Translations under genes and position numbers: made by a program
Shown here: positions 1-64,000 of the stretch, piece after piece
Layout of the letters: each line of letters opens with the position of its first letter
Numbering within the stretch: the first letter of the stretch is position 1
Assembly (NCBI GenBank): GCA_014138725.1
Contig: JACJID010000002.1
Location: forward strand, 1,936,001 to 2,000,000
Reading direction: 5' to 3'
Source of the DNA: Kutzneria viridogrisea
Lineage (GTDB): Bacteria; Actinomycetota; Actinomycetes; Mycobacteriales; Pseudonocardiaceae
Length of the DNA stretch: 64,000 bases
Notes under the pieces: generated by a model
Seen by the model: the letters and a program-made list of their open reading frames with translations, nothing else
Database searches by the model: none
What the model was told of the DNA's origin: nothing

Positions 1-33
1 CAAACAGGGGATCCGGTCCCTACACTCGCCAGG

Positions 34-555
34 GTGTCCGTAGGAGAAACCGTACTCAAACGCGTGCCGGAGCCCTTCCGGTCCTTCGCGTACAAACACC
101 GCGAGCTGGTGAAGTTCGCGGTGGTCGGTGGCACCTGCTTCGTCATCGACACGGCACTCTTCCTCGGCCTGAAGTCGACGATCCTGACGACGCACCCCGT
201 CACCGCGAAGATCATCGCGACGTTGATCGCGACGATCGTGTCGTACATCCTCAACCGCGAGTGGTCCTTCCGCACCAGGGGCGGCCGGGAACGCCCGCAC
301 GAGGCGGCGCTGTTCTTCCTGGTCAGCGGCATCGGCGTGGGCCTGAACTCGGTACCGCTGTGGATCTCCCGCTACGGGTTGCAGCTGGACTACAACCACC
401 TCAGCCCGTTCGGGGTGCAGGTCGCCGACTTCGTCAGCGCCCAGATCATCGGCACCCTGCTGGCCATGGGCTTCCGCTGGTGGGCGTTCAAGAAGTTCGT
501 CTTCCCCGACGCCAACGCCCGCCCCCGCCTCGTCACCACCGAGGACGAGGACTAA
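34..555 (+). CDS. GtrA family membrane protein
   Basis: This 173-residue polytopic membrane protein has the GtrA layout. About four hydrophobic helices run from residue 25 to 155, and a short basic and acidic tail follows. Family members are thought to move polyprenyl-linked sugars across the membrane for cell-wall or surface glycan modification; no catalytic motif is expected. The motif KFAVVGGTCFVIDTALF near the N-terminus is typical. The GTG start is preceded by TACACT at 21-26, 7 nt upstream, so the transcript may be leaderless. It corresponds in position to Rv3277 of M. tuberculosis. The substrate is unknown. Confidence 0.88.
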   Translation: MSVGETVLKRVPEPFRSFAYKHRELVKFAVVGGTCFVIDTALFLGLKSTILTTHPVTAKIIATLIATIVSYILNREWSFRTRGGRERPHEAALFFLVSGIGVGLNSVPLWISRYGLQLDYNHLSPFGVQVADFVSAQIIGTLLAMGFRWWAFKKFVFPDANARPRLVTTEDED

Positions 556-567
556 CCCACCCCACCT

Positions 568-610
568 CGTGTCGGCGCCCCAGCACCGCGTGTCGGCGCT
601 TCCGGTACGG
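568..610 (+). repeat. Two copies of the 22-bp CGTGTCGG repeat
   Basis: Two adjacent units beginning CGTGTCGGCGC lie at 568-588 (21 bp, degenerate) and 589-610, just downstream of the GtrA gene. They are the same family as the seven-unit array at 31734-31887 and run directly into the 21-bp CGAGTCCC array. Confidence 0.75.
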
Positions 611-715
611 CGAGTCCCGCTCTGTGGCACGCGAGTCCCGGCCAGGTGCACGCCAGTCCCGCTCTCCAGCAGCCGAGTCCCGCCCAGGAGCACACGAGTC
701 CCGCTGATCAGGCAT
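611..715 (+). repeat. Forward half of mirror array, five 21-bp CGAGTCCC units
   Basis: CGAGTCCC (one unit CCAGTCCC) starts at 611, 632, 653, 674 and 695, an exact 21-bp period. With 757-830 it fills the 300-bp space between the convergent GtrA and histidine kinase genes. No protein-coding gene is credible here. Confidence 0.9.
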
Positions 716-756
716 GCGTGCCCCGTTTCACCGGAGTCCTCGCTCGCCTGCTGAAC

Positions 757-830
757 GGGACTCGTCGTCCAGTGAGCGGGACTCGCGCCCCTGTGGGCGG
801 GACTCGCGCGTGGGTGAGCGGGACACGCCG
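757..830 (-). repeat. Inverted half of mirror array, four 21-bp units
   Basis: GGGACTCG (last unit GGGACACG) starts at 757, 778, 799 and 820, again an exact 21-bp period. It is the reverse complement of the units at 611-715. The two halves could pair in RNA as a long imperfect hairpin at the shared 3' ends of two converging genes. Confidence 0.9.
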
Positions 831-855
831 GTGGCTGGACGGGGTATGCCGGTGG

Positions 856-2139
856 TCAGCGCGGGCCGCCGTCGGTGCGCCAGCCGACACCGGTCAGCGC
901 GTCGTCGGTCCTGGACACGGGCAGGAACAGCGCGAAGGTCGCGGGCTTGGCCGTCGCCAGTTCCATGCGACCGCCGTCGGCGTCGACCAGCGCCCTGGCC
1001 AGGGCCAGGCCCACACCAGTCGAGCCGTGACCGGACACGCCGCGTTCGAAGATGTGCCCGGTCAGCTCGTCCGGCACACCGGGTCCGCTGTCACTGACCT
1101 CGATCACCGCAGTGCCGCCCTCGCTCGCGCGGGCGGCCAGCAACACGGCGCCGCCGCCGTGTTGTAGGGCGTTGTCCAGCAGCACACCGATCGCCTCACG
1201 CAGGCGTGCGGGCGTGGCTCGCACCACCAGGCCGTCCGGCACCTTGACGCGCAGCGCCCTGCCCTCGGCTCGCAGCAGGGTCCGCCACTCCTCGGCCATC
1301 GTCGGCAGCTGCTCGGCCAGGTCGATCGGCTCGGCGCCCGAGGCACGGGCGGCACGGGCCGCGGCCAGCAGCTCCTCCAGCGTGTGGGCGAGCCGGTCGC
1401 ACTGTTCCAGCGCCTCGCCCGCCTCGGCCGAGGTCTCGGGGTCGGGGTGCGTGGCCAGAGACTCGAGTCTCAGTTGCAGGGCCGTGAGCCTGCTGCGCAG
1501 TTGGTGTGACACGTCGCCGACCAGCTCGCGCTCACGAGTCACCAGCTGGGCCAGCGCCGAGGCGGAGGTGTCCAGCACCTCGGCGAGCTTGTCCAGCTCG
1601 GAGACCCCGTGCCTGCGCGGGTCAGGGCGGAAGTCGCCCGCACCGAGCCGTCCCGCCCGCTCGGCCACGTCCTGCAACGGCTCGGCGAGCCGCCGTGCGG
1701 TGACCGTGGCGACGACCATGCCGATGCTCACCGAGAGCACCATCAGCAGCAGCACGAACCCGGCCACGCCGAACTGCTTGGTACGGGTCGGCCCGGAGGG
1801 GATCGACAGCTCCACCGACCCGGCGGGCAGCAGGATGGCATCCGTGCGCAGCGGGTCGGGGCCGGGGTCGGTGCCGATGGTCTGGTCGGCCTTGCCGGGC
1901 AGGCTGACCCGCAGCAGGCCGTCCGAGGGCACGGCGACCCGGACCGAGTCCAGGTCGATCGACCCGCGCTGGGCCTGCTGCTCGACCAGCCGCGTGGCGA
2001 TGTTCTCGGCGAGCTGTTGGAGGGTGGTGGTGCTGTAGGTCTGGACCAGCAGCACGGTGGTGACGCCGAGTGGCACACCGAGCGCGAACCCGGTCACCGC
2101 CACGGCGAGCAGGATGGCCTGCAGGATCCGCTTGCGCAC
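856..2139 (-). CDS. Sensor histidine kinase
   Basis: A 427-residue membrane-bound sensor kinase. One transmembrane helix lies at about 8-33, an extracellular segment at about 34-122, and a second helix at about 123-145. A HAMP linker and a HisKA dimerisation domain follow, with the phospho-accepting His212 in DVSHQLRSRLTAL. The HATPase domain shows the N-box (DNALQHGG) and G-boxes (DSGPGVPDE, GSTGVGLALA). It starts 5 bp after the stop of the OmpR-type regulator at 2145-2819, so the two form one transcription unit. The signal sensed cannot be told from sequence. Its 3' end faces the mirror-repeat array. Confidence 0.93.
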   Translation of the reverse strand: MRKRILQAILLAVAVTGFALGVPLGVTTVLLVQTYSTTTLQQLAENIATRLVEQQAQRGSIDLDSVRVAVPSDGLLRVSLPGKADQTIGTDPGPDPLRTDAILLPAGSVELSIPSGPTRTKQFGVAGFVLLLMVLSVSIGMVVATVTARRLAEPLQDVAERAGRLGAGDFRPDPRRHGVSELDKLAEVLDTSASALAQLVTRERELVGDVSHQLRSRLTALQLRLESLATHPDPETSAEAGEALEQCDRLAHTLEELLAAARAARASGAEPIDLAEQLPTMAEEWRTLLRAEGRALRVKVPDGLVVRATPARLREAIGVLLDNALQHGGGAVLLAARASEGGTAVIEVSDSGPGVPDELTGHIFERGVSGHGSTGVGLALARALVDADGGRMELATAKPATFALFLPVSRTDDALTGVGWRTDGGPR

Positions 2140-2144
2140 CCGGG

Positions 2145-2819
2145 CTACTCGGAGTTGAAGCGGAAGCCGACCCCGCGCACGGTGGCGATGCGCCGTTCCA
2201 CCGAGCGCATGGTGCCGTCACCGAGCTTGCGGCGCAGCCAGGACATGTGCATGTCCAGGGTCTTGCTGCTCTTGAGCTCGGGCCCGCTCCAGACCTCGGA
2301 CAGGATGTCCTCCCTGGTCACGACCTGGCCCGCGTGCTGCATGAGCACCCGCAGCAGCTCGAACTCCTTGTTGGCCAGTTGCAGCTCGCGCCCGTCCACG
2401 GTGACCCTGCGGGCCGCCAGGTCCATGCGCACCCCGTTGGACTCCACCGTGCCCGGCGCCCTGCGGCGCAGCAGCGCCCGGATCCTGGCCAGCAACTCGG
2501 CCAGCCGGAACGGCTTGGCCACGTAGTCGTCGGCGCCCGCGTCCAGGCCCACCACGAAGTCGACCTCGTCGGCCCGGGCGGTCAGCATCAGCACGGGCAC
2601 GCCCCGGCCGCCCGCCCGTAGCCTGCGGCACACCTCCAGGCCGTCCATGCCGGGCAGTCCCAGGTCGAGCACCAGCAGGTCGACGCCTCCCGCCGAAGCC
2701 GCCTCCAGTGCCGCCGGTCCGTCACCGACCACGTGCACCGAGTACCCCTCGCGGACGAGGGCACGCGACAGCGGATCGGCGATAGCCGGGTCGTCTTCGG
2801 CCAGCAGTACCACGCTCAC
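2145..2819 (-). CDS. OmpR/PhoB-family response regulator
   Basis: A 224-residue regulator with an N-terminal receiver domain (acidic pair Asp9/Asp10, phospho-acceptor Asp52, Lys102) and a C-terminal winged-helix DNA-binding domain. The latter ends with the typical RGVGFRF motif. It is the first gene of a two-component operon with the kinase at 856-2139. TACGCT at 2827-2832 (read on the minus strand) lies 7 nt upstream of the GTG start, consistent with a leaderless transcript. The start is only 33 bp from the divergent hisN start, so the two promoters overlap. Confidence 0.93.
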   Translation of the reverse strand: MSVVLLAEDDPAIADPLSRALVREGYSVHVVGDGPAALEAASAGGVDLLVLDLGLPGMDGLEVCRRLRAGGRGVPVLMLTARADEVDFVVGLDAGADDYVAKPFRLAELLARIRALLRRRAPGTVESNGVRMDLAARRVTVDGRELQLANKEFELLRVLMQHAGQVVTREDILSEVWSGPELKSSKTLDMHMSWLRRKLGDGTMRSVERRIATVRGVGFRFNSE

Positions 2820-2852
2820 GAGGCACAGCGTAGGCGTGACAACATCGAACCC

Positions 2853-3635
2853 GTGTCAACCAATGGTGCCGACTTGGATCTCGCGTTGCGGCTGGCTGAC
2901 GCCGCTGACGCCATAACGCTGTCACGATTCCGGGCCCGCGACCTCGTCGTGGAGCGCAAGCCGGACCGCACACCGGTCACCGACGCCGACGTGGCGGTCG
3001 AGGACGCGGTGCGCGCGCTGCTGGCGCGGGAACGCCCGCAGGACGCCGTGCTCGGCGAGGAGCGCGGCGGGCAGGCCGGTGCTGGGCGTGCCTGGGTGCT
3101 CGACCCGATCGACGGCACGAAGAACTTCCTGCGCGGGGTGCCCGCCTGGGCCACGCTCATCGCCCTGGTCGTGGACGGCAAGCCGACCACTGGCATGATC
3201 AGCGCGCCCGCCATGGGCCGCCGCTGGTGGGCCGCCGCCGGTACCGGTGCGTGGACCACCGACCTGAACGGGCAGTCACGGGCGATCTCCGTCTCGGGCG
3301 TGTCGGACCTGTCCGACGCCTACCTGTCCACGACGCACCTCGGCTCGTGGGTGGAGCACCACTCGCGCGAGGCCTACCTGCGGCTGGTCGACGCCTGCTG
3401 GGAGAACCGCGCGTTCGGCGACTTCTGGCAGCACTGCCTGGTGGCCGAGGGCGCCATCGACCTGGCCGCCGAGGCGATCGTGAACCCGTGGGACGTGGCC
3501 TCGGTGCAGATCCTGGTCGAGGAGGCCGGTGGCCGGTTCACCGACCTGACCGGCAAGCCCACCTACGAGGGCGGCTCCGTGCTGACCTCCAACGGCGTGC
3601 TGCACGAGCCCGCACTGTCCCTGCTCACGAGGTAG
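2853..3635 (+). CDS. hisN: Histidinol-phosphatase, inositol monophosphatase family
   Basis: A 260-residue Mg-dependent phosphatase of the IMPase fold, most like actinobacterial HisN, which removes phosphate from L-histidinol phosphate in histidine synthesis. Visible family motifs are GEERGG (metal ligand Glu), WVLDPIDGTKNF and NPWDVAS near the C-terminus. GTG 2853 was chosen because it follows the divergent regulator start and gives the usual family length. Inositol-1-phosphatase activity cannot be excluded. Its 3' end is followed 12 bp later by the dispersed repeat at 3648. Confidence 0.85.
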   Translation: MSTNGADLDLALRLADAADAITLSRFRARDLVVERKPDRTPVTDADVAVEDAVRALLARERPQDAVLGEERGGQAGAGRAWVLDPIDGTKNFLRGVPAWATLIALVVDGKPTTGMISAPAMGRRWWAAAGTGAWTTDLNGQSRAISVSGVSDLSDAYLSTTHLGSWVEHHSREAYLRLVDACWENRAFGDFWQHCLVAEGAIDLAAEAIVNPWDVASVQILVEEAGGRFTDLTGKPTYEGGSVLTSNGVLHEPALSLLTR

Positions 3636-3647
3636 AACGCGCTTCAT

Positions 3648-3768
3648 CTACCCATGAGCATCCCCCGCCACTCCCAGGGGGGCGACCCCGACACCAGTCT
3701 ACCGCCCACCCCCGACACCTGATCTTGCTCAAGATCCACATGTGCACAACTCGGCGCCTGTGCACAAC
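3648..3768 (+). repeat. Dispersed ~120-bp element, copy A
   Basis: This stretch matches the reverse complement of 43567-43686 with about 9 mismatches over about 120 bp. It holds a CCCCC-GGGGG stem, a GATCTT/AAGATC hairpin with a 4-nt loop, and two direct TGTGCACAA words where copy B has TGTGGACAA. It begins 12 bp after the hisN stop. A 3'-end element, terminator or small RNA gene is possible. Confidence 0.85.
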
Positions 3769-4035
3769 TCAGTCGCCGGTCGGCAGTACCCCCACGGCAC
3801 CGCGCGCGACCTGGGCCCAGGTCAGCCGCCCGAACAGGTAGTGGCAGGCCACCTGCTCGTTGCTGAACCTGGCCCAGTCGTAGCGGTTGCCCTGCTCGCG
3901 CCAGAACACCTCCCAGCTGGCCCCGTCCTCCTCGGGGAGCAGGCACCACGCGTTGTCCGCCTCGGCACCCACCGACACCAGTTCGGTGGGCACGCCGACG
4001 GTCTCCAGCCAGGTCGCGACCGACTCGGCGTTCAT
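3769..4035 (-). CDS. Small acidic protein, putative immunity protein to the TNT toxin
   Basis: An 88-residue acidic, soluble protein with no signal peptide. Its ATG overlaps the toxin stop codon (ATGA at 4032-4035), so the two are translationally coupled. In polymorphic and type VII secreted toxin loci the gene directly after the toxin usually encodes its immunity protein, and M. tuberculosis CpnT/TNT has such an inhibitor (IFT). I cannot show sequence similarity to IFT, so the role is inferred from position and size. Aromatic residues are frequent (seven Trp or Tyr), as in many small inhibitor proteins. Confidence 0.7.
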   Translation of the reverse strand: MNAESVATWLETVGVPTELVSVGAEADNAWCLLPEEDGASWEVFWREQGNRYDWARFSNEQVACHYLFGRLTWAQVARGAVGVLPTGD

Positions 4036-6236
4036 GACACTGCCTCCAGGTATCCCATGGCGATCAGGTCGGCGGCCGGGTAGACCGCGCGGTAGCGCCG
4101 GCCGCCCCCGGGCTGGCCGAACCACGGTGCGCTCAGCGTGCGCCACACCGGCAGCCGGCCGGTGACCCGGTAGCGCTGGTAGCCCGCGTCCAGGTGCCCC
4201 GGCGGCAGCGAGCGCTGGGCGAAGGGCGTGCCCTCCGGCGCGAAGACCCGGCCCTCGGCGTCACCGAAGCGGTCGATCACGGTGCCGGGTTCCAGGATGA
4301 CGGCCTCGCCCGCGTCGCAGCCGCCCTCGGGAAACAGCTCCCCCGGCGGCCACGAGTACTCGGTGTCCTGGCTCTCGCCACCCTCACGGACCAGGAACCG
4401 GCGCTCCCAGTCGCGTTCGTGCTCACCGCCGAGCGGGTCGTGGTCCACGGCAAGGGCCTGCACCTCGGCGTCCTGCGCGGACTTGGGCTCGGGCAGCACC
4501 ACGGGGCCCGGTGCGCGCTCGTCGGTGATCAACCCCGAGTCGGGGTGGTCGTGCGGCGGGAAACGCAGGCCGGGGGCGAAGTCCACGTGCTGTTCCGGCA
4601 GCGGCAGCTGGCGGGCGGGCCGCGAACTGGGCACCGGCATGTGCCCGATCGGGAACAGGTAGGCGAGGAACAGCGCGGGCGAGTCCTCCGGGCGCAGCAC
4701 CGGCTTGACGGGCCGGGGAGCGGGGACCGGCTTGGCCACCTGGTCGGGGGCGACCCCGGTGAGCGCCCCGTCGGCGAGCGGTCCGCGCCGGGCCTCGGCG
4801 CTCGGTGCGACGGCACCGGCTTGCACGCCGGGGGCACTACCCACACCAGCGACGACTCCGGCGACGCCGGGCTGCACGCGTGGCGCGGCACCACCGCCGG
4901 AGGCAGCACCACCGCCAGGAGCAGCACCGCCAAGCACCCCGGAACCGGCAGCGGCACCAGGCGCGGCACCGCCAGGTGCGGCACCACCAGGCACCGAGCC
5001 GCCGGACACGGCGCCACCGGGTGGGACCGCGCCAGGAGCAGCGCCGCCAAGGGCGCCGGGGCCGTAACCGCCGGGCGCCGAGGTGTGGTCGGCCGACCAG
5101 TAGGTGGGCGCAACGGGCTGGGCGGGCGGCGGTTGGTAGCCGCCGACCGCGGGCGCGCTGGCGACTGGGGGCGGCAGCACCGGGGCCGCGGCGGCCTGCA
5201 CGCTGGTGCCCTGCACGGGCAGGTGGATCGGACCGGTCGGCGGGTTCGGGTCCCCGTAGTCCGGCTTGGCGTAGCCGCCGCCGTGCTGCACGGGGATCGG
5301 TCCGGTCGGCGGGTCGACGTGGCTGGGTGCACCGCCCGAGGCAGCGTTCACGACGTGGCGGGGCACCGGGCCGGTGACCTCGGCCGAGTTGTCCACAGCG
5401 GGGTGCACGACCGCGGCGGGATCGGGCAGGCCGACGGTCTTCGTCACCTCGGGCACGACGCCGCCAGGCACCGCCCCCGGCAGACCGGGCACCGGGGAGG
5501 CCCCGGCCGGGTCCGTGCCCTGCGCCGCCGTGGTGGGGCTCAGCGGCTGCTTGGTCACCGGGTCCACGTACTGCTTGAGCTCCGGGTCCCACACCGGGTC
5601 GGTGGCCTTGTGCTCGCCGTCCTGCGGGGTGAGCAGGTCGTCCACCCCGGGCAGCCCGGCGGCGAGGCCGAGCAGGCCGCCCTTCGGGCCGTGCACGTCG
5701 AGCGGGCCGTCGGTGGTGGCGGGGTGCGCGGGGTCGACCTGCACGGACTGGCCCTTGAGGTTCACCGACTCGGTGAGGTCGCCGAGGATGCCGTTGATGT
5801 CCAGCGCGGCCCCGGAGAGCAGGTGGTCGTCCGAGGCCTTGGCCGTGCCACCGAGCACCCCGGACAGGTCGGTGGACCTCGCCAGCGAGCTCAGCTTCGC
5901 GGTGATCCGCACCTTGGCCGAGGCGATCTTGTCGGCGGCCTGCTCCAACCGGTCGGCGGCCTCCAGGCAACCCTTGACGGCCGCGGTGAAGTGGCCGTTC
6001 TCGGCGTGCACGAACCTGCCCCAGTACGTCTTGGCGGCGTCGGCGGCCTGACCGGTCATCGCGTCCAGTGCCTGGCCCGCGGTGGTGTCCGCGTCACGGG
6101 CCAGCGTGCTGATCTTGGCGGCGGCCTCGCGCCAGGCCTGCGCGGCGGTGTGCATGGCGGTCTCGTCGGCCTGCGGCCACTGGACGCCCACCTTGGCCGC
6201 GACACCGGCCAACTCGGTTGGCAGGGCGATACCCAT
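4032..6236 (-). CDS. CpnT-like type VII secreted toxin with C-terminal TNT (NAD+ glycohydrolase) domain
   Basis: A 734-residue polymorphic toxin. Residues 1-130 are an Ala-rich helical ESX-substrate domain resembling the CpnT N-terminus. Residues of about 230-520 are a low-complexity Pro/Gly/Ala linker. The last ~108 residues (627-734) match the TNT fold: a WPP motif, PGTVIDRFG (Arg656), RSLPP, and APWFGQPGGG with Gln708. TNT domains hydrolyse NAD+ and kill cells that lack the inhibitor. Where many TNT proteins have YHxY, this one reads YQRY (Gln687). It is third in a four-gene minus-strand operon after YbaB-like and WXG100-like genes. It is probably exported by an ESX system encoded elsewhere. 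Confidence 0.9.
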   Translation of the reverse strand: MGIALPTELAGVAAKVGVQWPQADETAMHTAAQAWREAAAKISTLARDADTTAGQALDAMTGQAADAAKTYWGRFVHAENGHFTAAVKGCLEAADRLEQAADKIASAKVRITAKLSSLARSTDLSGVLGGTAKASDDHLLSGAALDINGILGDLTESVNLKGQSVQVDPAHPATTDGPLDVHGPKGGLLGLAAGLPGVDDLLTPQDGEHKATDPVWDPELKQYVDPVTKQPLSPTTAAQGTDPAGASPVPGLPGAVPGGVVPEVTKTVGLPDPAAVVHPAVDNSAEVTGPVPRHVVNAASGGAPSHVDPPTGPIPVQHGGGYAKPDYGDPNPPTGPIHLPVQGTSVQAAAAPVLPPPVASAPAVGGYQPPPAQPVAPTYWSADHTSAPGGYGPGALGGAAPGAVPPGGAVSGGSVPGGAAPGGAAPGAAAGSGVLGGAAPGGGAASGGGAAPRVQPGVAGVVAGVGSAPGVQAGAVAPSAEARRGPLADGALTGVAPDQVAKPVPAPRPVKPVLRPEDSPALFLAYLFPIGHMPVPSSRPARQLPLPEQHVDFAPGLRFPPHDHPDSGLITDERAPGPVVLPEPKSAQDAEVQALAVDHDPLGGEHERDWERRFLVREGGESQDTEYSWPPGELFPEGGCDAGEAVILEPGTVIDRFGDAEGRVFAPEGTPFAQRSLPPGHLDAGYQRYRVTGRLPVWRTLSAPWFGQPGGGRRYRAVYPAADLIAMGYLEAVS

Positions 6237-6249
6237 CCGTGTGTTCCCC

Positions 6250-6567
6250 CTAGGTCCTCGGCAGACCGGTGGCGATCTCCTGGTCGACGCCGCCGTGGAT
6301 GTGCGCGGTGCGGGTCAGCTTCGCGCCCACTTCGGCGAGCTGCCCCGGCAGCGCCCTGACGATCGCCAGCGTGTCCTCGGCGGCCTTGACGTGCCCCGCC
6401 GCGAAGCTGGTGCCCACCTCGTCGGTGCCCCAGCAGCGCTCGGTCGCCCGCAACGCGCTGGTCAGTTCCTGGGCGATCGTGCCCGCGGTGCCGGCCAGCC
6501 CGTCGAGCTGGCCGGCCCGGTCCAGCACGCGCTCGACGTCGCTGCTGAAGCCGCCGGTTCCGGTCAT
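6250..6567 (-). CDS. WXG100-like type VII secretion target
   Basis: A 105-residue all-helical protein with a central CWGTDEVGTSFAAG segment, the Trp-Gly turn of WXG100-like ESX substrates. Such proteins form helical hairpins and are exported by ESX systems, often with a larger partner. Its ATG overlaps the stop of the YbaB-like gene (6564-6567), and its stop lies 13 bp before the toxin start. It is therefore likely a co-secreted partner or chaperone of the TNT toxin. Confidence 0.8.
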   Translation of the reverse strand: MTGTGGFSSDVERVLDRAGQLDGLAGTAGTIAQELTSALRATERCWGTDEVGTSFAAGHVKAAEDTLAIVRALPGQLAEVGAKLTRTAHIHGGVDQEIATGLPRT

Positions 6568-7010
6568 GTCGGCCTCCCGTCGCTGACCCAGTTCAGGTGC
6601 TCGAAGCTGTCGTCCTCGCGGCCGGGCGGCGGGGCCACCGGCGGCGGGTCGATCTCGGTGTCGGTCAGATCGGCGCGTCCCTTGAGGACTGCGTCCGGAT
6701 CGGCGTCGGCGGGTAACACCGCGGCCAGTTCCCGGTGCGTGCACCGCGCGGCTCTGGCCACCGCGACCTGGGTGGTGCGCACGATCAGCTCGGCCAGTTC
6801 GACGGGCCGGTACCTGCGGTACGCCCCGTCCGCGATCTCCAACCCGGTGATCGTGCCGGCGGCCCCGACGGTGACCGTGACCAGCTCGTCCTCGCTGCTC
6901 GCGGACTCGGTGACGGCCGCGAGCGCGCGCTGCACGGCGACCAGCTGCTCTCTGCTGCGCCGGTACTCGGCGACGAGCTGGTCCACCTCGGCCTGGTGGT
7001 CGTGGGCCAC
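6564..7010 (-). CDS. YbaB/EbfC-like nucleoid protein of a type VII locus
   Basis: A 148-residue protein starting with a charged helix, followed by a YbaB-like beta region (DELVTVTVGAAGTITGLEI) and a disordered acidic tail rich in Pro. YbaB-like genes commonly lead ESX effector operons in actinomycetes (EspL is the mycobacterial example). GTG 7010 was chosen because GGAGG lies 5 nt upstream; a further-upstream in-frame start exists at 7052. It opens the toxin operon and is divergent from the MaoC gene, sharing about 80 bp of promoter space. Confidence 0.75.
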   Translation of the reverse strand: MAHDHQAEVDQLVAEYRRSREQLVAVQRALAAVTESASSEDELVTVTVGAAGTITGLEIADGAYRRYRPVELAELIVRTTQVAVARAARCTHRELAAVLPADADPDAVLKGRADLTDTEIDPPPVAPPPGREDDSFEHLNWVSDGRPT

Positions 7011-7089
7011 CGCCACCTCCGCTGTTCGGATGAGAGCTGGGACGCACGGCACAGCGTGCCGGTTCCCCGGTGATCGGAGAATATGGAGC

Positions 7090-7539
7090 GTGATCTCCTA
7101 CGAGGACCTCCCCGCCGGGCGCGTGATCGACCTGGGCAGCACGACCGTGGACCGCGACGAGATGCTGGCCTTCGCGCAGCGCTTCGACCCGCAGCCCTTC
7201 CACCTGGACGAGGAGGCGGGCAAGCGGTCCGTGCTCGGCGGCCTGTGCGCCTCCGGCTGGTTCACCATGGGCCTGTGGATGCGCGCCTACGTGGACCACG
7301 TGCTCGCCGACTCGACCTCCCAGGGCTCGCCGGGCGGGCGCGAGATGTCCTGGCCCGCCCCGGTGTTCCCCGGAGACACCCTCAGCTTCGCGTTGGAAGT
7401 GGAGAAGGCCCGGCTCTCCCGAACCAGGCCGGGCCTTGGCCTGGTGGACATCAGGGGCACCGCGCACCGGCACGACGGCCAGCTGGTGCTGCGCTGCACC
7501 TTCACCGGCATGTTCAGCAGCCGGGACGCCGTGTCATGA
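7090..7539 (+). CDS. MaoC-like dehydratase (hot-dog fold)
   Basis: A 149-residue single hot-dog protein of the MaoC family, which hydrates enoyl-CoA or dehydrates hydroxyacyl-CoA thioesters. The active-site region is visible as FDPQPFHLDEE (catalytic Asp and His) near residues 33-43, and the conserved CASGW segment follows. GTG 7090 fits the family N-terminus, and in-frame sequence further upstream is not protein-like. Its stop codon lies inside the left arm of the 26-bp palindrome at 7532-7586. The substrate is unknown. Confidence 0.88.
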   Translation: MISYEDLPAGRVIDLGSTTVDRDEMLAFAQRFDPQPFHLDEEAGKRSVLGGLCASGWFTMGLWMRAYVDHVLADSTSQGSPGGREMSWPAPVFPGDTLSFALEVEKARLSRTRPGLGLVDIRGTAHRHDGQLVLRCTFTGMFSSRDAVS

Positions 7540-7586
7540 AAGTGCCGTATGCGACATCTGATGTCGCATACGGCACTTTCATGACA
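7532..7586. terminator. Perfect 26-bp palindrome between convergent genes
   Basis: Arms 7532-7557 and 7561-7586 are perfectly complementary around a 3-nt loop (CTG). The MaoC stop codon (7537-7539) sits inside the left arm, and cbiZ ends at 7611 on the other strand. A symmetric stem at a convergent gene end suggests a bidirectional terminator. No T-tract follows, and none is needed for symmetry. Confidence 0.75.
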
Positions 7587-7610
7587 TGCGGGCGGGCCGT
7601 CCACTGTGGA

Positions 7611-8252
7611 TTAGCGGCCGGTGAAGCGGGCGCCGGGCACGAGCAGTCCGGCGGCCACCGCCCGGTGCACGGCCCTGGCCAGTGCCGACCCGACACGTGA
7701 GCGCGGCCCGCCGTACTGCTCGGCGGGCCCGCTGGTCGGGCAGAGCAGCACCACGGCGTCCGTGCAGGTCCCCGTGCCCGGCACACCGGCCTCGACCAGG
7801 GCCTGGGTCTTGGCCTCGGTCACTGTGGCGACGGCGTTGACCAGTGCGCCCTCGGACAGTCGCACCGGGCACCAGCACACGGTGTTGATCGTGCCCGCAT
7901 GCACCCGGTCCGGCGCCGCCTCGGGGGTGGCGGCCCAGGTCGGGTGCGCGCCGACCCCGGTGGTCACGGCGGCGTGCACCCCGCTGTCGGACACGGCGAC
8001 CACGTGCCGCACGTCCACCGCGGTGAGCAGGCCGGTCCCCGTGCCGGTGAGCCCGACCGCCGCGGCGAGCTCGGCCACGTGCCGGTCCGGGTCGTCCCGG
8101 TCGTAGCCGGTGCACACGGTGGCGTTGAGCACCCAGTCCCGTTCGCCGATGCCGCCGCCGTGCGCCGCCGAGGAGATCGCCAGCCACGGGCGGTCGGCCT
8201 GCCAGGCGAGCACCGGGTAGCCCTCAACCCAGTGCGTCTCGAACCGTTTCAC
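7611..8252 (-). CDS. cbiZ: Adenosylcobinamide amidohydrolase
   Basis: A 213-residue CbiZ-family enzyme that cleaves the amide bond of adenosylcobinamide to give adenosylcobyric acid, allowing salvage of incomplete corrinoids. Conserved features are SSAAHGGGIG near residue 28, a Ser/Asp-rich VSDSGVHAAVTTGVGAHPTW region, and GTINTVCWC. The ATG overlaps the stop of the preceding GNAT gene (8249-8252), and it is the last gene of the operon starting at 10298. No other cobalamin gene is in view, so its link to its neighbours is unclear. Confidence 0.87.
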   Translation of the reverse strand: MKRFETHWVEGYPVLAWQADRPWLAISSAAHGGGIGERDWVLNATVCTGYDRDDPDRHVAELAAAVGLTGTGTGLLTAVDVRHVVAVSDSGVHAAVTTGVGAHPTWAATPEAAPDRVHAGTINTVCWCPVRLSEGALVNAVATVTEAKTQALVEAGVPGTGTCTDAVVLLCPTSGPAEQYGGPRSRVGSALARAVHRAVAAGLLVPGARFTGR

Positions 8253-8839
8253 CGCAACGCCTTGCGCACCAGCGCGCGCCGGATCCCCCGCCTGCCAACG
8301 AGTTCGAAGCCCGCGTCGAGGAACATCGTCAGCGTGCCGTGGTAGAGCGTGCCGGAGTCCTTGCGCTCACCCTCGGTGTCGGTGGGGTAGCCCTCCACGC
8401 AGAGCGCACCGCTGCGAGCCGCGTAGTCCACCGCGGCGGACAGCAGCGTCCTGGTCACCCCGCTGCCCCTTGCCTTGCGGTGCACGAAAAAGCACGTCAC
8501 CGACCACACCTGGGACAGGTCCTCGCGCGGGTCGGGCGGTGCGGCCACGGCCGAGCGGTCCAGCCGCACGTGGTCGAGTCGGGGCGCCACCGCGACCCAG
8601 CCCACGGCGGTCCCGTCCTCGTCCAGCGCGAGCAGGCCGACCGGTTGCCCCGAGGTGACCAGCTCGCCCAGCGCGGCCCGGTTGGGTTCGCCCTTGTGCC
8701 TGCGGAACTCCTTGGCACTGCGGCGGAACCACATGCACCAGCAGCCCTCGGCCGCGCCGTTGGGACCGAACAGCTCGGCCAGCCGCGGCCAGGTCTGCTC
8801 GGTCAGCTCGACGACCGTGGTGGTGCCCGCCTCGTTCAT
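8249..8839 (-). CDS. GNAT family N-acetyltransferase
   Basis: A 196-residue GNAT-fold acetyltransferase. The early CWCMWFRR motif marks a Cys/Trp-rich subgroup. The acetyl-CoA binding region follows around VTCFFVHRKARGSGVTRTLL, where RKARGSG is the phosphate-binding loop. The substrate is unknown. Start (8837-8839) and stop (8249-8251) both overlap neighbouring genes by 4 bp, so it is translated with mvaB and cbiZ. Confidence 0.85.
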   Translation of the reverse strand: MNEAGTTTVVELTEQTWPRLAELFGPNGAAEGCWCMWFRRSAKEFRRHKGEPNRAALGELVTSGQPVGLLALDEDGTAVGWVAVAPRLDHVRLDRSAVAAPPDPREDLSQVWSVTCFFVHRKARGSGVTRTLLSAAVDYAARSGALCVEGYPTDTEGERKDSGTLYHGTLTMFLDAGFELVGRRGIRRALVRKALR

Positions 8840-9777
8840 CCAGTCAGGGCCCGGACCACCCGCGAGGGGCTGGGCCTGCCCAGTTGCCCGGCCATCCAGG
8901 CGCTGGTCGCGGCCAGCGCGTCCAGGTCGACCCCGTGCTGGACGCCCAGCCCGTCCAGCATCCACACCAGGTCCTCGGTGGCCAGGTTGCCGGTGGCCGA
9001 CTCCGCGTACGGGCAGCCACCGAGGCCACCCGCCGAGGAGTCCACGGTGCTCACCCCGCAGCGCAGCGAGGCCAGCGTGTTGGACAGGGCCTGACCGTAG
9101 GTGTCGTGGAAGTGCACGGCGATCCGGCCGAGGTCCACGCCCGCCTCGGTGAAGCCCGCGAGCAGCACCTCGACCTGCCCGGGGGTGGCCACGCCGATCG
9201 TGTCGCCCAGGGACAGCTGCGAGCAGCCCAGGTCCAGCAGCCGCTTGCCGACCGACACGACCTGTGCCGGGTCGACCGAGCCCTCCCAGGGGTCGCCGAA
9301 GCACATGGACACGTAGCCGCGCACGTCCAGGCCCTCGGCGCGGGCCCGCCCGGCCACCGGCTCGAACATGGCGAACTGCTCGTCCAGGGTGCGGTTGAGG
9401 TTGCGCTTGGCGAAGGTCTCCGTGGCACTGCCGAAGATCGCGATGTGCTCGACCCCAGCGGCCAGCGCGCGGTCCAGGCCGCGCTCGTTGGGCACCAGCA
9501 CCGGGTAGCTGACCCCGTCGCGGCGGCGCAGACCGGCGAGCAGCTGCTCGGCGTCGGCCAGCTGCGGCACCCACTTGGGGTGCACGAAACTCGTGGCCTC
9601 CAGCACGCCAAGGCCCGCGTCGGCCAGCCGGTCCAGGAACTCCAGCTTCACGCCGACGTCCACGACCCCGGACTCGTTCTGCAGCCCGTCGCGCGCGCCG
9701 ACCTCCCAGATGGTCACCCGCTCCGGCAGCCCGGGTGCGGGCACCCGGCTGGGCAGCCCGACCGAGCGGGCACTCAC
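8836..9777 (-). CDS. mvaB: Hydroxymethylglutaryl-CoA lyase
   Basis: A 313-residue TIM-barrel lyase of the HMGL family, cleaving HMG-CoA to acetyl-CoA and acetoacetate, the last step of leucine catabolism. It shows the N-terminal EVGARDGLQNE (metal Asp, catalytic Arg), the HFHDTYG metal-binding His pair, and the signature AGGLGGCPYA with its catalytic Cys. Both ends overlap neighbours by 4 bp. The nearby acyl-CoA carboxylase genes and MaoC fit a branched-chain or odd-chain acyl-CoA theme. Confidence 0.92.
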   Translation of the reverse strand: MSARSVGLPSRVPAPGLPERVTIWEVGARDGLQNESGVVDVGVKLEFLDRLADAGLGVLEATSFVHPKWVPQLADAEQLLAGLRRRDGVSYPVLVPNERGLDRALAAGVEHIAIFGSATETFAKRNLNRTLDEQFAMFEPVAGRARAEGLDVRGYVSMCFGDPWEGSVDPAQVVSVGKRLLDLGCSQLSLGDTIGVATPGQVEVLLAGFTEAGVDLGRIAVHFHDTYGQALSNTLASLRCGVSTVDSSAGGLGGCPYAESATGNLATEDLVWMLDGLGVQHGVDLDALAATSAWMAGQLGRPSPSRVVRALTG

Positions 9778-10298
9778 CGGTGGCTCCGGCTGTGGCCGGG
9801 GTGGAAGTCGTCGTTCGGGTCGTCGTTGATCTCCCGGTAGAGCAGCGAGTGCACCCGCTCCACGTTGGGGATGTCGTCGAACTCCAGCGGCTCGTCGGAG
9901 GCCGACTCCACGATCAGCGTGCCCGCGCCCACGATGCGGTCGATCAGGCCGTGCCGGAACTGCACGCTGTTGATCCGCGACAGCGGGATGTCGATCCCGG
10001 TCCTGGTCAGCACACCCTCACGGACCATCACCCGCTGAGTGGTGATCACGAAGTGGGTGCTGCGCCAGCGGACGAGCGGGCTGAGCACCACCCAGATGAT
10101 GATGATCGCGGCGACGACCCCGATCGCGATCCACGCGAACAGGTGCCAGGACTGGCTGCTGACCAGCGAGGCGAGGTAGGCCCCCGCCCCCGCGGTGATC
10201 AACAGCACGAGCACCGGGATGATCAGCATCTTCCAGTGCGGGTGCTTGTGGATCACGACGCGCTCGTCCTCGCCGAGCAGGTCGTCTGGGTAGGCCAC
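9774..10298 (-). CDS. Membrane protein with bacterial PH (bPH2) domain
   Basis: A 174-residue protein with two transmembrane helices (about 24-45 and 52-75) and a C-terminal bacterial PH domain (DUF304) rich in beta strands (THFVITTQRVMVREGVLTRTG). GTG is preceded by GGGAGG at 7-nt spacing, a strong ribosome site. It opens the four-gene overlapping operon PH-mvaB-GNAT-cbiZ and lies 53 bp downstream of birA. It is the positional equivalent of Rv3278c. Its function is unknown beyond membrane attachment. Confidence 0.85.
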   Translation of the reverse strand: MAYPDDLLGEDERVVIHKHPHWKMLIIPVLVLLITAGAGAYLASLVSSQSWHLFAWIAIGVVAAIIIIWVVLSPLVRWRSTHFVITTQRVMVREGVLTRTGIDIPLSRINSVQFRHGLIDRIVGAGTLIVESASDEPLEFDDIPNVERVHSLLYREINDDPNDDFHPGHSRSHR

Positions 10299-10351
10299 GG
10301 CTATTCCTCCCGATGATCACACCGCAGGTGACGCCGATACGGTACCGGTGC

Positions 10352-11176
10352 TCAGCCCGTCACCGAGCGCAGGTGCACCACGTCACCGGCGTGCACCGCG
10401 CGCTGACCACCGCCGTCCGAGCGGATCACCAGCTGCCCCTCCCGGTCCACGTCCACCGCCGTGCCCAGCAGCTCGCTGTTGCCCGGCAGCTCCACCCGCA
10501 CCCGCAGGCCCAGCGTGGCGCAGTGCTCCCGGTAGGCGTCGAGCAGCCCGCAGGCCACCGGGTCCCCGTAGGCCAGCCGCCAGCGCGCGTCCAGCTGGGC
10601 CAGCGCGAGCAGCAGCTCCACGACCAGCCGGGTGCGGTCGGTGTGGCTCGCGCCCTGCTGCTCCAGCGAGGTCGGCGGCAGCCCCCCGGCGCCCGCGGGC
10701 ACGCCCTCGGGCAACGCCGCCACGTTCAGGCCGATGCCCAGCACCACGGCCCCGCCGCCGATGGACTCCGCCAGGATGCCCGCGCACTTGGCCCGCTCCG
10801 GACCCGCCAGCAGGTCGTTCGGCCACTTCAGCACCGCGTCCACCCCGGTGCTCGCCCGCACCGTGCTGACCAGCGCCACCCCCGCCAGCAGGGTGATCCC
10901 GGGCAACCGGTTCGGCGGCACCTCGTGCGGGCGCAGCAGCACGCTCAAGTAGATCCCCGACCCGGCGGGCGACACCCAGGTGCGCGCCCGGCGGCCCTGC
11001 CCGGCCGTCTGCTGCTCGGCGATCAGCACCGTGCGGTCCTCCGCACCCGCGTTCGCCGCCTCGCGCAGGTCGGCGTTGGTCGAACCGGTACTCGGCACCA
11101 CGTCCAGCGCCGCGTAGGGGCCGCCCGGCGCCACCAGGGCCGCCCGCAGCGCTTCGAGGTCCAGCGGTTGCGTCAT
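10352..11176 (-). CDS. birA: Biotin-[acetyl-CoA-carboxylase] ligase, monofunctional
   Basis: A 274-residue biotin protein ligase that makes biotinyl-5'-AMP and biotinylates the carrier domain of acyl-CoA carboxylases such as the alpha subunit at 17798. It has the ligase motif GQGRRARTW and the KWPNDLL catalytic segment with its Lys. The N-terminal DNA-binding HTH of E. coli BirA is absent, so it should not act as a repressor. TAGCCT at 11185-11190 (minus strand) lies 8 nt before ATG, indicating a leaderless start. It diverges from mntA-hepT. Confidence 0.93.
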   Translation of the reverse strand: MTQPLDLEALRAALVAPGGPYAALDVVPSTGSTNADLREAANAGAEDRTVLIAEQQTAGQGRRARTWVSPAGSGIYLSVLLRPHEVPPNRLPGITLLAGVALVSTVRASTGVDAVLKWPNDLLAGPERAKCAGILAESIGGGAVVLGIGLNVAALPEGVPAGAGGLPPTSLEQQGASHTDRTRLVVELLLALAQLDARWRLAYGDPVACGLLDAYREHCATLGLRVRVELPGNSELLGTAVDVDREGQLVIRSDGGGQRAVHAGDVVHLRSVTG

Positions 11177-11306
11177 GGCTGCTCAGGCTAGTCGCGGTAG
11201 GATTGGGACGGCCACACGAGGAGGGCGCCGTGAGCGAGCTTGCGAGCGAATCAATAGGCACAGTGCCCGCGCGAAGCGCTGCGCCGAGCGCCAGCGAGGT
11301 GCGGCG

Positions 11307-11639
11307 ATGAGCATCGCCGACGTGACCGTGGTGGACGCGCCACACCGCCGGGTGACGCTGGAGGAGGTCCGCGCCCACCGCGAGGAGATCCTGCGGATCG
11401 CGGAGCGGAACAAGGTGAGCAACGTCCGGGTCTTCGGCTCCGTCGCACGCGGTGAGGCCGACGAGGACAGCGACCTGGACCTGCTGGTCGATCCAGGACC
11501 GCACTGCAGCCTGTTCGACCTGACCGGCTTCGCGCTGGACGTGGAGGGCCTGCTGAACGTGTTCACGCAGGTGGCGACCCCGAACGGGCTCAAGGCTCGA
11601 ATCCGCGACCGGGTTCTCAGCCAGGCCATCGCACTATGA
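11307..11639 (+). CDS. mntA: MntA-type minimal nucleotidyltransferase antitoxin
   Basis: A 110-residue MNT-domain protein carrying the nucleotidyltransferase signature GSX10DXD (Gly44-Ser45, Asp56, Asp58). In MntA/HepT systems this enzyme adds AMP to a tyrosine of the HEPN toxin and so neutralises it. ATG 11307 follows a GAGGT ribosome site; in-frame sequence upstream is Arg-rich and not domain-like. Its stop overlaps the hepT ATG (11636-11639). It sits between birA and accD5, genes that adjoin in M. tuberculosis, so the pair is an insertion into the conserved order. Confidence 0.9.
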   Translation: MSIADVTVVDAPHRRVTLEEVRAHREEILRIAERNKVSNVRVFGSVARGEADEDSDLDLLVDPGPHCSLFDLTGFALDVEGLLNVFTQVATPNGLKARIRDRVLSQAIAL

Positions 11640-11980
11640 AACGCAGCACCTTCGACCGGCTGAACGACATTCTCGACGCTGCGGAGCGAGCACGACGCAT
11701 CTGCCCACCCGACCCGGCTGGCATGGCAGAGGACACGATCCAACTGTCGCTCACCAAGCTTGTAGAGATCATCGGCGAGGCCGCGAACCACGTCGACGCC
11801 GAGGTCCGCGCCGCGCATCCAGGCATCCCGTGGCGCAAGATCGTCGGGATGCGCAACCACACTGTGCACAACTACGTCGAGGTAGACCTCTACACGGTGT
11901 GGGCGGTCGTCGCTGAGGAACTGCCCAGGCTGGTGCCGCAGATCAAGGCGATCCTGGAGACACTGCCCGACCAGGACTGA
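11636..11980 (+). CDS. hepT: HEPN-domain toxin of the HepT/MntA family
   Basis: A 114-residue HEPN (DUF86) protein. The RX4HXY motif is intact as Arg73, His78 and Tyr80 in RNHTVHNY. The Arg/His pair forms the predicted RNase site and the Tyr is the AMPylation target in characterised homologues. It is coupled to mntA by a 4-bp overlap. The stretch directly after its stop encodes a diverged copy of its own C-terminus, evidence of a former second copy. Confidence 0.9.
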   Translation: MKRSTFDRLNDILDAAERARRICPPDPAGMAEDTIQLSLTKLVEIIGEAANHVDAEVRAAHPGIPWRKIVGMRNHTVHNYVEVDLYTVWAVVAEELPRLVPQIKAILETLPDQD

Positions 11981-11982
11981 CG

Positions 11983-12027
11983 CCCCAGGTCCGGGCGATA
12001 CTGGGGACATTGCCCGAACAACCGTGA
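11983..12027 (+). pseudogene. 3' remnant of a second hepT
   Basis: Read in phase from 11983 this encodes PQVRAILGTLPEQP and a stop, closely matching the hepT C-terminus PQIKAILETLPDQD and its stop. About 22 of 27 bases of the core match. It directly follows the intact hepT, so it is best read as what remains of a tandem duplicate or of a replaced older allele. Confidence 0.7.
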
Positions 12028-12080
12028 AGTTGGCGACGTCACGGTCCGCTGAGGCCGGGTGCTGACTAGGCTGCGGCCCC

Positions 12081-13718
12081 ATGAGCAGCGCGACCGAGCC
12101 CGTTGGCGAGGTGCCGACCGAGGCCCCCGACATCCACACGACGGCGGGCAAGCTCGCCGACCTGTACCGGCGCAACGACGAGGCGGTGCACGCCGGGTCG
12201 GCCCGCGCCGTGGAGAAGCAGCACGCGAAGGGCAAGAAGACCGCCCGCGAGCGGATCGACATGCTGCTGGACCCGGGCTCGTTCGTGGAGCTGGACGAGC
12301 ACGCGAGGCACCGCTCGACCAACTTCGGCCAGGAGCGCAACCGCCCGTACGGCGACGGCGTGGTGGTCGGCTACGGCACGGTGGACGGCCGCAGGGTCTG
12401 CGTGTTCAGCCAGGACGTGACGATCTTCGGCGGCTCGCTGGGCGAGGTCTACGGCGAGAAGATCGTCAAGATCATGGACCTGGCGATGAAGACCGGCAGC
12501 CCGGTGGTCGGCATCAACGAGGGTGGCGGGGCGCGCATCCAGGAGGGCGTGGTCTCGCTCGGCCTGTACGGGGAGATCTTCCGGCGCAACACGCACGCCT
12601 CCGGGGTCATCCCGCAGATCTCGCTGATCATGGGCGCGGCGGCGGGCGGTCACGTGTACTCCCCCGCGCTGACCGACTTCACGGTCATGGTCGACAAGAC
12701 CTCGCACATGTTCATCACCGGCCCCGACGTGATCAAGACCGTCACCGGTGAGGACGTGGGCTTCGAGGAACTGGGCGGCGGGCGCACGCACAACACGAAG
12801 TCGGGCAATGCGCACTACCTTGGCGAGAACGAGGACGACGCGATCGCCTACGTCAAGGAACTGCTGTCCTACCTGCCCTCGAACAACCTCTCCGAGCCGC
12901 CGGTGTTCCCGGGGCTGGAGGAGGCCGGTTCGGTGGCCGAGGGCATCACCGGGTCCGACCGCGAGCTGGACACCCTGATCCCGGACTCGGCCAACCAGCC
13001 CTACGACATGCACGAGGTGCTCAACCGCGTGCTGGACGACGGGGAGTTCCTGGAGGTCCACCAGCTGTTCGCGCCGAACATCATCGTCGGCTACGGCCGG
13101 GTGGAGGGGCGCAGCGTCGGCGTGGTCGCCAACCAGCCCACCCAGTTCGCGGGCTGCCTGGACATCGACGCCAGCGAGAAGGCCGCGCGCTTCGTGCGGA
13201 CCTGCGACGCCTTCAACATCCCGGTGCTGACCTTCGTGGACGTGCCCGGCTTCCTGCCCGGCACCGACCAGGAGTGGAACGGCATCATCCGGCGCGGGGC
13301 GAAGCTGATCTACGCCTACGCCGAGGCCACCGTGCCGCTGGTGACCGTGATCACCCGCAAGGCCTACGGCGGCGCGTACGACGTGATGGGTTCCAAGCAC
13401 CTGGGCGCCGACCTGAACCTGGCCTGGCCCACGGCGCAGATCGCGGTGATGGGCGCGCAGGGCGCGGCCAACATCGTGCACCGCAAGACCCTGGCCGAGG
13501 CCAAGGAGCGCGGCGAGGACGTGGAGGCGTTGCGCGCCAAGCTGATCCAGGAGTACGAGGACACCCTGTGCAACCCGTACGTGGCGGCCGAGCGCGGCTA
13601 CGTGGACTCGGTGATCCCGCCCTCGTTCACCCGCGGTTACGTGGCCCGCGCGCTGCGCACGCTGCGCGAGAAGCGGGAGACCCTGCCCGCCAAGAAGCAC
13701 GGGAACATCCCGCTGTGA
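12081..13718 (+). CDS. accD5: Acyl-CoA carboxylase beta (carboxyltransferase) subunit
   Basis: A 545-residue carboxyltransferase, usual length for AccD5/PccB, moving CO2 from carboxybiotin to propionyl-CoA or acetyl-CoA. The first crotonase-like half contains [12 protein letters not shown] and the second [17 protein letters not shown] and [13 protein letters not shown], both oxyanion-hole regions. TAGGCT at 12067-12072 lies 8 nt before ATG, so the transcript may be leaderless. The epsilon subunit gene follows with a GTGA overlap, and the alpha subunit is at 17798. The symbol is taken from the mycobacterial gene order; the substrate is not proven. Confidence 0.93.
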
Positions 13719-13951
13719 GCGCGCCGGAGGACAAGGAGCAGCCCCAGCGCCCGCTGCTGCGCGTCGTGCGCGGCACCCCGGACGACGTGGAACTGGCGGC
13801 GCTGACCGCGGTGGTGGCCGGGCTGGCCGCCGCCCCGGGTGCGCCGCGGGACGAGCGGGCGCCCTCCGCGTGGGCCGATCGGGCCTCGCTGCTGCGCCAG
13901 CCGCTGCGACCCGGTTTGGGCGCTTGGCGCGCTTCGGGTTTCGCGCGCTGA
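13715..13951 (+). CDS. accE5: Acyl-CoA carboxylase epsilon subunit
   Basis: A 78-residue epsilon subunit, which in actinomycetes stabilises the alpha-beta carboxylase complex. It starts in the last codons of accD5 (GTGA at 13715-13718). The family pattern is clear: an N-terminal strand [19 protein letters not shown], a disordered middle, then [17 protein letters not shown] ending in GAWRAS. The basic C-terminus is normal for the family. Confidence 0.92.
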
Positions 13952-13980
13952 ACCCGTTCCCGACGAACGGCTCTACTGGA

Positions 13981-14016
13981 CCTTCACGGCCCGAACCTAA
14001 CTTCGGGTCGTGAAGG
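13981..14016 (+). promoter_or_regulatory. Hairpin covering the S15 peptidase start codon
   Basis: Arms 13981-13995 and 14002-14016 form a 15-bp stem (one G-U pair) with a 6-nt loop, and the GTG start at 14010 lies in the right arm. It could terminate the accD5-accE5 transcript ending at 13951, or mask the peptidase start. Position alone cannot decide. Confidence 0.6.
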
Positions 14017-15857
14017 TCTCTCATCTCACGCGACCCCTGATCGCGCTGCTCGTGGTGGCGTTCACCGGGTTGGGCACAGCGGGCGCGGCCCTGGCCGCGC
14101 AGTCGCCGCACGACGGCGGCAGCCAGCCGGTCTACTCCTACGCCAACGCCGTCCGCGAGACGGCTTGGGTGGACACCGGCCTGAAGGACCCACAGGGCAG
14201 GGCGGTGCGGGTGGCCGCCGACATCATCCGGCCCGCCGAGCCCGCCTCCCAGGGCAGGACGGTGCCCACGATCATGGACGCCAGCCCGTACTACTCCTGC
14301 TGCGGGCGCGGCAACGAGAGCCAGCTCAAGACCTACGACTCCGCGGGCAACCCCGTCCAGTTCCCGCTCTACTACGACAACTACTTCGTGCCGCGCGGCT
14401 ACGCCGTGGTGCTGGTGGACCTCGCGGGCACCAACCGGTCCAACGGCTGCGTGGACGTGGGCGGCCCGTCCGACATCACCTCGGCGAAGGCCGTGGTGGA
14501 CTGGCTCAACGGACGGGCCACCGGCTACACCAGTGCCACCGGCTCGACCCGGGCCACGGCGAGCTGGTCCAACGGCTCGGTCGGCATGATCGGCAAGTCC
14601 TGGGACGGCACGATCGCCAACGGGGTGGCCGCGACCGGGGTCGCCGGGCTGAAGACCATCGTGCCGATCTCGGCGATCAGCTCCTGGTACGACTACTACC
14701 GCGCGAACGGCGCCTCGCTCACCGCGGGCACGCCCGCGGGCCTGGCCACCTACGTGTGGAACAGCGGGGCCCAGTCGGGCTGCTCCAGCGTGCAGTCGGC
14801 GACCAGCGCGGGCTCACCCAGCAACGGCAACTACACCTCGTGGTGGGCGCAGCGGAACTACTACGCCAACGCGGCCAACGTGAAGGCCAGCGTGTTCGTG
14901 GCGCACGGAGTGAACGACCTGAACGTCAAGACGATCAACTTCGGGCAGTGGTGGGACGCCCTGGGCGCCAACGGGGTGCAGCGCAAGATCTGGCTGTCCC
15001 AGACCGGGCACGTGGACCCGTTCGACTACCGGCGCACGGACTGGGTGGACACCCTGCACCGCTGGTTCGACCACTACCTGATGGGCATCGACAACGGCGT
15101 GGACCGCGAGCCGGTGGCCAGCGTGGAGCGGACTCCCGACCACTGGGTGGACGACCCGAGCTGGCCCGCCGCGCCCAGCGCCACCACGCTGAAGCTGGCC
15201 GCCACCGGCACGAACGGCCTGGGCAGGCTGGGCTCCACCGCGCCCGCGCCGGGTGCCACCGAGTCGTTCACGGACAACCCCGGCCAGGGGGAGCGAGACT
15301 GGACCGCCAACCCGGACTCGGTGCTGGGCTCACGGGTGCTGTTCAGCAGCGGCACGCTCACCTCGGACCTGCGTGTGTCCGGCACCGGCTCGATCACCGT
15401 GACGGCCTCGTCCTCGCTGAACAACGCGCGGCTGTCCGCGGTGCTGGTGGACCTCGGGCCGGAGACGATCCGCAACTTCGAGGGCAGCGGCGAGGGCATC
15501 ACCACGCTGGACACCAAGTCCTGCTGGGGCGACAGCGCCGCCGGTGACAGCGCCTGCTTCAAGGACGCCGCCGCCGACACCGTGGACGTGGACTCGTACG
15601 TGATCAGCCGGGGCTGGGCCGACCTGGGCCACTACGCCTCGCTGAACAGCCAGCAGCAGCTCACGCCCGGCAAGGCGTACACGATGACCTTCAAGCTGGC
15701 CACCACCGATCACGTGGTGTCCGCGGGCCACCGGCTCGCGCTGGTCATCGGCGGCACCGACAACGGGCAGATCACCGGTAGCAGCAGGCCGAGGGTGACC
15801 GTGGACCTGACCCGCACCACCGTGCAGGTGCCGCTGGTCGGCACGCTGCCCAAGTAG
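14010..15857 (+). CDS. Secreted Xaa-Pro dipeptidyl-peptidase family (S15) hydrolase
   Basis: A 615-residue exported serine hydrolase. A Sec signal peptide covers about residues 1-30, cut after AALA-A. The alpha/beta-hydrolase domain carries the nucleophile Ser197 in GKSWDG, a candidate Asp in AHGVNDLNV and the His in SQTGHVDPF. A jelly-roll C-terminal domain follows from about residue 400, as in PepX and cocaine esterase. It probably releases Xaa-Pro dipeptides or cleaves esters outside the cell. The GTG start lies inside a strong hairpin. Confidence 0.88.
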   Translation: MKVSHLTRPLIALLVVAFTGLGTAGAALAAQSPHDGGSQPVYSYANAVRETAWVDTGLKDPQGRAVRVAADIIRPAEPASQGRTVPTIMDASPYYSCCGRGNESQLKTYDSAGNPVQFPLYYDNYFVPRGYAVVLVDLAGTNRSNGCVDVGGPSDITSAKAVVDWLNGRATGYTSATGSTRATASWSNGSVGMIGKSWDGTIANGVAATGVAGLKTIVPISAISSWYDYYRANGASLTAGTPAGLATYVWNSGAQSGCSSVQSATSAGSPSNGNYTSWWAQRNYYANAANVKASVFVAHGVNDLNVKTINFGQWWDALGANGVQRKIWLSQTGHVDPFDYRRTDWVDTLHRWFDHYLMGIDNGVDREPVASVERTPDHWVDDPSWPAAPSATTLKLAATGTNGLGRLGSTAPAPGATESFTDNPGQGERDWTANPDSVLGSRVLFSSGTLTSDLRVSGTGSITVTASSSLNNARLSAVLVDLGPETIRNFEGSGEGITTLDTKSCWGDSAAGDSACFKDAAADTVDVDSYVISRGWADLGHYASLNSQQQLTPGKAYTMTFKLATTDHVVSAGHRLALVIGGTDNGQITGSSRPRVTVDLTRTTVQVPLVGTLPK

Positions 15858-15902
15858 TTCCACCGATGTGCTCCGGGGCATGGCGGTCGCAGACTGACCG
15901 CC

Positions 15903-16046
15903 ATGCGTCGGAGACCTCCGCTGGAGATCATCGCGATGGTGCTGGTCGGCATCGGCACGCTGTTCGCGCTGGCCGTGGCGCTCGGCCCGTACCTGGTGCT
16001 GTACCTGATGACGCACCCTGACCTGCCCACGCCGGGCGGCCACTAG
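15903..16046 (+). CDS. Small single-pass membrane protein
   Basis: A 47-residue protein with a basic N-terminus (MRRRPPLE), one hydrophobic helix at about 9-36 and a short Pro/Gly tail ending GGH. It lies 45 bp after the peptidase and 15 bp before maf, in the same direction. Coding is supported by its GC-rich third positions and clean membrane topology; the function is unknown. Confidence 0.6.
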   Translation: MRRRPPLEIIAMVLVGIGTLFALAVALGPYLVLYLMTHPDLPTPGGH

Positions 16047-16061
16047 GTAGGGTCGCGCCCC

Positions 16062-16703
16062 GTGCGACTCGTGCTTGGTTCCGCCTCACCCGCCCGCCTG
16101 TCCGTGCTGCGTTCCGCCGGGGTCGAGCCCCTGGTCCGCGTCTCCGGTGTGGACGAGGACGCCGTGGCGGCCACCCTCACCGACCCGACCCCCGCCGAAC
16201 TGGTGAGCGCGCTGGCCGCGGCCAAGGCGCAGGCCGTGGTGACGGCCCTGGCCGGTGACCTGGCCGAGGCCGTGGTGATCGGCTGCGACTCGATGCTGGC
16301 CATGGCCGACGGCGAGGTCGTCGGCAAGCCCAAGGACTCCGAGCAGGCCCGCGCGCGGTGGGCGCGTATGGCGGGCACCACCGGCGAGCTGCTCACCGGG
16401 CACGCCGTGCGGCGCATCGCGGGCGGCGAGGTCGTTGCCTCGGCCGACGGGGCGCAGACCACCCGCGTGCGGTTCGGCCACCCGACCGAGCAGGACCTGG
16501 ACGCCTACCTGGCCAGCGAGGAGCCGCTCGCCGTGGCGGGCGCGTTCACCCTGGACGGGCTCGGCGGCTGGTTCGTGGAGGGCATCGACGGGGACCCGTC
16601 CAGCGTGATCGGCATCAGCCTGCCGCTGACCAGGCGGCTGCTCGCCGAGGTCGGGGTCAGCGTCGCCGAGCTGTGGAAGGCCAGTCCAGCACCCGTTCGT
16701 TGA
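16062..16703 (+). CDS. maf: Maf-family nucleoside triphosphate pyrophosphatase
   Basis: A 213-residue Maf protein, a house-cleaning enzyme that hydrolyses non-canonical or excess nucleoside triphosphates such as dTTP or UTP. It shows the N-terminal LVLGSASPAR motif, GCDSMLAMADGEVVGKP (catalytic Asp, metal site) and an EGIDGDPSSVIGISLP C-terminal motif. TAGGGT at 16048-16053 lies 8 nt before the GTG, suggesting a leaderless start. Position between the carboxylase subunit genes matches the mycobacterial order. Confidence 0.93.
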   Translation: MRLVLGSASPARLSVLRSAGVEPLVRVSGVDEDAVAATLTDPTPAELVSALAAAKAQAVVTALAGDLAEAVVIGCDSMLAMADGEVVGKPKDSEQARARWARMAGTTGELLTGHAVRRIAGGEVVASADGAQTTRVRFGHPTEQDLDAYLASEEPLAVAGAFTLDGLGGWFVEGIDGDPSSVIGISLPLTRRLLAEVGVSVAELWKASPAPVR

Positions 16704-16896
16704 CCGGAAGTGGGCCCCAACACTGGTGAATCCCCCCGTATTCGCCCTGCGTCCCGCTCCGTTCCCGGAACTGTCGGACCTCCGGCGTAACGTTGAACCA
16801 GGGGACCTCAGTCCTCCCCCTGGGGGATCTCGGGCCCCCCGAATCCGACGTTAGTGCGGGGGTCTGACAGTGCGGGCCGACACGGGTGGTGGGGCG

Positions 16897-17604
16897 TCAG
16901 CTCGGGCAGGTGCCGAGCTGGGCCCTGCTGGGCGCCACGGTGGGCCAGCCGGGCAGTTGGGTGTTGGCCGGGTAGACCCTGGTGCAGCCGATCTCGTCCC
17001 CGCTGAGGGTGAACACCTGGGCGAAGGCCTTGGTGCAACTGGGAGCGGGATTGTCCCCGCAGGACAGTTGCACGGCCACCACCTCGGGCGTGCCGTCCCC
17101 GGTGATGTCGCGCAGCGCGAGGTAGTCGTCTGTGGAGGCGTAGGTGCTCTCCCCCCGGCTCCACACCCCGCTCCTGCCGACGAACACCTCGCCGAGGCTC
17201 TCCCCGTTCTGACTGATCCGCACCAGGCACACGGGGCTGGCCCCGGGCACGCACTCCAGCGAGCGCGAGGTGAGCGCGGATTTGTTGTCCTGGATGCCCG
17301 TGGTCTCGAACACACTGCTGCCCGCGGCGCTCTCGATGCGCACCCGACCGGCGCGTCCCTGGGCGTCGGCGAGCAGTTCCACGGTCTCGGTGCCGAGCTT
17401 GGCCACGGCCAGTTGCGTGCACTCCTGAGCACCGCACCGCAGCGGCTGTGCCTTGGGGGCCTGGGGTTCCTGCGTGCTCGTGACGGGCGCCGCGGCAGTG
17501 CCGCGGAACCGTACGAACAGGACGGCCACCGCCGCCATGGCCACCACCACGACAGTGGCCGCCACCAACGTGACGAGCACGGCTCGGGGGGCACGGGCAG
17601 GCAC
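16897..17604 (-). CDS. Membrane-anchored protein with FG-GAP-like segment, unknown function
   Basis: A 235-residue protein with one transmembrane helix at about 14-36 and an extracellular domain containing eight cysteines. YLALRDITGDGTPEVVAVQL resembles an FG-GAP/VCBS calcium-binding blade, but one blade is not enough to build a propeller. GTG 17604 was chosen because AGGAG lies 5 nt upstream. It is convergent with maf and divergent from accA3. No enzyme motif was recognised. Confidence 0.7.
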   Translation of the reverse strand: MPARAPRAVLVTLVAATVVVVAMAAVAVLFVRFRGTAAAPVTSTQEPQAPKAQPLRCGAQECTQLAVAKLGTETVELLADAQGRAGRVRIESAAGSSVFETTGIQDNKSALTSRSLECVPGASPVCLVRISQNGESLGEVFVGRSGVWSRGESTYASTDDYLALRDITGDGTPEVVAVQLSCGDNPAPSCTKAFAQVFTLSGDEIGCTRVYPANTQLPGWPTVAPSRAQLGTCPS

Positions 17605-17797
17605 AAGAACTCCTGTCGGACGCGGACCTGGCACTGCGATTCTGCACATCCAGGACAGCATCCGCCCGCTGGGAGTCACCGCGTGAGCTTGCTCTCGCCC
17701 ACGTCCGAGCCGGGGGTCCGTAGACTCCTGCGAAGCTCGCGCATTCCAGACAGTCCTGGGCACGGTGTGCGCGCCCGGTCGTACGAGGAGGTAAGGC

Positions 17798-19588
17798 GTG
17801 CCACAGCCGGCCGCTGACCTGGGTCCCGTCGTGTTGCGCAAGGTCCTGGTCGCCAACCGCGGTGAGATCGCCGTGCGGGTCATCCGCGCCTGCAAGGACG
17901 CTGGACTGACCAGCGTCGCCGTGTACGCCGACCCGGACCGCGACGCCCCGTTCGTCGGCCTGGCCGACGAGGCGTTCGCGCTCGGCGGCTCCACCCCCGC
18001 GGACAGCTACCTGTCGGTGGACAAGCTCCTGGACGTCGCCGCCCGCGCGGGCGCCGACTCGGTGCACCCCGGCTACGGCTTCCTCTCCGAGAACGCCGAG
18101 TTCGCCCAGGCCGTGATCGACGCGGGGCTGATCTGGATCGGGCCAAGCCCGCAGGCCATCCGCGACCTCGGCGACAAGGTGACCGCCCGGCACATCGCCA
18201 TGCGCGCGGGCGCCCCGCTGGTGCCCGGCACGAAGGACCCGGTCGCGGGCCCGGACGAGGTCGTCGCCTTCGCGCAGGAACACGGCCTGCCGGTGGCCAT
18301 CAAGGCTGCTTTCGGCGGCGGCGGTCGCGGCCTGAAGGTGGCCCGCACCATCGAGGAGATCCCGGAACTGTTCGACAGCGCGGTGCGCGAGGCGGTCACC
18401 GCCTTCGGCCGCGGCGAGTGCTTCGTGGAGCGCTACCTGGACAAGCCGCGCCACGTCGAGGCCCAGGTGCTCGCCGACCAGCACGGCAACGTGATCGTGG
18501 TCGGCACCCGGGACTGCTCGTTGCAGCGCCGCCACCAGAAGCTGGTGGAGGAGGCGCCCGCCCCGTTCCTCACCGAGGAGCAGCGCAAGACCATCCACAC
18601 CTCGGCGCGCGCCATCTGCGCCGAGGCCGGTTACTACGGCGCGGGCACCGTGGAGTACCTGGTCGGCAACGACGGGGCGATCTCCTTCCTGGAGGTCAAC
18701 ACCCGGCTTCAGGTGGAGCACCCGGTCAGCGAGGAGACCTCGGGCATCGACCTGGTGCTGGAGCAGTTCCGCATCGCCGCGGGTGAGCCGCTGCGCTTCG
18801 ACCACGACCCCGAGCCGCGCGGCCACTCGATCGAGTTCCGCATCAACGGCGAGGACGCGGGCCGCAACTTCCTGCCCGCCCCCGGCACGGTCACCCGTTT
18901 CGTGGAGCCCTCCGGCCCCGGTGTCCGGGTGGACGCGGGCGTGCGCTCCGGGGACGTCATCGGCGGGCAGTTCGACTCGCTGCTGGCCAAGCTGATCGTC
19001 ACCGGCGAGGACCGCCAGCAGGCGCTGGCCAGGGCCCGCCGCGCCCTGGACGAGATGGTCGCCGAGGGCATGGCCACCGTGCTGCCCTTCCACCGCGCGA
19101 TCGTGCGGGACCCGGCCTTCACCGGCAAGGACGGGTTCACCGTGCACACCCGGTGGATCGAGACCGAGTTCGACAACCAGATCCCGCCGTTCAGCGACCC
19201 GGCCGAGGCCGCCGAGGACGAGGCCGAGCGGCAGACCGTCGTGGTCGAGGTCGGCGGCCGTCGGCTGGAGGTGTCGCTGCCCGCGAACCTCGCGGTGGGC
19301 GGTGGCGGTGCCGCGGCACCGGCCAAGGCCAAGCCGCGCAAGCGGGCGGGCAAGTCCTCGGCCGCGGTGTCCGGGGACGCGGTGGCGGCGCCCATGCAGG
19401 GCACCATCGTGAAGGTCGCGGTCACCGAGGGCCAGCAGGTCGAGGCGGGCGAGCTGATCGTCGTGCTGGAGGCCATGAAGATGGAGAACCCGGTCACCGC
19501 GCACAAGTCGGGCACGGTCACCGGCCTGGCCGCCGCCGCGGGTGAGACCGTGACCCAGGGCACCGTCATCTGCGAGCTCAAGGACTGA
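17798..19588 (+). CDS. accA3: Acyl-CoA carboxylase alpha subunit (biotin carboxylase + BCCP)
   Basis: A 596-residue alpha subunit that carboxylates biotin using ATP and bicarbonate and carries the biotin itself. The N-terminal biotin carboxylase part shows [15 protein letters not shown], the Gly-rich ATP loop FGGGGRGLK and [12 protein letters not shown]. An Ala/Lys linker leads to the C-terminal carrier domain, with biotinyl Lys561 in EAMKMEN. A strong AGGAGGTAAGGC ribosome site precedes the GTG. It partners the beta and epsilon subunits at 12081-13951, and birA at 10352 would load the biotin. Confidence 0.95.
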
Positions 19589-19601
19589 GGTACGTGACGA
19601 A

Positions 19602-19633
19602 GTCGTGATCCCGGCAACAGCCGGGATCACGAC
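19602..19633 (+). terminator. Terminator hairpin after accA3
   Basis: A perfect 14-bp stem (19602-19615 with 19620-19633) with loop AACA lies 13 bp after the accA3 stop. It separates accA3 from the independently started DUF1707 gene downstream. Confidence 0.75.
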
Positions 19634-19678
19634 AGGTGTCATGACGCGAAGCCATGGGTGCACCGTACGATTGGTGGC

Positions 19679-20278
19679 GTGAGCGAATCCGAGTCGCTGG
19701 AACTGCGCATCGGTGACGCCGAGCGCGAGGACGCCCTCAAAGCGCTCGGCGAGCACATGAGTGCCGGGCGCCTGGACATCGACGAGTACGGGGACCGCTC
19801 CGCGCGGGTGGCCACCGCACGCACCCAGAACGAACTGCTCGCCCTGTTCACCGACCTGCCCGCGCCCAAGCCCTCCTTCAGTGCCGCCAGTGCCGCCCCG
19901 GCGGCACCCGCGCCCGCGCCGGTGCAGGCACCGCAACCGACCTCGGGGGACGAGCGCAAGGCGATCCAACGCGTCGCCGCCGCCCTGCTCCCGCTGGCGT
20001 GGATCGGCTTCGGCCTGCTGTCCTGGCACCTGGGCATCTGGTTGTTGATGCTGATCCCGCTGGCACTGTCCAGCGTGGCGGGCGCGTTGTGGGGCAAGCA
20101 CTGGGAACACGACCAGCGCCACCAGACGCACCGCATGCCGCACTCGGAGCAGCGCGCCATGCACCGTGAGTTCCACCAGGAGCGGCGCGAGCAACACCGG
20201 GAAATGCGCGAGCAACACCGGGAGTTGCGCGACCGTCTGCGGGACCGCCGCAGGGAACTTCGCCGCGGCGACCGCTGA
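19679..20278 (+). CDS. DUF1707 protein with two membrane helices and long charged tail
   Basis: A 199-residue protein. An N-terminal DUF1707 domain (LRIGDAEREDALKALGEHM, then GRLDIDEYGDRSARVATART) covers about residues 7-57. An Ala/Pro linker, two helices at about 100-140, and a basic His/Gln/Arg coiled-coil tail (repeats of REQHREMREQHREL) follow. DUF1707 is an actinobacterial domain of unknown role often attached to membrane segments. TACGAT at 19666-19671 lies 7 nt before the GTG. A paralogue follows at once and a third lies at 49208. Confidence 0.82.
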   Translation: MSESESLELRIGDAEREDALKALGEHMSAGRLDIDEYGDRSARVATARTQNELLALFTDLPAPKPSFSAASAAPAAPAPAPVQAPQPTSGDERKAIQRVAAALLPLAWIGFGLLSWHLGIWLLMLIPLALSSVAGALWGKHWEHDQRHQTHRMPHSEQRAMHREFHQERREQHREMREQHRELRDRLRDRRRELRRGDR

Positions 20279-20295
20279 GCCGTAGAGTCCTTGTC

Positions 20296-20664
20296 GTGGA
20301 CGACCTCCGCGTCGGTGACGCCGAGCGCCAGCAGGCCCTGGCAGACCTCGGCGTGCACATGCGGGACGGTCGGCTGGGCATCGACGAGTACGGGGACCGC
20401 GCGGCCAGGCTGGCCACCGCCCGCACCCGCGGCGAGGTGATCGCGCTGTTCACCGACCTGCCCGATCCCCGACCCGAGTTCATGCCCGTGGACCTCGTGC
20501 GCAGGCGGGGCTTCACGATGTCCCGCCGGGCGCTCGTGCCGGTGATCGGGCTGGTGTGGGTCGCCGCGATCCTGGGTGGGCTGGAACTGCGGCTGTTGTG
20601 GCTGATCCCGCTGGCGATCGCCGTCACCCTGGTGCTCAACGGGATGGCGCGGGGCAACCGGTGA
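20296..20664 (+). CDS. DUF1707 membrane protein, second paralogue
   Basis: A 122-residue DUF1707 protein with two transmembrane helices at about 79-117. Its N-terminal 55 residues closely repeat those of the neighbour at 19679 (GDAERQQALADLGVHM, IDEYGDRAARLATART), so they arose by tandem duplication. TAGAGT at 20283-20288 lies 7 nt before GTG, suggesting its own leaderless transcript. The HAD-like gene downstream starts within its stop (GTGA). Confidence 0.82.
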   Translation: MDDLRVGDAERQQALADLGVHMRDGRLGIDEYGDRAARLATARTRGEVIALFTDLPDPRPEFMPVDLVRRRGFTMSRRALVPVIGLVWVAAILGGLELRLLWLIPLAIAVTLVLNGMARGNR

Positions 20665-21302
20665 CCCGACCCTCACTGCTGCTGCTCGACCTGGACGGGG
20701 CGGACGCGGAAGCACTGGACCTGGTGCGCGCGGCCCGTCGGCGGTGCCGGGTGGTCCGGTTCGCGAACAGCCCGGAACGTGCCAGGCTCGACCCCGAGGT
20801 GGACGCGGTCGTGTCCAGCGCACGAATCGGTGTGGCCAAACCAGATCCGGAGGCGTTCCGCCGCGCGCTGAGGGTGTTGCAGCACTCCGTGTCGGCCACC
20901 CTGCTCTGCGACGAGGACCCCGAGAACGTCGCAGCGGCAAGGGGTCTGGGCATCGACGCGGCCCACGTGCCGACCGCGAGGGCCCTGCGGGAAGCGCTCT
21001 CCGCGCGCGGCCTGCTCGACGAACAGTCCACTGTGGATCACGATCAGTCCGAACAGGACGGTGCGCTGATCGTGTTGTCCGACAAGGAGGACGCCCACCG
21101 GCTGGCGGCCGAGCTGGAACAGTCGGGCTGGGCGCCCTGCGCGGTGCACCGGGACATGCTGGCCGGCGAGGACGACGCCGAGGACGCGGACTGGGTGGTC
21201 GAGCTGCGCACCGCCCCGGACGGAACCCCGGCGGGCGCGCACCTCGCGGAGCTGACCGAGCTGGCCGACCGCGAAGAGGGCTTCGTGACCGGCATGAATT
21301 AG
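20661..21302 (+). CDS. Reduced HAD-like protein with extra C-terminal domain
   Basis: A 213-residue protein. Residues 1-120 look like a capless HAD core: motif I is LLDLDG, KPDPEAFRRAL matches the motif II/III region, and LLCDEDPENVAAARGLG the acidic motif IV. Residues of about 130-213 form a separate acidic domain (GALIVLSDKEDAHRLAAELEQSGW, then WVVELRTAPDG) that resembles RraB-type folds by eye only. The start overlaps the DUF1707 stop. Phosphatase activity is uncertain because motif I lacks the usual downstream Thr/Val and the core is short. Confidence 0.65.
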   Translation: MTRPSLLLLDLDGADAEALDLVRAARRRCRVVRFANSPERARLDPEVDAVVSSARIGVAKPDPEAFRRALRVLQHSVSATLLCDEDPENVAAARGLGIDAAHVPTARALREALSARGLLDEQSTVDHDQSEQDGALIVLSDKEDAHRLAAELEQSGWAPCAVHRDMLAGEDDAEDADWVVELRTAPDGTPAGAHLAELTELADREEGFVTGMN

Positions 21303-21311
21303 CGTGTGCGC

Positions 21312-21833
21312 GTGGAACCGGTCGAGATCAACGCGGGCAGCTACTACCTGCGGCACCTGCGCGCCGACGACCGGGTGGACGACCGCCCGGCGATCCTCGC
21401 GGCGTTCTCCGACCCGGTCAGCCTGCGCTGGCTCAGCCACCGGGTGGACACCCTGCGGGACGCGGGCGACTACGTGGCCCTGCGGGCCCGGGAGTGGGCC
21501 GAGGACCGGCGCTGCTCCTGGGCGGTGGCCCACCAGAACACCGGGGAGCTGCTCGGCGAGGTGGGCCTGAAGGACCTGGACCTGGCGGTGGGCACGGCCG
21601 AGGCGGCGTGCTGGACGGTGCCGGAGCACCGGGGCCGGGGCGTGGTCAGCGAGGGACTGGCCGCGGCGCTGCGCTTCGGCGGCGGCGCGCTGGGGCTGCG
21701 CAGGGTCGAGTACCACTTCGAGGACGGCAACACGGCCTCGCGCCGGGTCGCCGAGAAGTGCGGGTTCGGCTTCGACCGGACGATCGATCGCAAGAGCGGC
21801 CGCGTGCACGTCTGGACCTTGCGGCTACCGTAG
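21312..21833 (+). CDS. GNAT family N-acetyltransferase (RimJ-like)
   Basis: A 173-residue acetyltransferase of the RimJ/RimL group. It shows LRHLRADDR near the start, the acetyl-CoA loop PEHRGRGVVSEGL, and ENTASRRVAEKCGF-like residues (DGNTASRRVAEKCGF) near the C-terminus. Such enzymes acetylate protein N-termini or small amines. GTG 21312 is preferred because TAGCGT (21300-21305) lies 6 nt upstream; GTG 21306 is an alternative adding two residues. Confidence 0.85.
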   Translation: MEPVEINAGSYYLRHLRADDRVDDRPAILAAFSDPVSLRWLSHRVDTLRDAGDYVALRAREWAEDRRCSWAVAHQNTGELLGEVGLKDLDLAVGTAEAACWTVPEHRGRGVVSEGLAAALRFGGGALGLRRVEYHFEDGNTASRRVAEKCGFGFDRTIDRKSGRVHVWTLRLP

Positions 21834-21839
21834 GCGCCC

Positions 21840-22430
21840 ATGCGACGAGGGCTGTTCGTGCTGTGCGCCGCGCTGGCCGTGGGCGGCTGCTCCGCGACGG
21901 GTCCCGACCCGGCCAACCAGGCGCTCACCGCGGGCCCGACCACGAGTCCGCCGACGACCACCTCGGTGCCGCTGACCATGCCGCCGCGCCCGAGGGACAT
22001 CCCGCTGGACAAAGTGGCGCCCTGCGAGATCCTGAGCAAGGACCAGCGCAAGCGGCTGAGCCTGGACACCACGCCCACCCCGTACACCGACAGCGACCTC
22101 AAGGCCAGGGCCTGCACGATCCGCGGCACCTACAGCGGGGCGGTCGCACGCCTGGCGCTGGTCACCACCGAGGGCGTGCAGCTGTGGATCTCCGACGAGG
22201 CCCAGGTGGAGGCCAAATCCGCCACGATCGTGGGATTTCCGGGACTGATCGTGCGCACTCCGGGCCTGACCACGCTCTGCAACGTGGAGGTGGACCTGGC
22301 CGAGGGCCAGTTCCTGGACGTGCTCTTCCGCGATGGCGGTGGGGCGCAACCGATCCCACAAGATGATCTTTGCCTTGGCGCGCAACGGGTCGCGGAGGCC
22401 GCCGTGACCAGTCTGTCCACTTCGAGATAA
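21840..22430 (+). CDS. DUF3558 lipoprotein
   Basis: A 196-residue lipoprotein. The signal peptide ends in the lipobox VGGC with Cys17, and a Thr/Pro-rich tether leads to a DUF3558 domain (DPCEIL-like PCEILSKDQRKRLSL, and paired Cys residues). DUF3558 lipoproteins are typical of Pseudonocardiales and mycobacteria and often neighbour ESX accessory genes, as here. TACCGT at 21826-21831, inside the preceding gene, lies 8 nt before the ATG. The role is unknown. Confidence 0.85.
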   Translation: MRRGLFVLCAALAVGGCSATGPDPANQALTAGPTTSPPTTTSVPLTMPPRPRDIPLDKVAPCEILSKDQRKRLSLDTTPTPYTDSDLKARACTIRGTYSGAVARLALVTTEGVQLWISDEAQVEAKSATIVGFPGLIVRTPGLTTLCNVEVDLAEGQFLDVLFRDGGGAQPIPQDDLCLGAQRVAEAAVTSLSTSR

Positions 22431-22548
22431 GGGCCACCCCGCCGGCCGATTGACAAACCCACCAGTAGGGATGTCACGCTGACCACAGCTCGCCGCTACG
22501 CAGGGTCGCTACAGTGTGTGGCCCCACACCCCGCACGGGAGGTCGCAA

Positions 22549-22917
22549 GTGCCGCAACGGACGTCCCCGGCACCGGATCCGGCCGCGGTGCTGGCCGGCA
22601 GTTTCCGGGTCGATCCCGCCGCGATCCCGAACCTGCGCAAGGTGTTCACCACCGCGCTGGTGAAGCTGGACAGGCAGATCGAGATGGCCGTGTCCGACGT
22701 GCGGATCCGGCCGTGGGCCGGTGACCCGGTCAGCGAGCAGGCGGCCGCCGACTTCAACGAGCACGCCTACGGCGGGGGTGGCTCCGCGCTGGACTCCCTG
22801 CAGGCCTACCAGCGCCAGCTCAAGGGCGCGCTGGACGCGTTGACGCAGGTGGAGCAGCAGTACCACCAGGTGGAGCACGACAACACAAAGCTGATCAACG
22901 GCCAGGGCGGGTGCTGA
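22549..22917 (+). CDS. PE/Esx-like small helical protein
   Basis: A 122-residue helical protein. Two amphipathic helices flank a turn with RPWAGDPVSEQAAADF, reminiscent of the Trp-Gly turn of Esx/PE proteins. GTG 22549 has GGGAGG 6 nt upstream. Its stop overlaps the PPE start (TGATG), so the two proteins are made together, as expected for a PE-PPE-like pair. Assignment rests on size, helicity and context. Confidence 0.65.
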   Translation: MPQRTSPAPDPAAVLAGSFRVDPAAIPNLRKVFTTALVKLDRQIEMAVSDVRIRPWAGDPVSEQAAADFNEHAYGGGGSALDSLQAYQRQLKGALDALTQVEQQYHQVEHDNTKLINGQGGC

Positions 22918-23711
22918 TGTCCGGTGACTTCCGCTGGCAGGGGTACACCCACCAGGAGCTGTACGACGCGCTGAACTCCGGCCCGGGACCGGCCGCCGCG
23001 GCCACCCCGGCCAGCCGCTGGGCCGAACTGTCCGGCACCCTCGCGGAGATCAACAACGACCTGTTGCGCGGGGTGTCCGACTCCACGACGGGCTGGACCG
23101 GGTCCGCGGCCGAGCGGGCACGGGAGGGCATCGGCCCGCTGGCCAGCTGGGCGGCGCAGGCCCACGCGGGTGCCGAGGCGATGCGCAGCAGCACCGAGTT
23201 GCAGGCCGAGCACCTGAGCGCGGCCCGCGCCGACATGCCGGTGCCGGTCCCGGCCACCCCGGAGCAGCCCACCGACCTGCTCGGCGGGCTGCGGCAACTG
23301 TTCGCGGGGCAGATCGACGCCGAGATCGCCGAGGCGGCCCACCAGGCGGCCACCACCAGGGCGTACGAGGTGATGAACACCTACCAGACCAGCACCGCGA
23401 GCAACACCGGCACGCTGACCCCCTTCGCACCGCCGCCGCAGGTCGTGGCGGGTGCCGCCGCGCCCGAGCGGTCCACCGGTGATCCGTTCGCGGTACCGAG
23501 CCCGCTGGGCACCAGGCCGGTGGGCGCCAGTGCCCCGGCGCAGCGACGGGCGCCCGCGGCCACGCGCTCCGCGCCGGTGGTGCCGGGGCAGCGTCCTGGC
23601 GGCCAGTCGTCCAGCCCGGCCGAGCCCGAGCGCGGCAACTACCTGTTCGCCGCGGACGGCCTGTTCGGGGACAGCCACGCCGTGGTGCCGCCGGTGCTTG
23701 GCGAGCACTGA
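22917..23711 (+). CDS. PPE-domain family protein, ESX substrate
   Basis: A 264-residue protein. Residues 1-180 are helical, with WQGYTHQELYDALN, SRWAELSGTLAEINNDL and TTGWTGSAAERAREGI, the pattern of PPE/WXG-type domains. A Pro/Ala/Ser-rich linker and a short hydrophobic end follow. PPE proteins pair with small helical partners and are delivered to ESX machines by EspG, encoded immediately downstream. No ESX core ATPase or channel gene is in the window. Confidence 0.8.
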   Translation: MSGDFRWQGYTHQELYDALNSGPGPAAAATPASRWAELSGTLAEINNDLLRGVSDSTTGWTGSAAERAREGIGPLASWAAQAHAGAEAMRSSTELQAEHLSAARADMPVPVPATPEQPTDLLGGLRQLFAGQIDAEIAEAAHQAATTRAYEVMNTYQTSTASNTGTLTPFAPPPQVVAGAAAPERSTGDPFAVPSPLGTRPVGASAPAQRRAPAATRSAPVVPGQRPGGQSSSPAEPERGNYLFAADGLFGDSHAVVPPVLGEH

Positions 23712-23713
23712 GC

Positions 23714-24487
23714 ATGTCGCTGACCATCTCGGCGCTGGAGTTCGACGTGCTCTGGGAGCACCTCAGGTTCGACCAGCCGCCGCTGGCACTGCACGTGCCC
23801 TCACCGGGCAAGACCTACACCGAGCGGGCCGAGCTCGCCGACGCCGTGTGGGACTCGCTGGCCGAACGCGGACTCGTCGGCGGCAGCTCCGGCATCGACC
23901 CCGCGCTGGTCGACCTGCTGTGCCTGCTCGACCGCCCGCAGTACGAGATCGACGCCCGGCTGTGGATCGGGCAGGGCGTGCGGGCCGTGGCCGCCGCGAA
24001 GGGCCAGGACGGGGTGCTGGCCGTACTCACCGAGGACACGCTCACCCTGCGGTCGATCATCGCCGAGGGCATGCCGCACGCCGTGCTGTCCCTGCTGCCC
24101 GACCTGCCCGCGGGCCCCGGCTACTCGGTGAGCGTGCCCAGCGCCGAACTGGACGCCGCCGTGGAGCAGACCAGCACCCCGGACGACCTGGGCTGGGTGC
24201 TGCGCGACCACGGGGTGAGCCCGGCGGACGCCGACGAACTCGGCGCGATGGTCACCGGGGTGCGGGCGCGCGGCCAGTTCGGCGCGGCGGCCCGCGACCG
24301 CTGGGGCAGGCGGCACCGGCCCGACCGCGTGGTCGGCTACTTCGACACGGTGCGGGGGCGCTACGTGCAGTTGCGGCGTGCCGAGCCGGGTGGGCAGGCG
24401 TGGAGCACCGTGGCGCCCGCCGACCAGCGCCGCCTGGGCCAGCACGTGGTCGACCTGGTCAACGAGGCCGCCGCCCTGGCCCACTGA
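23714..24487 (+). CDS. EspG-family ESX secretion chaperone
   Basis: A 257-residue EspG-family protein, cytosolic chaperones that hold the tip of PPE proteins before export. The fold is suggested by the N-terminal ISALEFDVLWEHLRF, a long mixed alpha/beta body, and a C-terminal PDRVVGYFDTVRGRYV strand pair. It starts 2 bp after the PPE stop, completing a small-PPE-EspG operon. Its 3' end faces the second mirror-repeat array. Confidence 0.85.
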   Translation: MSLTISALEFDVLWEHLRFDQPPLALHVPSPGKTYTERAELADAVWDSLAERGLVGGSSGIDPALVDLLCLLDRPQYEIDARLWIGQGVRAVAAAKGQDGVLAVLTEDTLTLRSIIAEGMPHAVLSLLPDLPAGPGYSVSVPSAELDAAVEQTSTPDDLGWVLRDHGVSPADADELGAMVTGVRARGQFGAAARDRWGRRHRPDRVVGYFDTVRGRYVQLRRAEPGGQAWSTVAPADQRRLGQHVVDLVNEAAALAH

Positions 24488-24508
24488 CCACACCAGCCCA
24501 CCGGCCCG

Positions 24509-24603
24509 CGAGTCCCGCCCAGCCGCAGCCGAGTCCCGCCCACCGGCCCGCGAATCCCGCCCAGGGGCACGCGAACCCCGCCCTCCGGCCCGCGAATCCC
24601 GCT
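24509..24603 (+). repeat. Forward half of second mirror array, five 21-bp units
   Basis: CGAGTCCC or its variants (CGAATCCC, CGAACCCC) start at 24509, 24530, 24551, 24572 and 24593, exactly 21 bp apart. Unit, number and period equal those at 611-715. Confidence 0.9.
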
Positions 24604-24650
24604 TTGAGAGCCCTCTCCTGCCCTCCACCCGACCCGCCCACCCCGTGCCC

Positions 24651-24750
24651 GCGTCTTCGCGCCGGTCTCTGGACCGCAGGCCGAAGATGATCACATCTGT
24701 CCAGTGATCATCTTCGGACAAGGGAAGAGACCGGACCAGAGCGAAGACGC
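24651..24750. terminator. Nested three-arm palindrome
   Basis: Three perfectly matched arm pairs nest around one centre: 24681-24694 with 24704-24717 (14 bp, 9-nt loop), 24662-24670 with 24726-24734 (9 bp), and 24651-24660 with 24741-24750 (10 bp). It could fold as one long interrupted hairpin acting on transcripts from either side. Confidence 0.75.
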
Positions 24751-24865
24751 CGCGATCCGGAGGATCGCCAAGAGCGAAGCGGGCACAGCCGTCCCCAGCG
24801 AACGCCCAAGCCCGCTCGGGAGAGCCCGCATCAGTCCAGCGGGCGACCCGAGCAACCCCGCGAGC

Positions 24866-24940
24866 GGGACTCACACCCCCGCGAGCGGGACTCACCCGCC
24901 GGAGAGCGGGACTCACACCCCCGCGAGCGGGACTCGCGCA
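24866..24940 (-). repeat. Inverted half of second mirror array, four 21-bp units
   Basis: GGGACTCR starts at 24866, 24887, 24908 and 24929, again 21 bp apart. This reproduces the five-plus-four layout at 611-830. Confidence 0.9.
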
Positions 24941-24992
24941 CCAGGGAGCGCACCAGAGCCCGCATCAGTCCACCGGCGACCCGAGCACCCCC

Positions 24993-26750
24993 TCAGCTCA
25001 CCGAGTCGAGCAGGTCCGGCCGGGCTTCCGGGGCCGCCGACCTGGCCTCGTCGGCCGCCTCGTCATCGGGCACGGTCTGCGAGGCGCGCTCGGCCTCGAC
25101 CCGTGCGGTGTAGACCTCGACCTCGCGGGCGACCCGCTTGTCGTCCCAGCCGAGCACGCCCGCCATCAGCTTGGCGACCTGCTCCGCGCAGTCCACCCCG
25201 CGGTGCGGGTACTCGATCGAGATGCGGGTCCGCCGGGTGAGCGTGTCCTCCAGGTGCAGCGCCCCCTCGTGGCTGGCCGCGTACACGATCTCGACCTGGA
25301 GGTAGTCCGGGGCGGCGGGCAGCGGGCGCAGCAGTTCGGCGTCCTCGTCGGCCACGGCGAGTACCTCGTGCACCAGCGAGCCGTACCGGTCGAGCAGGTG
25401 CCGCACGCGGTACGGGTGCAGGCCGTAGCGGGCCGCCAGCTGATCTGCCTGATTGACCAGCGCGTGGTACCCGTCCGCACCCAGCAGCGGCACCTTGTCG
25501 GTGATCGAGGGCTGCAACCGCCCGGGCAGGTCGGCGGACGCGGCGTCCACGGCGTCGGCGGCCATCACCCGGTACGTCGTGTACTTGCCGCCCGCGATCG
25601 CGACCAGTCCCGGCGCGACCCGTGCCACGGCGTGCTCGCGCGAGAGCTTGGAGGTTTCCTCGCTCTCACCGGCCAGCAGGGGCCGCAGCCCGGCGTAGAC
25701 GCCCTCGATGTCCTCGTGGGTCAGCGGCGTGGCCAGCACGGTGTTGACGTGTTCGAGGATGTAGTCGATGTCCCGCTTGGTGGCGGCGGGGTGGGCCAGG
25801 TCGAGGTTCCAGTCGGTGTCGGTGGTGCCGACGATCCAGTGGTTGCGCCACGGGATGACGAACAGCACCGACTTCTCGGTGCGCAGGATCAGCCCGGACT
25901 CGGCGACGATCCGGTCGCGCGGCACCACGATGTGCACGCCCTTGGAGGCGCGCACCCGGAACCGGCCGCGGCTGCCGGACAGCTTCTGGAGGTCGTCGGT
26001 CCACACCCCGGTGCAGTTGATCACCGCGTTGGCCTTGACCTCGGTCTCCCGGCCGTCCTCCACGTCCCGCACGCGCACGCCGGACACCCGGTCCGCCTCA
26101 CGCAGGAAGCCGACCACCTGCGTGGACGTGCGCACCACGGCCCCGTAGTGCGCCGCGGTGCGGCCGACCATCATCGTGTGCCGGGCGTCGTCGGCCTGGG
26201 CGTCGTAGTACCGGATGCCGCCGATCAGCGCGTTGCGCTTGAGTGCGGGCACCATGCGCAGGGCGCCCGCCCTGGTCAGGTGCTTCTGACCGGGCACCGA
26301 GCGCGCGCCGCCCATGGTGTCGTACAGCAGCAGCCCGGCTGCGGTGTAGGGGCGTTCCCAGATGCGGTGGCTGAGCGGGTACAGGAAGCTGACCGGCTTC
26401 ACCAGGTGCGGCGCGAGCCTGGTCAGCATCAGCTCGCGCTCGCGCAGGGCCTCCCTGACCAGCCCGAACTCCAACTGCTCCAGGTAGCGCAGACCGCCGT
26501 GGAACAGCTTGCTGGACCGGCTGGAGGTGCCCGAGGCGAGGTCGCGCGCCTCGATCAGGGCGACCCGCAGGCCGCGGGTGGCCGCGTCCAGCGCGGTGCC
26601 CACCCCGACCACGCCCCCGCCGATGACGACGAGGTCGAAGGTCTCGTTCTCCAGCCGCTGCCAGTCCCGCTCCCGTTCGTCCGTGCCGAGCCGTCCGGTC
26701 TGGGCGGCGTTGGAGCGCTCCACTGAACCACGTGGTTTCCGGCTGGCCAC
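24993..26750 (-). CDS. glpD: Glycerol-3-phosphate dehydrogenase (FAD)
   Basis: A 585-residue membrane-associated flavoprotein oxidising glycerol-3-phosphate to dihydroxyacetone phosphate and passing electrons to quinone. The N-terminal FAD loop is DLVVIGGGVVGVGTALDAATRG, followed by SSRSSKLFHGGLRYLE. The C-terminal helical domain is present. GTG 26750 is preferred because GGAGG lies 9 nt upstream; TTG 26771 and GTG 26756 are possible alternatives. It is divergent from glpF-glpK, giving a complete glycerol uptake and oxidation set. An acidic tail of about 30 residues follows the domain. Confidence 0.93.
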   Translation of the reverse strand: MASRKPRGSVERSNAAQTGRLGTDERERDWQRLENETFDLVVIGGGVVGVGTALDAATRGLRVALIEARDLASGTSSRSSKLFHGGLRYLEQLEFGLVREALRERELMLTRLAPHLVKPVSFLYPLSHRIWERPYTAAGLLLYDTMGGARSVPGQKHLTRAGALRMVPALKRNALIGGIRYYDAQADDARHTMMVGRTAAHYGAVVRTSTQVVGFLREADRVSGVRVRDVEDGRETEVKANAVINCTGVWTDDLQKLSGSRGRFRVRASKGVHIVVPRDRIVAESGLILRTEKSVLFVIPWRNHWIVGTTDTDWNLDLAHPAATKRDIDYILEHVNTVLATPLTHEDIEGVYAGLRPLLAGESEETSKLSREHAVARVAPGLVAIAGGKYTTYRVMAADAVDAASADLPGRLQPSITDKVPLLGADGYHALVNQADQLAARYGLHPYRVRHLLDRYGSLVHEVLAVADEDAELLRPLPAAPDYLQVEIVYAASHEGALHLEDTLTRRTRISIEYPHRGVDCAEQVAKLMAGVLGWDDKRVAREVEVYTARVEAERASQTVPDDEAADEARSAAPEARPDLLDSVS

Positions 26751-26842
26751 GGCCACTCGCCTCCCTGACAACGACGCTGGTCCGACGGATCATCACGCTA
26801 CCGGCATCGGCGCCCGCGCGCGGCTCCGAGCGAGTCGTTGTG

Positions 26843-26864
26843 CACTGCTCCGGCTGGCGCAGTG
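26843..26864. promoter_or_regulatory. Inverted repeat in the glpD-glpF divergent promoter region
   Basis: CACTGC and GCAGTG face each other with a 10-bp spacer, roughly mid-way between the divergent glp genes. This is a candidate operator for a glp regulator. The repeat is short and could be chance. Confidence 0.3.
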
Positions 26865-26951
26865 GGCGTGACCACCGTAGACAGTCCCTGTACCGCTAAG
26901 TAACGTCCGGGCTCCCGTTGCCACCGAGGCCAGCGGGGGTGGGGAGCAGGC

Positions 26952-27701
26952 ATGACCTACGGGGCAATCTTCGTGTGGGAGACGATCGGCACAGCGGTGC
27001 TGATCCTGCTGGGCACTGGCGTGGTGGCCAACGCTGTGCTGAAGAACACCAACGGCAACAACGGCGGCACATTGTTCATCAATGTGGGCTGGGGTTTCGC
27101 GGTGTTCACCGGTGCCAGCTTGGCCAGCCCGAGCGGAGCCCATCTCAACCCGGCGCTGACACTGGCGCTGGCCGTGGCGGACAAGGTCGGCTGGGACAAG
27201 GTGCCGTTCTACCTCGCGGGCCAGTTCCTCGGCGCGATCATCGGCGCCATGCTCTGCTGGGCCACCTACAAGCTCCAGTTCGACCGGCACGACGAGCCGC
27301 GCAACACGCTGGGCATCTTCTCCACCGCCCCGACCATCCGCGGCACGACCTGGAACCTGGTCACCGAGGTGATCGGCACGTTCGTGCTGGTCATCTGGGT
27401 GCTGCTCAGCCCGGCGGCCAAGACGGCAGGCACCGACGGCGTGCCGCAGTTCGGCAACTCGGCGCTGGGCTACGCCGGTGTCGCGTTCGTCGTGCTGGTC
27501 ATCGGCACCTCGCTCGGCGGCCCCACCGGGTACGCCATCAACCCCGCGCGCGACCTCGGACCGCGCATCGCCTACGCCTTCCTGATGCCCATCCGCGGCA
27601 AGGGTCGTGGCGACTGGGGCTACTCCTGGGTGCCGGTGCTCGGCCCCGTCGTCGGCGGCGTGCTCGCCGCCCTGCTCTACCTCGTGCTGCCCACGTCCTG
27701 A
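26952..27701 (+). CDS. glpF: Glycerol facilitator (aquaglyceroporin)
   Basis: A 249-residue MIP-family channel with six transmembrane helices and two half-helices. The NPA motifs are GAHLNPALT and [13 protein letters not shown]; the Asp after NPAR is typical of glycerol-conducting rather than water-only channels. It lies 14 bp before glpK and divergent from glpD, so it brings in glycerol for phosphorylation. The ATG has a weak GGGGAG upstream. Confidence 0.93.
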
Positions 27702-27715
27702 AGGGGAACAACCCG

Positions 27716-29221
27716 ATGCCTTACGTAGCCGCGATCGACCAGGGCACCACGTCGACCCGCTGCATGATCTTCGACCACTCCGGCCGGGTCGTGTCGGTGG
27801 ACCAGAAGGAGCACGAGCAGATCTTCCCGAAGGCGGGCTGGGTCGAGCACGACCCGAAGGAGGTCTGGTCCAACACCCGCGAGGTGGCCGCTGGCGCGCT
27901 GGCCAAGGCCGACCTGCACGCCAGCGACATCGTCGCGGTGGGCATCACCAACCAGCGCGAGACCGCCGTGGTGTGGGACCGCACCACCGGTGAGCCGGTC
28001 TACAACGCGATCGTCTGGCAGGACACGCGCACCGACAGGATCTGTGCCGAACTCGAGGCGCTGGGCGGCGGGCAGGAGCGCTACCGGGCCAAGACCGGCC
28101 TGCCGCTGGCCACGTACTTCTCCGGGCCGAAGGTCCGCTGGATCCTGGACAACGTCGAGGGCGCCCGCGAGAAGGCCGAGGCCGGTGACCTGGTCTTCGG
28201 CAACATGGACACCTGGGTGCTGTGGAACATGACCGGCGGGGTGGACGGCGGAGTGCACGCCACCGACCCCACCAACGCCTCGCGCACCCTGCTGATGGAC
28301 CTGGACACACTCAGCTGGGACGCCGAGATCGCCAAGGACATGGGCATCCCGCTGTCCATGCTGCCGGAGATCCGCTCCTCCTCCGAGGAGTACGGCAAGG
28401 TGCGTGAGCGCGGGGCGCTGGCCGGGGTGCCGATCGCGGGCATCCTCGGCGACCAGCAGGCCGCCACCTTCGGCCAGGCCTGCCTGTCGCCCGGCGAGGC
28501 GAAGAACACCTACGGCACCGGCAACTTCGTGCTGCTCAACACCGGCACGGAGAAGGTGCTCAGCGAGAACGGCCTGCTCACCACGGTCTGCTACAAGATC
28601 GGCGAGAGGGACACCGTGTACGCCCTGGAGGGCTCCATCGCGGTCACCGGCTCGCTGGTGCAGTGGCTCAGGGACAACCTGGGCATGATCGGTTCGGCGG
28701 CGGAGATCGAGGAGCACGCGCGCTCGGTCGAGGACAACGGCGGCTGCTACTTCGTGCCCGCCTTCTCCGGCCTGTTCGCGCCCTACTGGCGCTCCGACGC
28801 GCGCGGGGCGATCGTCGGCCTGACCCGGTTCGTGAACAAGGGCCACCTGGCCCGCGCGGTGCTGGAGGCCACGGCCTTCCAGTCCCGCGAGGTGATCGAG
28901 GCGATGAACGCCGACTCGGGCGTGCCGCTGAAGTCGCTCAAGGTGGACGGCGGCATGGTGGTCAACGAGCTGCTCATGCAGTTCCAGGCCGACATCCTGG
29001 GCGTTCCGGTGATCCGCCCGGTGGTGGCCGAGACCACCGCGCTCGGCGCCGCCTACGCGGCCGGGCTGGCGGTCGGCTTCTGGGCGGGCGAGGAGGACAT
29101 CCGGCAGAACTGGGCCCAGGACAAGCAGTGGGACCCGGCGATGGCGGAGTCCACCCGCACCGAGCAGTACCAGAACTGGAAGCGCGCGGTCACCAAGACC
29201 TTCGACTGGGTGCAGGGCTGA
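27716..29221 (+). CDS. glpK: Glycerol kinase
   Basis: A 501-residue FGGY-family kinase converting glycerol and ATP to glycerol-3-phosphate. The N-terminal [14 protein letters not shown] phosphate loop, [13 protein letters not shown], the [14 protein letters not shown] region and [16 protein letters not shown] are all intact. ATG 27716 has AAGGGGA upstream at good spacing. It forms an operon with glpF. A strong hairpin follows at 29236. Confidence 0.95.
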
Positions 29222-29235
29222 CACCACACTGGGGT

Positions 29236-29288
29236 CGTGCCGCCGGGGTTTTCAAGCACCCCTGCTTGCGGAAATCCCCGGCGGCACG
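29236..29288. terminator. Terminator hairpin after glpK
   Basis: A perfect 13-bp GC-rich stem (29236-29248 with 29276-29288) encloses a smaller CAAGCA/TGCTTG hairpin. It lies between convergent genes and may stop transcription from both sides. Confidence 0.8.
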
Positions 29289-29291
29289 GCC

Positions 29292-29678
29292 TCATTCGAG
29301 GGTGGGCTGTGCCCCACCCCCGGTCTGTGCCGACCGCACCGTGAACCAGGTGCTCGGCGTCTGGTCACCGCAGGCCACCGACACCTCGTAACGGCCGGGG
29401 TGGGCGTCCGCGTTGACCTCACCTGCGCCGGTGAGCAGCCACGGCTGGTGGCCGTCCGGATCGCGGGACAGCGCTTGCACGGTGAGCACCGCGGAGGAGA
29501 CCACCCCGAGCCGGGTGTCCTCGCAGGCCACCTGCACCGTCACCGCGTCACCCGGGCGTCCCTCAGCGGGACTCACCGAGATCGACACCGGTATCGGGTC
29601 CGCGGCGGCGAGAGCCGGGCTGGCCCCTGCTACCAACCCGGCGGCCAGCGTCACCGCGAAGGTGGTCCCGAATCGCAT
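29292..29678 (-). CDS. Secreted protein with Ig-like beta fold
   Basis: A 128-residue exported protein. A Sec signal peptide of about 24 residues ends in ALA-A, and the mature part is beta-rich (VSISVSPAEGRPGDAVTVQVAC) with two cysteines likely forming a disulfide. Such single Ig-like domains are common among actinomycete secreted proteins of unknown role. ATG 29678 is chosen over ATG 29687 because the GGGAG ribosome site then sits 9 nt upstream. Confidence 0.72.
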   Translation of the reverse strand: MRFGTTFAVTLAAGLVAGASPALAAADPIPVSISVSPAEGRPGDAVTVQVACEDTRLGVVSSAVLTVQALSRDPDGHQPWLLTGAGEVNADAHPGRYEVSVACGDQTPSTWFTVRSAQTGGGAQPTLE

Positions 29679-29753
29679 GGCCGCCATCTCCCTCGCCTCG
29701 CCGCGGTGTCCGACACTGTGCAGACGGCGCGGGGTGGCGAGGGGGTTGCACGG

Positions 29754-31154
29754 CTAGTCGAGATCGTCGTGACGCATCAGCTGACGGCCCGCGTCGGTGA
29801 TCGAACCCGACAGCGAGGGGTAGACCGCGAAGGTGTGCGCGAGGTTCTCCACGCTGAGCTGGTTCTGCACGGCCAGCGCGATCGGCAGGATCAGCTCGCT
29901 GGCCGTCGGGGCCACCACGACCCCGCCGATGACCACGCCGGTGGCCGGTCGGCAGAACAGCTTCACGAAGCCCCTGCGCAGGCCCTCCATCTTGGCGCGC
30001 GGGTTGGTGGCCAGCGGCAGCATGATCGTGCGCGCGGGCACCTCACCGGAGTCGATGGCCTGCTGGCTGATGCCGACCGTGGCGATCTCCGGGTTGGTGA
30101 ACACGTTCGCGGCCACCGTCTTGAGCCGGATCGGCTGCACGGCCTCGCCCAGGGCGTGCCACATGGCGATGCGGCCCTGCATGGCGGCCACCGAGGCGAG
30201 CATCAGCACGCCCGTGCAGTCCCCGGCCGCGTAGACCCCGCTGACCGTGGTGCGCGACACGCGGTCCACCGGGATGAACCCGCCCCGGCCCAGCTCGATG
30301 CCGATCCGGTCCAGGCCGATGTCGGCGGTGTTGGGCACCGAGCCGACCGTCATCAGCGCGTGGCTTCCCTCGACGGTGCGACCGTCCTCCAGGTAGACCT
30401 TCACGCCCTTCTCGGTGCGCTCGACCCGGTCGGCGCGGGCGTGCTTGGCCATGTCGCTGCCCCGCTCCAGGAACACGTCCTCCAGCACGGCGGCGGCGTC
30501 GGCGTCCTCGTGCGGCAGCACCCGGTCCCGGCTGGACACCAGGGTGACCTTGACCCCGATCTCGGTGTAGGCGGAGGCGAACTCCGCACCGGTCACGCCG
30601 GAGCCCACCACGATCAGGTGTTCCGGCAGCTCGGCCAGGTCGTAGATCTGCCGCCAGTCCAGGATGCGCTCGCCGTCGGGCACGGCCCCGGGCAACACGC
30701 GCGGGGTCGCGCCAGTGGCGATCAACACGATGTCGGCGGGCAGCACCTCCTCGCCCTCACTGGTGGTGACCACCACGCGGTGCTGGGCCAGGCCCGGCGC
30801 GTCGTCGCAGAGCCGGGCGGTACCGGTGATCAGGCGCACGCCCTCGCGCTGCAACTTGGCCCGGACGTCGGCGGACTGCGCCAGCGCGAGCCCCTTCACC
30901 CGTCCGTGGACCACGGGCACCTCGACGCCCGCCTCCGAGCTGTTCGTGCGAATGCCCAGCTCACCGGCATTGCGGAAGGCCGATCGGGCCCCCGCCGAGG
31001 CGATGTAGGTCTTCGAGGGCACGCAGTCGTAGAGCACGCAGGCCCCGCCGAGGCCGTCCCGCTCCACCACGGTGACCTCGGCACCGTGCGGTGCCGCGAC
31101 CAGGGCTGCCTCGTAGCCGGCAGGGCCACCGCCCATGATCACGATCCGGGTCAC
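29754..31154 (-). CDS. lpdA: NAD(P)H-quinone dehydrogenase of the flavoprotein disulfide reductase family
   Basis: A 466-residue FAD enzyme closely resembling mycobacterial LpdA (Rv3303c), which despite its name reduces quinones rather than lipoamide. FAD loop IVIMGGGPAGYEAA and Cys39/Cys44 in GGACVLYDCVPSK are present. The NAD loop VVGSGVTGAEFASAY and C-terminal dimer domain follow. The His-Glu pair at the C-terminus of true lipoamide dehydrogenases is not apparent. Its position next to glp and the M20 hydrolases matches M. tuberculosis. Confidence 0.88.
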   Translation of the reverse strand: MTRIVIMGGGPAGYEAALVAAPHGAEVTVVERDGLGGACVLYDCVPSKTYIASAGARSAFRNAGELGIRTNSSEAGVEVPVVHGRVKGLALAQSADVRAKLQREGVRLITGTARLCDDAPGLAQHRVVVTTSEGEEVLPADIVLIATGATPRVLPGAVPDGERILDWRQIYDLAELPEHLIVVGSGVTGAEFASAYTEIGVKVTLVSSRDRVLPHEDADAAAVLEDVFLERGSDMAKHARADRVERTEKGVKVYLEDGRTVEGSHALMTVGSVPNTADIGLDRIGIELGRGGFIPVDRVSRTTVSGVYAAGDCTGVLMLASVAAMQGRIAMWHALGEAVQPIRLKTVAANVFTNPEIATVGISQQAIDSGEVPARTIMLPLATNPRAKMEGLRRGFVKLFCRPATGVVIGGVVVAPTASELILPIALAVQNQLSVENLAHTFAVYPSLSGSITDAGRQLMRHDDLD

Positions 31155-31271
31155 CGGGTCCTCCTCTTACCGGTCGTCACAAGCCGGTGCAACCGTACGC
31201 GGTCGGCTGACCGGGCGCGCGACCCGCTCGGCATCCCGGCCGCTGATCGCCGAGGTCGCTACTCTGTCGTC

Positions 31272-31721
31272 GTGCCGCTCTACGCCGCTTACGGGTCCAA
31301 CATGGACCCGAACCAGATGATGGAGCGAGCTCCGCACTCGCCGATGGCGGGAACCGGATGGCTCGCCGGATGGCGTCTGACCTTCGGCGGCGAGGACCTC
31401 GGCTGGGAGGGCTCCCTCGCCACGATCGTCGAGGACCCCGACTCGCAGGTCTTCGTCGTGCTCTACGACGTCAGCCCCAGGGACGAGTCGACCCTGGACC
31501 GCTGGGAGGGCGCGCTCGGCCTGTACAAGAAGATCCGGTTGCGGGCGCAGACCCTGGAGGGCACCGCCGTGTCCTGGCTCTACGTGCTCGACGCATACGA
31601 GGGCGGCCTGCCCTCGGCCCGGTACCTGGGCGTGGTCGCCGACGCCGCGGAGGCCGCGGGCGCCCCGGACGACTACGTCGCCGACCTGCGCACCCGCCCC
31701 TGCCGAGGCCTGAACGGCTAA
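31272..31721 (+). CDS. Gamma-glutamylcyclotransferase-like protein
   Basis: A 149-residue GGCT-fold protein. The N-terminal YAAYGSNMDPNQM is the substrate-binding loop and YDVSPRDESTLDRWEG includes the expected catalytic Glu region. Family members cyclise gamma-glutamyl amines or act as amidotransferase-like enzymes. The role here is unknown. TACTCT at 31260-31265 lies 6 nt before the GTG, suggesting a leaderless message. Its 3' end runs into the 22-bp repeat array. Confidence 0.82.
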   Translation: MPLYAAYGSNMDPNQMMERAPHSPMAGTGWLAGWRLTFGGEDLGWEGSLATIVEDPDSQVFVVLYDVSPRDESTLDRWEGALGLYKKIRLRAQTLEGTAVSWLYVLDAYEGGLPSARYLGVVADAAEAAGAPDDYVADLRTRPCRGLNG

Positions 31722-31733
31722 CGCGAGTCCCGG

Positions 31734-31887
31734 CGTGTCGGACGTTCCGGCACCGCGTGTCGGCGCTTCCCGTACCGCGTGTCGGACGTTCCGGCGCGGT
31801 GTGTCGGCGCCTTCGGTACCGCGTGTTCGACATTCCGGAACCGCGTGTCGGCGCTTCCGGTGCGGTGCGTTCGACGGTCCGGCTCAC
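31734..31887 (+). repeat. Seven-unit 22-bp repeat with alternating unit types
   Basis: Units start at 31734, 31756, 31778, 31800, 31822, 31844 and 31866 with a strict 22-bp period. Each begins with CGTGTCGG or a variant. Odd units continue with ACGTTCC-like sequence and even units with CGCTTCC-like sequence, giving a 44-bp higher-order period. The array lies between two converging genes, and the last unit overlaps the neighbouring stop codon. Confidence 0.9.
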
Positions 31888-32774
31888 CGCCGCCGTCCGA
31901 GGGCCGCGCGCAACCTGGCGATGAGCGCCGCAGGCTCCCGCAGGTCCTCAGCAGTGGCGCGCAGGACGAGCCAGCCCCGTCGATGGAGGTCCTCGTCCCG
32001 GGCGCGATCCTGCTCGTCCCGCCCCTCATGTGCCGCGTAACCGTCGTACTCCAGCGCGACCATCGCATCCGGCCAGGCGAAGTCGAGCCTGTAGAGCAAG
32101 GTGCCGTCGAGCTTGCAGACCTCGTGCTGGCACGTCGGCGCAGCGAGGCCAGCGTCTACGACGGTGAGCAGGAGCTTGCTTTCCGACGGCGACTCGGGCA
32201 AACCGCTGGCCAGCTCGAACAACAACTCCGCCCGACGGGTCCCGCGGCGGTCCCGGCGTTCACGCACCCTGTGGGCGACATCGGCCTTGAACGCCGCACG
32301 ACGGACCGGGGAGAGCCTGGAGAGCAGTTCGTCGAAACAGGCCAAGGCCCGCCAGCGAGTCTCGTCACAGATCAACCCGGCGATCACCCGCTCGGGGACG
32401 AACACCGGCAGGCCGTCGACGTCCACCACGTCCTGGTCCTCGTAGTCGCCCTGGTGGACGCGCAGCCCGGCCCTGGACCTGATCTGGCGGTCGTAGCGGA
32501 CATGTAGGTGGACCGGCACGTGCAAGGCGGCAGCGCAGCCATGCAGGGCAGCGGCGGTGAAACTGGTGAGCGTCACAGGCGGCGTGGCCGCGAGCACAGA
32601 GGCGGCGCATCTCGTGTGCAAGGAGAGTGCGCGTCGCGCATCGACCAGGACGTCGCGCGTGAAGTGCAGCGCACGGTGATCGCGGAGCGCGATTCGCGCT
32701 CCGCGATCACCCAGCGCGAGCCGAAGTTGGTCACGGGTGAAGGCGCCGTACAGGCCTGTGGGCAAACTGGTCAT
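31884..32774 (-). CDS. DUF559-type protein with PD-(D/E)XK-like C-terminus
   Basis: A 296-residue protein. The N-terminal part resembles the winged-helix region of AbiEi-like proteins (GAFTRDQLRLALG). The C-terminal part has SPSESKLLLTVVDAG, then LDFAWPDAMVALEYDG and ending RRGWLVLRAT, the core of DUF559/Vsr-like endonuclease folds with a putative Asp and Glu pair. Such proteins are common, variable accessory genes in actinomycetes with no settled role. The first 35 codons contain a perfect 16-bp palindrome (32676-32710). Confidence 0.75.
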   Translation of the reverse strand: MTSLPTGLYGAFTRDQLRLALGDRGARIALRDHRALHFTRDVLVDARRALSLHTRCAASVLAATPPVTLTSFTAAALHGCAAALHVPVHLHVRYDRQIRSRAGLRVHQGDYEDQDVVDVDGLPVFVPERVIAGLICDETRWRALACFDELLSRLSPVRRAAFKADVAHRVRERRDRRGTRRAELLFELASGLPESPSESKLLLTVVDAGLAAPTCQHEVCKLDGTLLYRLDFAWPDAMVALEYDGYAAHEGRDEQDRARDEDLHRRGWLVLRATAEDLREPAALIARLRAALGRRR

Positions 32775-32826
32775 ACATCTGACGATGTGGGCGCCAGATC
32801 ACCCTGTCACCAGGCATTTCTCGACT

Positions 32827-32854
32827 TGTGGACAACTACCCTGCCTGTGGACAA
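32827..32854 (-). promoter_or_regulatory. Pair of DnaA-box sequences
   Basis: TTGTCCACA (read on the minus strand) occurs at 32827-32835 and 32846-32854, 19 bp centre to centre, upstream of the DUF559-type gene. It equals the actinobacterial DnaA-box consensus. The flanks resemble the end of the dispersed element at 43567, so this may be a partial copy. Confidence 0.55.
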
Positions 32855-32858
32855 CTCA

Positions 32859-32902
32859 CCGCACGGGAACGTCCGACACGCCGTACCGGAAGCGCCGACA
32901 CG
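32859..32902 (-). repeat. Two 22-bp repeat units, inverted orientation
   Basis: One unit of each type (32859-32880 and 32881-32902) is present on the minus strand, belonging to the family of the array at 31734. They follow the paired DnaA boxes and precede the end of the amidohydrolase gene. Confidence 0.8.
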
Positions 32903-32916
32903 CGGTGTGGAACAGC

Positions 32917-34209
32917 TCAGGCCAGGGCGGTCAGGGCGGTGTGGACCATCAGCCGGATGCCCACGGGGATCGCCCGCTCGTCGAGCACGAAGGTCGGCTG
33001 GTGCAGGTCGTACTGCCGCCCCTCGCCGCTCCACACACCCAGGCGCGCGAACGAGCCGGCCACGTGTTCCAGGTACCAGGCGAAGTCCTCGCCGCCGGAG
33101 GACTGCTCGGTCCCGGCCAGCGCGTCCTCGCCCAGTGCCGCCTCCACGCCCGCGCGCAGCAGCGCGGTGCTCTCCGCCTCGTTGACCACGGGCGGCACCC
33201 CGCGGGTGTGCACCAGTTCGAAGCCCACCCCGGTCGGCCACAGCAGCGACTGCACCAGGTCCTTGACCAGCGGTTCCAGGTCCTCCCACACGTGGTGGTC
33301 CCCGGTGCGCAGGGTGCCGCGCAGCACTCCGCTCTGCGGCACGGCGTTGGCGGCCTCACCCGCGTGCACCGCACCCCAGGTCAGCACCGTGCCCGAGCGC
33401 GGGTCGACCCGGCGGTTGAGCAGCGCGGGCAGGCCGGTGATCACCGTGCCGAGCGCGTGCACCAGGTCGGCGGTCAGGTGCGGACGCGAGGTGTGCCCAC
33501 CGGGCGAGGTCAGCCGCAGCTCCAGCATGTCGGCGGCGGAGGTGATCGGCCCGACACGGGTGCCGACCCTGCCGACCTGCAGCCTCGGGTCACAGTGCAG
33601 GCCGAAGATCCGCTCCACGCCCTCGAGACCGCCCGCCTCGATGACGCGCAGCGCTCCGCCGGGCATGGCCTCCTCGGCGGGCTGGAACACCAGCCGCACG
33701 CGGCCGGGCAGCTCGGGGGCGGAGGCCAGGGCCAGGGCCGCGCCGAGCAGCACCGCGGTGTGCGCGTCGTGACCGCACGCGTGGCACGCACCGTCCACTG
33801 TGGATGAGAATGGCAGGCCGGTGGCCTCGGTCAGCGGCAGCGCGTCGATGTCGGCCCGCAGCGCCACGCAGCGCTCGCCGGTGCCGATGTCGCAGAGCAG
33901 ACCGGTCCCGCCGGGCAGCACCTTCGGGTGCAGACCCGCCGAGCGCAGTTGGCTGACGAGTAGGTCTGTGGTCTGGTGCTCCTGGTAGGACAGCTCGGGG
34001 TGCGCGTGCACGTGCCGCCGCCAGGCGACGACGTCGGCGAGCCCTCTGCCCAGCCACTCGTCGAGCCAGGACGGGCCACGTCCGGCACCGAGGTCCTGCA
34101 CGTCTGACATGCTGACCCCGGAGTCGGTGATCAGCATCTCGGAACCTGCTTCGCGCCGGTCGCCCTCGCCCTCCAGGGGCAGCTCGGGCCGCGAGTCCAG
34201 CACGGTCAC
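32917..34209 (-). CDS. M20D family amidohydrolase (AmiA1-like)
   Basis: A metal-dependent amidohydrolase of the IAA-amino acid hydrolase/M20D group, 430 residues from GTG 34209. The metal-binding motifs are HAHPELSYQE, DGACHACGHDAHTA and QPAEEAMPGGA. GTG 34209 overlaps the upstream stop (GTGA), which favours coupling, but it adds about 33 residues to the usual N-terminus; ATG 34110 is an alternative. It corresponds in position to amiA1 (Rv3305c). The N-acyl amino acid or peptide substrate is unknown. Confidence 0.87.
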   Translation of the reverse strand: MTVLDSRPELPLEGEGDRREAGSEMLITDSGVSMSDVQDLGAGRGPSWLDEWLGRGLADVVAWRRHVHAHPELSYQEHQTTDLLVSQLRSAGLHPKVLPGGTGLLCDIGTGERCVALRADIDALPLTEATGLPFSSTVDGACHACGHDAHTAVLLGAALALASAPELPGRVRLVFQPAEEAMPGGALRVIEAGGLEGVERIFGLHCDPRLQVGRVGTRVGPITSAADMLELRLTSPGGHTSRPHLTADLVHALGTVITGLPALLNRRVDPRSGTVLTWGAVHAGEAANAVPQSGVLRGTLRTGDHHVWEDLEPLVKDLVQSLLWPTGVGFELVHTRGVPPVVNEAESTALLRAGVEAALGEDALAGTEQSSGGEDFAWYLEHVAGSFARLGVWSGEGRQYDLHQPTFVLDERAIPVGIRLMVHTALTALA

Positions 34210-35411
34210 GCCACACCTCCAGCGGATCCGCTTCGGTGCCGCACCCCGTCGAGCAGTCTTGCCCGCTGGTCGGAGTCGGTCGCCGCGGCCACCGCGGTCC
34301 ACGCCATCGACAGGGCGCCGTCGAGCACGGCCCTGTCCGCTGATGGCGAGGCGCAGGCCGCGGCGAACTCCGGCTGGTGGTTCACCGCGTCTCCGCAATC
34401 GATTGCAATGGTTGGGTGGATCCCGGGCAACGCCCTCGTGACGTTGCCCATGTCGGTGCTGCCCGCTGTCCGCAGCAGTTCCTCCTGCGGGCTCAGCAGG
34501 CAGCGGCCGAGTTCGGTGGCGGCGGCGCGGTACGCCTGCGCCAGCCACTCATCCGGCGCCAGTTCGGTGTACACCGGGGAGACCTGCTCGACCTCCAGGG
34601 CGCACCCGGTGCCCACGGCACCGGCCTCGAAGCAACCCCGGATGCGGTTGTCCAGGCGCTGCAACGATTCGAGGTCCGCCGCACGCAGGTAGAACAGCGC
34701 AGACGTCCTCGCGGGAACGATATTGGGCGCGGCACCGCCGTTGGTGACGATGCCGTGAACCATCTGTTTCGGCTCGAGGTGCTGGCGGGCCAGCCCGATT
34801 GCCACTTGGGCAAGGGTAACCGCGTCAGCGGCGTTCACGCCCAGGTGTGGCGCCGCGGCGGCGTGCGACTCCTTGCCTCGGTAGGTGACCTCCAGGTCCA
34901 CGATGGCCAGGGAGGGCGAGGCGCAGGTCTCGTCCGGCGAGGGGTGCACCATCATCGCCATCGCGGCGTCGTCGAAGACACCGCGCTCCAGCATCAGGAC
35001 CTTGCCGCCACCGGCCTCCTCGGCAGGCGTGCCGATCAGCTTCACGGTGATGCCCAACTGGTCGGCGACCTCGCGCAGGGCCAGCGCGGTGCCGGTGGAG
35101 GCGGCGGCGATGACGTTGTGCCCGCAGGCGTGCCCGACCTCGGGCAGCGCGTCGTACTCGGCACACAGGGCCACGACCAGCTCACCGGTGCCGTAGGTGG
35201 CGGTGAAGGCGGTGTCCAGTCCGGCGACCCCGCGCTCCACCTGGAAGCCCTCGCGCTCGGCCAGGTCGGCGATCTTCGCGGCGCTGCGGTGCTCGCGGAA
35301 CGCCAGCTCCGGTTCCGCGTGGATGCTGCGGGAGAGTCCGACGAGTGCGTCCTCGTACCGCTGCAGCACTGCGCGGCAGGTCGCCTTGGGGTCGGTACTC
35401 ACTTGCGCCAT
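34206..35411 (-). CDS. M20 family amidohydrolase (AmiB1/AbgB-like)
   Basis: A 401-residue hydrolase of the M20 family close to p-aminobenzoyl-glutamate hydrolase B. Motifs are HAEPELAFREHRSA, PEVGHACGHNVIAAAS and GTPAEEAGGGK; GKESHAAAAPHLG belongs to the dimerisation lid. It forms an operon with the related hydrolase downstream, overlapping by 4 bp. The two share folds and motifs but are clearly diverged. It corresponds to amiB1 (Rv3306c). ATG 35411 has only a weak GGGG ribosome site. Confidence 0.88.
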   Translation of the reverse strand: MAQVSTDPKATCRAVLQRYEDALVGLSRSIHAEPELAFREHRSAAKIADLAEREGFQVERGVAGLDTAFTATYGTGELVVALCAEYDALPEVGHACGHNVIAAASTGTALALREVADQLGITVKLIGTPAEEAGGGKVLMLERGVFDDAAMAMMVHPSPDETCASPSLAIVDLEVTYRGKESHAAAAPHLGVNAADAVTLAQVAIGLARQHLEPKQMVHGIVTNGGAAPNIVPARTSALFYLRAADLESLQRLDNRIRGCFEAGAVGTGCALEVEQVSPVYTELAPDEWLAQAYRAAATELGRCLLSPQEELLRTAGSTDMGNVTRALPGIHPTIAIDCGDAVNHQPEFAAACASPSADRAVLDGALSMAWTAVAAATDSDQRARLLDGVRHRSGSAGGVA

Positions 35412-35595
35412 CCTGCCCCACCGGTCCTTCCTGTCCGGTGGAGTTTTGCGCGTTGGGGGCTGGCCGGTGCCCAGAATGCGCCGAGCGGCGGGCCGATCGC
35501 GGGAAAGTTATGCCTGGCTGTACCCGCCGTTCAGTTAATGATCATGAAATCGTCGGCGGGCGGCGAAGTCTGTCCCACGATGTGGGAGGGTCGGC

Positions 35596-35829
35596 TCAGC
35601 CCGCGCTCTGGTTCCTCTTGCGCACCCTGCGCCCGTACCAGACGATCGCCAGCAGCGCGGCCACCACGACCACGATGATCAGCTTCTGCTTGGCGTCCTC
35701 ACCGAGCCCCTGGTTCTGCGGTGGGTTGAGCGAGGGGCCGGGCTGCGGGGTCGGGTCGTCCGCCCACGCGGTCGGCGCGGTCAGCACGGCCCACAGGAAC
35801 ACGGTGCCGAGCGCGAGCACACGGGACAT
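35596..35829 (-). CDS. Small exported membrane protein
   Basis: A 77-residue protein with a signal peptide (about 1-22, ending AWA), a Pro-rich extracellular stretch and one C-terminal transmembrane helix followed by a basic RRVRKRN tail. ATG 35829 has GAGGAGG 6 nt upstream, a strong ribosome site. It is divergent from the Ser/Thr kinase with about 100 bp between. The function is unknown. Confidence 0.68.
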   Translation of the reverse strand: MSRVLALGTVFLWAVLTAPTAWADDPTPQPGPSLNPPQNQGLGEDAKQKLIIVVVVAALLAIVWYGRRVRKRNQSAG

Positions 35830-35932
35830 CGACTGCCTCCTCGCCGGGGCGGGTGTTGATCTACTGAGCCTAATGATGCCCCAGCCCGGCGCACATCCAC
35901 CGGCTGAGCGGTGTTGGTGGACAATGGGCGCC

Positions 35933-37642
35933 ATGTCCGCGCAGGAGCCCTCCACGCCAGCCGCAGAACGGGTCATCGCGGGCCGCTACCGGCTCCAGCA
36001 CGTGCTCGGCAACGGGTCGATGGGCACGGTGTGGGCGGCCTACGACGAGTTCCTGCACCGCAAGGTGGCGGTCAAGGAGATGCTGCTGCCGCCGGGCATC
36101 CCCGCGGGCGAAGCCGACGCGCTGCGCGAGCGCACGCTGCGCGAGGCCAGGGCCATCGCCGTGCTGTCCCACCCGAACGTGGTCACCCTGCACGACATCG
36201 CCAGGCAGGACGGGGAGCCGTTCGTGGTGATGGAACTGGTGCCCTCGCGCAGCCTGGCCGAGGTGGTCCGCCAGCAGGGGCCACTGGAACTGGACCAGGC
36301 GATCACCGTGGCCGACGCGGTGGCCGCCGCGCTGGAGGCCGCGCACCGGGCGGGCATCACCCACCGCGACGTCAAGCCGGGCAACGTGCTGGTCGGCGAC
36401 AGCGGGCAGATCAAGCTGACCGACTTCGGCATCGCCCGCAACGTGGCCGAGACGACGATGACCAGCACCGGCATCATGCTGGGCTCACCGGCCTTCATCT
36501 CACCGGAGGTGGCCTCCGGTCAGCAGGTGACCCCGGCCGCCGACCTGTGGAGCCTGGGCGCCACCCTGTTCTCGGTGCTGGAGGGCCGCCCGCCCTACGA
36601 CGCCGACGACGACCCCCTCGCGACGGTGACCGAGGTGGTGCACGGCGAGGTGCCCAGGCCCAGCGCCGCCGGGGTGCTGGAGCCGGTCATCGCCGGGCTG
36701 ATGGTCAAGGACCCGGCGGCCCGGATGCCGCTGACCGAGGTGCGCAGGCGGCTGCGCCCGCTGGTCGCCGACCTGGACGCGGTGACCTTCCCGCACCTGG
36801 AGGTGCCGCGACCGGCCCCGATGCGGCCCACCATGCCCAAGCCGAAGCGGGTGGACCCGCCCGCGGACACCCCGCTGGCCGCCGACCCCGGCCCGCTGCC
36901 GTTCATGACCGGCCCCACCGAGCGGCCCGCGCCGCCCCGGGAGCACGTGCCCGGGCCGCGCGGCGGGCTGGCCATCGCGGTGGTGGGCCTGGTGGCGTTC
37001 CTGCTGTTCGCCCTGTCCACGGTGGGCGGGTTCGCGCTGACCAGGGTGGCCGGCGGGCAGCCGCTGGTACCCGCGCCGGTGCAGGTGGACGGGCCCAGCC
37101 CGACCACCACCGCCTCGCTGCCGCCGATGAGCGAGGTCACCGACAACGCGGAGATCGCCGCGGGCGGTACCGGCGGGGCCTTCGCGATCACCATCCCGCA
37201 GGACTGGCAGCACTTCGTGGAGCAGCGCCTGGCGGTCATGACGCTGCCCGCGAGCGTGGTGCACCACTGGGTCAGCCGCGACGGCAGCCAGGAGCTGAGC
37301 GTGCAGCGCTACCCGCGGTACTCCTCGGGCAGCGACATCAAGCCGTACCTGGACATGCTGGAGAAGACCCAGCCCGGTTACCGCAAGCCCGGACTGACCA
37401 CCTCGCTCAACGGGGTCACCGGCTTCACCAACCCCCAGCAGTTCGTCTACCGGACCGACGACAACGGCGGGCCGCAGGTGCGCAGCAACGACCGCCAGCA
37501 GCGCAGCTACCTGGTGGCCACGCTGCCCAAGGACCGGGACCTGTGGGTGGTCACGCTGGCGACCGCGACCCAGGAGGAGGGCGGCTCCCTCCCGAACAAG
37601 CTGTTCACCACGGTCACCGCGAGTTTCCGGGTCACGGCGTGA
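35933..37642 (+). CDS. Transmembrane Ser/Thr protein kinase (PknB-like)
   Basis: A 569-residue Hanks-type kinase. The catalytic domain spans about 16-280: glycine loop [14 protein letters not shown] Lys48, catalytic Asp146 in HRDVKPGN, and DFG at 164-166. A Pro-rich juxtamembrane linker leads to a transmembrane helix near 345-368. The ~200-residue extracellular domain has no PASTA repeats, so the signal differs from that of PknB. The ATG may be leaderless, but no clean TANNNT was seen. The punA gene follows by 19 bp. Confidence 0.92.
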
Positions 37643-37661
37643 AGGTTTTAGGCTCGACCAC

Positions 37662-38483
37662 GTGACCGGTATCAGCGAGAACATCAGCGTGACCCCCGAG
37701 GAGCTGGCCGCGCGGGCCGCGACGGCACTGGCCGAGCGGACCGGGGTCGAGCGGCACGACGTGGCCGTGGTGCTCGGCTCGGGCTGGCGGCCCGCCGCGG
37801 ACGTGATCGGCCAGGCCGAGGTCGAGGTGCCGGTCGCCGAGCTGCCGGGCTTCCTGGCGCCGACGGTGGCCGGGCACGGCGGCACGATCCGGTCCGTGCG
37901 CGCCGGGGACAACCGGGTGCTGGTGCTGCTGGGCCGCACCCACCTGTACGAGGGCAAGGGCATCGAGACGGTCGTGCACGGGGTGCGGACCGCGGCCGCC
38001 GCTGGCTGCCGCACGGTGGTGCTCACCAACGCCGCGGGCGGCCTGCGCCACGGCATGCGGGTGGGCCAGCCAGTGCTGATCAGCGACCACCTGAACCTCA
38101 CCGCACGCTCCCCGCTGGTCGGCGCGAACTTCGTGGACATGACCGACCTGTACTCGCCGAGGCTGCGCGAGCTGGCCAGGCAGATCGACCCCGCGCTGGA
38201 GGAGGGCGTGTACGCGGCGCTGCCCGGCCCGCACTTCGAGACGCCCGCCGAGATCAGGATGCTGCGCACGCTGGGCGCCGACCTGGTGGGCATGTCCACG
38301 GTGCTGGAGGCGATCGCGGCGCGGGCCGCCGGGGTGGCCGAGGTGTTCGGCCTGTCCCTGGTGACCAACCTGGCCGCGGGCATGACCGGTGAGCCGCTCA
38401 ACCACCAGGAGGTCCTGGAGGCGGGCAAGGCCGCGGCCACCGGCATGGGCTCGCTGCTGCGCGAGCTGGTGAGCCGGGCATGA
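37662..38483 (+). CDS. punA: Purine nucleoside phosphorylase
   Basis: A 273-residue trimeric-class purine nucleoside phosphorylase, splitting inosine and guanosine with phosphate into base and ribose-1-phosphate. Motifs are VVLGSGWRP (phosphate loop), [32 protein letters not shown] and the purine site VTNLAAG. TAGGCT at 37649-37654 lies 7 nt before GTG. It overlaps pmmB by 4 bp; the mutase may convert pentose phosphates released by salvage. The order equals Rv3307-Rv3308. Confidence 0.93.
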
Positions 38484-40123
38484 CGGTGCGGCCCGCGCTG
38501 CGCGACGCCGCGTTCCGCTGGATCGCCGACGACCCGGACCCGGCGGCGCGCGCCGAGTTGCAGGCCGTGCTGGCCAAGGCCATCGCCGGGGACCCGGCCG
38601 CGGCTGAGGAACTGGCCGACCGGATGGCCGGGCCGCTCACCTTCGGCACGGCGGGGCTGCGCGGGCCGGTCCGCGCCGGGCCCAACGGCATGAACGAGGC
38701 CGTGGTCGTGCGCACCACGGCCGGGCTGGCGGACTGGTTGCGGCGCAACGGCCACGCCGGTGGCCTGGTGGTGGTCGGCCGGGACGCGCGGCACGGCTCC
38801 AAGCAGTTCCACCAGGCGGCGGCCGGGGTGCTGGCGGCGGCCGGGTTCGACGTGCGCGTGCTGGGCGGTCCGCTGCCCACGCCCGTCACGGCCTTCCTGG
38901 TGCGGCGGCTGGGCGCGGTCGCCGGTGTGCAGATCACCGCCTCGCACAACCCACCCGCGGACAACGGCTACAAGCTGTACGTGCAGCAGGGCGCGCAGAT
39001 CGTGCCGCCGACCGACCGCGAGATCGAGGCGGCGATCGAGGCGGTGGCCGCGGCCGTCTCGGTGCCGCGTTCCACCAACTGGTCCACGGTGCCCGCTGCC
39101 GAGGTCGCCGAGTACGTGGCGCGGGCCGCCGGTCTGCCGCGCGGCACGGCCCGCGAGCTGCGCGTGGCCGCGACCCCGATGCACGGGGTCGGCGCCGACA
39201 CGCTGGCCTCGGTGCTGGGCGCGGCCGGGTTCACCGACGTGCACTTCGTGGCCGAGCAGCGTGAGCCGGACCCGGACTTCCCCACCGTGTCCTTCCCGAA
39301 CCCGGAGGAGCCCGGCGCCACGGACCTGCTGCTGGAGTTGGCGTCCACTGTGGACGCCGATCTGGCGGTGGCCCTGGACCCGGACGCCGACCGCTGCGCG
39401 CTGGGCGTGCGCGAGCGGGACGGTTCGTGGCGGATGCTGCGCGGGGACGAGACCGGTGTGCTGCTCGGCGAGCACGTTCTGTCCACTGTGGACGGTGCGG
39501 GTGCACTGGTGGCGACCACGATCGTGTCCTCCTCGCTGCTGTCCTCGGTGGCCGCCGCGCACGGTGTGAGCTACGACGAGACGCTGACCGGGTTCAAGTG
39601 GCTGGTCCGGGCCGGGGACGGGCTGGGCACCGGGCTGGTCTACGCGTACGAGGAGGCGCTCGGGCACTGCGTGGACCCGGACTTCGTGCGGGACAAGGAC
39701 GGGATCTCGGCCGCCGTGCTGGCCTGCGACCTCGCCGCCACGCTCAAGGCCGAGGGCAGGACGCTGCTCGACGTGCTGGACGAGTTGTCGGTGGCGCACG
39801 GCGTGCACCTGACCGACCAGGTGTCGCTGCGGGTGGACGACCTCAGCCGGATCGGCTCACTGATGTCCGAGCTGCGCGCCGACCCGCCCGCACAACTGGG
39901 TTCGGTCACGGTCACCGCCGAGGACCTGCGCCCCCGCGCCGACGTGCTCGCACTGCGCGGTGCGGGCGTGCGGGTGCTGATCCGCCCGTCCGGCACCGAG
40001 CCGAAGGTCAAGGCGTACCTGGAGGTCGTGCAGCCGGTGACCGGCGAGCTCGGCGCCGCCCGCGAGCAGGCTCGCGCCCGGTTGGCCCAGCTGCACGGGG
40101 AGATCAGCGCGCTGCTGGTCTAG
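38480..40123 (+). CDS. pmmB: Phospho-sugar mutase (phosphomannomutase/phosphoglucomutase family)
   Basis: A 547-residue alpha-D-phosphohexomutase. The phosphoserine loop is [16 protein letters not shown], the metal loop [10 protein letters not shown], the sugar loop [11 protein letters not shown] and the C-terminal phosphate loop [14 protein letters not shown]. The length matches PmmB/PGM2-like enzymes that may act on ribose-1-phosphate as well as hexose phosphates. Coupling with punA favours a role in ribose-1-phosphate use. Its TAG stop interlocks with that of the convergent gene (CTAG at 40120-40123). Confidence 0.92.
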
Positions 40124-40446
40124 GCGGCGGCCACGATCAGCGCGATCACGGCCACCAGCAGGAACACCCCGGCCAGCAGGTACGGCACGTTCGACGGTCC
40201 CGACACGGGTCGGGGCCGTCGTTCGGTCATGCCCGCGATCGAGGCGCGGCCGAACGCGTAGCTGACTGAGGTCAGGCTCAGCCCGAACGCCATCAGCACG
40301 ATGTTGGCCGAGTACGGCGTGTGGTCGATGCCCGGCCACAGCGCCACGACCACCAGCGGCAGGCCGATCAGGCCGATGCCGACGGCGAGCCAGCCGAAGT
40401 AGAAGATCCGCTTGCGGCGGCTGCCCGATACCAGAGAAGAAGTCAC
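40120..40446 (-). CDS. Small integral membrane protein
   Basis: A 108-residue protein with three predicted transmembrane helices (about 17-37, 45-65 and 85-107) and basic loops. GTG 40446 gives a basic cytoplasmic start (SGSRRKR). It converges on pmmB with interlocked stop codons. No domain is recognised. Confidence 0.7.
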   Translation of the reverse strand: MTSSLVSGSRRKRIFYFGWLAVGIGLIGLPLVVVALWPGIDHTPYSANIVLMAFGLSLTSVSYAFGRASIAGMTERRPRPVSGPSNVPYLLAGVFLLVAVIALIVAAA

Positions 40447-40547
40447 GTCCACAGTTCGTCCAGGTATATCAGCGTTTCCTGTACGTAGGACGTGTGGGGT
40501 GCGGGCCGGGTTGCGTGTCCGGCGCGGGCCCGGCACGCTCGCTTTCC

Positions 40548-41000
40548 GTGTCCAGACTGCTGATCGTGCACCACACACCGTCACCCGCCACGCAGGCCAT
40601 GCTGGAGGCGGTGGTGTCCGGTGCGTCCGATCCGGAGATCACCGGCGTGCAGGTCGTGCGCCGCCCCGCCCTGGCCGCCAACGCCGTTGACGTGCTCGAA
40701 TCCGATGCCGTGCTGCTCGGCACCCCGGCCAACATCGGGTACATGTCCGGCGCTCTCAAGCACTTCTTCGACACCGTGTACTACCCGTGCCTGGACGCCA
40801 CGCGCGGCAAGCCGTACGGGCTCTACGTGCACGGGGACAACGACACCTCGGGCGCGGTCAAGTCAGTTGAGATGATCACCACTGGGCTCGGTTGGACGCG
40901 GGCCGCCAGCCCCGTGTCGGTCCTCGGGGCGCTGGACAAGGCGGCCCGGGAGGCGTGCTGGGAACTCGGCGCGACGCTGGCGGCCGGGTTGATGGCGTGA
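40548..41000 (+). CDS. Flavodoxin-fold NAD(P)H/FMN reductase-like protein
   Basis: A 150-residue flavodoxin-like protein. LLIVHHTPSPATQAMLEAV is a typical FMN phosphate loop, LLGTPANIGYMSGALKHFFDTV matches the WrbA-like active region, and YVHGDNDTSGAVKS follows. It probably binds FMN and reduces quinones or similar acceptors. Its stop lies in the left arm of a 24-bp palindrome separating it from a convergent aldo/keto reductase. Confidence 0.83.
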   Translation: MSRLLIVHHTPSPATQAMLEAVVSGASDPEITGVQVVRRPALAANAVDVLESDAVLLGTPANIGYMSGALKHFFDTVYYPCLDATRGKPYGLYVHGDNDTSGAVKSVEMITTGLGWTRAASPVSVLGALDKAAREACWELGATLAAGLMA

Positions 41001-41045
41001 AGGTGGCTTTCCCTGCGCTGGGCGCAGGGAAAGCCACCTTCACGC
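40995..41045. terminator. Perfect 24-bp palindrome between convergent genes
   Basis: Arms 40995-41018 and 41022-41045 match perfectly around a 3-nt loop (TGG). The left arm includes the reductase stop codon, and the convergent gene ends at 41052. Its geometry equals that at 7532-7586, suggesting a common type of bidirectional terminator. Confidence 0.78.
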
Positions 41046-41051
41046 GACCTG

Positions 41052-42047
<996 letters not shown>

Positions 42048-42082
42048 GATGGTGAAACCCCTCAGTTCGTCGCGTGTGCGGT

Positions 42083-43065
<983 letters not shown>

Positions 43066-43069
<4 letters not shown>

Positions 43070-43464
43070 GCCGATGCCTCCTGGATGAGCTGCTGACCGG
43101 CCATCTTGGCCTCGATCTCCGCGTAGTTCGTGATCTTGCAGTCGAGCACCTCGAGGCAGGCGTGCAGCTCGGCGATGCGCTGGCGCACGTCGGCGCGGTG
43201 CTCGAAGAGGATCTGCTTGCGCCGGCCCGCCGTGGCCGACCCCTTGTGGCGCAGTTGCGCGTACTCCCGCATCAGCCTGATCGGCATGCCGGTGGTCCGC
43301 AGCTTGGTGAGGAAGCCCAACCACGCGAGGTCGTTGTCCGAGTACAGACGACGCCCCCCTGAGTCGCGGGCTGGCGGGTCGACCAGCCCGATTCGTTCGT
43401 AATAGCGGAGCGTGTCGATGGACAGGCCGCTGCGCTCCGCTGCTTGGGCGATCGAGTAAGTCAC
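43066..43464 (-). CDS. MerR-family transcriptional regulator
   Basis: A 132-residue MerR regulator. The N-terminal winged helix reads [27 protein letters not shown]-type sequence, and a coiled-coil dimer helix follows to about residue 120. Only one Cys (CKITNY) is near the C-terminus, so a metal site is unlikely; AdhR/YraB-type aldehyde regulators are closer. GTG 43464 lies 6 nt after a TACCGT -10. Its own promoter has the stretched 19-bp MerR spacer with a dyad, so it is autoregulated with the reductases. Confidence 0.9.
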
Positions 43465-43470
43465 ACCACG

Positions 43471-43501
43471 ACGGTAGGAGCTGGAGTGCACTCCAGGTCA
43501 A
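43471..43501 (-). promoter_or_regulatory. MerR-type promoter with 19-bp spacer and dyad operator
   Basis: On the minus strand TTGACC (43496-43501) and TACCGT (43471-43476) are separated by 19 bp, the over-long spacer that MerR proteins untwist. Within it a perfect 16-bp palindrome CTGGAGTGCACTCCAG occupies 43481-43496. It drives the MerR-reductase operon. Confidence 0.8.
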
Positions 43502-43566
43502 GCGCTTCACCCGGCCACGCGGTTGCGGGCAGTGGGCAGGCAGCCGGCAAGTAGCGGCGCAAACGT

Positions 43567-43686
43567 TTGTCCACAGGCGGCGAGTTGTCCACATGTGGAT
43601 CTTCAGCAAGATCAGGTGTCGGGGGTGGGCGGTAGACTGGTGACGGGGACGCCCCCCAGGGAGTGGCGGGGGACGCACATGGGTAG
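43567..43686 (-). repeat. Dispersed ~120-bp element, copy B, with two DnaA boxes
   Basis: The reverse complement of this stretch matches 3648-3768 (about 92%). Two perfect TTGTCCACA words lie at 43567-43575 and 43585-43593, 18 bp centre to centre. Its 5' end sits 18 bp after the stop of the Fic-like gene, just as copy A follows hisN. Confidence 0.85.
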
Positions 43687-43704
43687 GTGGGGCCCGCCCC
43701 GCCC

Positions 43705-44097
43705 CTACTCCGGCCAGGCGCCGTCCTTGGGGCTGGCCCAGGTGTCGAAGCGGGCGGCCAGGTCGGGCACCTCGATGCGGCCGTGCGCGACGCCGCGAAC
43801 CACGGCCAGCGCCTCGTCCTCGTCGGCGTCGATCCACCAGCCGTTGATGTCGCACAGCGCGACCGCGGCGACCCAGCCGAGCCGCCAGTTGCCCTGGGCG
43901 AGCGGGCGGGTGCGCACGACGGAGTGCAGCAGCGCGGCGGCCTTGAGCCACAGCGAGGAGTAGGCCTCCACGCCGAGCACGGTGGCGCGGGGCCGGTGCG
44001 CGGCGGAGTCGAGCAGGCCGAGGTCGCGCACCACGAGGTCACCGCCGGTCACGGCCGTGGCCAGCACGAGCAGGTCACCGGCGTCGAGGTACTCCAC
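43705..44097 (-). CDS. Fic/Doc-like toxin with degenerate active-site motif
   Basis: A 130-residue Doc-type Fic protein. The fold is suggested by [15 protein letters not shown] at the start and [22 protein letters not shown] after the active loop. The loop reads [12 protein letters not shown] where active Fic proteins have HPFxxGNKRTAW, so the catalytic His is Arg and the Lys is Trp. AMP or phosphate transfer is therefore doubtful. It follows an RHH antitoxin gene by a few bases. GTG 44097 is preferred over TTG 44100. Confidence 0.75.
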
Positions 44098-44101
44098 CAA
44101 C

Positions 44102-44308
44102 TCAGGCCGGACCCAGCCTGTCCAGCAGCCCCTGGTAGCGCGGCAGCACCCGGCCGAGCACCTCGCCGAGCTGCTCCTCCTTGCGCAGCCGCGCCCAGCG
44201 CTCGGCCAGCGCCAAGCGCACGACCTCCTGCTTGGAGCGGCCCTCGGCGGCGGCCAGCTCGTCGAGCTGCCGGTTCTCCTCGTCGCTCAAGCGCAGGGTC
44301 ATCGCCAC
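44102..44308 (-). CDS. Ribbon-helix-helix antitoxin
   Basis: A 68-residue CopG/RHH protein: AMTLRLSDEENRQLDELAA is the DNA-binding strand and first helix, and a charged C-terminal helix would bind the toxin. GTG 44308 is chosen because TACCAT (44315-44320, minus strand) lies 6 nt upstream. GATACC and GGTACC words in this promoter could be its operator. It is paired with the Fic-like gene directly downstream. Confidence 0.83.
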   Translation of the reverse strand: MAMTLRLSDEENRQLDELAAAEGRSKQEVVRLALAERWARLRKEEQLGEVLGRVLPRYQGLLDRLGPA

Positions 44309-44384
44309 CAGCGGATGGTACCGAGGTGGTATCACGCCGGTCCAGGTCGACGGGGTGAGCCCTCGGTCACCGTAGGGTTGCCCG

Positions 44385-44969
44385 GTGGCACGACCCAAGA
44401 CCCACGACGAGGCCCTGCGCCAGCGACTGCTCGCCAGAGCGGGAGAGCTCATCTCCAGCTCGGGCGTGGACGCGCTGAGCCTGCGCAGGCTGGCCGCCGA
44501 CGTGGACACCTCGACCACTGCCGTCTACTCGCTGTTCGGCGGCAAGCCGGGGCTGGTCAGAACGGTCTACCTGGAGGCGTACCGGCGGTTCGGCGCGCGG
44601 CTGCGCGCGGTGGGCGGCACCGGGGACGCGGCCGAGGACGTGGTGCGGCTCGGACTGGCCTACCGGGAGAACGCGCTGGCCGAACCGCACCTGTACGACA
44701 TGTTGTTCACCGGGGACATCGAGCAGGACGAACAGGTGCAGGAGGTGGCGCTGGCCGCCTTCCAGGTGCTGGTCGACGCCGTGGACGCGGCGGTCGTGGC
44801 CGGGGTGTTCCGCCCGGTCGAGCCGCGCGCGGTGGCCATCGCGGCCTGGGGACTGGTGCACGGGCTGGTGTCCCTGGAACTGCGGGGCAAGATGCCGCCG
44901 GGCGCCGAGGTCGCCCCGGTCTACGAGCTGGCCCTGCGCGCCGCGGTGGACGGCTGGCGCAGGCGGTGA
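44385..44969 (+). CDS. TetR-family transcriptional regulator
   Basis: A 194-residue TetR regulator. The HTH covers about residues 10-56 (ALSLRRLAADVDTSTTAVYSLFGGKPGLVR), with a C-terminal ligand domain of the TetR_C_33/WHG type. TAGGGT at 44373-44378 lies 6 nt before the GTG, suggesting a leaderless transcript. It is divergent from the RHH antitoxin with 76 bp between and convergent with upp. Target and ligand are unknown. Confidence 0.9.
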   Translation: MARPKTHDEALRQRLLARAGELISSSGVDALSLRRLAADVDTSTTAVYSLFGGKPGLVRTVYLEAYRRFGARLRAVGGTGDAAEDVVRLGLAYRENALAEPHLYDMLFTGDIEQDEQVQEVALAAFQVLVDAVDAAVVAGVFRPVEPRAVAIAAWGLVHGLVSLELRGKMPPGAEVAPVYELALRAAVDGWRRR

Positions 44970-44976
44970 AAGAGCC

Positions 44977-45006
44977 CGGGGAGGTGGCCGCCACGTGACC
45001 TCCCCG
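44977..45006 (+). terminator. Terminator-like hairpin after tetR
   Basis: A 9-bp GC-rich stem (44977-44985 with 44998-45006) starts 7 bp after the TetR stop. A second stem follows at 45024. Confidence 0.6.
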
Positions 45007-45022
45007 AGCCCCACCGAAAGAA

Positions 45023-45061
45023 TGTGGTCCAGACCACCTTTCGTCAAGGTCTAGACCACTT
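45023..45061. promoter_or_regulatory. Inverted repeat with two DasR-like sites
   Basis: TGTGGTCCAGACCACC (45023-45038) and AAGGTCTAGACCACTT (45046-45061) match the DasR site ACTGGTCTAGACCACT at 12 and 13 of 16 positions. The two also pair as one stem (45024-45035 with 45048-45059, one mismatch) followed by TTTT, so an intrinsic terminator explains them equally well. They lie between convergent genes. Confidence 0.45.
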
Positions 45062-45094
45062 TTCACACTCAACAGCCGAGGTGAAGCGGTCCAG

Positions 45095-45718
45095 CTACAC
45101 CGCGCCGTACTGGCGGTCCCCGGCGTCGCCCAGCCCGGGCACGATGAACCCGGACTCGTTGAGCCGCTCGTCCACGCTCGCGGTGACCACGCGCACCGGC
45201 AGCCCGGACTCCTCCAACCGGCGCACGCCCTCCGGCGCGGCCAGGGTGCAGACCGCGGTCACGTCGGTGGCGCCGCGCTCCGCCAGCAACTGGATGGTGT
45301 GCACCATGGAGCCGCCGGTGGCCAGCATCGGGTCGAGCACCAGCACCGGGCGGTCGGCCAGGCTGTCGGGCAGCGACTCCATGTACGGGGTGGGTTGCAG
45401 GGTCTTCTCGTCACGGGCCAGGCCGACGAAGCCCATCTGCGCGTCCGGGATCAGCTTGTGCGCCTGGTCGGCCATGCCCAGCCCGGCGCGCAGCACCGGC
45501 ACCAGCAGCGGCGGGTTGGCCAGCCGGTAGCCGTCGGTGCGGGCCACCGGGGTGTGGATGCGCTCCACCCGCACGGGGGCCTCCCGCATCGCCTCGTAGA
45601 TCAGCATCACGGTCAGCTCGTGCAGTGCGGCACGGAACGCGGCGCTGTCCGTACGGGCATCGCGCATGGTGGTCAGCCGCGCCCTGGCCAGGGGGTGGTT
45701 GACGACGAGAACGTCCAT
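45095..45718 (-). CDS. upp: Uracil phosphoribosyltransferase
   Basis: A 207-residue UPRTase making UMP from uracil and PRPP. The PRPP loop is [15 protein letters not shown] and the uracil site the C-terminal [25 protein letters not shown] at 45727-45732 (minus strand) lies 8 nt before ATG, suggesting a leaderless message. It shares the divergent region with efeU. It belongs to the nucleoside salvage group with punA, deoC and add. Confidence 0.95.
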
Positions 45719-45855
45719 GACGGGTCACCGTAGCCGGTTTTTCCCGACCTGTTCGTTCTGCGACGGGTGGACACCGGAGCGTGATTGTGCGCGGGCGATT
45801 CGCACCATTTCCCAATTGGGCACGTGACCTGCGCTATCCCCGGCCCCTCGTGTGG

Positions 45856-45885
45856 TTGACAGTGTCCGCGCACCCAATTTAGATA
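45856..45885 (+). promoter_or_regulatory. Sigma70-type promoter of efeUOB
   Basis: TTGACA (45856-45861) and TAGATA (45880-45885) are separated by 18 bp in a locally AT-richer stretch upstream of efeU. The IdeR/DtxR-like box lies just downstream of the expected transcription start. Confidence 0.6.
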
Positions 45886-45901
45886 GCCTGGCCTTAACTA
45901 C

Positions 45902-45916
45902 AGGTAAGGCACACCT
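45902..45916 (+). promoter_or_regulatory. IdeR/DtxR-type iron box
   Basis: AGGTAAGGCACACCT matches the DtxR/IdeR core AGGTWAGSCTWACCT at 13 of 15 positions. It sits between the efe promoter and the efeU start, where bound repressor would block transcription when iron is plentiful. Confidence 0.7.
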
Positions 45917-45941
45917 GATCTCACGGGAAGGGCGGCGATCG

Positions 45942-46784
45942 ATGCTCCCCACCTTCGTCATCGGACTGCGCGAGGGTCTCGAGGCGGCGTTGATCGTGGG
46001 CATCATCGCGGCCTTCCTCAGCCAGCAGGGCAGGCGCGACGCACTGCGCCAGGTGTGGCTGGGCGTGGGCATCGCCGTGCTGCTGTGCATCGGCATCGGC
46101 ATCACCCTCCAGGTGATCTCGCAGCGGCTGCCGCAGCGCGGGCAGGAGGGCCTGGAGACGGTCATCGGCGCGCTCGCCGTGGTGATGGTGACCTACATGG
46201 TGCTGTGGATGGCCAAGCACTCGCGCGGGCTCAAGCGCGAACTGGAGGGCGCCACGGCCAGCGCACTGGCCCAGGGCTCGACCTTCGCGCTGGTCGCGAT
46301 GGCGTTCCTCGCCGTGCTGCGCGAGGGCTTCGAGACGGCCGTCTTCCTGTTGGCACTGCTCAACTCCAGCGGCAACGCGGCACTGGCCACGCTCGGCGCA
46401 GCGCTCGGCGTGCTGGTGGCCGCCGCCATCGGTTACGGCATCTACCGCGGTGGCGTGCGGCTCAACCTGTCCCGGTTCTTCCGGATCACCGGTGTGGTGC
46501 TGGTGATCGTGGCCGCCGGACTGGTGATGTCCTCCCTGCACACGGCGTACGAGGCGGACTGGATCACCATCGGCCAGCAGCCCGCACTGGACCTGTCCTG
46601 GTTGGTGGTGCAGGGAACCCCGCTGTACTCGCTGTTCAGCGGGGTGCTCGGGGTGCAGCCCAAGCCCTCGGTCATCGAGCTCACCGGCTGGCTGGTCTAC
46701 GCCGTGCCGATGCTGGCGTACGTGTTGTGGCCCAGGACGGCCAAATCCAATCAGGACAGCAAGATGGGAGCGACCAGCTCGTGA
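45942..46784 (+). CDS. efeU: Ferrous iron permease EfeU (FTR1 family)
   Basis: A 280-residue inner-membrane iron permease with about seven transmembrane helices. The two REXXE motifs, REGLE at residues 10-14 and REGFE near 128, coordinate iron during transport. ATG 45942 follows a purine-rich AAGGGCGG ribosome site. It is the first gene of efeUOB and overlaps efeO by 4 bp. An IdeR/DtxR-like box upstream implies iron repression. Confidence 0.94.
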   Translation: MLPTFVIGLREGLEAALIVGIIAAFLSQQGRRDALRQVWLGVGIAVLLCIGIGITLQVISQRLPQRGQEGLETVIGALAVVMVTYMVLWMAKHSRGLKRELEGATASALAQGSTFALVAMAFLAVLREGFETAVFLLALLNSSGNAALATLGAALGVLVAAAIGYGIYRGGVRLNLSRFFRITGVVLVIVAAGLVMSSLHTAYEADWITIGQQPALDLSWLVVQGTPLYSLFSGVLGVQPKPSVIELTGWLVYAVPMLAYVLWPRTAKSNQDSKMGATSS

Positions 46785-47923
46785 GAACAGCGCACGGCCT
46801 CATCGCGATCACCGCGGTGGTCGGCTTGGCCGTCACCGGGTGCGGCGGCGGCCCGACCACCCAGGCCAGCCAGCCCTCGGGCGAGGGCGGGGACGTCACG
46901 GTCCAGATCACCGCCGACGGCTGCCAGCCGCAGCCCGGGACGGTCAACGGTGGCGTGGTCAACTTCAAGGTGTCCAACAAGGACGCCGCAGCGGTGAGCG
47001 AGGCCGAACTGCTCTCCGGCGGGCGCATCCTGGGCGAGCAGGAGAACCTGACCCCAGGCCTGGACGGCAGCTTCACCCTCCAACTGTCCCAGGGCGACTA
47101 CCAGGTCTACTGCCCCGGCGCCAAGCAGGACCACTGGGACTTCAAGGTCACCGGTGACGCCAAGAACAACTGGAAGAACAACCCCGACCTGGTCAGGGCG
47201 ACCACCGACTACGGCACCTGGGTCAACGAGCAGGTCGGCCAGTTGGTGAGCGGTACCAAGGACTTCACCGACGCCGTGAAGGCGGGCGATGCCGACCGGG
47301 CGAAGGTGCTCTACGGCAAGGCCCGCGTGTTCTACGAGCGCGTCGAGCCGGTGGCCGAGATCTGGGGCGACCTGGACAAGAACATCGACGGCCGGGCCGA
47401 CGACTTCCCCGATGCCAAGGACTTCAAGGGCTTCCACAAGCTGGAGCAGGCGCTGTTCGAGGCCAGGTCCCTGGACGGCACGGTCCCGGTCGCCGACGAG
47501 CTTTACACCAACGTGGGCAAGCTGAGGGACCTGGTCGCCAAGGCCACCTTCCAGCCCGCGGAGCTCGCCAACGGGGCCACCGAGCTGATCGACGAGATCC
47601 AGAAGACCAAGGTCACCGGCGAGGAGGAGCGCTACTCGCACATCGACATGGTGGACTTCAAGGCCAACCTGGAGGGTTCGGTCAAGGCGTTCAGCCTGTT
47701 GCAGCCCGCGCTGAGCAAGATCGACGCCGACCTGGCCAAGACCGTGCAGGACCGTGCCGCCGAGGTGGACAAGGCCCTGCGGCCCTACGTGCAGAGCCCC
47801 GGCTACCTGGAGACCGGCTACGTGGACTACTCCGCGGTGGGCAAGGACCAGCAGAAGGCGCTGTCCCAGTCGGTCAACGCACTGGGCGAGGCCATGTCCA
47901 AGGTCGCCGCCAAGGTCGCCTGA
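46781..47923 (+). CDS. efeO: EfeO iron-uptake lipoprotein (cupredoxin + M75 domain)
   Basis: A 380-residue lipoprotein with lipobox VTGC (Cys21). An N-terminal cupredoxin-like domain (about 40-130) is followed by the helical M75 domain, whose iron-binding HXXE motif is HKLE in FKGFHKLEQAL. EfeO captures iron outside the membrane and passes it to EfeU. The GTG overlaps the efeU stop, and efeB follows after 26 bp. Confidence 0.93.
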   Translation: MRTAHGLIAITAVVGLAVTGCGGGPTTQASQPSGEGGDVTVQITADGCQPQPGTVNGGVVNFKVSNKDAAAVSEAELLSGGRILGEQENLTPGLDGSFTLQLSQGDYQVYCPGAKQDHWDFKVTGDAKNNWKNNPDLVRATTDYGTWVNEQVGQLVSGTKDFTDAVKAGDADRAKVLYGKARVFYERVEPVAEIWGDLDKNIDGRADDFPDAKDFKGFHKLEQALFEARSLDGTVPVADELYTNVGKLRDLVAKATFQPAELANGATELIDEIQKTKVTGEEERYSHIDMVDFKANLEGSVKAFSLLQPALSKIDADLAKTVQDRAAEVDKALRPYVQSPGYLETGYVDYSAVGKDQQKALSQSVNALGEAMSKVAAKVA

Positions 47924-47949
47924 TCTTCTTGTCGCGGAAGGGGAATCCG

Positions 47950-49182
47950 ATGTCCTCGGTGTCACGGCGGTCCTTGCTGACCGGGATCGGGGCGCTGGGT
48001 GTCGGCGCGGTCGGGGTCGGCGGCCTGGTCGCCGCCGACGCCGCGGGCAGCGCCGCGCCGACGGCGCCCGCACCGCAGATCGTCCCCTTCCGCGGCCAGC
48101 GGCAGGCGGGCATCGTCACTCAGCAGCAGGACCGGCTCACCTTCGCCGCCTTCGACGTGGTGACCAGGAACCGGTCCGAGCTGGTGGAGCTGCTGCGCAC
48201 CTGGACGGCGGCGGCCGAGTCGATGACCAGGGGCCAGCAGGTTCCCGGTGGCGCCTCGCAGTTGCAGGCCCCGCCCGCCGACACCGGTGAGGCGGCCGGG
48301 CTCAAACCCGGCAACCTGACCGTGACGATCGGCTTCGGCCCCTCCCTGTTCGACGACCGGTTCGGCCTTGCCGCCAAGCGGCCCGCGCTGTTGCGGCCGC
48401 TGCCGAAGCTGCCGCCGGAGGACCTGGACCCGCACTACACCGGCGGGGACCTGTGCGTGCAGGCCTGCGCCGACGACCCGCAGGTGACCTTCCACGTGAT
48501 CCGCAACCTGGCCCGGCTGGGCGCGGGCACCGTGGTGCTGCGCTGGATGCAGCTGGGCTTCGGGCGCACGGCGTCCACCAGCAGCGCGCAGGCCACCCAG
48601 CGCAACCTGATGGGCTTCAAGGACGGCACCCGCAACCTGCGCGCCGAACAGGCCGAGCTGATCGACCAGCACGTGTGGGTGGGCGCGGAGACCGACCAGC
48701 CCTGGCTGCGCGGTGGCAGCTACCTGGTGGCCCGCCGGATCAGGATGTTCATCGAGACCTGGGACCGGGACTACCTGGGCGACCAGCAGAACGTGTTCGG
48801 CAGGTACAAGGGCAGCGGCGCCCCGCTGACCGGGGTGAGCGAGTTCGACACCCCGGACTTCGCGGCCAGGGACGCCGAGGGCGGGCTGGTCATCCCCGAG
48901 GACGCGCACGTGCGGCTGGCCGCGCCGGAGCACAACAACGGCACCCGGCTGCTGCGCAGGGGCTACTCGTTCACCGACGGCATCGACCCGACCGGCAACC
49001 TGCTCGGCGGCCTGTTCTTCATCGCCTTCATGCGCAGCCCGGAGCAGTTCATCTCGGTGCAGCGCAAGCTCGGCGAGAGCGACGCGCTCAACGAGTACAT
49101 CCAGCACATCGGCGGCGGGCTGTTCGCCTGCCCACCCGGGGTGGGCGCCGGCCAGCACTGGGGCCAATCCCTGTTCGCCTGA
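47950..49182 (+). CDS. efeB: EfeB, Tat-exported DyP-type heme peroxidase
   Basis: A 410-residue deferrochelatase/peroxidase. The N-terminal SRRSLLTGIGALGVGAVG is a twin-arginine signal, so the heme protein is exported folded. The DyP signature GFKDGTRN (distal Asp) and the proximal His region in the C-terminal half (EHNNGTRLLRRGYSF) are intact. ATG 47950 has AAGGGGA 5 nt upstream. It completes the acid- or iron-responsive efeUOB system. Confidence 0.93.
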   Translation: MSSVSRRSLLTGIGALGVGAVGVGGLVAADAAGSAAPTAPAPQIVPFRGQRQAGIVTQQQDRLTFAAFDVVTRNRSELVELLRTWTAAAESMTRGQQVPGGASQLQAPPADTGEAAGLKPGNLTVTIGFGPSLFDDRFGLAAKRPALLRPLPKLPPEDLDPHYTGGDLCVQACADDPQVTFHVIRNLARLGAGTVVLRWMQLGFGRTASTSSAQATQRNLMGFKDGTRNLRAEQAELIDQHVWVGAETDQPWLRGGSYLVARRIRMFIETWDRDYLGDQQNVFGRYKGSGAPLTGVSEFDTPDFAARDAEGGLVIPEDAHVRLAAPEHNNGTRLLRRGYSFTDGIDPTGNLLGGLFFIAFMRSPEQFISVQRKLGESDALNEYIQHIGGGLFACPPGVGAGQHWGQSLFA

Positions 49183-49207
49183 GGCCCGCGCGCTCTAGGC
49201 TTGCGCC

Positions 49208-49825
49208 GTGACCGAACAGCCCGATCCCCGCGAACTGCGCGCCTCCGACGCAGACCGGGAGAAGGTCGCCAAGGTGCTGCACGAGGCCATGTCCGAGGGT
49301 CGGTTGACCGTCGGCGAGCTGGACGAACGGCTGAGCGGCCTGTACCAGGCGCGGACCTTCGGTGAGCTGGAGGTCTTCACCAGGGACCTGCCCACCCAGG
49401 GCACTCCCGCGCCGGTGCCCGTCCCGAGTGGACGGTCGCCGCTGATCGGCGGCCAGCCCGACTCCGCCAACGCCGTGGCGATCATGAGCGGGGTGCGCCG
49501 CAGGGGCAACTGGGTGGTGCCCGCGCACCTGACGGTCTTCGCCTTCTGGGGCGGGGTCGACCTGGACCTGCGTGCGGCCACGTTCCAGCAGCGCGAGTGC
49601 ACGATCACCGCCACGGCGATCATGGGCGGGGTGACCATCATCGTGCCGCCCGAGCTGACCGTGCAGGTCCAGGGCATCGGCGTGATGGGCGGCTTCGACC
49701 GGGACGCGGCCGGGGTCGGCGACCCGAACGGGCCGGTGCTGCGCGTCAACGGGCTGGCGTTCTGGGGCGGGGTGCAGATCAAGCGCAAGCCGCGCAAGTC
49801 CGACCGCCGCAAGCTCACCCGCTGA
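49208..49825 (+). CDS. DUF1707 protein with LiaF-like C-terminal beta domain
   Basis: A 205-residue cytosolic protein. The N-terminal DUF1707 domain (LRASDADREKVAKVLHEAM, LTVGELDERLSGLYQART) covers about 9-63. The C-terminal beta-helix-like part (FWGGVDLDLRAATF, IMGGVTIIVPPELTV, FWGGVQIKRK) resembles LiaF/DUF2154 cell-wall stress proteins. Unlike the paralogues at 19679 and 20296 it has no membrane helix. TAGGCT at 49196-49201 lies 6 nt before GTG. Confidence 0.85.
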   Translation: MTEQPDPRELRASDADREKVAKVLHEAMSEGRLTVGELDERLSGLYQARTFGELEVFTRDLPTQGTPAPVPVPSGRSPLIGGQPDSANAVAIMSGVRRRGNWVVPAHLTVFAFWGGVDLDLRAATFQQRECTITATAIMGGVTIIVPPELTVQVQGIGVMGGFDRDAAGVGDPNGPVLRVNGLAFWGGVQIKRKPRKSDRRKLTR

Positions 49826-49830
49826 ACCGG

Positions 49831-49885
49831 CGAGTCCCGCTCACCCACGCGCGAGTCCCGCCCACAGGCACGCGAGTCCCGCTCG
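49831..49885 (+). repeat. Three 21-bp CGAGTCCC units
   Basis: CGAGTCCC starts at 49831, 49852 and 49873, again 21 bp apart, immediately after the DUF1707 gene. No inverted half follows; the next gene runs in the same direction. Confidence 0.88.
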
Positions 49886-49994
49886 AACGGCCCAAGCTCA
49901 CCCGCTGGCGTCAGCGTGTCGCCGCACGACATTCACCCTCACGGAGTCCACTGGCACACCTAGACTGAACCCGCGGCGAACGACGGGGGTCGTT

Positions 49995-50285
49995 ATGGTG
50001 AACGTGGTCGCGCTGACCCTGGATGGCGGTCAGCACGTGCTGGTGGAGGTCGACGACGACGCCAGCGGCGGGGTGAGTCGCTCCGAACAGCTGGTCAGCC
50101 AGGCGGGCGGGGCGCTGCGGGAGGCGTTCGAGCGCGTGCAGCCGACCCTGCTGGCGGCGCTGGCCAGCATCCAGCAGGGCTCGGAGGCGCCGACCGAGGT
50201 CAGCCTCCAGTTCGGCATCAAGTTCAGTGCGACGGCCGCCTCGGAGGCCACCTGCACGATCACCGCCGACTGGCGGCGGGACTAG
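49995..50285 (+). CDS. Trypco1 (CU044_2847 family) small protein
   Basis: A 96-residue protein of the trypsin-co-occurring domain 1 type: an N-terminal beta hairpin (LTLDGGQHVLVEVDD), a central helix (ALREAFERVQPTLLAAL) and two C-terminal strands (VSLQFGIKFSATAASEATC). Such domains are usually encoded near trypsin-like proteases and predicted conflict systems; no protease is adjacent here. Its last 26 bp overlap the end of the convergent DivIVA-domain gene. Confidence 0.78.
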   Translation: MVNVVALTLDGGQHVLVEVDDDASGGVSRSEQLVSQAGGALREAFERVQPTLLAALASIQQGSEAPTEVSLQFGIKFSATAASEATCTITADWRRD

Positions 50286-51003
50286 CTGCCAACTGCGCCT
50301 CGACCAAGTCCAGGAAGGCGTCCACCTCGTCCTGGTCGTAGCCGCGACCGCGCTGCTCAGGCTCGCCGAAGGTGATCTCGCGGACGTGCCGCGCGGTGAG
50401 CCCGCCCGTGCCGCGCAGGGTCGCCGCGACCGCGTCGAGGAAGGCGTCCACCTCGTCCTCCTGGTAGCCGAACTCGTCCAGCTTCGCCGCGTGGAAGCCA
50501 ACCCGCTCCACGTCCCCGGCCGTGAGCAGGTGCGGCGGGTCCAGCCTGCGGTCGGCCAGCTTCTCCAGTGCCATCGCCACCACGAGCAGGAACGAGTCCA
50601 CACCCTCCTCCTCGTAGCCGTCGCTGCCGACCGCGGCGGTGGCGAACTTGACCTCGCGCACCTCCTGCACGGTCAGGTCGTCGGCCCCGTGCAGGGCGGC
50701 GACCACGCGATCGATGAACGCGTCCACCTCGGCCATGTCGTAGCCACTGCCCAGCCCGGCCAGGGTCTCCGCGGCCAGGTTCAGGAACACGTCCACCTCG
50801 GCGTCGAAGTAGCCGGGCTCGCCGCGCGGCGGCTTGCGGAACCGGATCGAGTGCACGTCCTCGGCGGTCAGGCCGTCCCGCCCGCGCAGGGTCGCCTCGA
50901 TGCGGTCCACGAACCGGTCCACCTCGTCGGCGTTGTAGCCGCGGCGGCCCGATGGGGGTGCGCTGAACCGGACTTCTCGCACTTCGTCAGGGGTGAGTGT
51001 CAC
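50260..51003 (-). CDS. Protein made of tandem DivIVA N-terminal domains
   Basis: A 247-residue protein built of five repeats of the ~40-residue DivIVA (DivI1A) domain at about 3-42, 45-84, 110-155, 159-198 and 202-240, plus a half repeat at 87-105. Repeats follow a pattern like LTxxxVREVxF, then GYxxDEVDxFLD. Normal DivIVA/Wag31 has one such membrane-binding domain followed by a long coiled coil, which is absent. GTG 51003 has GAGGAGG 4 nt upstream. The role is unknown; avid binding to curved membrane or to DivIVA is a guess. Confidence 0.85.
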   Translation of the reverse strand: MTLTPDEVREVRFSAPPSGRRGYNADEVDRFVDRIEATLRGRDGLTAEDVHSIRFRKPPRGEPGYFDAEVDVFLNLAAETLAGLGSGYDMAEVDAFIDRVVAALHGADDLTVQEVREVKFATAAVGSDGYEEEGVDSFLLVVAMALEKLADRRLDPPHLLTAGDVERVGFHAAKLDEFGYQEDEVDAFLDAVAATLRGTGGLTARHVREITFGEPEQRGRGYDQDEVDAFLDLVEAQLAASPAASRR

Positions 51004-51062
51004 GGTGCCTCCTCGCTGTCCTGAGTAGGTACGCACCAAGTGGCCACTTAGACTCGATACTC

Positions 51063-51998
51063 ATGACAGAGCTGTCGGAGGTCACGCGCGACGACGCGTC
51101 CCTGCGCCGATTCCTGCACGGGCTTCCCGGTGTGGACCAGGTGGGAGTCGAGCAGCGGGCCGCGGGTCTGGCGACCAGGAGCATCAAGAAGGCCTCCAAG
51201 CTGTGGGCCATCGACACAGCCATCTCCATGGTGGATCTCACAACCCTGGAGGGCGCGGACACGCCCGGCAAGGTCCGAACGTTGGCAGCCAAGGCCCGCC
51301 GACCGGACGCCGAGTATCCGGAGGTCCCGCACGTCGGCGCGGTCTGCGTGTACCCCGACCTGGTGGAGACGGCCGTGACCGCGCTGGTCGGCAGCGGGGT
51401 CGGCGTGGCCAGCGTGGCCACGGCCTTCCCCTCCGGCCGGTCCAACCGTCAGGTCAAGATCGCCGACACCGAGATGGCGGTGGCCGCGGGCGCCAGCGAG
51501 ATCGACATGGTGATCGACCGCGGCGCCTTCCTGTCCGGCCGCTACGGCCAGGTGTACGAGGAGATCGTGGCGGTGAAGGCGGCCTGTGGGGACGCGCACC
51601 TCAAGGTCATCCTGGAGACCGGTGAGCTGTCCACCTACGACAACGTGCGCCGCGCCTCCTGGCTGGCCCTGCTCGCGGGCGGGGACTTCATCAAGACCTC
51701 CACCGGCAAGGTCTCCCCCGCCGCCACCCTGCCGGTGACGCACGTGATGTTGCAGGCCGTCCGAGACTGGCGGGACCGCACCGGGCAGCTGCGCGGGGTC
51801 AAGCCCGCGGGCGGCATCCGCAACACCAAGGACGCCATCCGCTACCTGGTGGCCGTGCACGAGGTGGCCGGACCGGAGTGGCTCACGCCGAGCCTGTTCC
51901 GCTTCGGCGCCTCCAGCCTGCTCAACGACCTGCTGATGCAACGACGCACTCAGCTCGAAGGCCACTACAGCGGCCCGGACTACGTGACGGTGGACTGA
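51063..51998 (+). CDS. deoC: Deoxyribose-phosphate aldolase
   Basis: A 311-residue class I aldolase splitting 2-deoxyribose-5-phosphate into acetaldehyde and glyceraldehyde-3-phosphate. The Schiff-base Lys lies in FIKTSTGK, with the second catalytic Lys in GVKPAGGIR. It carries an N-terminal extension of about 40 residues over E. coli DeoC. TAGACT at 51049-51054 lies 8 nt before ATG. Two aldehyde dehydrogenase genes follow, presumably oxidising the acetaldehyde formed. Confidence 0.94.
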   Translation: MTELSEVTRDDASLRRFLHGLPGVDQVGVEQRAAGLATRSIKKASKLWAIDTAISMVDLTTLEGADTPGKVRTLAAKARRPDAEYPEVPHVGAVCVYPDLVETAVTALVGSGVGVASVATAFPSGRSNRQVKIADTEMAVAAGASEIDMVIDRGAFLSGRYGQVYEEIVAVKAACGDAHLKVILETGELSTYDNVRRASWLALLAGGDFIKTSTGKVSPAATLPVTHVMLQAVRDWRDRTGQLRGVKPAGGIRNTKDAIRYLVAVHEVAGPEWLTPSLFRFGASSLLNDLLMQRRTQLEGHYSGPDYVTVD

Positions 51999-52001
51999 CA
52001 C

Positions 52002-53447
52002 ATGACGATGGGCCCAGAAAATTGGCACTACGCGCCCGCACCTGAATCGCGGGACATCGCCAACCTCAAGGCCAACTACCAGATGTTCGTCGACGGCAAG
52101 TTCGTCGACGGCGCCGGTGAGCCGCTCAAGACCGTCAACCCGGCCACCGAGGAGGTGCTCGCCGAGGTCAGCACCGCCTCGGCCGCCGACGTGGACAACG
52201 CGGTGAAGGTCGCCCGCCGGGCGCACGACAAGGTCTGGGGCCGCATGCCCGGCTCCGAGCGCGCCAAGTACCTGTTCCGCATCGCGCGGCTGGTGCAGGA
52301 GCGCTCGCGCGAGCTGGCCGTGCTGGAGAGCCTGGACAACGGCAAGCCGATCAAGGAATCCCGGGACGTGGACGTGCCCACGGCCGCCGCGCACTTCTTC
52401 TACCACGCGGGCTGGGCGGACAAGCTGGGCTACGCGGGCTTCGGCCCCTCGCCCAGGTCCCTGGGCGTGGCCGGTCAGGTGATCCCGTGGAACTTCCCGC
52501 TGCTGATGGCCGCGTGGAAGATCGCCCCGGCGCTGGCCTGCGGCAACACCGTGGTGCTCAAGCCCGCCGAGACCACCCCGCTGACCGCGCTGGTGCTCGG
52601 CGAGATCTGCCAGCAGGCCGAACTGCCGCCCGGGGTGGTCAACATCCTGCCCGGGGCCGGTGACGTGGGCAGCGAGCTGGTCAACCACGCCGGTGTCGAC
52701 AAGGTGGCCTTCACCGGGTCCACCGAGGTGGGCAAGCTCATCCAGCGCTCGCTGGCGGGCAGCGGCAAGAAGCTGACCCTGGAGCTGGGCGGCAAGGCCG
52801 CCAACATCGTGTTCGACGACGCCCCGCTGGACCAGGCCGTCGAGGGCATCGTCAACGGCATCTTCTTCAACCAGGGCCACGTGTGCTGTGCCGGGTCCCG
52901 GCTGCTGGTGCAGGAGTCGGTGGCCGAGGAGCTGCTGGAGAAGCTGCGCCAGCGGGTGTCCACGCTGCGGCTGGGCGACCCGCTGGACAAGAACACCGAC
53001 GTGGGCGCGATCAACTCCAAGGCCCAGCTGGACAGGATCCGCGAGCTGACCGAGTCCGGGGACGCCGAGGGCGCCGACCGCTGGACCAGCCCGTGCCCCG
53101 TGCCGGACAAGGGCTTCTTCTTCGCGCCCACCGTGTTCTCCGGGGTGCAGCAGTCCATGCGCATCGCCCGCGAGGAGATCTTCGGGCCGGTGCTGTCGGT
53201 GCTGACCTTCCGCACCCCCGAAGAGGCCGTGGCCAAGGCCAACAACACCCCGTACGGGCTGTCCGCCGGGATCTGGACCGAGAAGGGCTCCCGGATCCTG
53301 TGGGCCGCGCAGCGCATGCGCGCCGGTGTGGTGTGGTCCAACACGTTCAACCGCTTCGACCCCACCGCCCCGTTCGGCGGCTACCAGGAGTCGGGCTTCG
53401 GCCGCGAGGGTGGCCGTGCTGGTCTGGAGGCGTACCTCGATGTCTGA
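52002..53447 (+). CDS. Aldehyde dehydrogenase, catalytic half of a split ALDH16-like pair
   Basis: A 481-residue NAD-dependent aldehyde dehydrogenase. The general base lies in LELGGKAANIVFD (Glu), and the nucleophile Cys in FFNQGHVCCAGSRL. The cofactor loop FTGSTEVGK is intact. It starts 3 bp after deoC and overlaps the downstream truncated homologue by 8 bp. With deoC it likely clears acetaldehyde from deoxynucleoside breakdown. Confidence 0.93.
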   Translation: MTMGPENWHYAPAPESRDIANLKANYQMFVDGKFVDGAGEPLKTVNPATEEVLAEVSTASAADVDNAVKVARRAHDKVWGRMPGSERAKYLFRIARLVQERSRELAVLESLDNGKPIKESRDVDVPTAAAHFFYHAGWADKLGYAGFGPSPRSLGVAGQVIPWNFPLLMAAWKIAPALACGNTVVLKPAETTPLTALVLGEICQQAELPPGVVNILPGAGDVGSELVNHAGVDKVAFTGSTEVGKLIQRSLAGSGKKLTLELGGKAANIVFDDAPLDQAVEGIVNGIFFNQGHVCCAGSRLLVQESVAEELLEKLRQRVSTLRLGDPLDKNTDVGAINSKAQLDRIRELTESGDAEGADRWTSPCPVPDKGFFFAPTVFSGVQQSMRIAREEIFGPVLSVLTFRTPEEAVAKANNTPYGLSAGIWTEKGSRILWAAQRMRAGVVWSNTFNRFDPTAPFGGYQESGFGREGGRAGLEAYLDV

Positions 53448-54300
53448 TCGCGTGACCGTGGCCAAGACGTACAAGCTCTACATCGGCGGCGCCTTCCCGC
53501 GTTCGGAGTCCGGGCGGGTCTACCCGGTCGCCGACTCGCGCGGCGGCTTCCTGGCCAACGCGGCCCAGGCCAGCCGCAAGGACGCGCGCGAGGCGGTCGC
53601 CGCCGCGCGCAAGGCCTTCCCGGGCTGGTCCGGCGCCACCGCGTACAACCGGGGCCAGGTGCTCTACCGGGTCGCCGAACTGCTGGAGGGCCGTCGCGCG
53701 CAGTTCGTGCACGAGGTCACCGCCAGCGAGGGCGTGAAGCGCGCCGAGGCGATCGTGGACGCCGCGATCGACCGCTGGGTCTGGTACGCGGGCTGGACCG
53801 ACAAGCTGGCCGCCGTGCTCGGGTCCTCGAACCCGGTCGCGGGGCCGTACTTCTCGTTCAGCACCCCCGAGCCCACCGGGGTCGTCGCCGTGCTCGCCCC
53901 GCAGCACTCCAGCCTGCTCGGGCTGGTCAGCGTGCTCGCACCGGTGATCGCCGCGGGCAACACCTGCGTGGTGGTCAGCAGCCAGGACCGGCCGCTGCCC
54001 GCGATCACCCTGTCCGAGGTGCTGGCCACCTCCGACGTGCCGGGCGGCGTGGTCAACGTGCTCACCGGCCGCACGGCCGAGCTGGCCCCGTGGCTGGCCG
54101 CGCACGCCGACGTGAACGCGCTGGACCTGACCGGGGCGCCGGACTCCACGCGCACCGAACTGGAGAAGGCCGCCGCGGGCACCGTGAAACGCGTGCTGCG
54201 GGCACCGAGGACCGAGCCGGACTGGACCCGCGAGCCGGACATGGCGCGGATGCGCGCGGTGCTGGAGACCAAGACCGTCTGGCACCCGATGGGCGTCTAG
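53440..54300 (+). CDS. Truncated aldehyde dehydrogenase-like protein lacking the catalytic Cys domain
   Basis: A 286-residue protein homologous to the N-terminal cofactor-binding part of aldehyde dehydrogenases (YIGGAFPRSESGRVYPV, GWSGATAYNRGQVLYRVAEL, VLAPVIAAGNTCVV). It stops where the catalytic domain would begin: no QxxxxC nucleophile is present. ALDH16 proteins have exactly this layout fused, a full domain plus a non-catalytic second domain. GGAGG upstream and an 8-bp overlap with the catalytic gene support co-translation, perhaps as a complex. Confidence 0.85.
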   Translation: MSDRVTVAKTYKLYIGGAFPRSESGRVYPVADSRGGFLANAAQASRKDAREAVAAARKAFPGWSGATAYNRGQVLYRVAELLEGRRAQFVHEVTASEGVKRAEAIVDAAIDRWVWYAGWTDKLAAVLGSSNPVAGPYFSFSTPEPTGVVAVLAPQHSSLLGLVSVLAPVIAAGNTCVVVSSQDRPLPAITLSEVLATSDVPGGVVNVLTGRTAELAPWLAAHADVNALDLTGAPDSTRTELEKAAAGTVKRVLRAPRTEPDWTREPDMARMRAVLETKTVWHPMGV

Positions 54301-54869
54301 TCCAGCTCCACCAGCGCACGGTCGAAGATCGCGCGAAGCGTGTCGGTCGAGTCCACCATGCTCGACCGGCACGCTTCGTTGTACTCGGCGGGGTCCATGC
54401 CCGCGAAGTCCAGCCGCCAGCCCGCCTGCAACCCGAGCTGGCGGAAGAACGCCCGCTGCGAACGACCATTGCCCTCGCGGAACGGGTGCAGGGCGTTGAC
54501 CTCGCTGAAGTAGTGCGTGAACCGGTCCAGGAACTCGTCCCGGCCCAGGCCCGTCAGCAGCTGCTCCTCACGCAGCCGCCCGAGCAGCAGCTCCCCGTAC
54601 GAGCGGATGTGCCGCCAGTGCGCGAAGGCCGCCGACCGCGCGATGTCCACCCGGCGCGGCTCGCCCGCCCAGTCGTAGACGTCCTGGAACAGGTGGCGGT
54701 GGAACCGGCACAGGTGTGCCAGGTCGTACCGGCCCGGCAGCGGGTTGAGCGCCAACTGCTGGGCGCGCAAGGTGGTCACGTCGAACTCGACCTGGCGCAG
54801 CAGTTCGGCGTCGGCGATCTCGTAGCGGTTGAGCAGCACCCCGTCGGCGCCGCAGTACGGATCCGTCAC
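54297..54869 (-). CDS. Fic-domain AMP-transferase toxin
   Basis: A 190-residue Fic protein with an intact active motif HPFREGNGRSQR at residues 128-139 and the earlier YDWAGEPRRVDI flap region, as in VbhT/FicT toxins. It should transfer AMP to target proteins unless inhibited. Its GTG overlaps the stop of the upstream Panacea-domain gene (54866-54869), so toxin and putative antitoxin are coupled. Its stop interlocks with that of the convergent gene (CTAG at 54297-54300). Confidence 0.9.
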   Translation of the reverse strand: MTDPYCGADGVLLNRYEIADAELLRQVEFDVTTLRAQQLALNPLPGRYDLAHLCRFHRHLFQDVYDWAGEPRRVDIARSAAFAHWRHIRSYGELLLGRLREEQLLTGLGRDEFLDRFTHYFSEVNALHPFREGNGRSQRAFFRQLGLQAGWRLDFAGMDPAEYNEACRSSMVDSTDTLRAIFDRALVELD

Positions 54870-55399
54870 CGCGACAGCAACGCCCGTACCCGTCGTTCGA
54901 TCGCGTCCTCAGTGGACAGCCGCCCCTCGGCGACCTCCCGCATCGAGTCCACGCAGCCCGCCGTGACCTCGACCCCCTCCAGCCGCGCGCCTGCCCTGGC
55001 CTCCTCGATGGCGGTGTTGTGCTCGCTCACCTGACGGCCGAAGTAGCGCGCCATGACCTCGTGCGACAGCGGCTCCCCAGCACCCGTCGCACGCCAGGGC
55101 TGCTCCTCACGGGCCATCGCGCTCAACTCGGCGGGGCTGAACGAGCCGTAGCGCGCCACCACGACCCGGACCACCTCCTGCTCCTGCTCGGTCAGCGCCG
55201 CCGGATCGCCCTGCCGGTCCCCGGCCTCAGGTACGACCGGGCCTTCCCGCCGGGCCTCGATCGCGGCACCGAACAGTGGGCGGCGATGGGTGGCCAGGTG
55301 CCAGGCCTGCGCGTAGTAGAGCAGCGTCCGCAGCTTCGCCAGCGGCTCGGGACCGGTGCGGGCCCGCACCGCGGCCATGACGTCCTCGACTCTCGCCAT
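54866..55399 (-). CDS. Panacea-domain (DUF4065) putative antitoxin
   Basis: A 177-residue protein with the SocA/GepA-like Panacea signature: KLRTLLYYAQAWHLATHRRPLF, EARREGPVVPE and a C-terminal helical part. Panacea antitoxins neutralise many unrelated toxins by direct contact. It precedes the Fic gene with a 4-bp overlap, the usual order. The canonical Fic-inhibitory (S/T)xxxE(G/N) helix was not found, so inhibition would need another mode. ATG 55399 has a GGGAGG ribosome site. Confidence 0.85.
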   Translation of the reverse strand: MARVEDVMAAVRARTGPEPLAKLRTLLYYAQAWHLATHRRPLFGAAIEARREGPVVPEAGDRQGDPAALTEQEQEVVRVVVARYGSFSPAELSAMAREEQPWRATGAGEPLSHEVMARYFGRQVSEHNTAIEEARAGARLEGVEVTAGCVDSMREVAEGRLSTEDAIERRVRALLSR

Positions 55400-55457
55400 G
55401 CCCCGCCACCTCCCCGCTGACCAGCAGAAACTCCCTGAATTCTACCCCAGAAAAGCG

Positions 55458-55496
55458 CCGTGGCGCCCTCCCGGCAGTACCGGGAGAGCGCCACGG
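55458..55496 (-). terminator. Terminator hairpin after the coiled-coil gene
   Basis: A 17-bp imperfect GC-rich stem around a CAGTA loop lies 12 bp beyond the coiled-coil gene stop (minus strand) and before the Panacea gene start, separating the two units. Confidence 0.75.
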
Positions 55497-55507
55497 GAGG
55501 AGGTGAC

Positions 55508-56698
55508 TCAGGCGCCTTCGGCGGCCAGGTCGATGCCGTCCAGGTCCACGCCCTTGTCCGCCTTGGCGATCGCACCCTTGGGGGCACGGGCCCGCCGCTG
55601 CGGCCGGGGCAGCGCGGTGGGCGGCGGCGGGGTCGGGGCACCGCCACCGAGGATGAGCTCGGCGAAGGTGGCCATGGCCTCGTCCAGCTGGGTGGCGTTG
55701 CGACGCTCGGACTCCTCGTTGGCGCCGCGCACCAGGGAGACCAGCTTGTCGTTGTCCGGGCGGGCCGAGAGCGTGCCGTGCACGTCCTGCAGACCATCGC
55801 GGACGGAGCCGTCCAGGTCGCCGATGCGGGTGTGCACGCTCTGCTCGACCTCGTCCACGCGGCCGCCGACCGCGTCCAGACGGGAGTTGACGTCCTCCAG
55901 CCTGCGGGCCAGGGCCTCCAGCCGGTCGGTCGGGTCCACGGCCGGGCGGACCAGCAGGCTGTCCAGCTTGGCGTGCACGGTGTCGCTCGTGGCGTCCAGC
56001 TTGTCGTGCACCGTGTTGTTGACCTCGGCCAGCTTGGCGTCCAGGGCCGCACGGGCGTCGGTCAGGGAGTTGCGCACGCCGTCGCCACTGTCGGCCACCG
56101 AGCGCTGCAGCGCCTCCTTGGTGCCGTCCAGGTGCTCGTGCACGCCCTCGTCGACCTCGTCGATGCGGCTGCGCAGGGCCACCTCGAGGGCCTCCAGGCG
56201 CTCGCGGATCGGACCGTGCAGCGCCGAGGGCAGCAGGTCGGACTTGCCGTCCTGCTTGTCCAGGTGCAGGTCGACGTCGTCGAGCCGCTTGTGGATGTGC
56301 GACAGCTTGTCCTCGAGGCCGTCCATCCGGCCCGCCACACCCTCGAACCGGCCACCGACGCCGTCCAGGCGCCCGTCCAGCTGCGCGAAGGGCTTGGCCA
56401 GCTTGTCGACCAGGCCCTCAACCGCGCGGCCGAGCTCGGAGATCGCACCGTCCTGGGCCTCGAGCTTGGCCAGGGCCTCGTCGAGGCGCTCGGCCAGCAC
56501 GCTGACCTCGGTGCGGTCGGGCAGCTCGGACAGCCGCTTGCGAACGGAACCCAGCGACTCGAGCGGGGACATCCGCGCGTGGATCTCGTCCAGCGCGTCG
56601 AAGATCTGCTGCTGCTCGCTTTCACGGATCTCGGCGGCGCGCGTCAACATGTTGCGCATCCGATCGAAGGACATCGTGGAGTGGTTGTTCTCGTTCAC
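55508..56698 (-). CDS. Long coiled-coil protein of unknown function
   Basis: A 396-residue, acidic, almost wholly helical protein. From about residue 15 to 330 it shows repeated LDxxxxRLDxVxxxL heptad/11-mer patterns (LDGVGGRFEGVAGRMDGLED, HKRLDDVDLHLDKQD), like apolipoprotein-type or tether proteins. A Pro-rich stretch and a basic then acidic tail end it. No enzyme motif or membrane helix was seen. GTG 56698 has GAAGG upstream, and TAGGCT (56738-56743, minus strand) could be its -10. A scaffold role is only a guess. Confidence 0.75.
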   Translation of the reverse strand: MNENNHSTMSFDRMRNMLTRAAEIRESEQQQIFDALDEIHARMSPLESLGSVRKRLSELPDRTEVSVLAERLDEALAKLEAQDGAISELGRAVEGLVDKLAKPFAQLDGRLDGVGGRFEGVAGRMDGLEDKLSHIHKRLDDVDLHLDKQDGKSDLLPSALHGPIRERLEALEVALRSRIDEVDEGVHEHLDGTKEALQRSVADSGDGVRNSLTDARAALDAKLAEVNNTVHDKLDATSDTVHAKLDSLLVRPAVDPTDRLEALARRLEDVNSRLDAVGGRVDEVEQSVHTRIGDLDGSVRDGLQDVHGTLSARPDNDKLVSLVRGANEESERRNATQLDEAMATFAELILGGGAPTPPPPTALPRPQRRARAPKGAIAKADKGVDLDGIDLAAEGA

Positions 56699-57053
56699 GG
56701 CTGGGACCTTCGTCCATGGGGATGGGGAGACTCAGCGAGCCTAGCCAGCTACGCACGGCAACACGAATCGCCCCCACGGATCTTGACCGAGAGGTGCTCT
56801 GGACTGGGCCATTCGGAGCAAGGACGGGCCCGTCCACGACTCAGTTGATCTTCAAGTGGTTGCTGAACGAAACCGACATTCCCCGTTCGAGTGAGGCACA
56901 TCCCCGTTTTGGTCGCTCACCGCTGATCAATTACCACCCCACCGCACGGCACGCCATACGAGTGAGTGGTCTTCGCCTGAACGGCAAACATGATCATACC
57001 GGGCCTGGATCACATGTGCGAGGAACACGCACCGCCAGCGGTACCGTGTCGCA
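56699..57053. other. 355-bp gene-free divergent region
   Basis: Divergent promoter space between the coiled-coil gene and add. It is clearly less GC-rich than its surroundings and has no convincing reading frame. A possible -10 for each flanking gene is visible (56738-56743 minus, 57042-57047 plus). I see no repeat or operator. Confidence 0.7.
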
Positions 57054-58142
57054 ATGGCGACCCCGATGAGCCCCGATGCGATCCGCCGCGCCCCGAAGGT
57101 GCTGTTGCACGACCACCTCGACGGTGGGCTGCGTCCGCAGACGGTGATCGAACTGGCCGACACCATCGGCTACCGAGACCTGCCCACCACCGATCCTGCT
57201 CAGCTGGGCACCTGGTTCCGCGACGCGGCCGACTCCGGCTCGCTGGAGCGCTACCTGGAGACCTTCGCCCACACCTGCGGGGTCATGCAGTCCGAGCAGG
57301 CCCTGGTGCGGGTCGCCGCCGAGGCCGCCGAGGACCTGGCCGCCGACGGTGTGGTCTACGCCGAGGTCCGCTACGCCCCCGAACTGTTCGAGCCCAGCGG
57401 CCTGTCGCTGGAGCAGGTCGTACAGGCCGTGCAGGAGGGCTTCCGGCTCGGTGAGCGGCGGGCCGCCGAGGCGGGCAGGACGATCCGGGTCGGCACCCTG
57501 CTCTGCGCGATGCGCCAGAACGAGGGCTGGCTGCGCATCGCCGAGCTGGCGGTGCGCTACCGGGACGAGGGCGTCGTCGGCTTCGACATCGCCGGCCCGG
57601 AGGCCGGGTTCCCGCCCACCAGGGGCAGGGACACCTTCGAGTACCTGCGCCAGCAGAACGCGCACTTCACCATTCACGCGGGCGAGGCGTTCGGACTGCC
57701 CTCGATCTGGGAGGCCGTGCAGCACTGCGGTGCGGCCCGGCTCGGCCACGGCGTGCGCATCGTCGACGACGTCAAGGTGGACCCGGACGGTTCGGTCCAC
57801 ATCGGGCGCCTCGCCGGCTTCGTCCGCGACCGACGCATCCCGCTGGAGATGTGCCCCTCCTCCAACGTGCAGACCGGCGCTGCCAAGTCCATCGCCGAGC
57901 ACCCGATCGGCCTGCTCACCAAGCTGCGCTTCCGGGTAACCGTCAACACCGACAACCGGTTGATGAGCGGCTGCAGCATGTCCAGCGAGTTCGCCGCACT
58001 GGTGGACGCCTTCGGCTACGGCTGGTCGGAACTGCAGTGGTTCACGGTTAACGCGATGAAGTCGGCGTTCATCGGCTTCGACGAGCGGCTGGCTCTGATC
58101 AACGACGTGATCAAGCCGGGCTACGCCGCGCTGATGGACTGA
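57054..58142 (+). CDS. add: Adenosine deaminase
   Basis: A 362-residue zinc hydrolase turning adenosine into inosine, the substrate of punA. Zinc ligands His19 and His21 lie in HDHLDGG, a further His in FTIHAGEA, and the catalytic SSNVQT and TVNTDNR motifs are present. TACCGT at 57042-57047 lies 6 nt before ATG, suggesting leaderless transcription. It is convergent with the NarL-type regulator. Confidence 0.94.
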
Positions 58143-58206
58143 CCACCACCGTGCGGGCGGGTCCGGGCATCGTGCTGACGGTTCCCGTGACTCGCCCGGC
58201 GGCCGG

Positions 58207-58890
58207 TCACACCGGACTGCGCCGAGCTGTCAGACTGACCACCCCCGTTTCGTAGGCAGCAATGACGAGTTGGGCTCGGTCACGCGCGCCGAGCTTGGCA
58301 AGCAAGTGGCTGACGTGGGTCTTCACCGTGCCGGTGCCCACGTACAACTGCTCGGCGATCTCGGCGTTGGACATGCCGCGGGCGATCAGTTCCAACACCT
58401 CACGCTCGCGGCCGGTGACGCTGGCGAGTGCCTCGGGTGCCACCGCGGGCCCGGGGCTGCGCGCCAGTTCAGCGATCAACCTGCGCGTGACCGTGGGCGC
58501 CAGCAGTGCTTCTCCTTCAGCCACGACCCTGATCCCGGCCAGCAGGTCGACGGGGCGGGTGTCCTTGAGCAGGAAGCCACTGGCCCCTGCCCGCAGCGCC
58601 GCGTACACGTAGGCATCCAGGTCGAACATCGTCAGCATCAATACCCGCACCGCTGCGGTACACGGATCACCGCAGATGAGCCGGGTGGCCTCCACCCCGT
58701 CCATCTCGGGCATCCGCACGTCCATCAGCACAACGTGGGGATGTTTGCTGCGCGCGAGCTCGACCGCCTCGCTCCCGGTCCTCGCCTCGCCAACAACGAC
58801 CAGGTCGGGTTCGGCAGCGATCAGGGTGTGAAAACTGTCCCTCAGCAGCCACTGGTCATCGGCGATCAGAACGCGGGTGGCTTCGGTCAC
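58207..58890 (-). CDS. NarL/LuxR-family response regulator
   Basis: A 227-residue regulator: receiver domain with acidic pair Asp11/Asp12 and phospho-acceptor Asp57, then a LuxR HTH (LTGREREVLELIARG-like VTGREREVLELIARGMSNAE). GTG 58890 overlaps the kinase stop (58887-58890); an earlier in-frame start at 58905 is less likely. It forms an operon with the sensor kinase and diverges from the secreted hydrolase at 60135, a plausible target. Confidence 0.92.
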   Translation of the reverse strand: MTEATRVLIADDQWLLRDSFHTLIAAEPDLVVVGEARTGSEAVELARSKHPHVVLMDVRMPEMDGVEATRLICGDPCTAAVRVLMLTMFDLDAYVYAALRAGASGFLLKDTRPVDLLAGIRVVAEGEALLAPTVTRRLIAELARSPGPAVAPEALASVTGREREVLELIARGMSNAEIAEQLYVGTGTVKTHVSHLLAKLGARDRAQLVIAAYETGVVSLTARRSPV

Positions 58891-60023
58891 CGCGCCACCA
58901 CACAAGGCAGTCGCGCCGACACAGTGAACCCGCCCTCGGGACGTGGCCCCGCAGCAAAGCTGCCGTCGTACACGGCGACTCGTTCACGCATCCCGATCAA
59001 CCCGTGCCCCGAGCCCGCATTCCGGGTCGGCCGGGTCGTTCCAGTATCAGTCACCTCGATTTCCACCCCCGAACCGTCTGCTTCGACCACCACCCGGCAA
59101 TCGGTCGGGGCGGCATGTCGCACCACATTGGTCAGCGCCTCCTGAAGGATTCGGTACACCGCTACATCCACGCCCTCCGGTAATCGGTCTGCTCCGCGCA
59201 CCGTCGTGTCCACCCGGACACCAGCGGCCTCGGCCTGCCGCACCAGCGCAGGCAGATCAGCCAGTCCTGGTGCGGGCCGCAGTCCGCCCGCGTCCTCCAC
59301 ATCGGAGCGCAGAACGCCGAGCATGTACCGGAGTTCGGTCAGCGCGCTTCGGCTGGCCGTCTCGATTGCGTCCAGCGCTTCACGCGTGACAGCGCAGGAG
59401 TCGGGGCGACTCGCCAGCACGTGGTTGGCGACTCCGGACTTGACCGCGATCACGCCCATGCTGTGCGCCACGATGTCGTGCAACTCACGTGCGATGCGCA
59501 GGCGCTCGTCGGCCACCGCCTGCTCGGCCAGCCGCTCCGCCGCGCGCGCCGCGTAGACCCGTCGCTGCCGCACGGCCCCGCCCAGTACCCAGGCCGAGAC
59601 GATGGCGGTCGAGCCGAGCAGCAGCAGACCGGCCGGGCTGATCGACCAGAGCCTGGTCTCCGTGGTCCGGCCTGCCAGCACGGCGGTGGCGCAGAGCAGG
59701 CCGAGCGCGAACGCGAGCGGCCACCAGTGCCTCGGCCTACCGACCGACACCGCGTACATCGCCAGCGCGGCGGGCAGGAACGGATCGGGCAACTCACCCG
59801 CGAGCATGACCGCCACCGAGCCGACCATGACCAGGAGGAACACCGGCACTGGCCAGATCCTGCGCACCGCGATCGGTAGGCCAAGCGCGACCAGGGGCAG
59901 CACCGAGTGCCCCGGCTGCTGGAACACGACCGGGTACACCAGCGCCCACACGAGGTCGAGCGCTATCAGCTGCCCTCGGCTGAGCTGCCGGGAGAACAGT
60001 GATGGGGCGTCGAGTTGGACCAC
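58887..60023 (-). CDS. NarL-type sensor histidine kinase (HisKA_3)
   Basis: A 378-residue kinase with about five transmembrane helices in residues 20-150 and no large extracellular domain, suggesting membrane-derived signals. His182 in RIARELHDIVAHSMGVI is the phospho-acceptor. The ATPase domain shows LQEALTNVVRHA and GHGLIGMRERV. TACGGT at 60030-60035 (minus strand) lies 6 nt before the GTG. It is co-translated with the LuxR-type regulator. Confidence 0.93.
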   Translation of the reverse strand: MVQLDAPSLFSRQLSRGQLIALDLVWALVYPVVFQQPGHSVLPLVALGLPIAVRRIWPVPVFLLVMVGSVAVMLAGELPDPFLPAALAMYAVSVGRPRHWWPLAFALGLLCATAVLAGRTTETRLWSISPAGLLLLGSTAIVSAWVLGGAVRQRRVYAARAAERLAEQAVADERLRIARELHDIVAHSMGVIAVKSGVANHVLASRPDSCAVTREALDAIETASRSALTELRYMLGVLRSDVEDAGGLRPAPGLADLPALVRQAEAAGVRVDTTVRGADRLPEGVDVAVYRILQEALTNVVRHAAPTDCRVVVEADGSGVEIEVTDTGTTRPTRNAGSGHGLIGMRERVAVYDGSFAAGPRPEGGFTVSARLPCVVAR

Positions 60024-60134
60024 GGGACGACCGTAGCTCCGGGCACTGACAGTCCGCCTCTGTCTTGCGACAGAGATCCAAGCTCTGTCCCTGGGCAGAT
60101 GTGCGACGGGGTCCGGTTGGGCCAGCGTGGAGGC

Positions 60135-61571
60135 ATGAACAGGCGAGGAATGCGAGCGTTGCTCGCAGGTATGACAGCGGCAGCACTCCTCCCGCTGACC
60201 GCGGTGACAGCAACAGCGGCCACCACCCTGTCCTGGCGCGAGTGCCCAGGCGGTGGCGGGGTGGACGGCATGGAGTGCGCGACGCTGTCCGTCCCCCTGG
60301 ACTGGGCGAATCCCCAGGGGCGGCAGGTCACTCTCATGCTCGGCAGGCTGCGCGCGGACGGGCCAGCCCCGTCCGTGCTGGTCAACTACGGCGGCCCTGG
60401 TGCACCAGGCACCCTGATGTTGCGCGACCGCGTTGCGTCGCCGGGCCAGCAGCCGTTCGACCGGTTACGGCACAGGATGAACGTCGTGACCTGGGACCCC
60501 CGCGGCTACGGGACGGGCGGGCTGAGCACGCCCGCACTGGACTGGTCCTGCCTGTCCCAAGGACCGATGCACGGCATCCCGGACCTGCCCGCGGACCAGG
60601 CCGCCTTCGACCGGTTGGTGGCTGAGAGCAGAGCAGAGGAGCAGGCGTGCCGCAAGCAGGACCCGGAGTTGTTCGACCACATGGACACCGCGGCCAACGT
60701 GCGGGACATGGAGGCAATCCGCCAGGCGTTGGGCGAACCACAACTGAACCTGTACATGGGTTCCTACGGCGGGGTCTACGGCCAGTCCTACGCCACCCGG
60801 TTCCCGAGCCGCGTGCGCACCATGGTGCTCGACGGGACCGGTGATCACAGCGGGAACTTTCAGCGATCACAGGAGGAATTGGCACGCGACAACCAGGTCC
60901 GCATGCGACGGTTCGCGGACTGGTGCAACCAGAACACCTCGTGTGCGTTGCACGGGAGGGCGACGGCGCAGGTGTGGCAGGAGGTCCTGGCACAGGCACC
61001 GATCCCCGCCCCTTCTGTGCACGCCACCTTCAACCGCTGGACCCTGCAGCAGTTGCTGGCTGGACGGCTGATCCGCTCCGGCGAACAGGACTGGGGCAGG
61101 CTGGCCACCGACATCGCCGCGGCGAGCCGTGGTGACGCGTCTGGGTTCGCAGTATCCCCGGAACACCCGTACCCGTCGATCGGATACCCGGTGTCGGAGT
61201 GCCGGGAGTGGCCACGGTTGCACAGCTACGCCGAGTTGGCCTCCACAGTGGCTCGGCTGGACCGCATCGACCCGGTCAGCGGTGCTGCGGGCACGATGGT
61301 CCCGTCCCTGCTGACCTGCGTGGGCTGGACAGGCTCTGTGGACAACCCACCAACGCCACTGCCCACCGGGGTCCCGCCACTGCTCGGTGTGGGGACCTGG
61401 GGTGACTTCCCCGCCACGGAGCGGGTGACACGCCGCGCCCCGGGCAGTTCCACCATCCGTCACGACGGTCCCGGCCACGAGTTGTACGCAACGGGCAACG
61501 CGTGTGTGATCGGCGAGGTCGACCGGTACTTCCTGGATCGCGTCTTACCTGTGCCCGGCCACGCCTGCTGA
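60135..61571 (+). CDS. Secreted alpha/beta hydrolase, tripeptidyl aminopeptidase (S33) type
   Basis: A 478-residue exported hydrolase. A signal peptide covers about 1-29 (cut near ATA-A). The oxyanion strand VLVNYGGPGAPG, nucleophile Ser210 in MGSYGGVYGQ, a candidate Asp in TWGDFPAT and His in DGPGHELY make the triad of Streptomyces TAP-like peptidases. The nucleophile elbow has Met where Gly is usual. Codon use is slightly less GC-rich than its surroundings. It is divergent from the two-component system, which may control it. Confidence 0.85.
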   Translation: MNRRGMRALLAGMTAAALLPLTAVTATAATTLSWRECPGGGGVDGMECATLSVPLDWANPQGRQVTLMLGRLRADGPAPSVLVNYGGPGAPGTLMLRDRVASPGQQPFDRLRHRMNVVTWDPRGYGTGGLSTPALDWSCLSQGPMHGIPDLPADQAAFDRLVAESRAEEQACRKQDPELFDHMDTAANVRDMEAIRQALGEPQLNLYMGSYGGVYGQSYATRFPSRVRTMVLDGTGDHSGNFQRSQEELARDNQVRMRRFADWCNQNTSCALHGRATAQVWQEVLAQAPIPAPSVHATFNRWTLQQLLAGRLIRSGEQDWGRLATDIAAASRGDASGFAVSPEHPYPSIGYPVSECREWPRLHSYAELASTVARLDRIDPVSGAAGTMVPSLLTCVGWTGSVDNPPTPLPTGVPPLLGVGTWGDFPATERVTRRAPGSSTIRHDGPGHELYATGNACVIGEVDRYFLDRVLPVPGHAC

Positions 61572-61668
61572 CGGTCACTCCCAGTATCCGGAAGTTTGTT
61601 GCCCTACCCGAAGTACTGGGACTAGCGTCCATCATGCAGGAGTTGTCGTCCACATCATGGGAGTCGCG

Positions 61669-62877
61669 ATGTCCCGCCGGTGGCTGATCCTCGCACTCGG
61701 TCTGCTCGCCCAGGCATCAGCCAGCGCTTTCGTGTACGGCATTGCCTTCCTGGTGCCGGACATTCGCGCCGTTGAGGGTCTCTCACTTGCCGAAACCGGC
61801 GTCATCGTCTCCGCGCCGACGGTCGGCCTGCTGCTCACGCTGATCGCCTGGGGAGCAGCGGCTGACCGGTTCGGTGAGCGAGTCGTGATGGCACTGGGCT
61901 TGGGCCTCGCGGGGGTGCTGCTGCTCGTGGGCACCCTGGGCCTGCACGGGGTCACCCCGTTGGTCGTGGTGCTGGTACTGGCCGGCGCGGGCAGCGCCTC
62001 GGTCAACGCCGCCAGCGGGCGGGTGGTGATGGGCTGGTTCGGCCCGGAGGAACGTGGCCTCGCGATGGGCATCAGGCAGACCGCCCAGCCGGTCGGGGTC
62101 GGCATCGCGGCGCTCTCCCTGCCGTTGCTGTCCCAGCACTTCGGGTATCGGGCCGCGCTGGTGTTCCCGGCAGTGCTGTGCGTGGTGGTGGCGGTACTGG
62201 TGGCAGTGCTCGTGCAGGACCCGCCGCGACCTGCGGTCAAGCCCGGTGAACGGGCGCGGTCACCGTACCGGCAGCCCGCGCTGTGGCGGGTGCACGGCGC
62301 GAGCACCTTGCTGGTGGTGCCGCAGTTCGTCATCTCCGCGTTCAGCCTGGACTACCTGGTGAGCGTGCTGCACTGGACACCGGGTGCCGCGGGCGGCTTC
62401 CTCGGCGCAGTGCAGGCCGCGGGCGCGGGCGGACGCATCGTCACCGGCGTGTGGGCGGACCGGGTCGGCAGCAGACTGCGCCCCATGCGGCAGTTGGCGG
62501 TGGCCAGCGCACTGGTCATGGGATTGCTGGCGTTGGGCGATCTCGCGGCGCCATGGCTGGTCGTCACGGTGATCGCGGTCGGTGCCGTGATCACCGTGGC
62601 GGACAACGGCCTCGGCTTCACGGCGGCGGCCGAGTTGGCGGGCAGTTCCTGGGCGGGGCGGGCACTGGGCGCGCAGAACACCGCCCAGAACATCGCCGCC
62701 GCGCTCACCCCGCCGATGCTCGGACTGCTCATCGGCGGGACGAGCTACGCGGTCGGATTCCTCGCGGCTGCCGTGTTCCCGCTGCTCGCCGTGCTGGTCA
62801 CACCGGTCAGCTCGGAGCGGATCAGTGCGTACGAAGACGGTCCTCAAAGTCCTGGACAAGCCCCCGCCACACGCTGA
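61669..62877 (+). CDS. MFS transporter
   Basis: A 402-residue major facilitator protein with twelve predicted transmembrane helices and the loop-2 motif AADRFGER. It resembles NarK/OPA-like or multidrug carriers, but no substrate can be named. ATG 61669 has GGGAG 5 nt upstream; ATG 61657 is an alternative. Its last 56 bp overlap the convergent gene at 62822, so both C-termini share DNA. Confidence 0.88.
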   Translation: MSRRWLILALGLLAQASASAFVYGIAFLVPDIRAVEGLSLAETGVIVSAPTVGLLLTLIAWGAAADRFGERVVMALGLGLAGVLLLVGTLGLHGVTPLVVVLVLAGAGSASVNAASGRVVMGWFGPEERGLAMGIRQTAQPVGVGIAALSLPLLSQHFGYRAALVFPAVLCVVVAVLVAVLVQDPPRPAVKPGERARSPYRQPALWRVHGASTLLVVPQFVISAFSLDYLVSVLHWTPGAAGGFLGAVQAAGAGGRIVTGVWADRVGSRLRPMRQLAVASALVMGLLALGDLAAPWLVVTVIAVGAVITVADNGLGFTAAAELAGSSWAGRALGAQNTAQNIAAALTPPMLGLLIGGTSYAVGFLAAAVFPLLAVLVTPVSSERISAYEDGPQSPGQAPATR

Positions 62878-64000
62878 CCTCGGCGTCGAACGGGGCGCTG
62901 GGCGCCAGCCGGGTCGGGTCGGGCCGCAGCACGAAGGACACCAGCCAGCCCAGCGTCTCCGAGGTGGCCAGCGCGGTGCCGACCGACTCGTCGCCAGCCC
63001 AGTCAGCGGCGTCCTCCAGCAGTTCCACAGCAAGTTCCAGCTGCACCGGGTCGACCGACTCGGGGCCCTCGGCGATGTCGTCGGCGATGCCGTTGAGCAC
63101 GTAGACGTTGTCCTCGTGCACCTCGACCTCGAGCTCGCCGGCGGTGGCCTTGGTGGCGACCTCGTCCCAGGTCGACACCTGGACCAGGTCGTTGCTGGAC
63201 AGCTCGCCCTTCTCGCTGAGGAAACGGGCCAGCGCCTTGGGCGAGGAGAACACGTCGATCTCGCCCTCGGAACCGAGGAAGACCGGCTTGTCGTCCAGGT
63301 AGCAGCGCAGCGAGTAGTACTCGTTGTCACCACTGATGATCTTGATGGGGTCGATGCCGACCTCGCCCCAGAAGCCGACCGGCTCCTCCGGGCGGTCCTG
63401 CTCCTCGTCGTCCTCGGCGGGCGCGGTCTCGGCGGCCTCCTCGAAGGCGGCCAACTCGGCCTCGGCCCTCGCCTTGGCCTCCGCGTTCACCTCGGGCACC
63501 GACACCACGGCGTCAACCGCGTCGAGCACCTCGTCCCAGCGCTCGACGACGACCTTGGCCAACTCGGTCCAGCGGCGCTCGCCGTCGCGACCGGTGAACG
63601 GGAACGTGCCCTGCGGCAGCAGCGCGAAGCCGTCCGCCGCGTCGAGCACCTCGTTGACCTTGTCCAGCTCGCACACGTCGGCCAGCGAACGGAGGATCGC
63701 CACCACGTCGGCCAGCTCACCCAGGGTCCAGGTGTCCGGGTCGTTGGAGACCAGCTCCGGCACGCCCACCAGGTCGAACTGGTGGTTGTCGTCCGGGACC
63801 AGCTCCACGGCGGACAGGCCGGGCAGGATGTCCCAGGCCGGGTGGTCGGCGAGATCGTGCTCGGTCTCGGTGCGCACGAAGGCGGCGAGCGCGGCGGCGT
63901 CCGGGAAGGCGTAGAGGTCCTCCTCGTGCCCGAGGAACGCCTCCCACTCCTCACCGTCCTCGCGCCAGCGCGGCGCCCACAGCGTGATCACGTCGCCCTG
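62822..64000 (-). CDS. Rv3311-like conserved actinobacterial protein (partial, 5' end outside window)
   Basis: At least 392 residues of a large acidic protein, often annotated loosely as a primosomal protein in actinomycetes and positioned like Rv3311 next to add. The reading frame stays open to the window edge (QGDVITLWAPRWREDGEEWE), and homologues as I recall them start further upstream, so the GTG at 63991 is probably internal. The sequence holds two similar halves, each with an FLG(H/S)E and YAFPDAAALAAF or VFSSPKALARF segment. No catalytic motif is visible. Confidence 0.8.
   Translation of the reverse strand, partial: QGDVITLWAPRWREDGEEWEAFLGHEEDLYAFPDAAALAAFVRTETEHDLADHPAWDILPGLSAVELVPDDNHQFDLVGVPELVSNDPDTWTLGELADVVAILRSLADVCELDKVNEVLDAADGFALLPQGTFPFTGRDGERRWTELAKVVVERWDEVLDAVDAVVSVPEVNAEAKARAEAELAAFEEAAETAPAEDDEEQDRPEEPVGFWGEVGIDPIKIISGDNEYYSLRCYLDDKPVFLGSEGEIDVFSSPKALARFLSEKGELSSNDLVQVSTWDEVATKATAGELEVEVHEDNVYVLNGIADDIAEGPESVDPVQLELAVELLEDAADWAGDESVGTALATSETLGWLVSFVLRPDPTRLAPSAPFDAEVSVWRGLVQDFEDRLRTH

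Follow-up and report, generated by a model that had tools for sequence, protein, structure and literature searches.

A helically phased 21-bp repeat in rows behind gene ends of a Kutzneria genome: candidate protein sites between convergent genes

In rDNA, rows of short sites stand behind gene ends, namely the Sal boxes of TTF-I and the sites of Reb1, and the protein bound there stops RNA polymerase. By place and abundance, the nearest kind to the arrays described here is REP/BIME. In the available portion of PMC3733652, these are short dispersed repeats present in many copies behind genes and between convergent ones, often as inverted pairs; they carry a GTAG or CGTC end tag, and roles in termination and supercoiling have been proposed for them. 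An element like the present one was not found described in the literature searched, including the available portions of PMC4210621 (Kutzneria albida genome), PMC6749651 (prokaryote satellites) and PMC3733652 (REPs).

The array lies near the start of the window, that is, the whole 64-kb stretch of DNA that was analysed. The left gene is on the + strand with its stop codon at 553–555, and the right gene is on the − strand and ends at 856, thus the two genes are convergent, as they were initially annotated. Between the stop codons we found five forward units with the core CGAGTCCCG and four inverted units with the core CGGGACTCG, at a step of exactly 21 bp throughout each half (Table 1), and these core positions bear out the nine-unit mirror array first described. 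Its limits, given as 611..830, hold for the array itself and are slightly narrow at the borders, because more units lie at 568, 589 and 840–848. The variant units CGTGTCGGCG at 568 and 589 are 21 bp apart, followed by 22 bp to the forward core at 611, and degenerate units judged by eye are present at 716 and 840–848. Since the variant and degenerate units prolong the rows, the array reaches almost from stop to stop, with 12 nt between the left stop codon and the unit at 568. The distance from the core end of forward unit 5 (703) to the first inverted core (756) is 52 bp, which belongs to the 5-turn class of gaps described below. The left gene was read from a GTG at 34, and the gene caller used here favours 64. 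Rfam 15 at the gathering score gave no match in the 64-kb window, and plasmids gave no match to window 556–855.

Table 1. Coordinates in the window of the array, its two flanking genes, the sibling arrays and the second repeat family
Feature	Position	Strand	Remarks
Left gene, GtrA/DPMS transmembrane-domain protein	34..555	+	Pfam PF04138, E 4.2e-25; stop codon 553-555
Two variant units, second family (CGTGTCGGCG...)	568..609	+	12 nt from left gene stop
Forward unit 1, CGAGTCCCG + 12	611..631	+	
Forward unit 2	632..652	+	
Forward unit 3, core CCAGTCCCG, one mismatch	653..673	+	
Forward unit 4	674..694	+	
Forward unit 5	695..715	+	
Degenerate unit, in register	716..736	+	by eye
Inverted unit 1, core 756-764	744..764	-	
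Inverted unit 2, core 777-785	765..785	-	
Inverted unit 3, core 798-806	786..806	-	
Inverted unit 4, core 819-827 = CGGGACACG, one mismatch	807..827	-	
Degenerate inverted unit, 7 nt from right gene stop	828..848	-	by eye
Right gene, HAMP/HisKA/HATPase sensor histidine kinase	856..2139	-	
Sibling forward array	24496..24602	+	starts 8 nt 3' of the stop of the gene ending at 24487
Sibling inverted array, facing the 24496-24602 array	24838..24950	-	behind the end of the - strand gene 24993-26723
Sibling forward array	49830..49884	+	4 nt directly behind the gene end at 49825
Array of second, 22-bp family (CGTGTCGGCGCTTCCGGTACCG)	31733..31883	+	one CGAGTCCC core at 31724
Inverted copies of second family	32859..32903	-	behind the - strand gene 32917-34209

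The sibling arrays and the second-family rows in Table 1 were taken from a tandem-repeat list of the window, and the limits of the three siblings are approximate. The second family, CGTGTCGGCGCTTCCGGTACCG, shares CGWGTC with the main unit; its 21-letter pattern has 54 exact copies in the genome and none in six congeners, and its step is 22 bp in 15 of 16 close exact pairs of the sampled blocks. Between the two facing siblings, at about 24650–24752, there is a large imperfect inverted repeat, recognized by eye (GCGTCTTCGC ... GCGAAGACGC), that encloses an inner CGAAGATGATCAC/GTGATCATCTTCG pair. Elsewhere in the window, positions 4032–6236 on the − strand encode a 734-aa protein with a WXG100-like N-terminus and a C-terminal TNT (tuberculosis necrotizing toxin) domain, and a small ORF at 3769–4035 overlaps the end of this gene and could, as a guess, be its immunity gene.

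We then counted the spaced pair CGAGTCCCG-N12-CGAGTCCCG over the whole genome (10,249,642 bases in 11 contigs). It has 679 exact matches (332 + 347) and the reversed control pattern none, hence the window array is not a product of chance; the six Kutzneria congeners hold 2, 1, 1, 0, 7 and 0 such pairs. Steps of at most 32 bp between exact GAGTCCCG cores were 21 bp in 167 of 178 cases (20 in 5, 22 in 5 and 23 in 1), so that the spacing is not random, a point the initial annotation had made decisive for its reading. To avoid circularity, conservation was measured on 170 middle units picked solely because their neighbours at 21 bp on either side score as matches. The core (positions 1–8) is 94–99% conserved in these units, position 16 is 95% and position 0 is 80% conserved, and the remaining spacer positions range from 34 to 82%; the unit consensus is CGAGTCCCGCTCTGCGGAGCG and 165 of the 170 units are distinct. 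Identity between spacers is 0.507 for adjacent units and 0.473 for random unit pairs, thus neighbours are barely more alike than strangers and the spacers are close to saturated. Because the step stays at 21 bp between spacers that are nearly unrelated, both the core and its spacing appear to be under selection. A kept core and step with randomised spacers is not what fresh tandem duplication by itself produces, and selection on both, as read from the sequences, is the simplest account. One array (G000:C1:400797-401162) contains an 84-bp super-repeat of units, probably from recent multi-unit amplification. The array junctions at G000:C2:2017480-2017531 and G000:C9:6072-6123, near the ends of two contigs, are identical and probably reflect an overlap or a common repeat. 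The exact CGAGTCCCG pair with 21-bp spacing also occurs once or twice in each of 18 viral contigs, which may be chance.

Gene context was studied in 1.2 Mb, consisting of three 400-kb blocks (∼12% of the genome) with genes called by a purpose-made codon model, and 568 intergenic regions of 25–1500 bp were counted. Arrays were present in 39 of them: 20 of 100 convergent, 16 of 306 tandem and 3 of 162 divergent regions. A binomial test gave P = 1.8e-6 for the excess in convergent regions and 0.002 for the deficit in divergent ones. Counted by clusters, 22 of 45 were convergent, 20 tandem and 3 divergent. The preference for gene ends on which the initial annotation had staked its reading is thus present in the sampled 1.2 Mb, and this placement suggests a role at transcript ends. 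As for the mirror, which had been described as a fixed element, it turned out to be only one of several layouts, since one-sided arrays and the opposite mirror (−,+) also occur. Arrays often begin close to the stop codon. With an earlier gene call, 29 of 50 arrays lying in sense behind a gene end started at most 30 nt from the stop, and at three −,+ convergent loci that we examined the first antisense core starts between 1 and about 14 nt past the stop. Among first units at most 40 nt from a gene end, 30 are in sense and 14 in antisense, hence any direction-dependent blocking must tolerate both orientations. A strict sense orientation was rejected: the earlier count of 50 out of 62 was inflated by masking, which dropped genes whose stop overlaps an array, and 30 against 14 is the corrected figure. 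A coding meaning of the 21-nt (7-codon) step was rejected as well, because array-stop distances have no frame bias (remainders 0, 1 and 2 modulo 3 in 13, 11 and 11 of the 35 starts within 100 nt).

To describe the inversions, exact +,− core pairs with gaps of 8–69 bp were collected from the whole genome and one innermost gap was kept per locus (n = 32). The gaps are 9, 10, 20 (4), 28, 29, 30 (4), 31 (5), 40 (2), 41 (3), 50, 51, 52 (3), 57, 61, 62 (2) and 63 bp, where brackets give the number of loci if more than one. They cluster near 10, 20, 30, 41, 52 and 62 bp, and one of the 32 (57 bp) is off phase. The best period is 10.50 bp (R = 0.848), and none of 2000 uniform sets did as well at any period from 8 to 14 bp; a period of 11 bp is less good (R = 0.79), and there is no signal at 21 bp (R = 0.14). 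The gaps include odd as well as even multiples of a helical turn, so this period is not explained by the 21-bp unit. After removal of look-alike junctions, 26 gaps remained with R = 0.83 (0/2000), and the junctions that are less than 50% self-complementary (21 of the 31 typed) gave R = 0.82 (0/20000) and fall in two classes half a unit apart; the gap-63 locus was excluded from both the self-complementarity test and the look-alike comparison. A 10.5-bp gap period is the signature of B-DNA and, as far as sequence can tell, points to DNA with putative proteins on one face. The initial annotation had equated 21 bp with two helical turns and suggested a protein on one helix face; the exact 21-bp steps support the former, and phasing across the inversion is new sequence evidence in favour of the latter, putative part. 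The −,+ junctions follow another pattern. Their innermost gaps are 12–16 or 33–36 bp in 26 of 27 distinct junctions and 21 bp in one, with R = 0.86 at 21 bp versus 0.66 at 10.5 bp, and they often carry a short inverted repeat, CGGGACTCGCSG-loop-CSGCGAGTCCCG, with a tight gap. These junctions may be small stem-loops, and we do not claim helical phasing for them.

From the repeat, its location, the conserved core and spacing and the 10.5-bp phase, all of which are observed, we infer with moderate confidence that an array is a row of putative sites for a cooperative DNA-binding protein, which would act as a transcription barrier or insulator at gene ends. Each 21-bp unit would hold one candidate site (GNNNGCGAGTCCCG...), and arithmetic from the mean gap phase would place the phase centre of the unit at the near-palindromic GAGTC. 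Neighbouring putative sites in one row would be separated by two helical turns, and those facing each other across a +,− inversion by an integral number of turns, which would bring all bound copies onto one face, where they could touch. With arrays sitting behind stop codons, chiefly between convergent genes, the bound row would most likely block read-through, either by roadblock termination or by insulation. If this is right, the bacterium ends or insulates genes by a phased protein array and not by an RNA hairpin or Rho, the protein should be easily found with array DNA as bait, and the phase across inversions offers a clean test by one 5-bp insertion. It would also bear on how convergent genes are separated in high-GC actinomycetes.

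A location behind stop codons, with the unit in sense at 30 of the 44 nearby ends, would also suit an element that works as RNA. Transcripts of mirrored loci would then form long hairpins, or the units past the stop codon would serve repeatedly as RNA sites where a protein binds or Rho loads; we regard this reading as rather improbable. The mirrored window region 556–855 beats its shuffles on both strands (z −3.6 and −6.2), many −,+ junctions are short stem-loops, and the mirrored elements of congeners are long imperfect palindromes, mostly of 61–108 bp. However, when single arrays were folded against 40 dinucleotide shuffles each (51 of the 62 were long enough), the median z was +0.09 in sense and −0.17 in antisense, so the RNA hairpin as the selected form is rejected for single arrays, which fold like shuffles, and is weak for mirrored ones. 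At 12 mirrored loci the two arms of a locus pair with a mean of −50.8 kcal/mol versus −49.3 kcal/mol with arms of other loci; arms are therefore not specially matched on average, and in 3 of the 12 they pair with each other better than with at least 91% of foreign arms. The one long hairpin proposed at the outset is thus not supported as the working form, with medians near shuffles and arms unmatched on average, though the window region itself folds well. Moreover, one-sided arrays are common, and an element acting as RNA would not be expected to space its gaps by 10.5 bp. C-rich transcripts that load Rho were rejected as an explanation, since the excess of C over G has a median of only 0.05 and is positive in 30 of 51 arrays. 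Single arrays also differ from intrinsic terminators with a GC-rich hairpin and T run, because they have no excess structure and the T fraction in the 40 nt downstream of arrays is 0.16; the −,+ junctions do hold short stem-loops. At convergent ends, a strong hairpin (score 14) was present in 6 of 20 array regions versus 42 of 80 others (P = 0.08; P = 0.04 at score 16 and 0.13 at score 12), and tandem regions showed no effect. This difference was 3/16 versus 42/82 with the first gene calls and weakened with the improved ones, hence it is only a hint that the two kinds of element tend to avoid one another at convergent ends, which is the behaviour expected if either can serve as terminator in place of the other.

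The DNA-level evidence, both the location bias and the phasing, also fits sites for topology, in which DNA gyrase or a nucleoid-associated protein would occupy the arrays, and these would absorb positive supercoils behind convergent genes, a role proposed for E. coli REPs/BIMEs, without being a transcription barrier. We consider this unlikely: a core conserved at 94–99% with tolerant spacers is more specific than would be expected for gyrase wrapping, and topology alone does not require that many arrays start a few nucleotides from the stop codon. On its side stands the targeting of gyrase to E. coli REPs at gene ends, reported in the available portion of PMC3733652. The arrays could also be a tandem repeat that is neutral or selfish and was multiplied by recombination and template switching, accumulating at gene ends because it does little harm there; the phases would then reflect preferred inversion points. 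Consistent with such a history are the great expansion in a single one of the seven Kutzneria genomes, recent duplications of several units at some loci (e.g. C1:400797-401162) and the palindromic nature of several mirror junctions, but core and spacing were kept while spacers were nearly randomised, and phasing survives in the 21 non-palindromic junctions, which form two classes offset by half a unit. Another genus, described below, has a core and step like these, and a REP-type Y1 transposase was not found in the own genome, so we rate neutral spread as quite improbable, the least probable of these accounts.

Congener loci, which were retrieved by unit patterns, have the same core as part of a single unit pair (CCCCCGCGAGTCNCGCTCTCNNGCACACCGAATGTNGGTTTCNGGCA) directly behind stop codons, usually with one copy per gene end and a different second unit at 22 bp (stop-ACCCCCG-CGAGTCNCGCTCTCNNGCAC-ACCGAATGTNGGTTTCNGGCA), whereas the own genome lines up the first unit in rows and has no match to the second-unit pattern. 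The first unit in its congener form is present in 6 of 7 Kutzneria genomes and 1 of 143 other genomes of the family, and the second in 5 of 7 (own genome 0) and in 4 of the 143, once each. The pair is mirrored at some convergent ends, with 23 distinct mirrored pairs whose commonest lengths are 61 (2), 86 (3) and 108 bp (9). For the 23 gaps of these, nine of which are 88 bp, a 12-bp period (R = 0.66) beats the 10.5-bp period (R = 0.43; P = 0.015). Among the five congeners in which the end of the kinase gene of the window was read, a single unit directly follows its stop in G001, G004 and G005 and there is none in G003 and G006. In syntenic 400-kb blocks, gene ends with a unit in both genomes numbered 4 for G003 (14 and 14 among 217 orthologues; expected 0.9), 3 for G004 (6 and 16 among 244; expected 0.4) and 5 for G005 (12 and 15 among 243; expected 0.7), with expectations by simple product and a few of the unit matches lying in coding sequence. 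By a stricter count, the 41 gene-congener pairs formed by 20 array-bearing genes and up to three congeners had a unit in 7, a hairpin in 7 and neither in 27, and 663 other gene-congener pairs had a unit in 39, a hairpin in 86 and neither in 538.

Beyond the genus, we searched 219 genomes of the order for CGAGTCNCG at 21-bp spacing. The own genome has 703 matches, seven genomes of another genus of the same family (g16) have 19, 7, 6, 1, 1, 0 and 0, and four further genomes have 1–3 that look like chance or other repeats. The reversed control gave 1–7 matches in 12 of the 219 genomes, none of them g16, thus the lower g16 counts would not be convincing by themselves. Twelve g16 loci contain rows with a looser core and other spacers, and their same-strand steps of at most 150 bp are 21 bp in 38 cases and 42 bp in 5, with no other value, although these loci were chosen for such a pair and the 43 of 43 is partly by selection. 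Only four +,− gaps were seen in g16 (54, 62, 73 and 113 bp), which is too few for a period. We tentatively extend the proposal to a boundary or terminator chromatin of bacteria, in which a putative single-faced protein filament on 21-bp sites would run from stop to stop and insulate convergent genes genome-wide; it would bridge inversions because the sites keep helical phase. Such a system might be old in Pseudonocardiaceae, with at least two genera, and have exploded in one Kutzneria species.

Compared with known systems, the arrays resemble REP/BIME, which lie between convergent or unidirectional genes and not divergent ones, in location (convergent 20/100, tandem 16/306, divergent 3/162) and fail as members of that class on the unit, the end tag and the transposase. 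The REP/BIME unit is a palindromic stem-loop of 20–40 bp, whereas single arrays fold like shuffles in sense at the median and only some junctions are palindromic; neither GTAG nor CGTC occurs in the unit consensus, judged on the consensus only; and arrays, unlike REP/BIME, form head-to-tail rows at a fixed 21 bp with helical phasing across +,− inversions. The REP-associated Y1 transposase (PF01797) has no match in the own genome and a partial one in 1 of 7 Kutzneria genomes, while it was matched in 5 of 14 control genomes including E. coli, so REP/RAYT mobilisation was rejected. Kutzneria also has giant hairpin families that are dispersed and species-specific like the arrays, but these are long near-perfect palindromes and single-row arrays form no such structure. 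Such palindromes at gene ends differ per genome, being TGCCATGAAAGTGCCGTT...AACGGCACTTTCATGGCA in the own genome (from blocks L031-L090), TTCGGAACGGACCATTCCTCAA in G003 (L196-L215) and ATGCAGGGAAGGACGCCTTACCC in G004 (L216-L235). Of 25 non-coding matches to one arm in the own genome, 14 are located in convergent intergenic regions, and these families are likely dispersed bidirectional terminators. The arrays may work like the terminator-protein arrays of rDNA, an analogy with which location and phasing fit. TTF-I and Reb1 are eukaryotic and serve one type of locus, whereas the arrays are bacterial and genome-wide and their protein is a putative one; a helix-phased protein row of this kind, if true, would make them a new kind of element.
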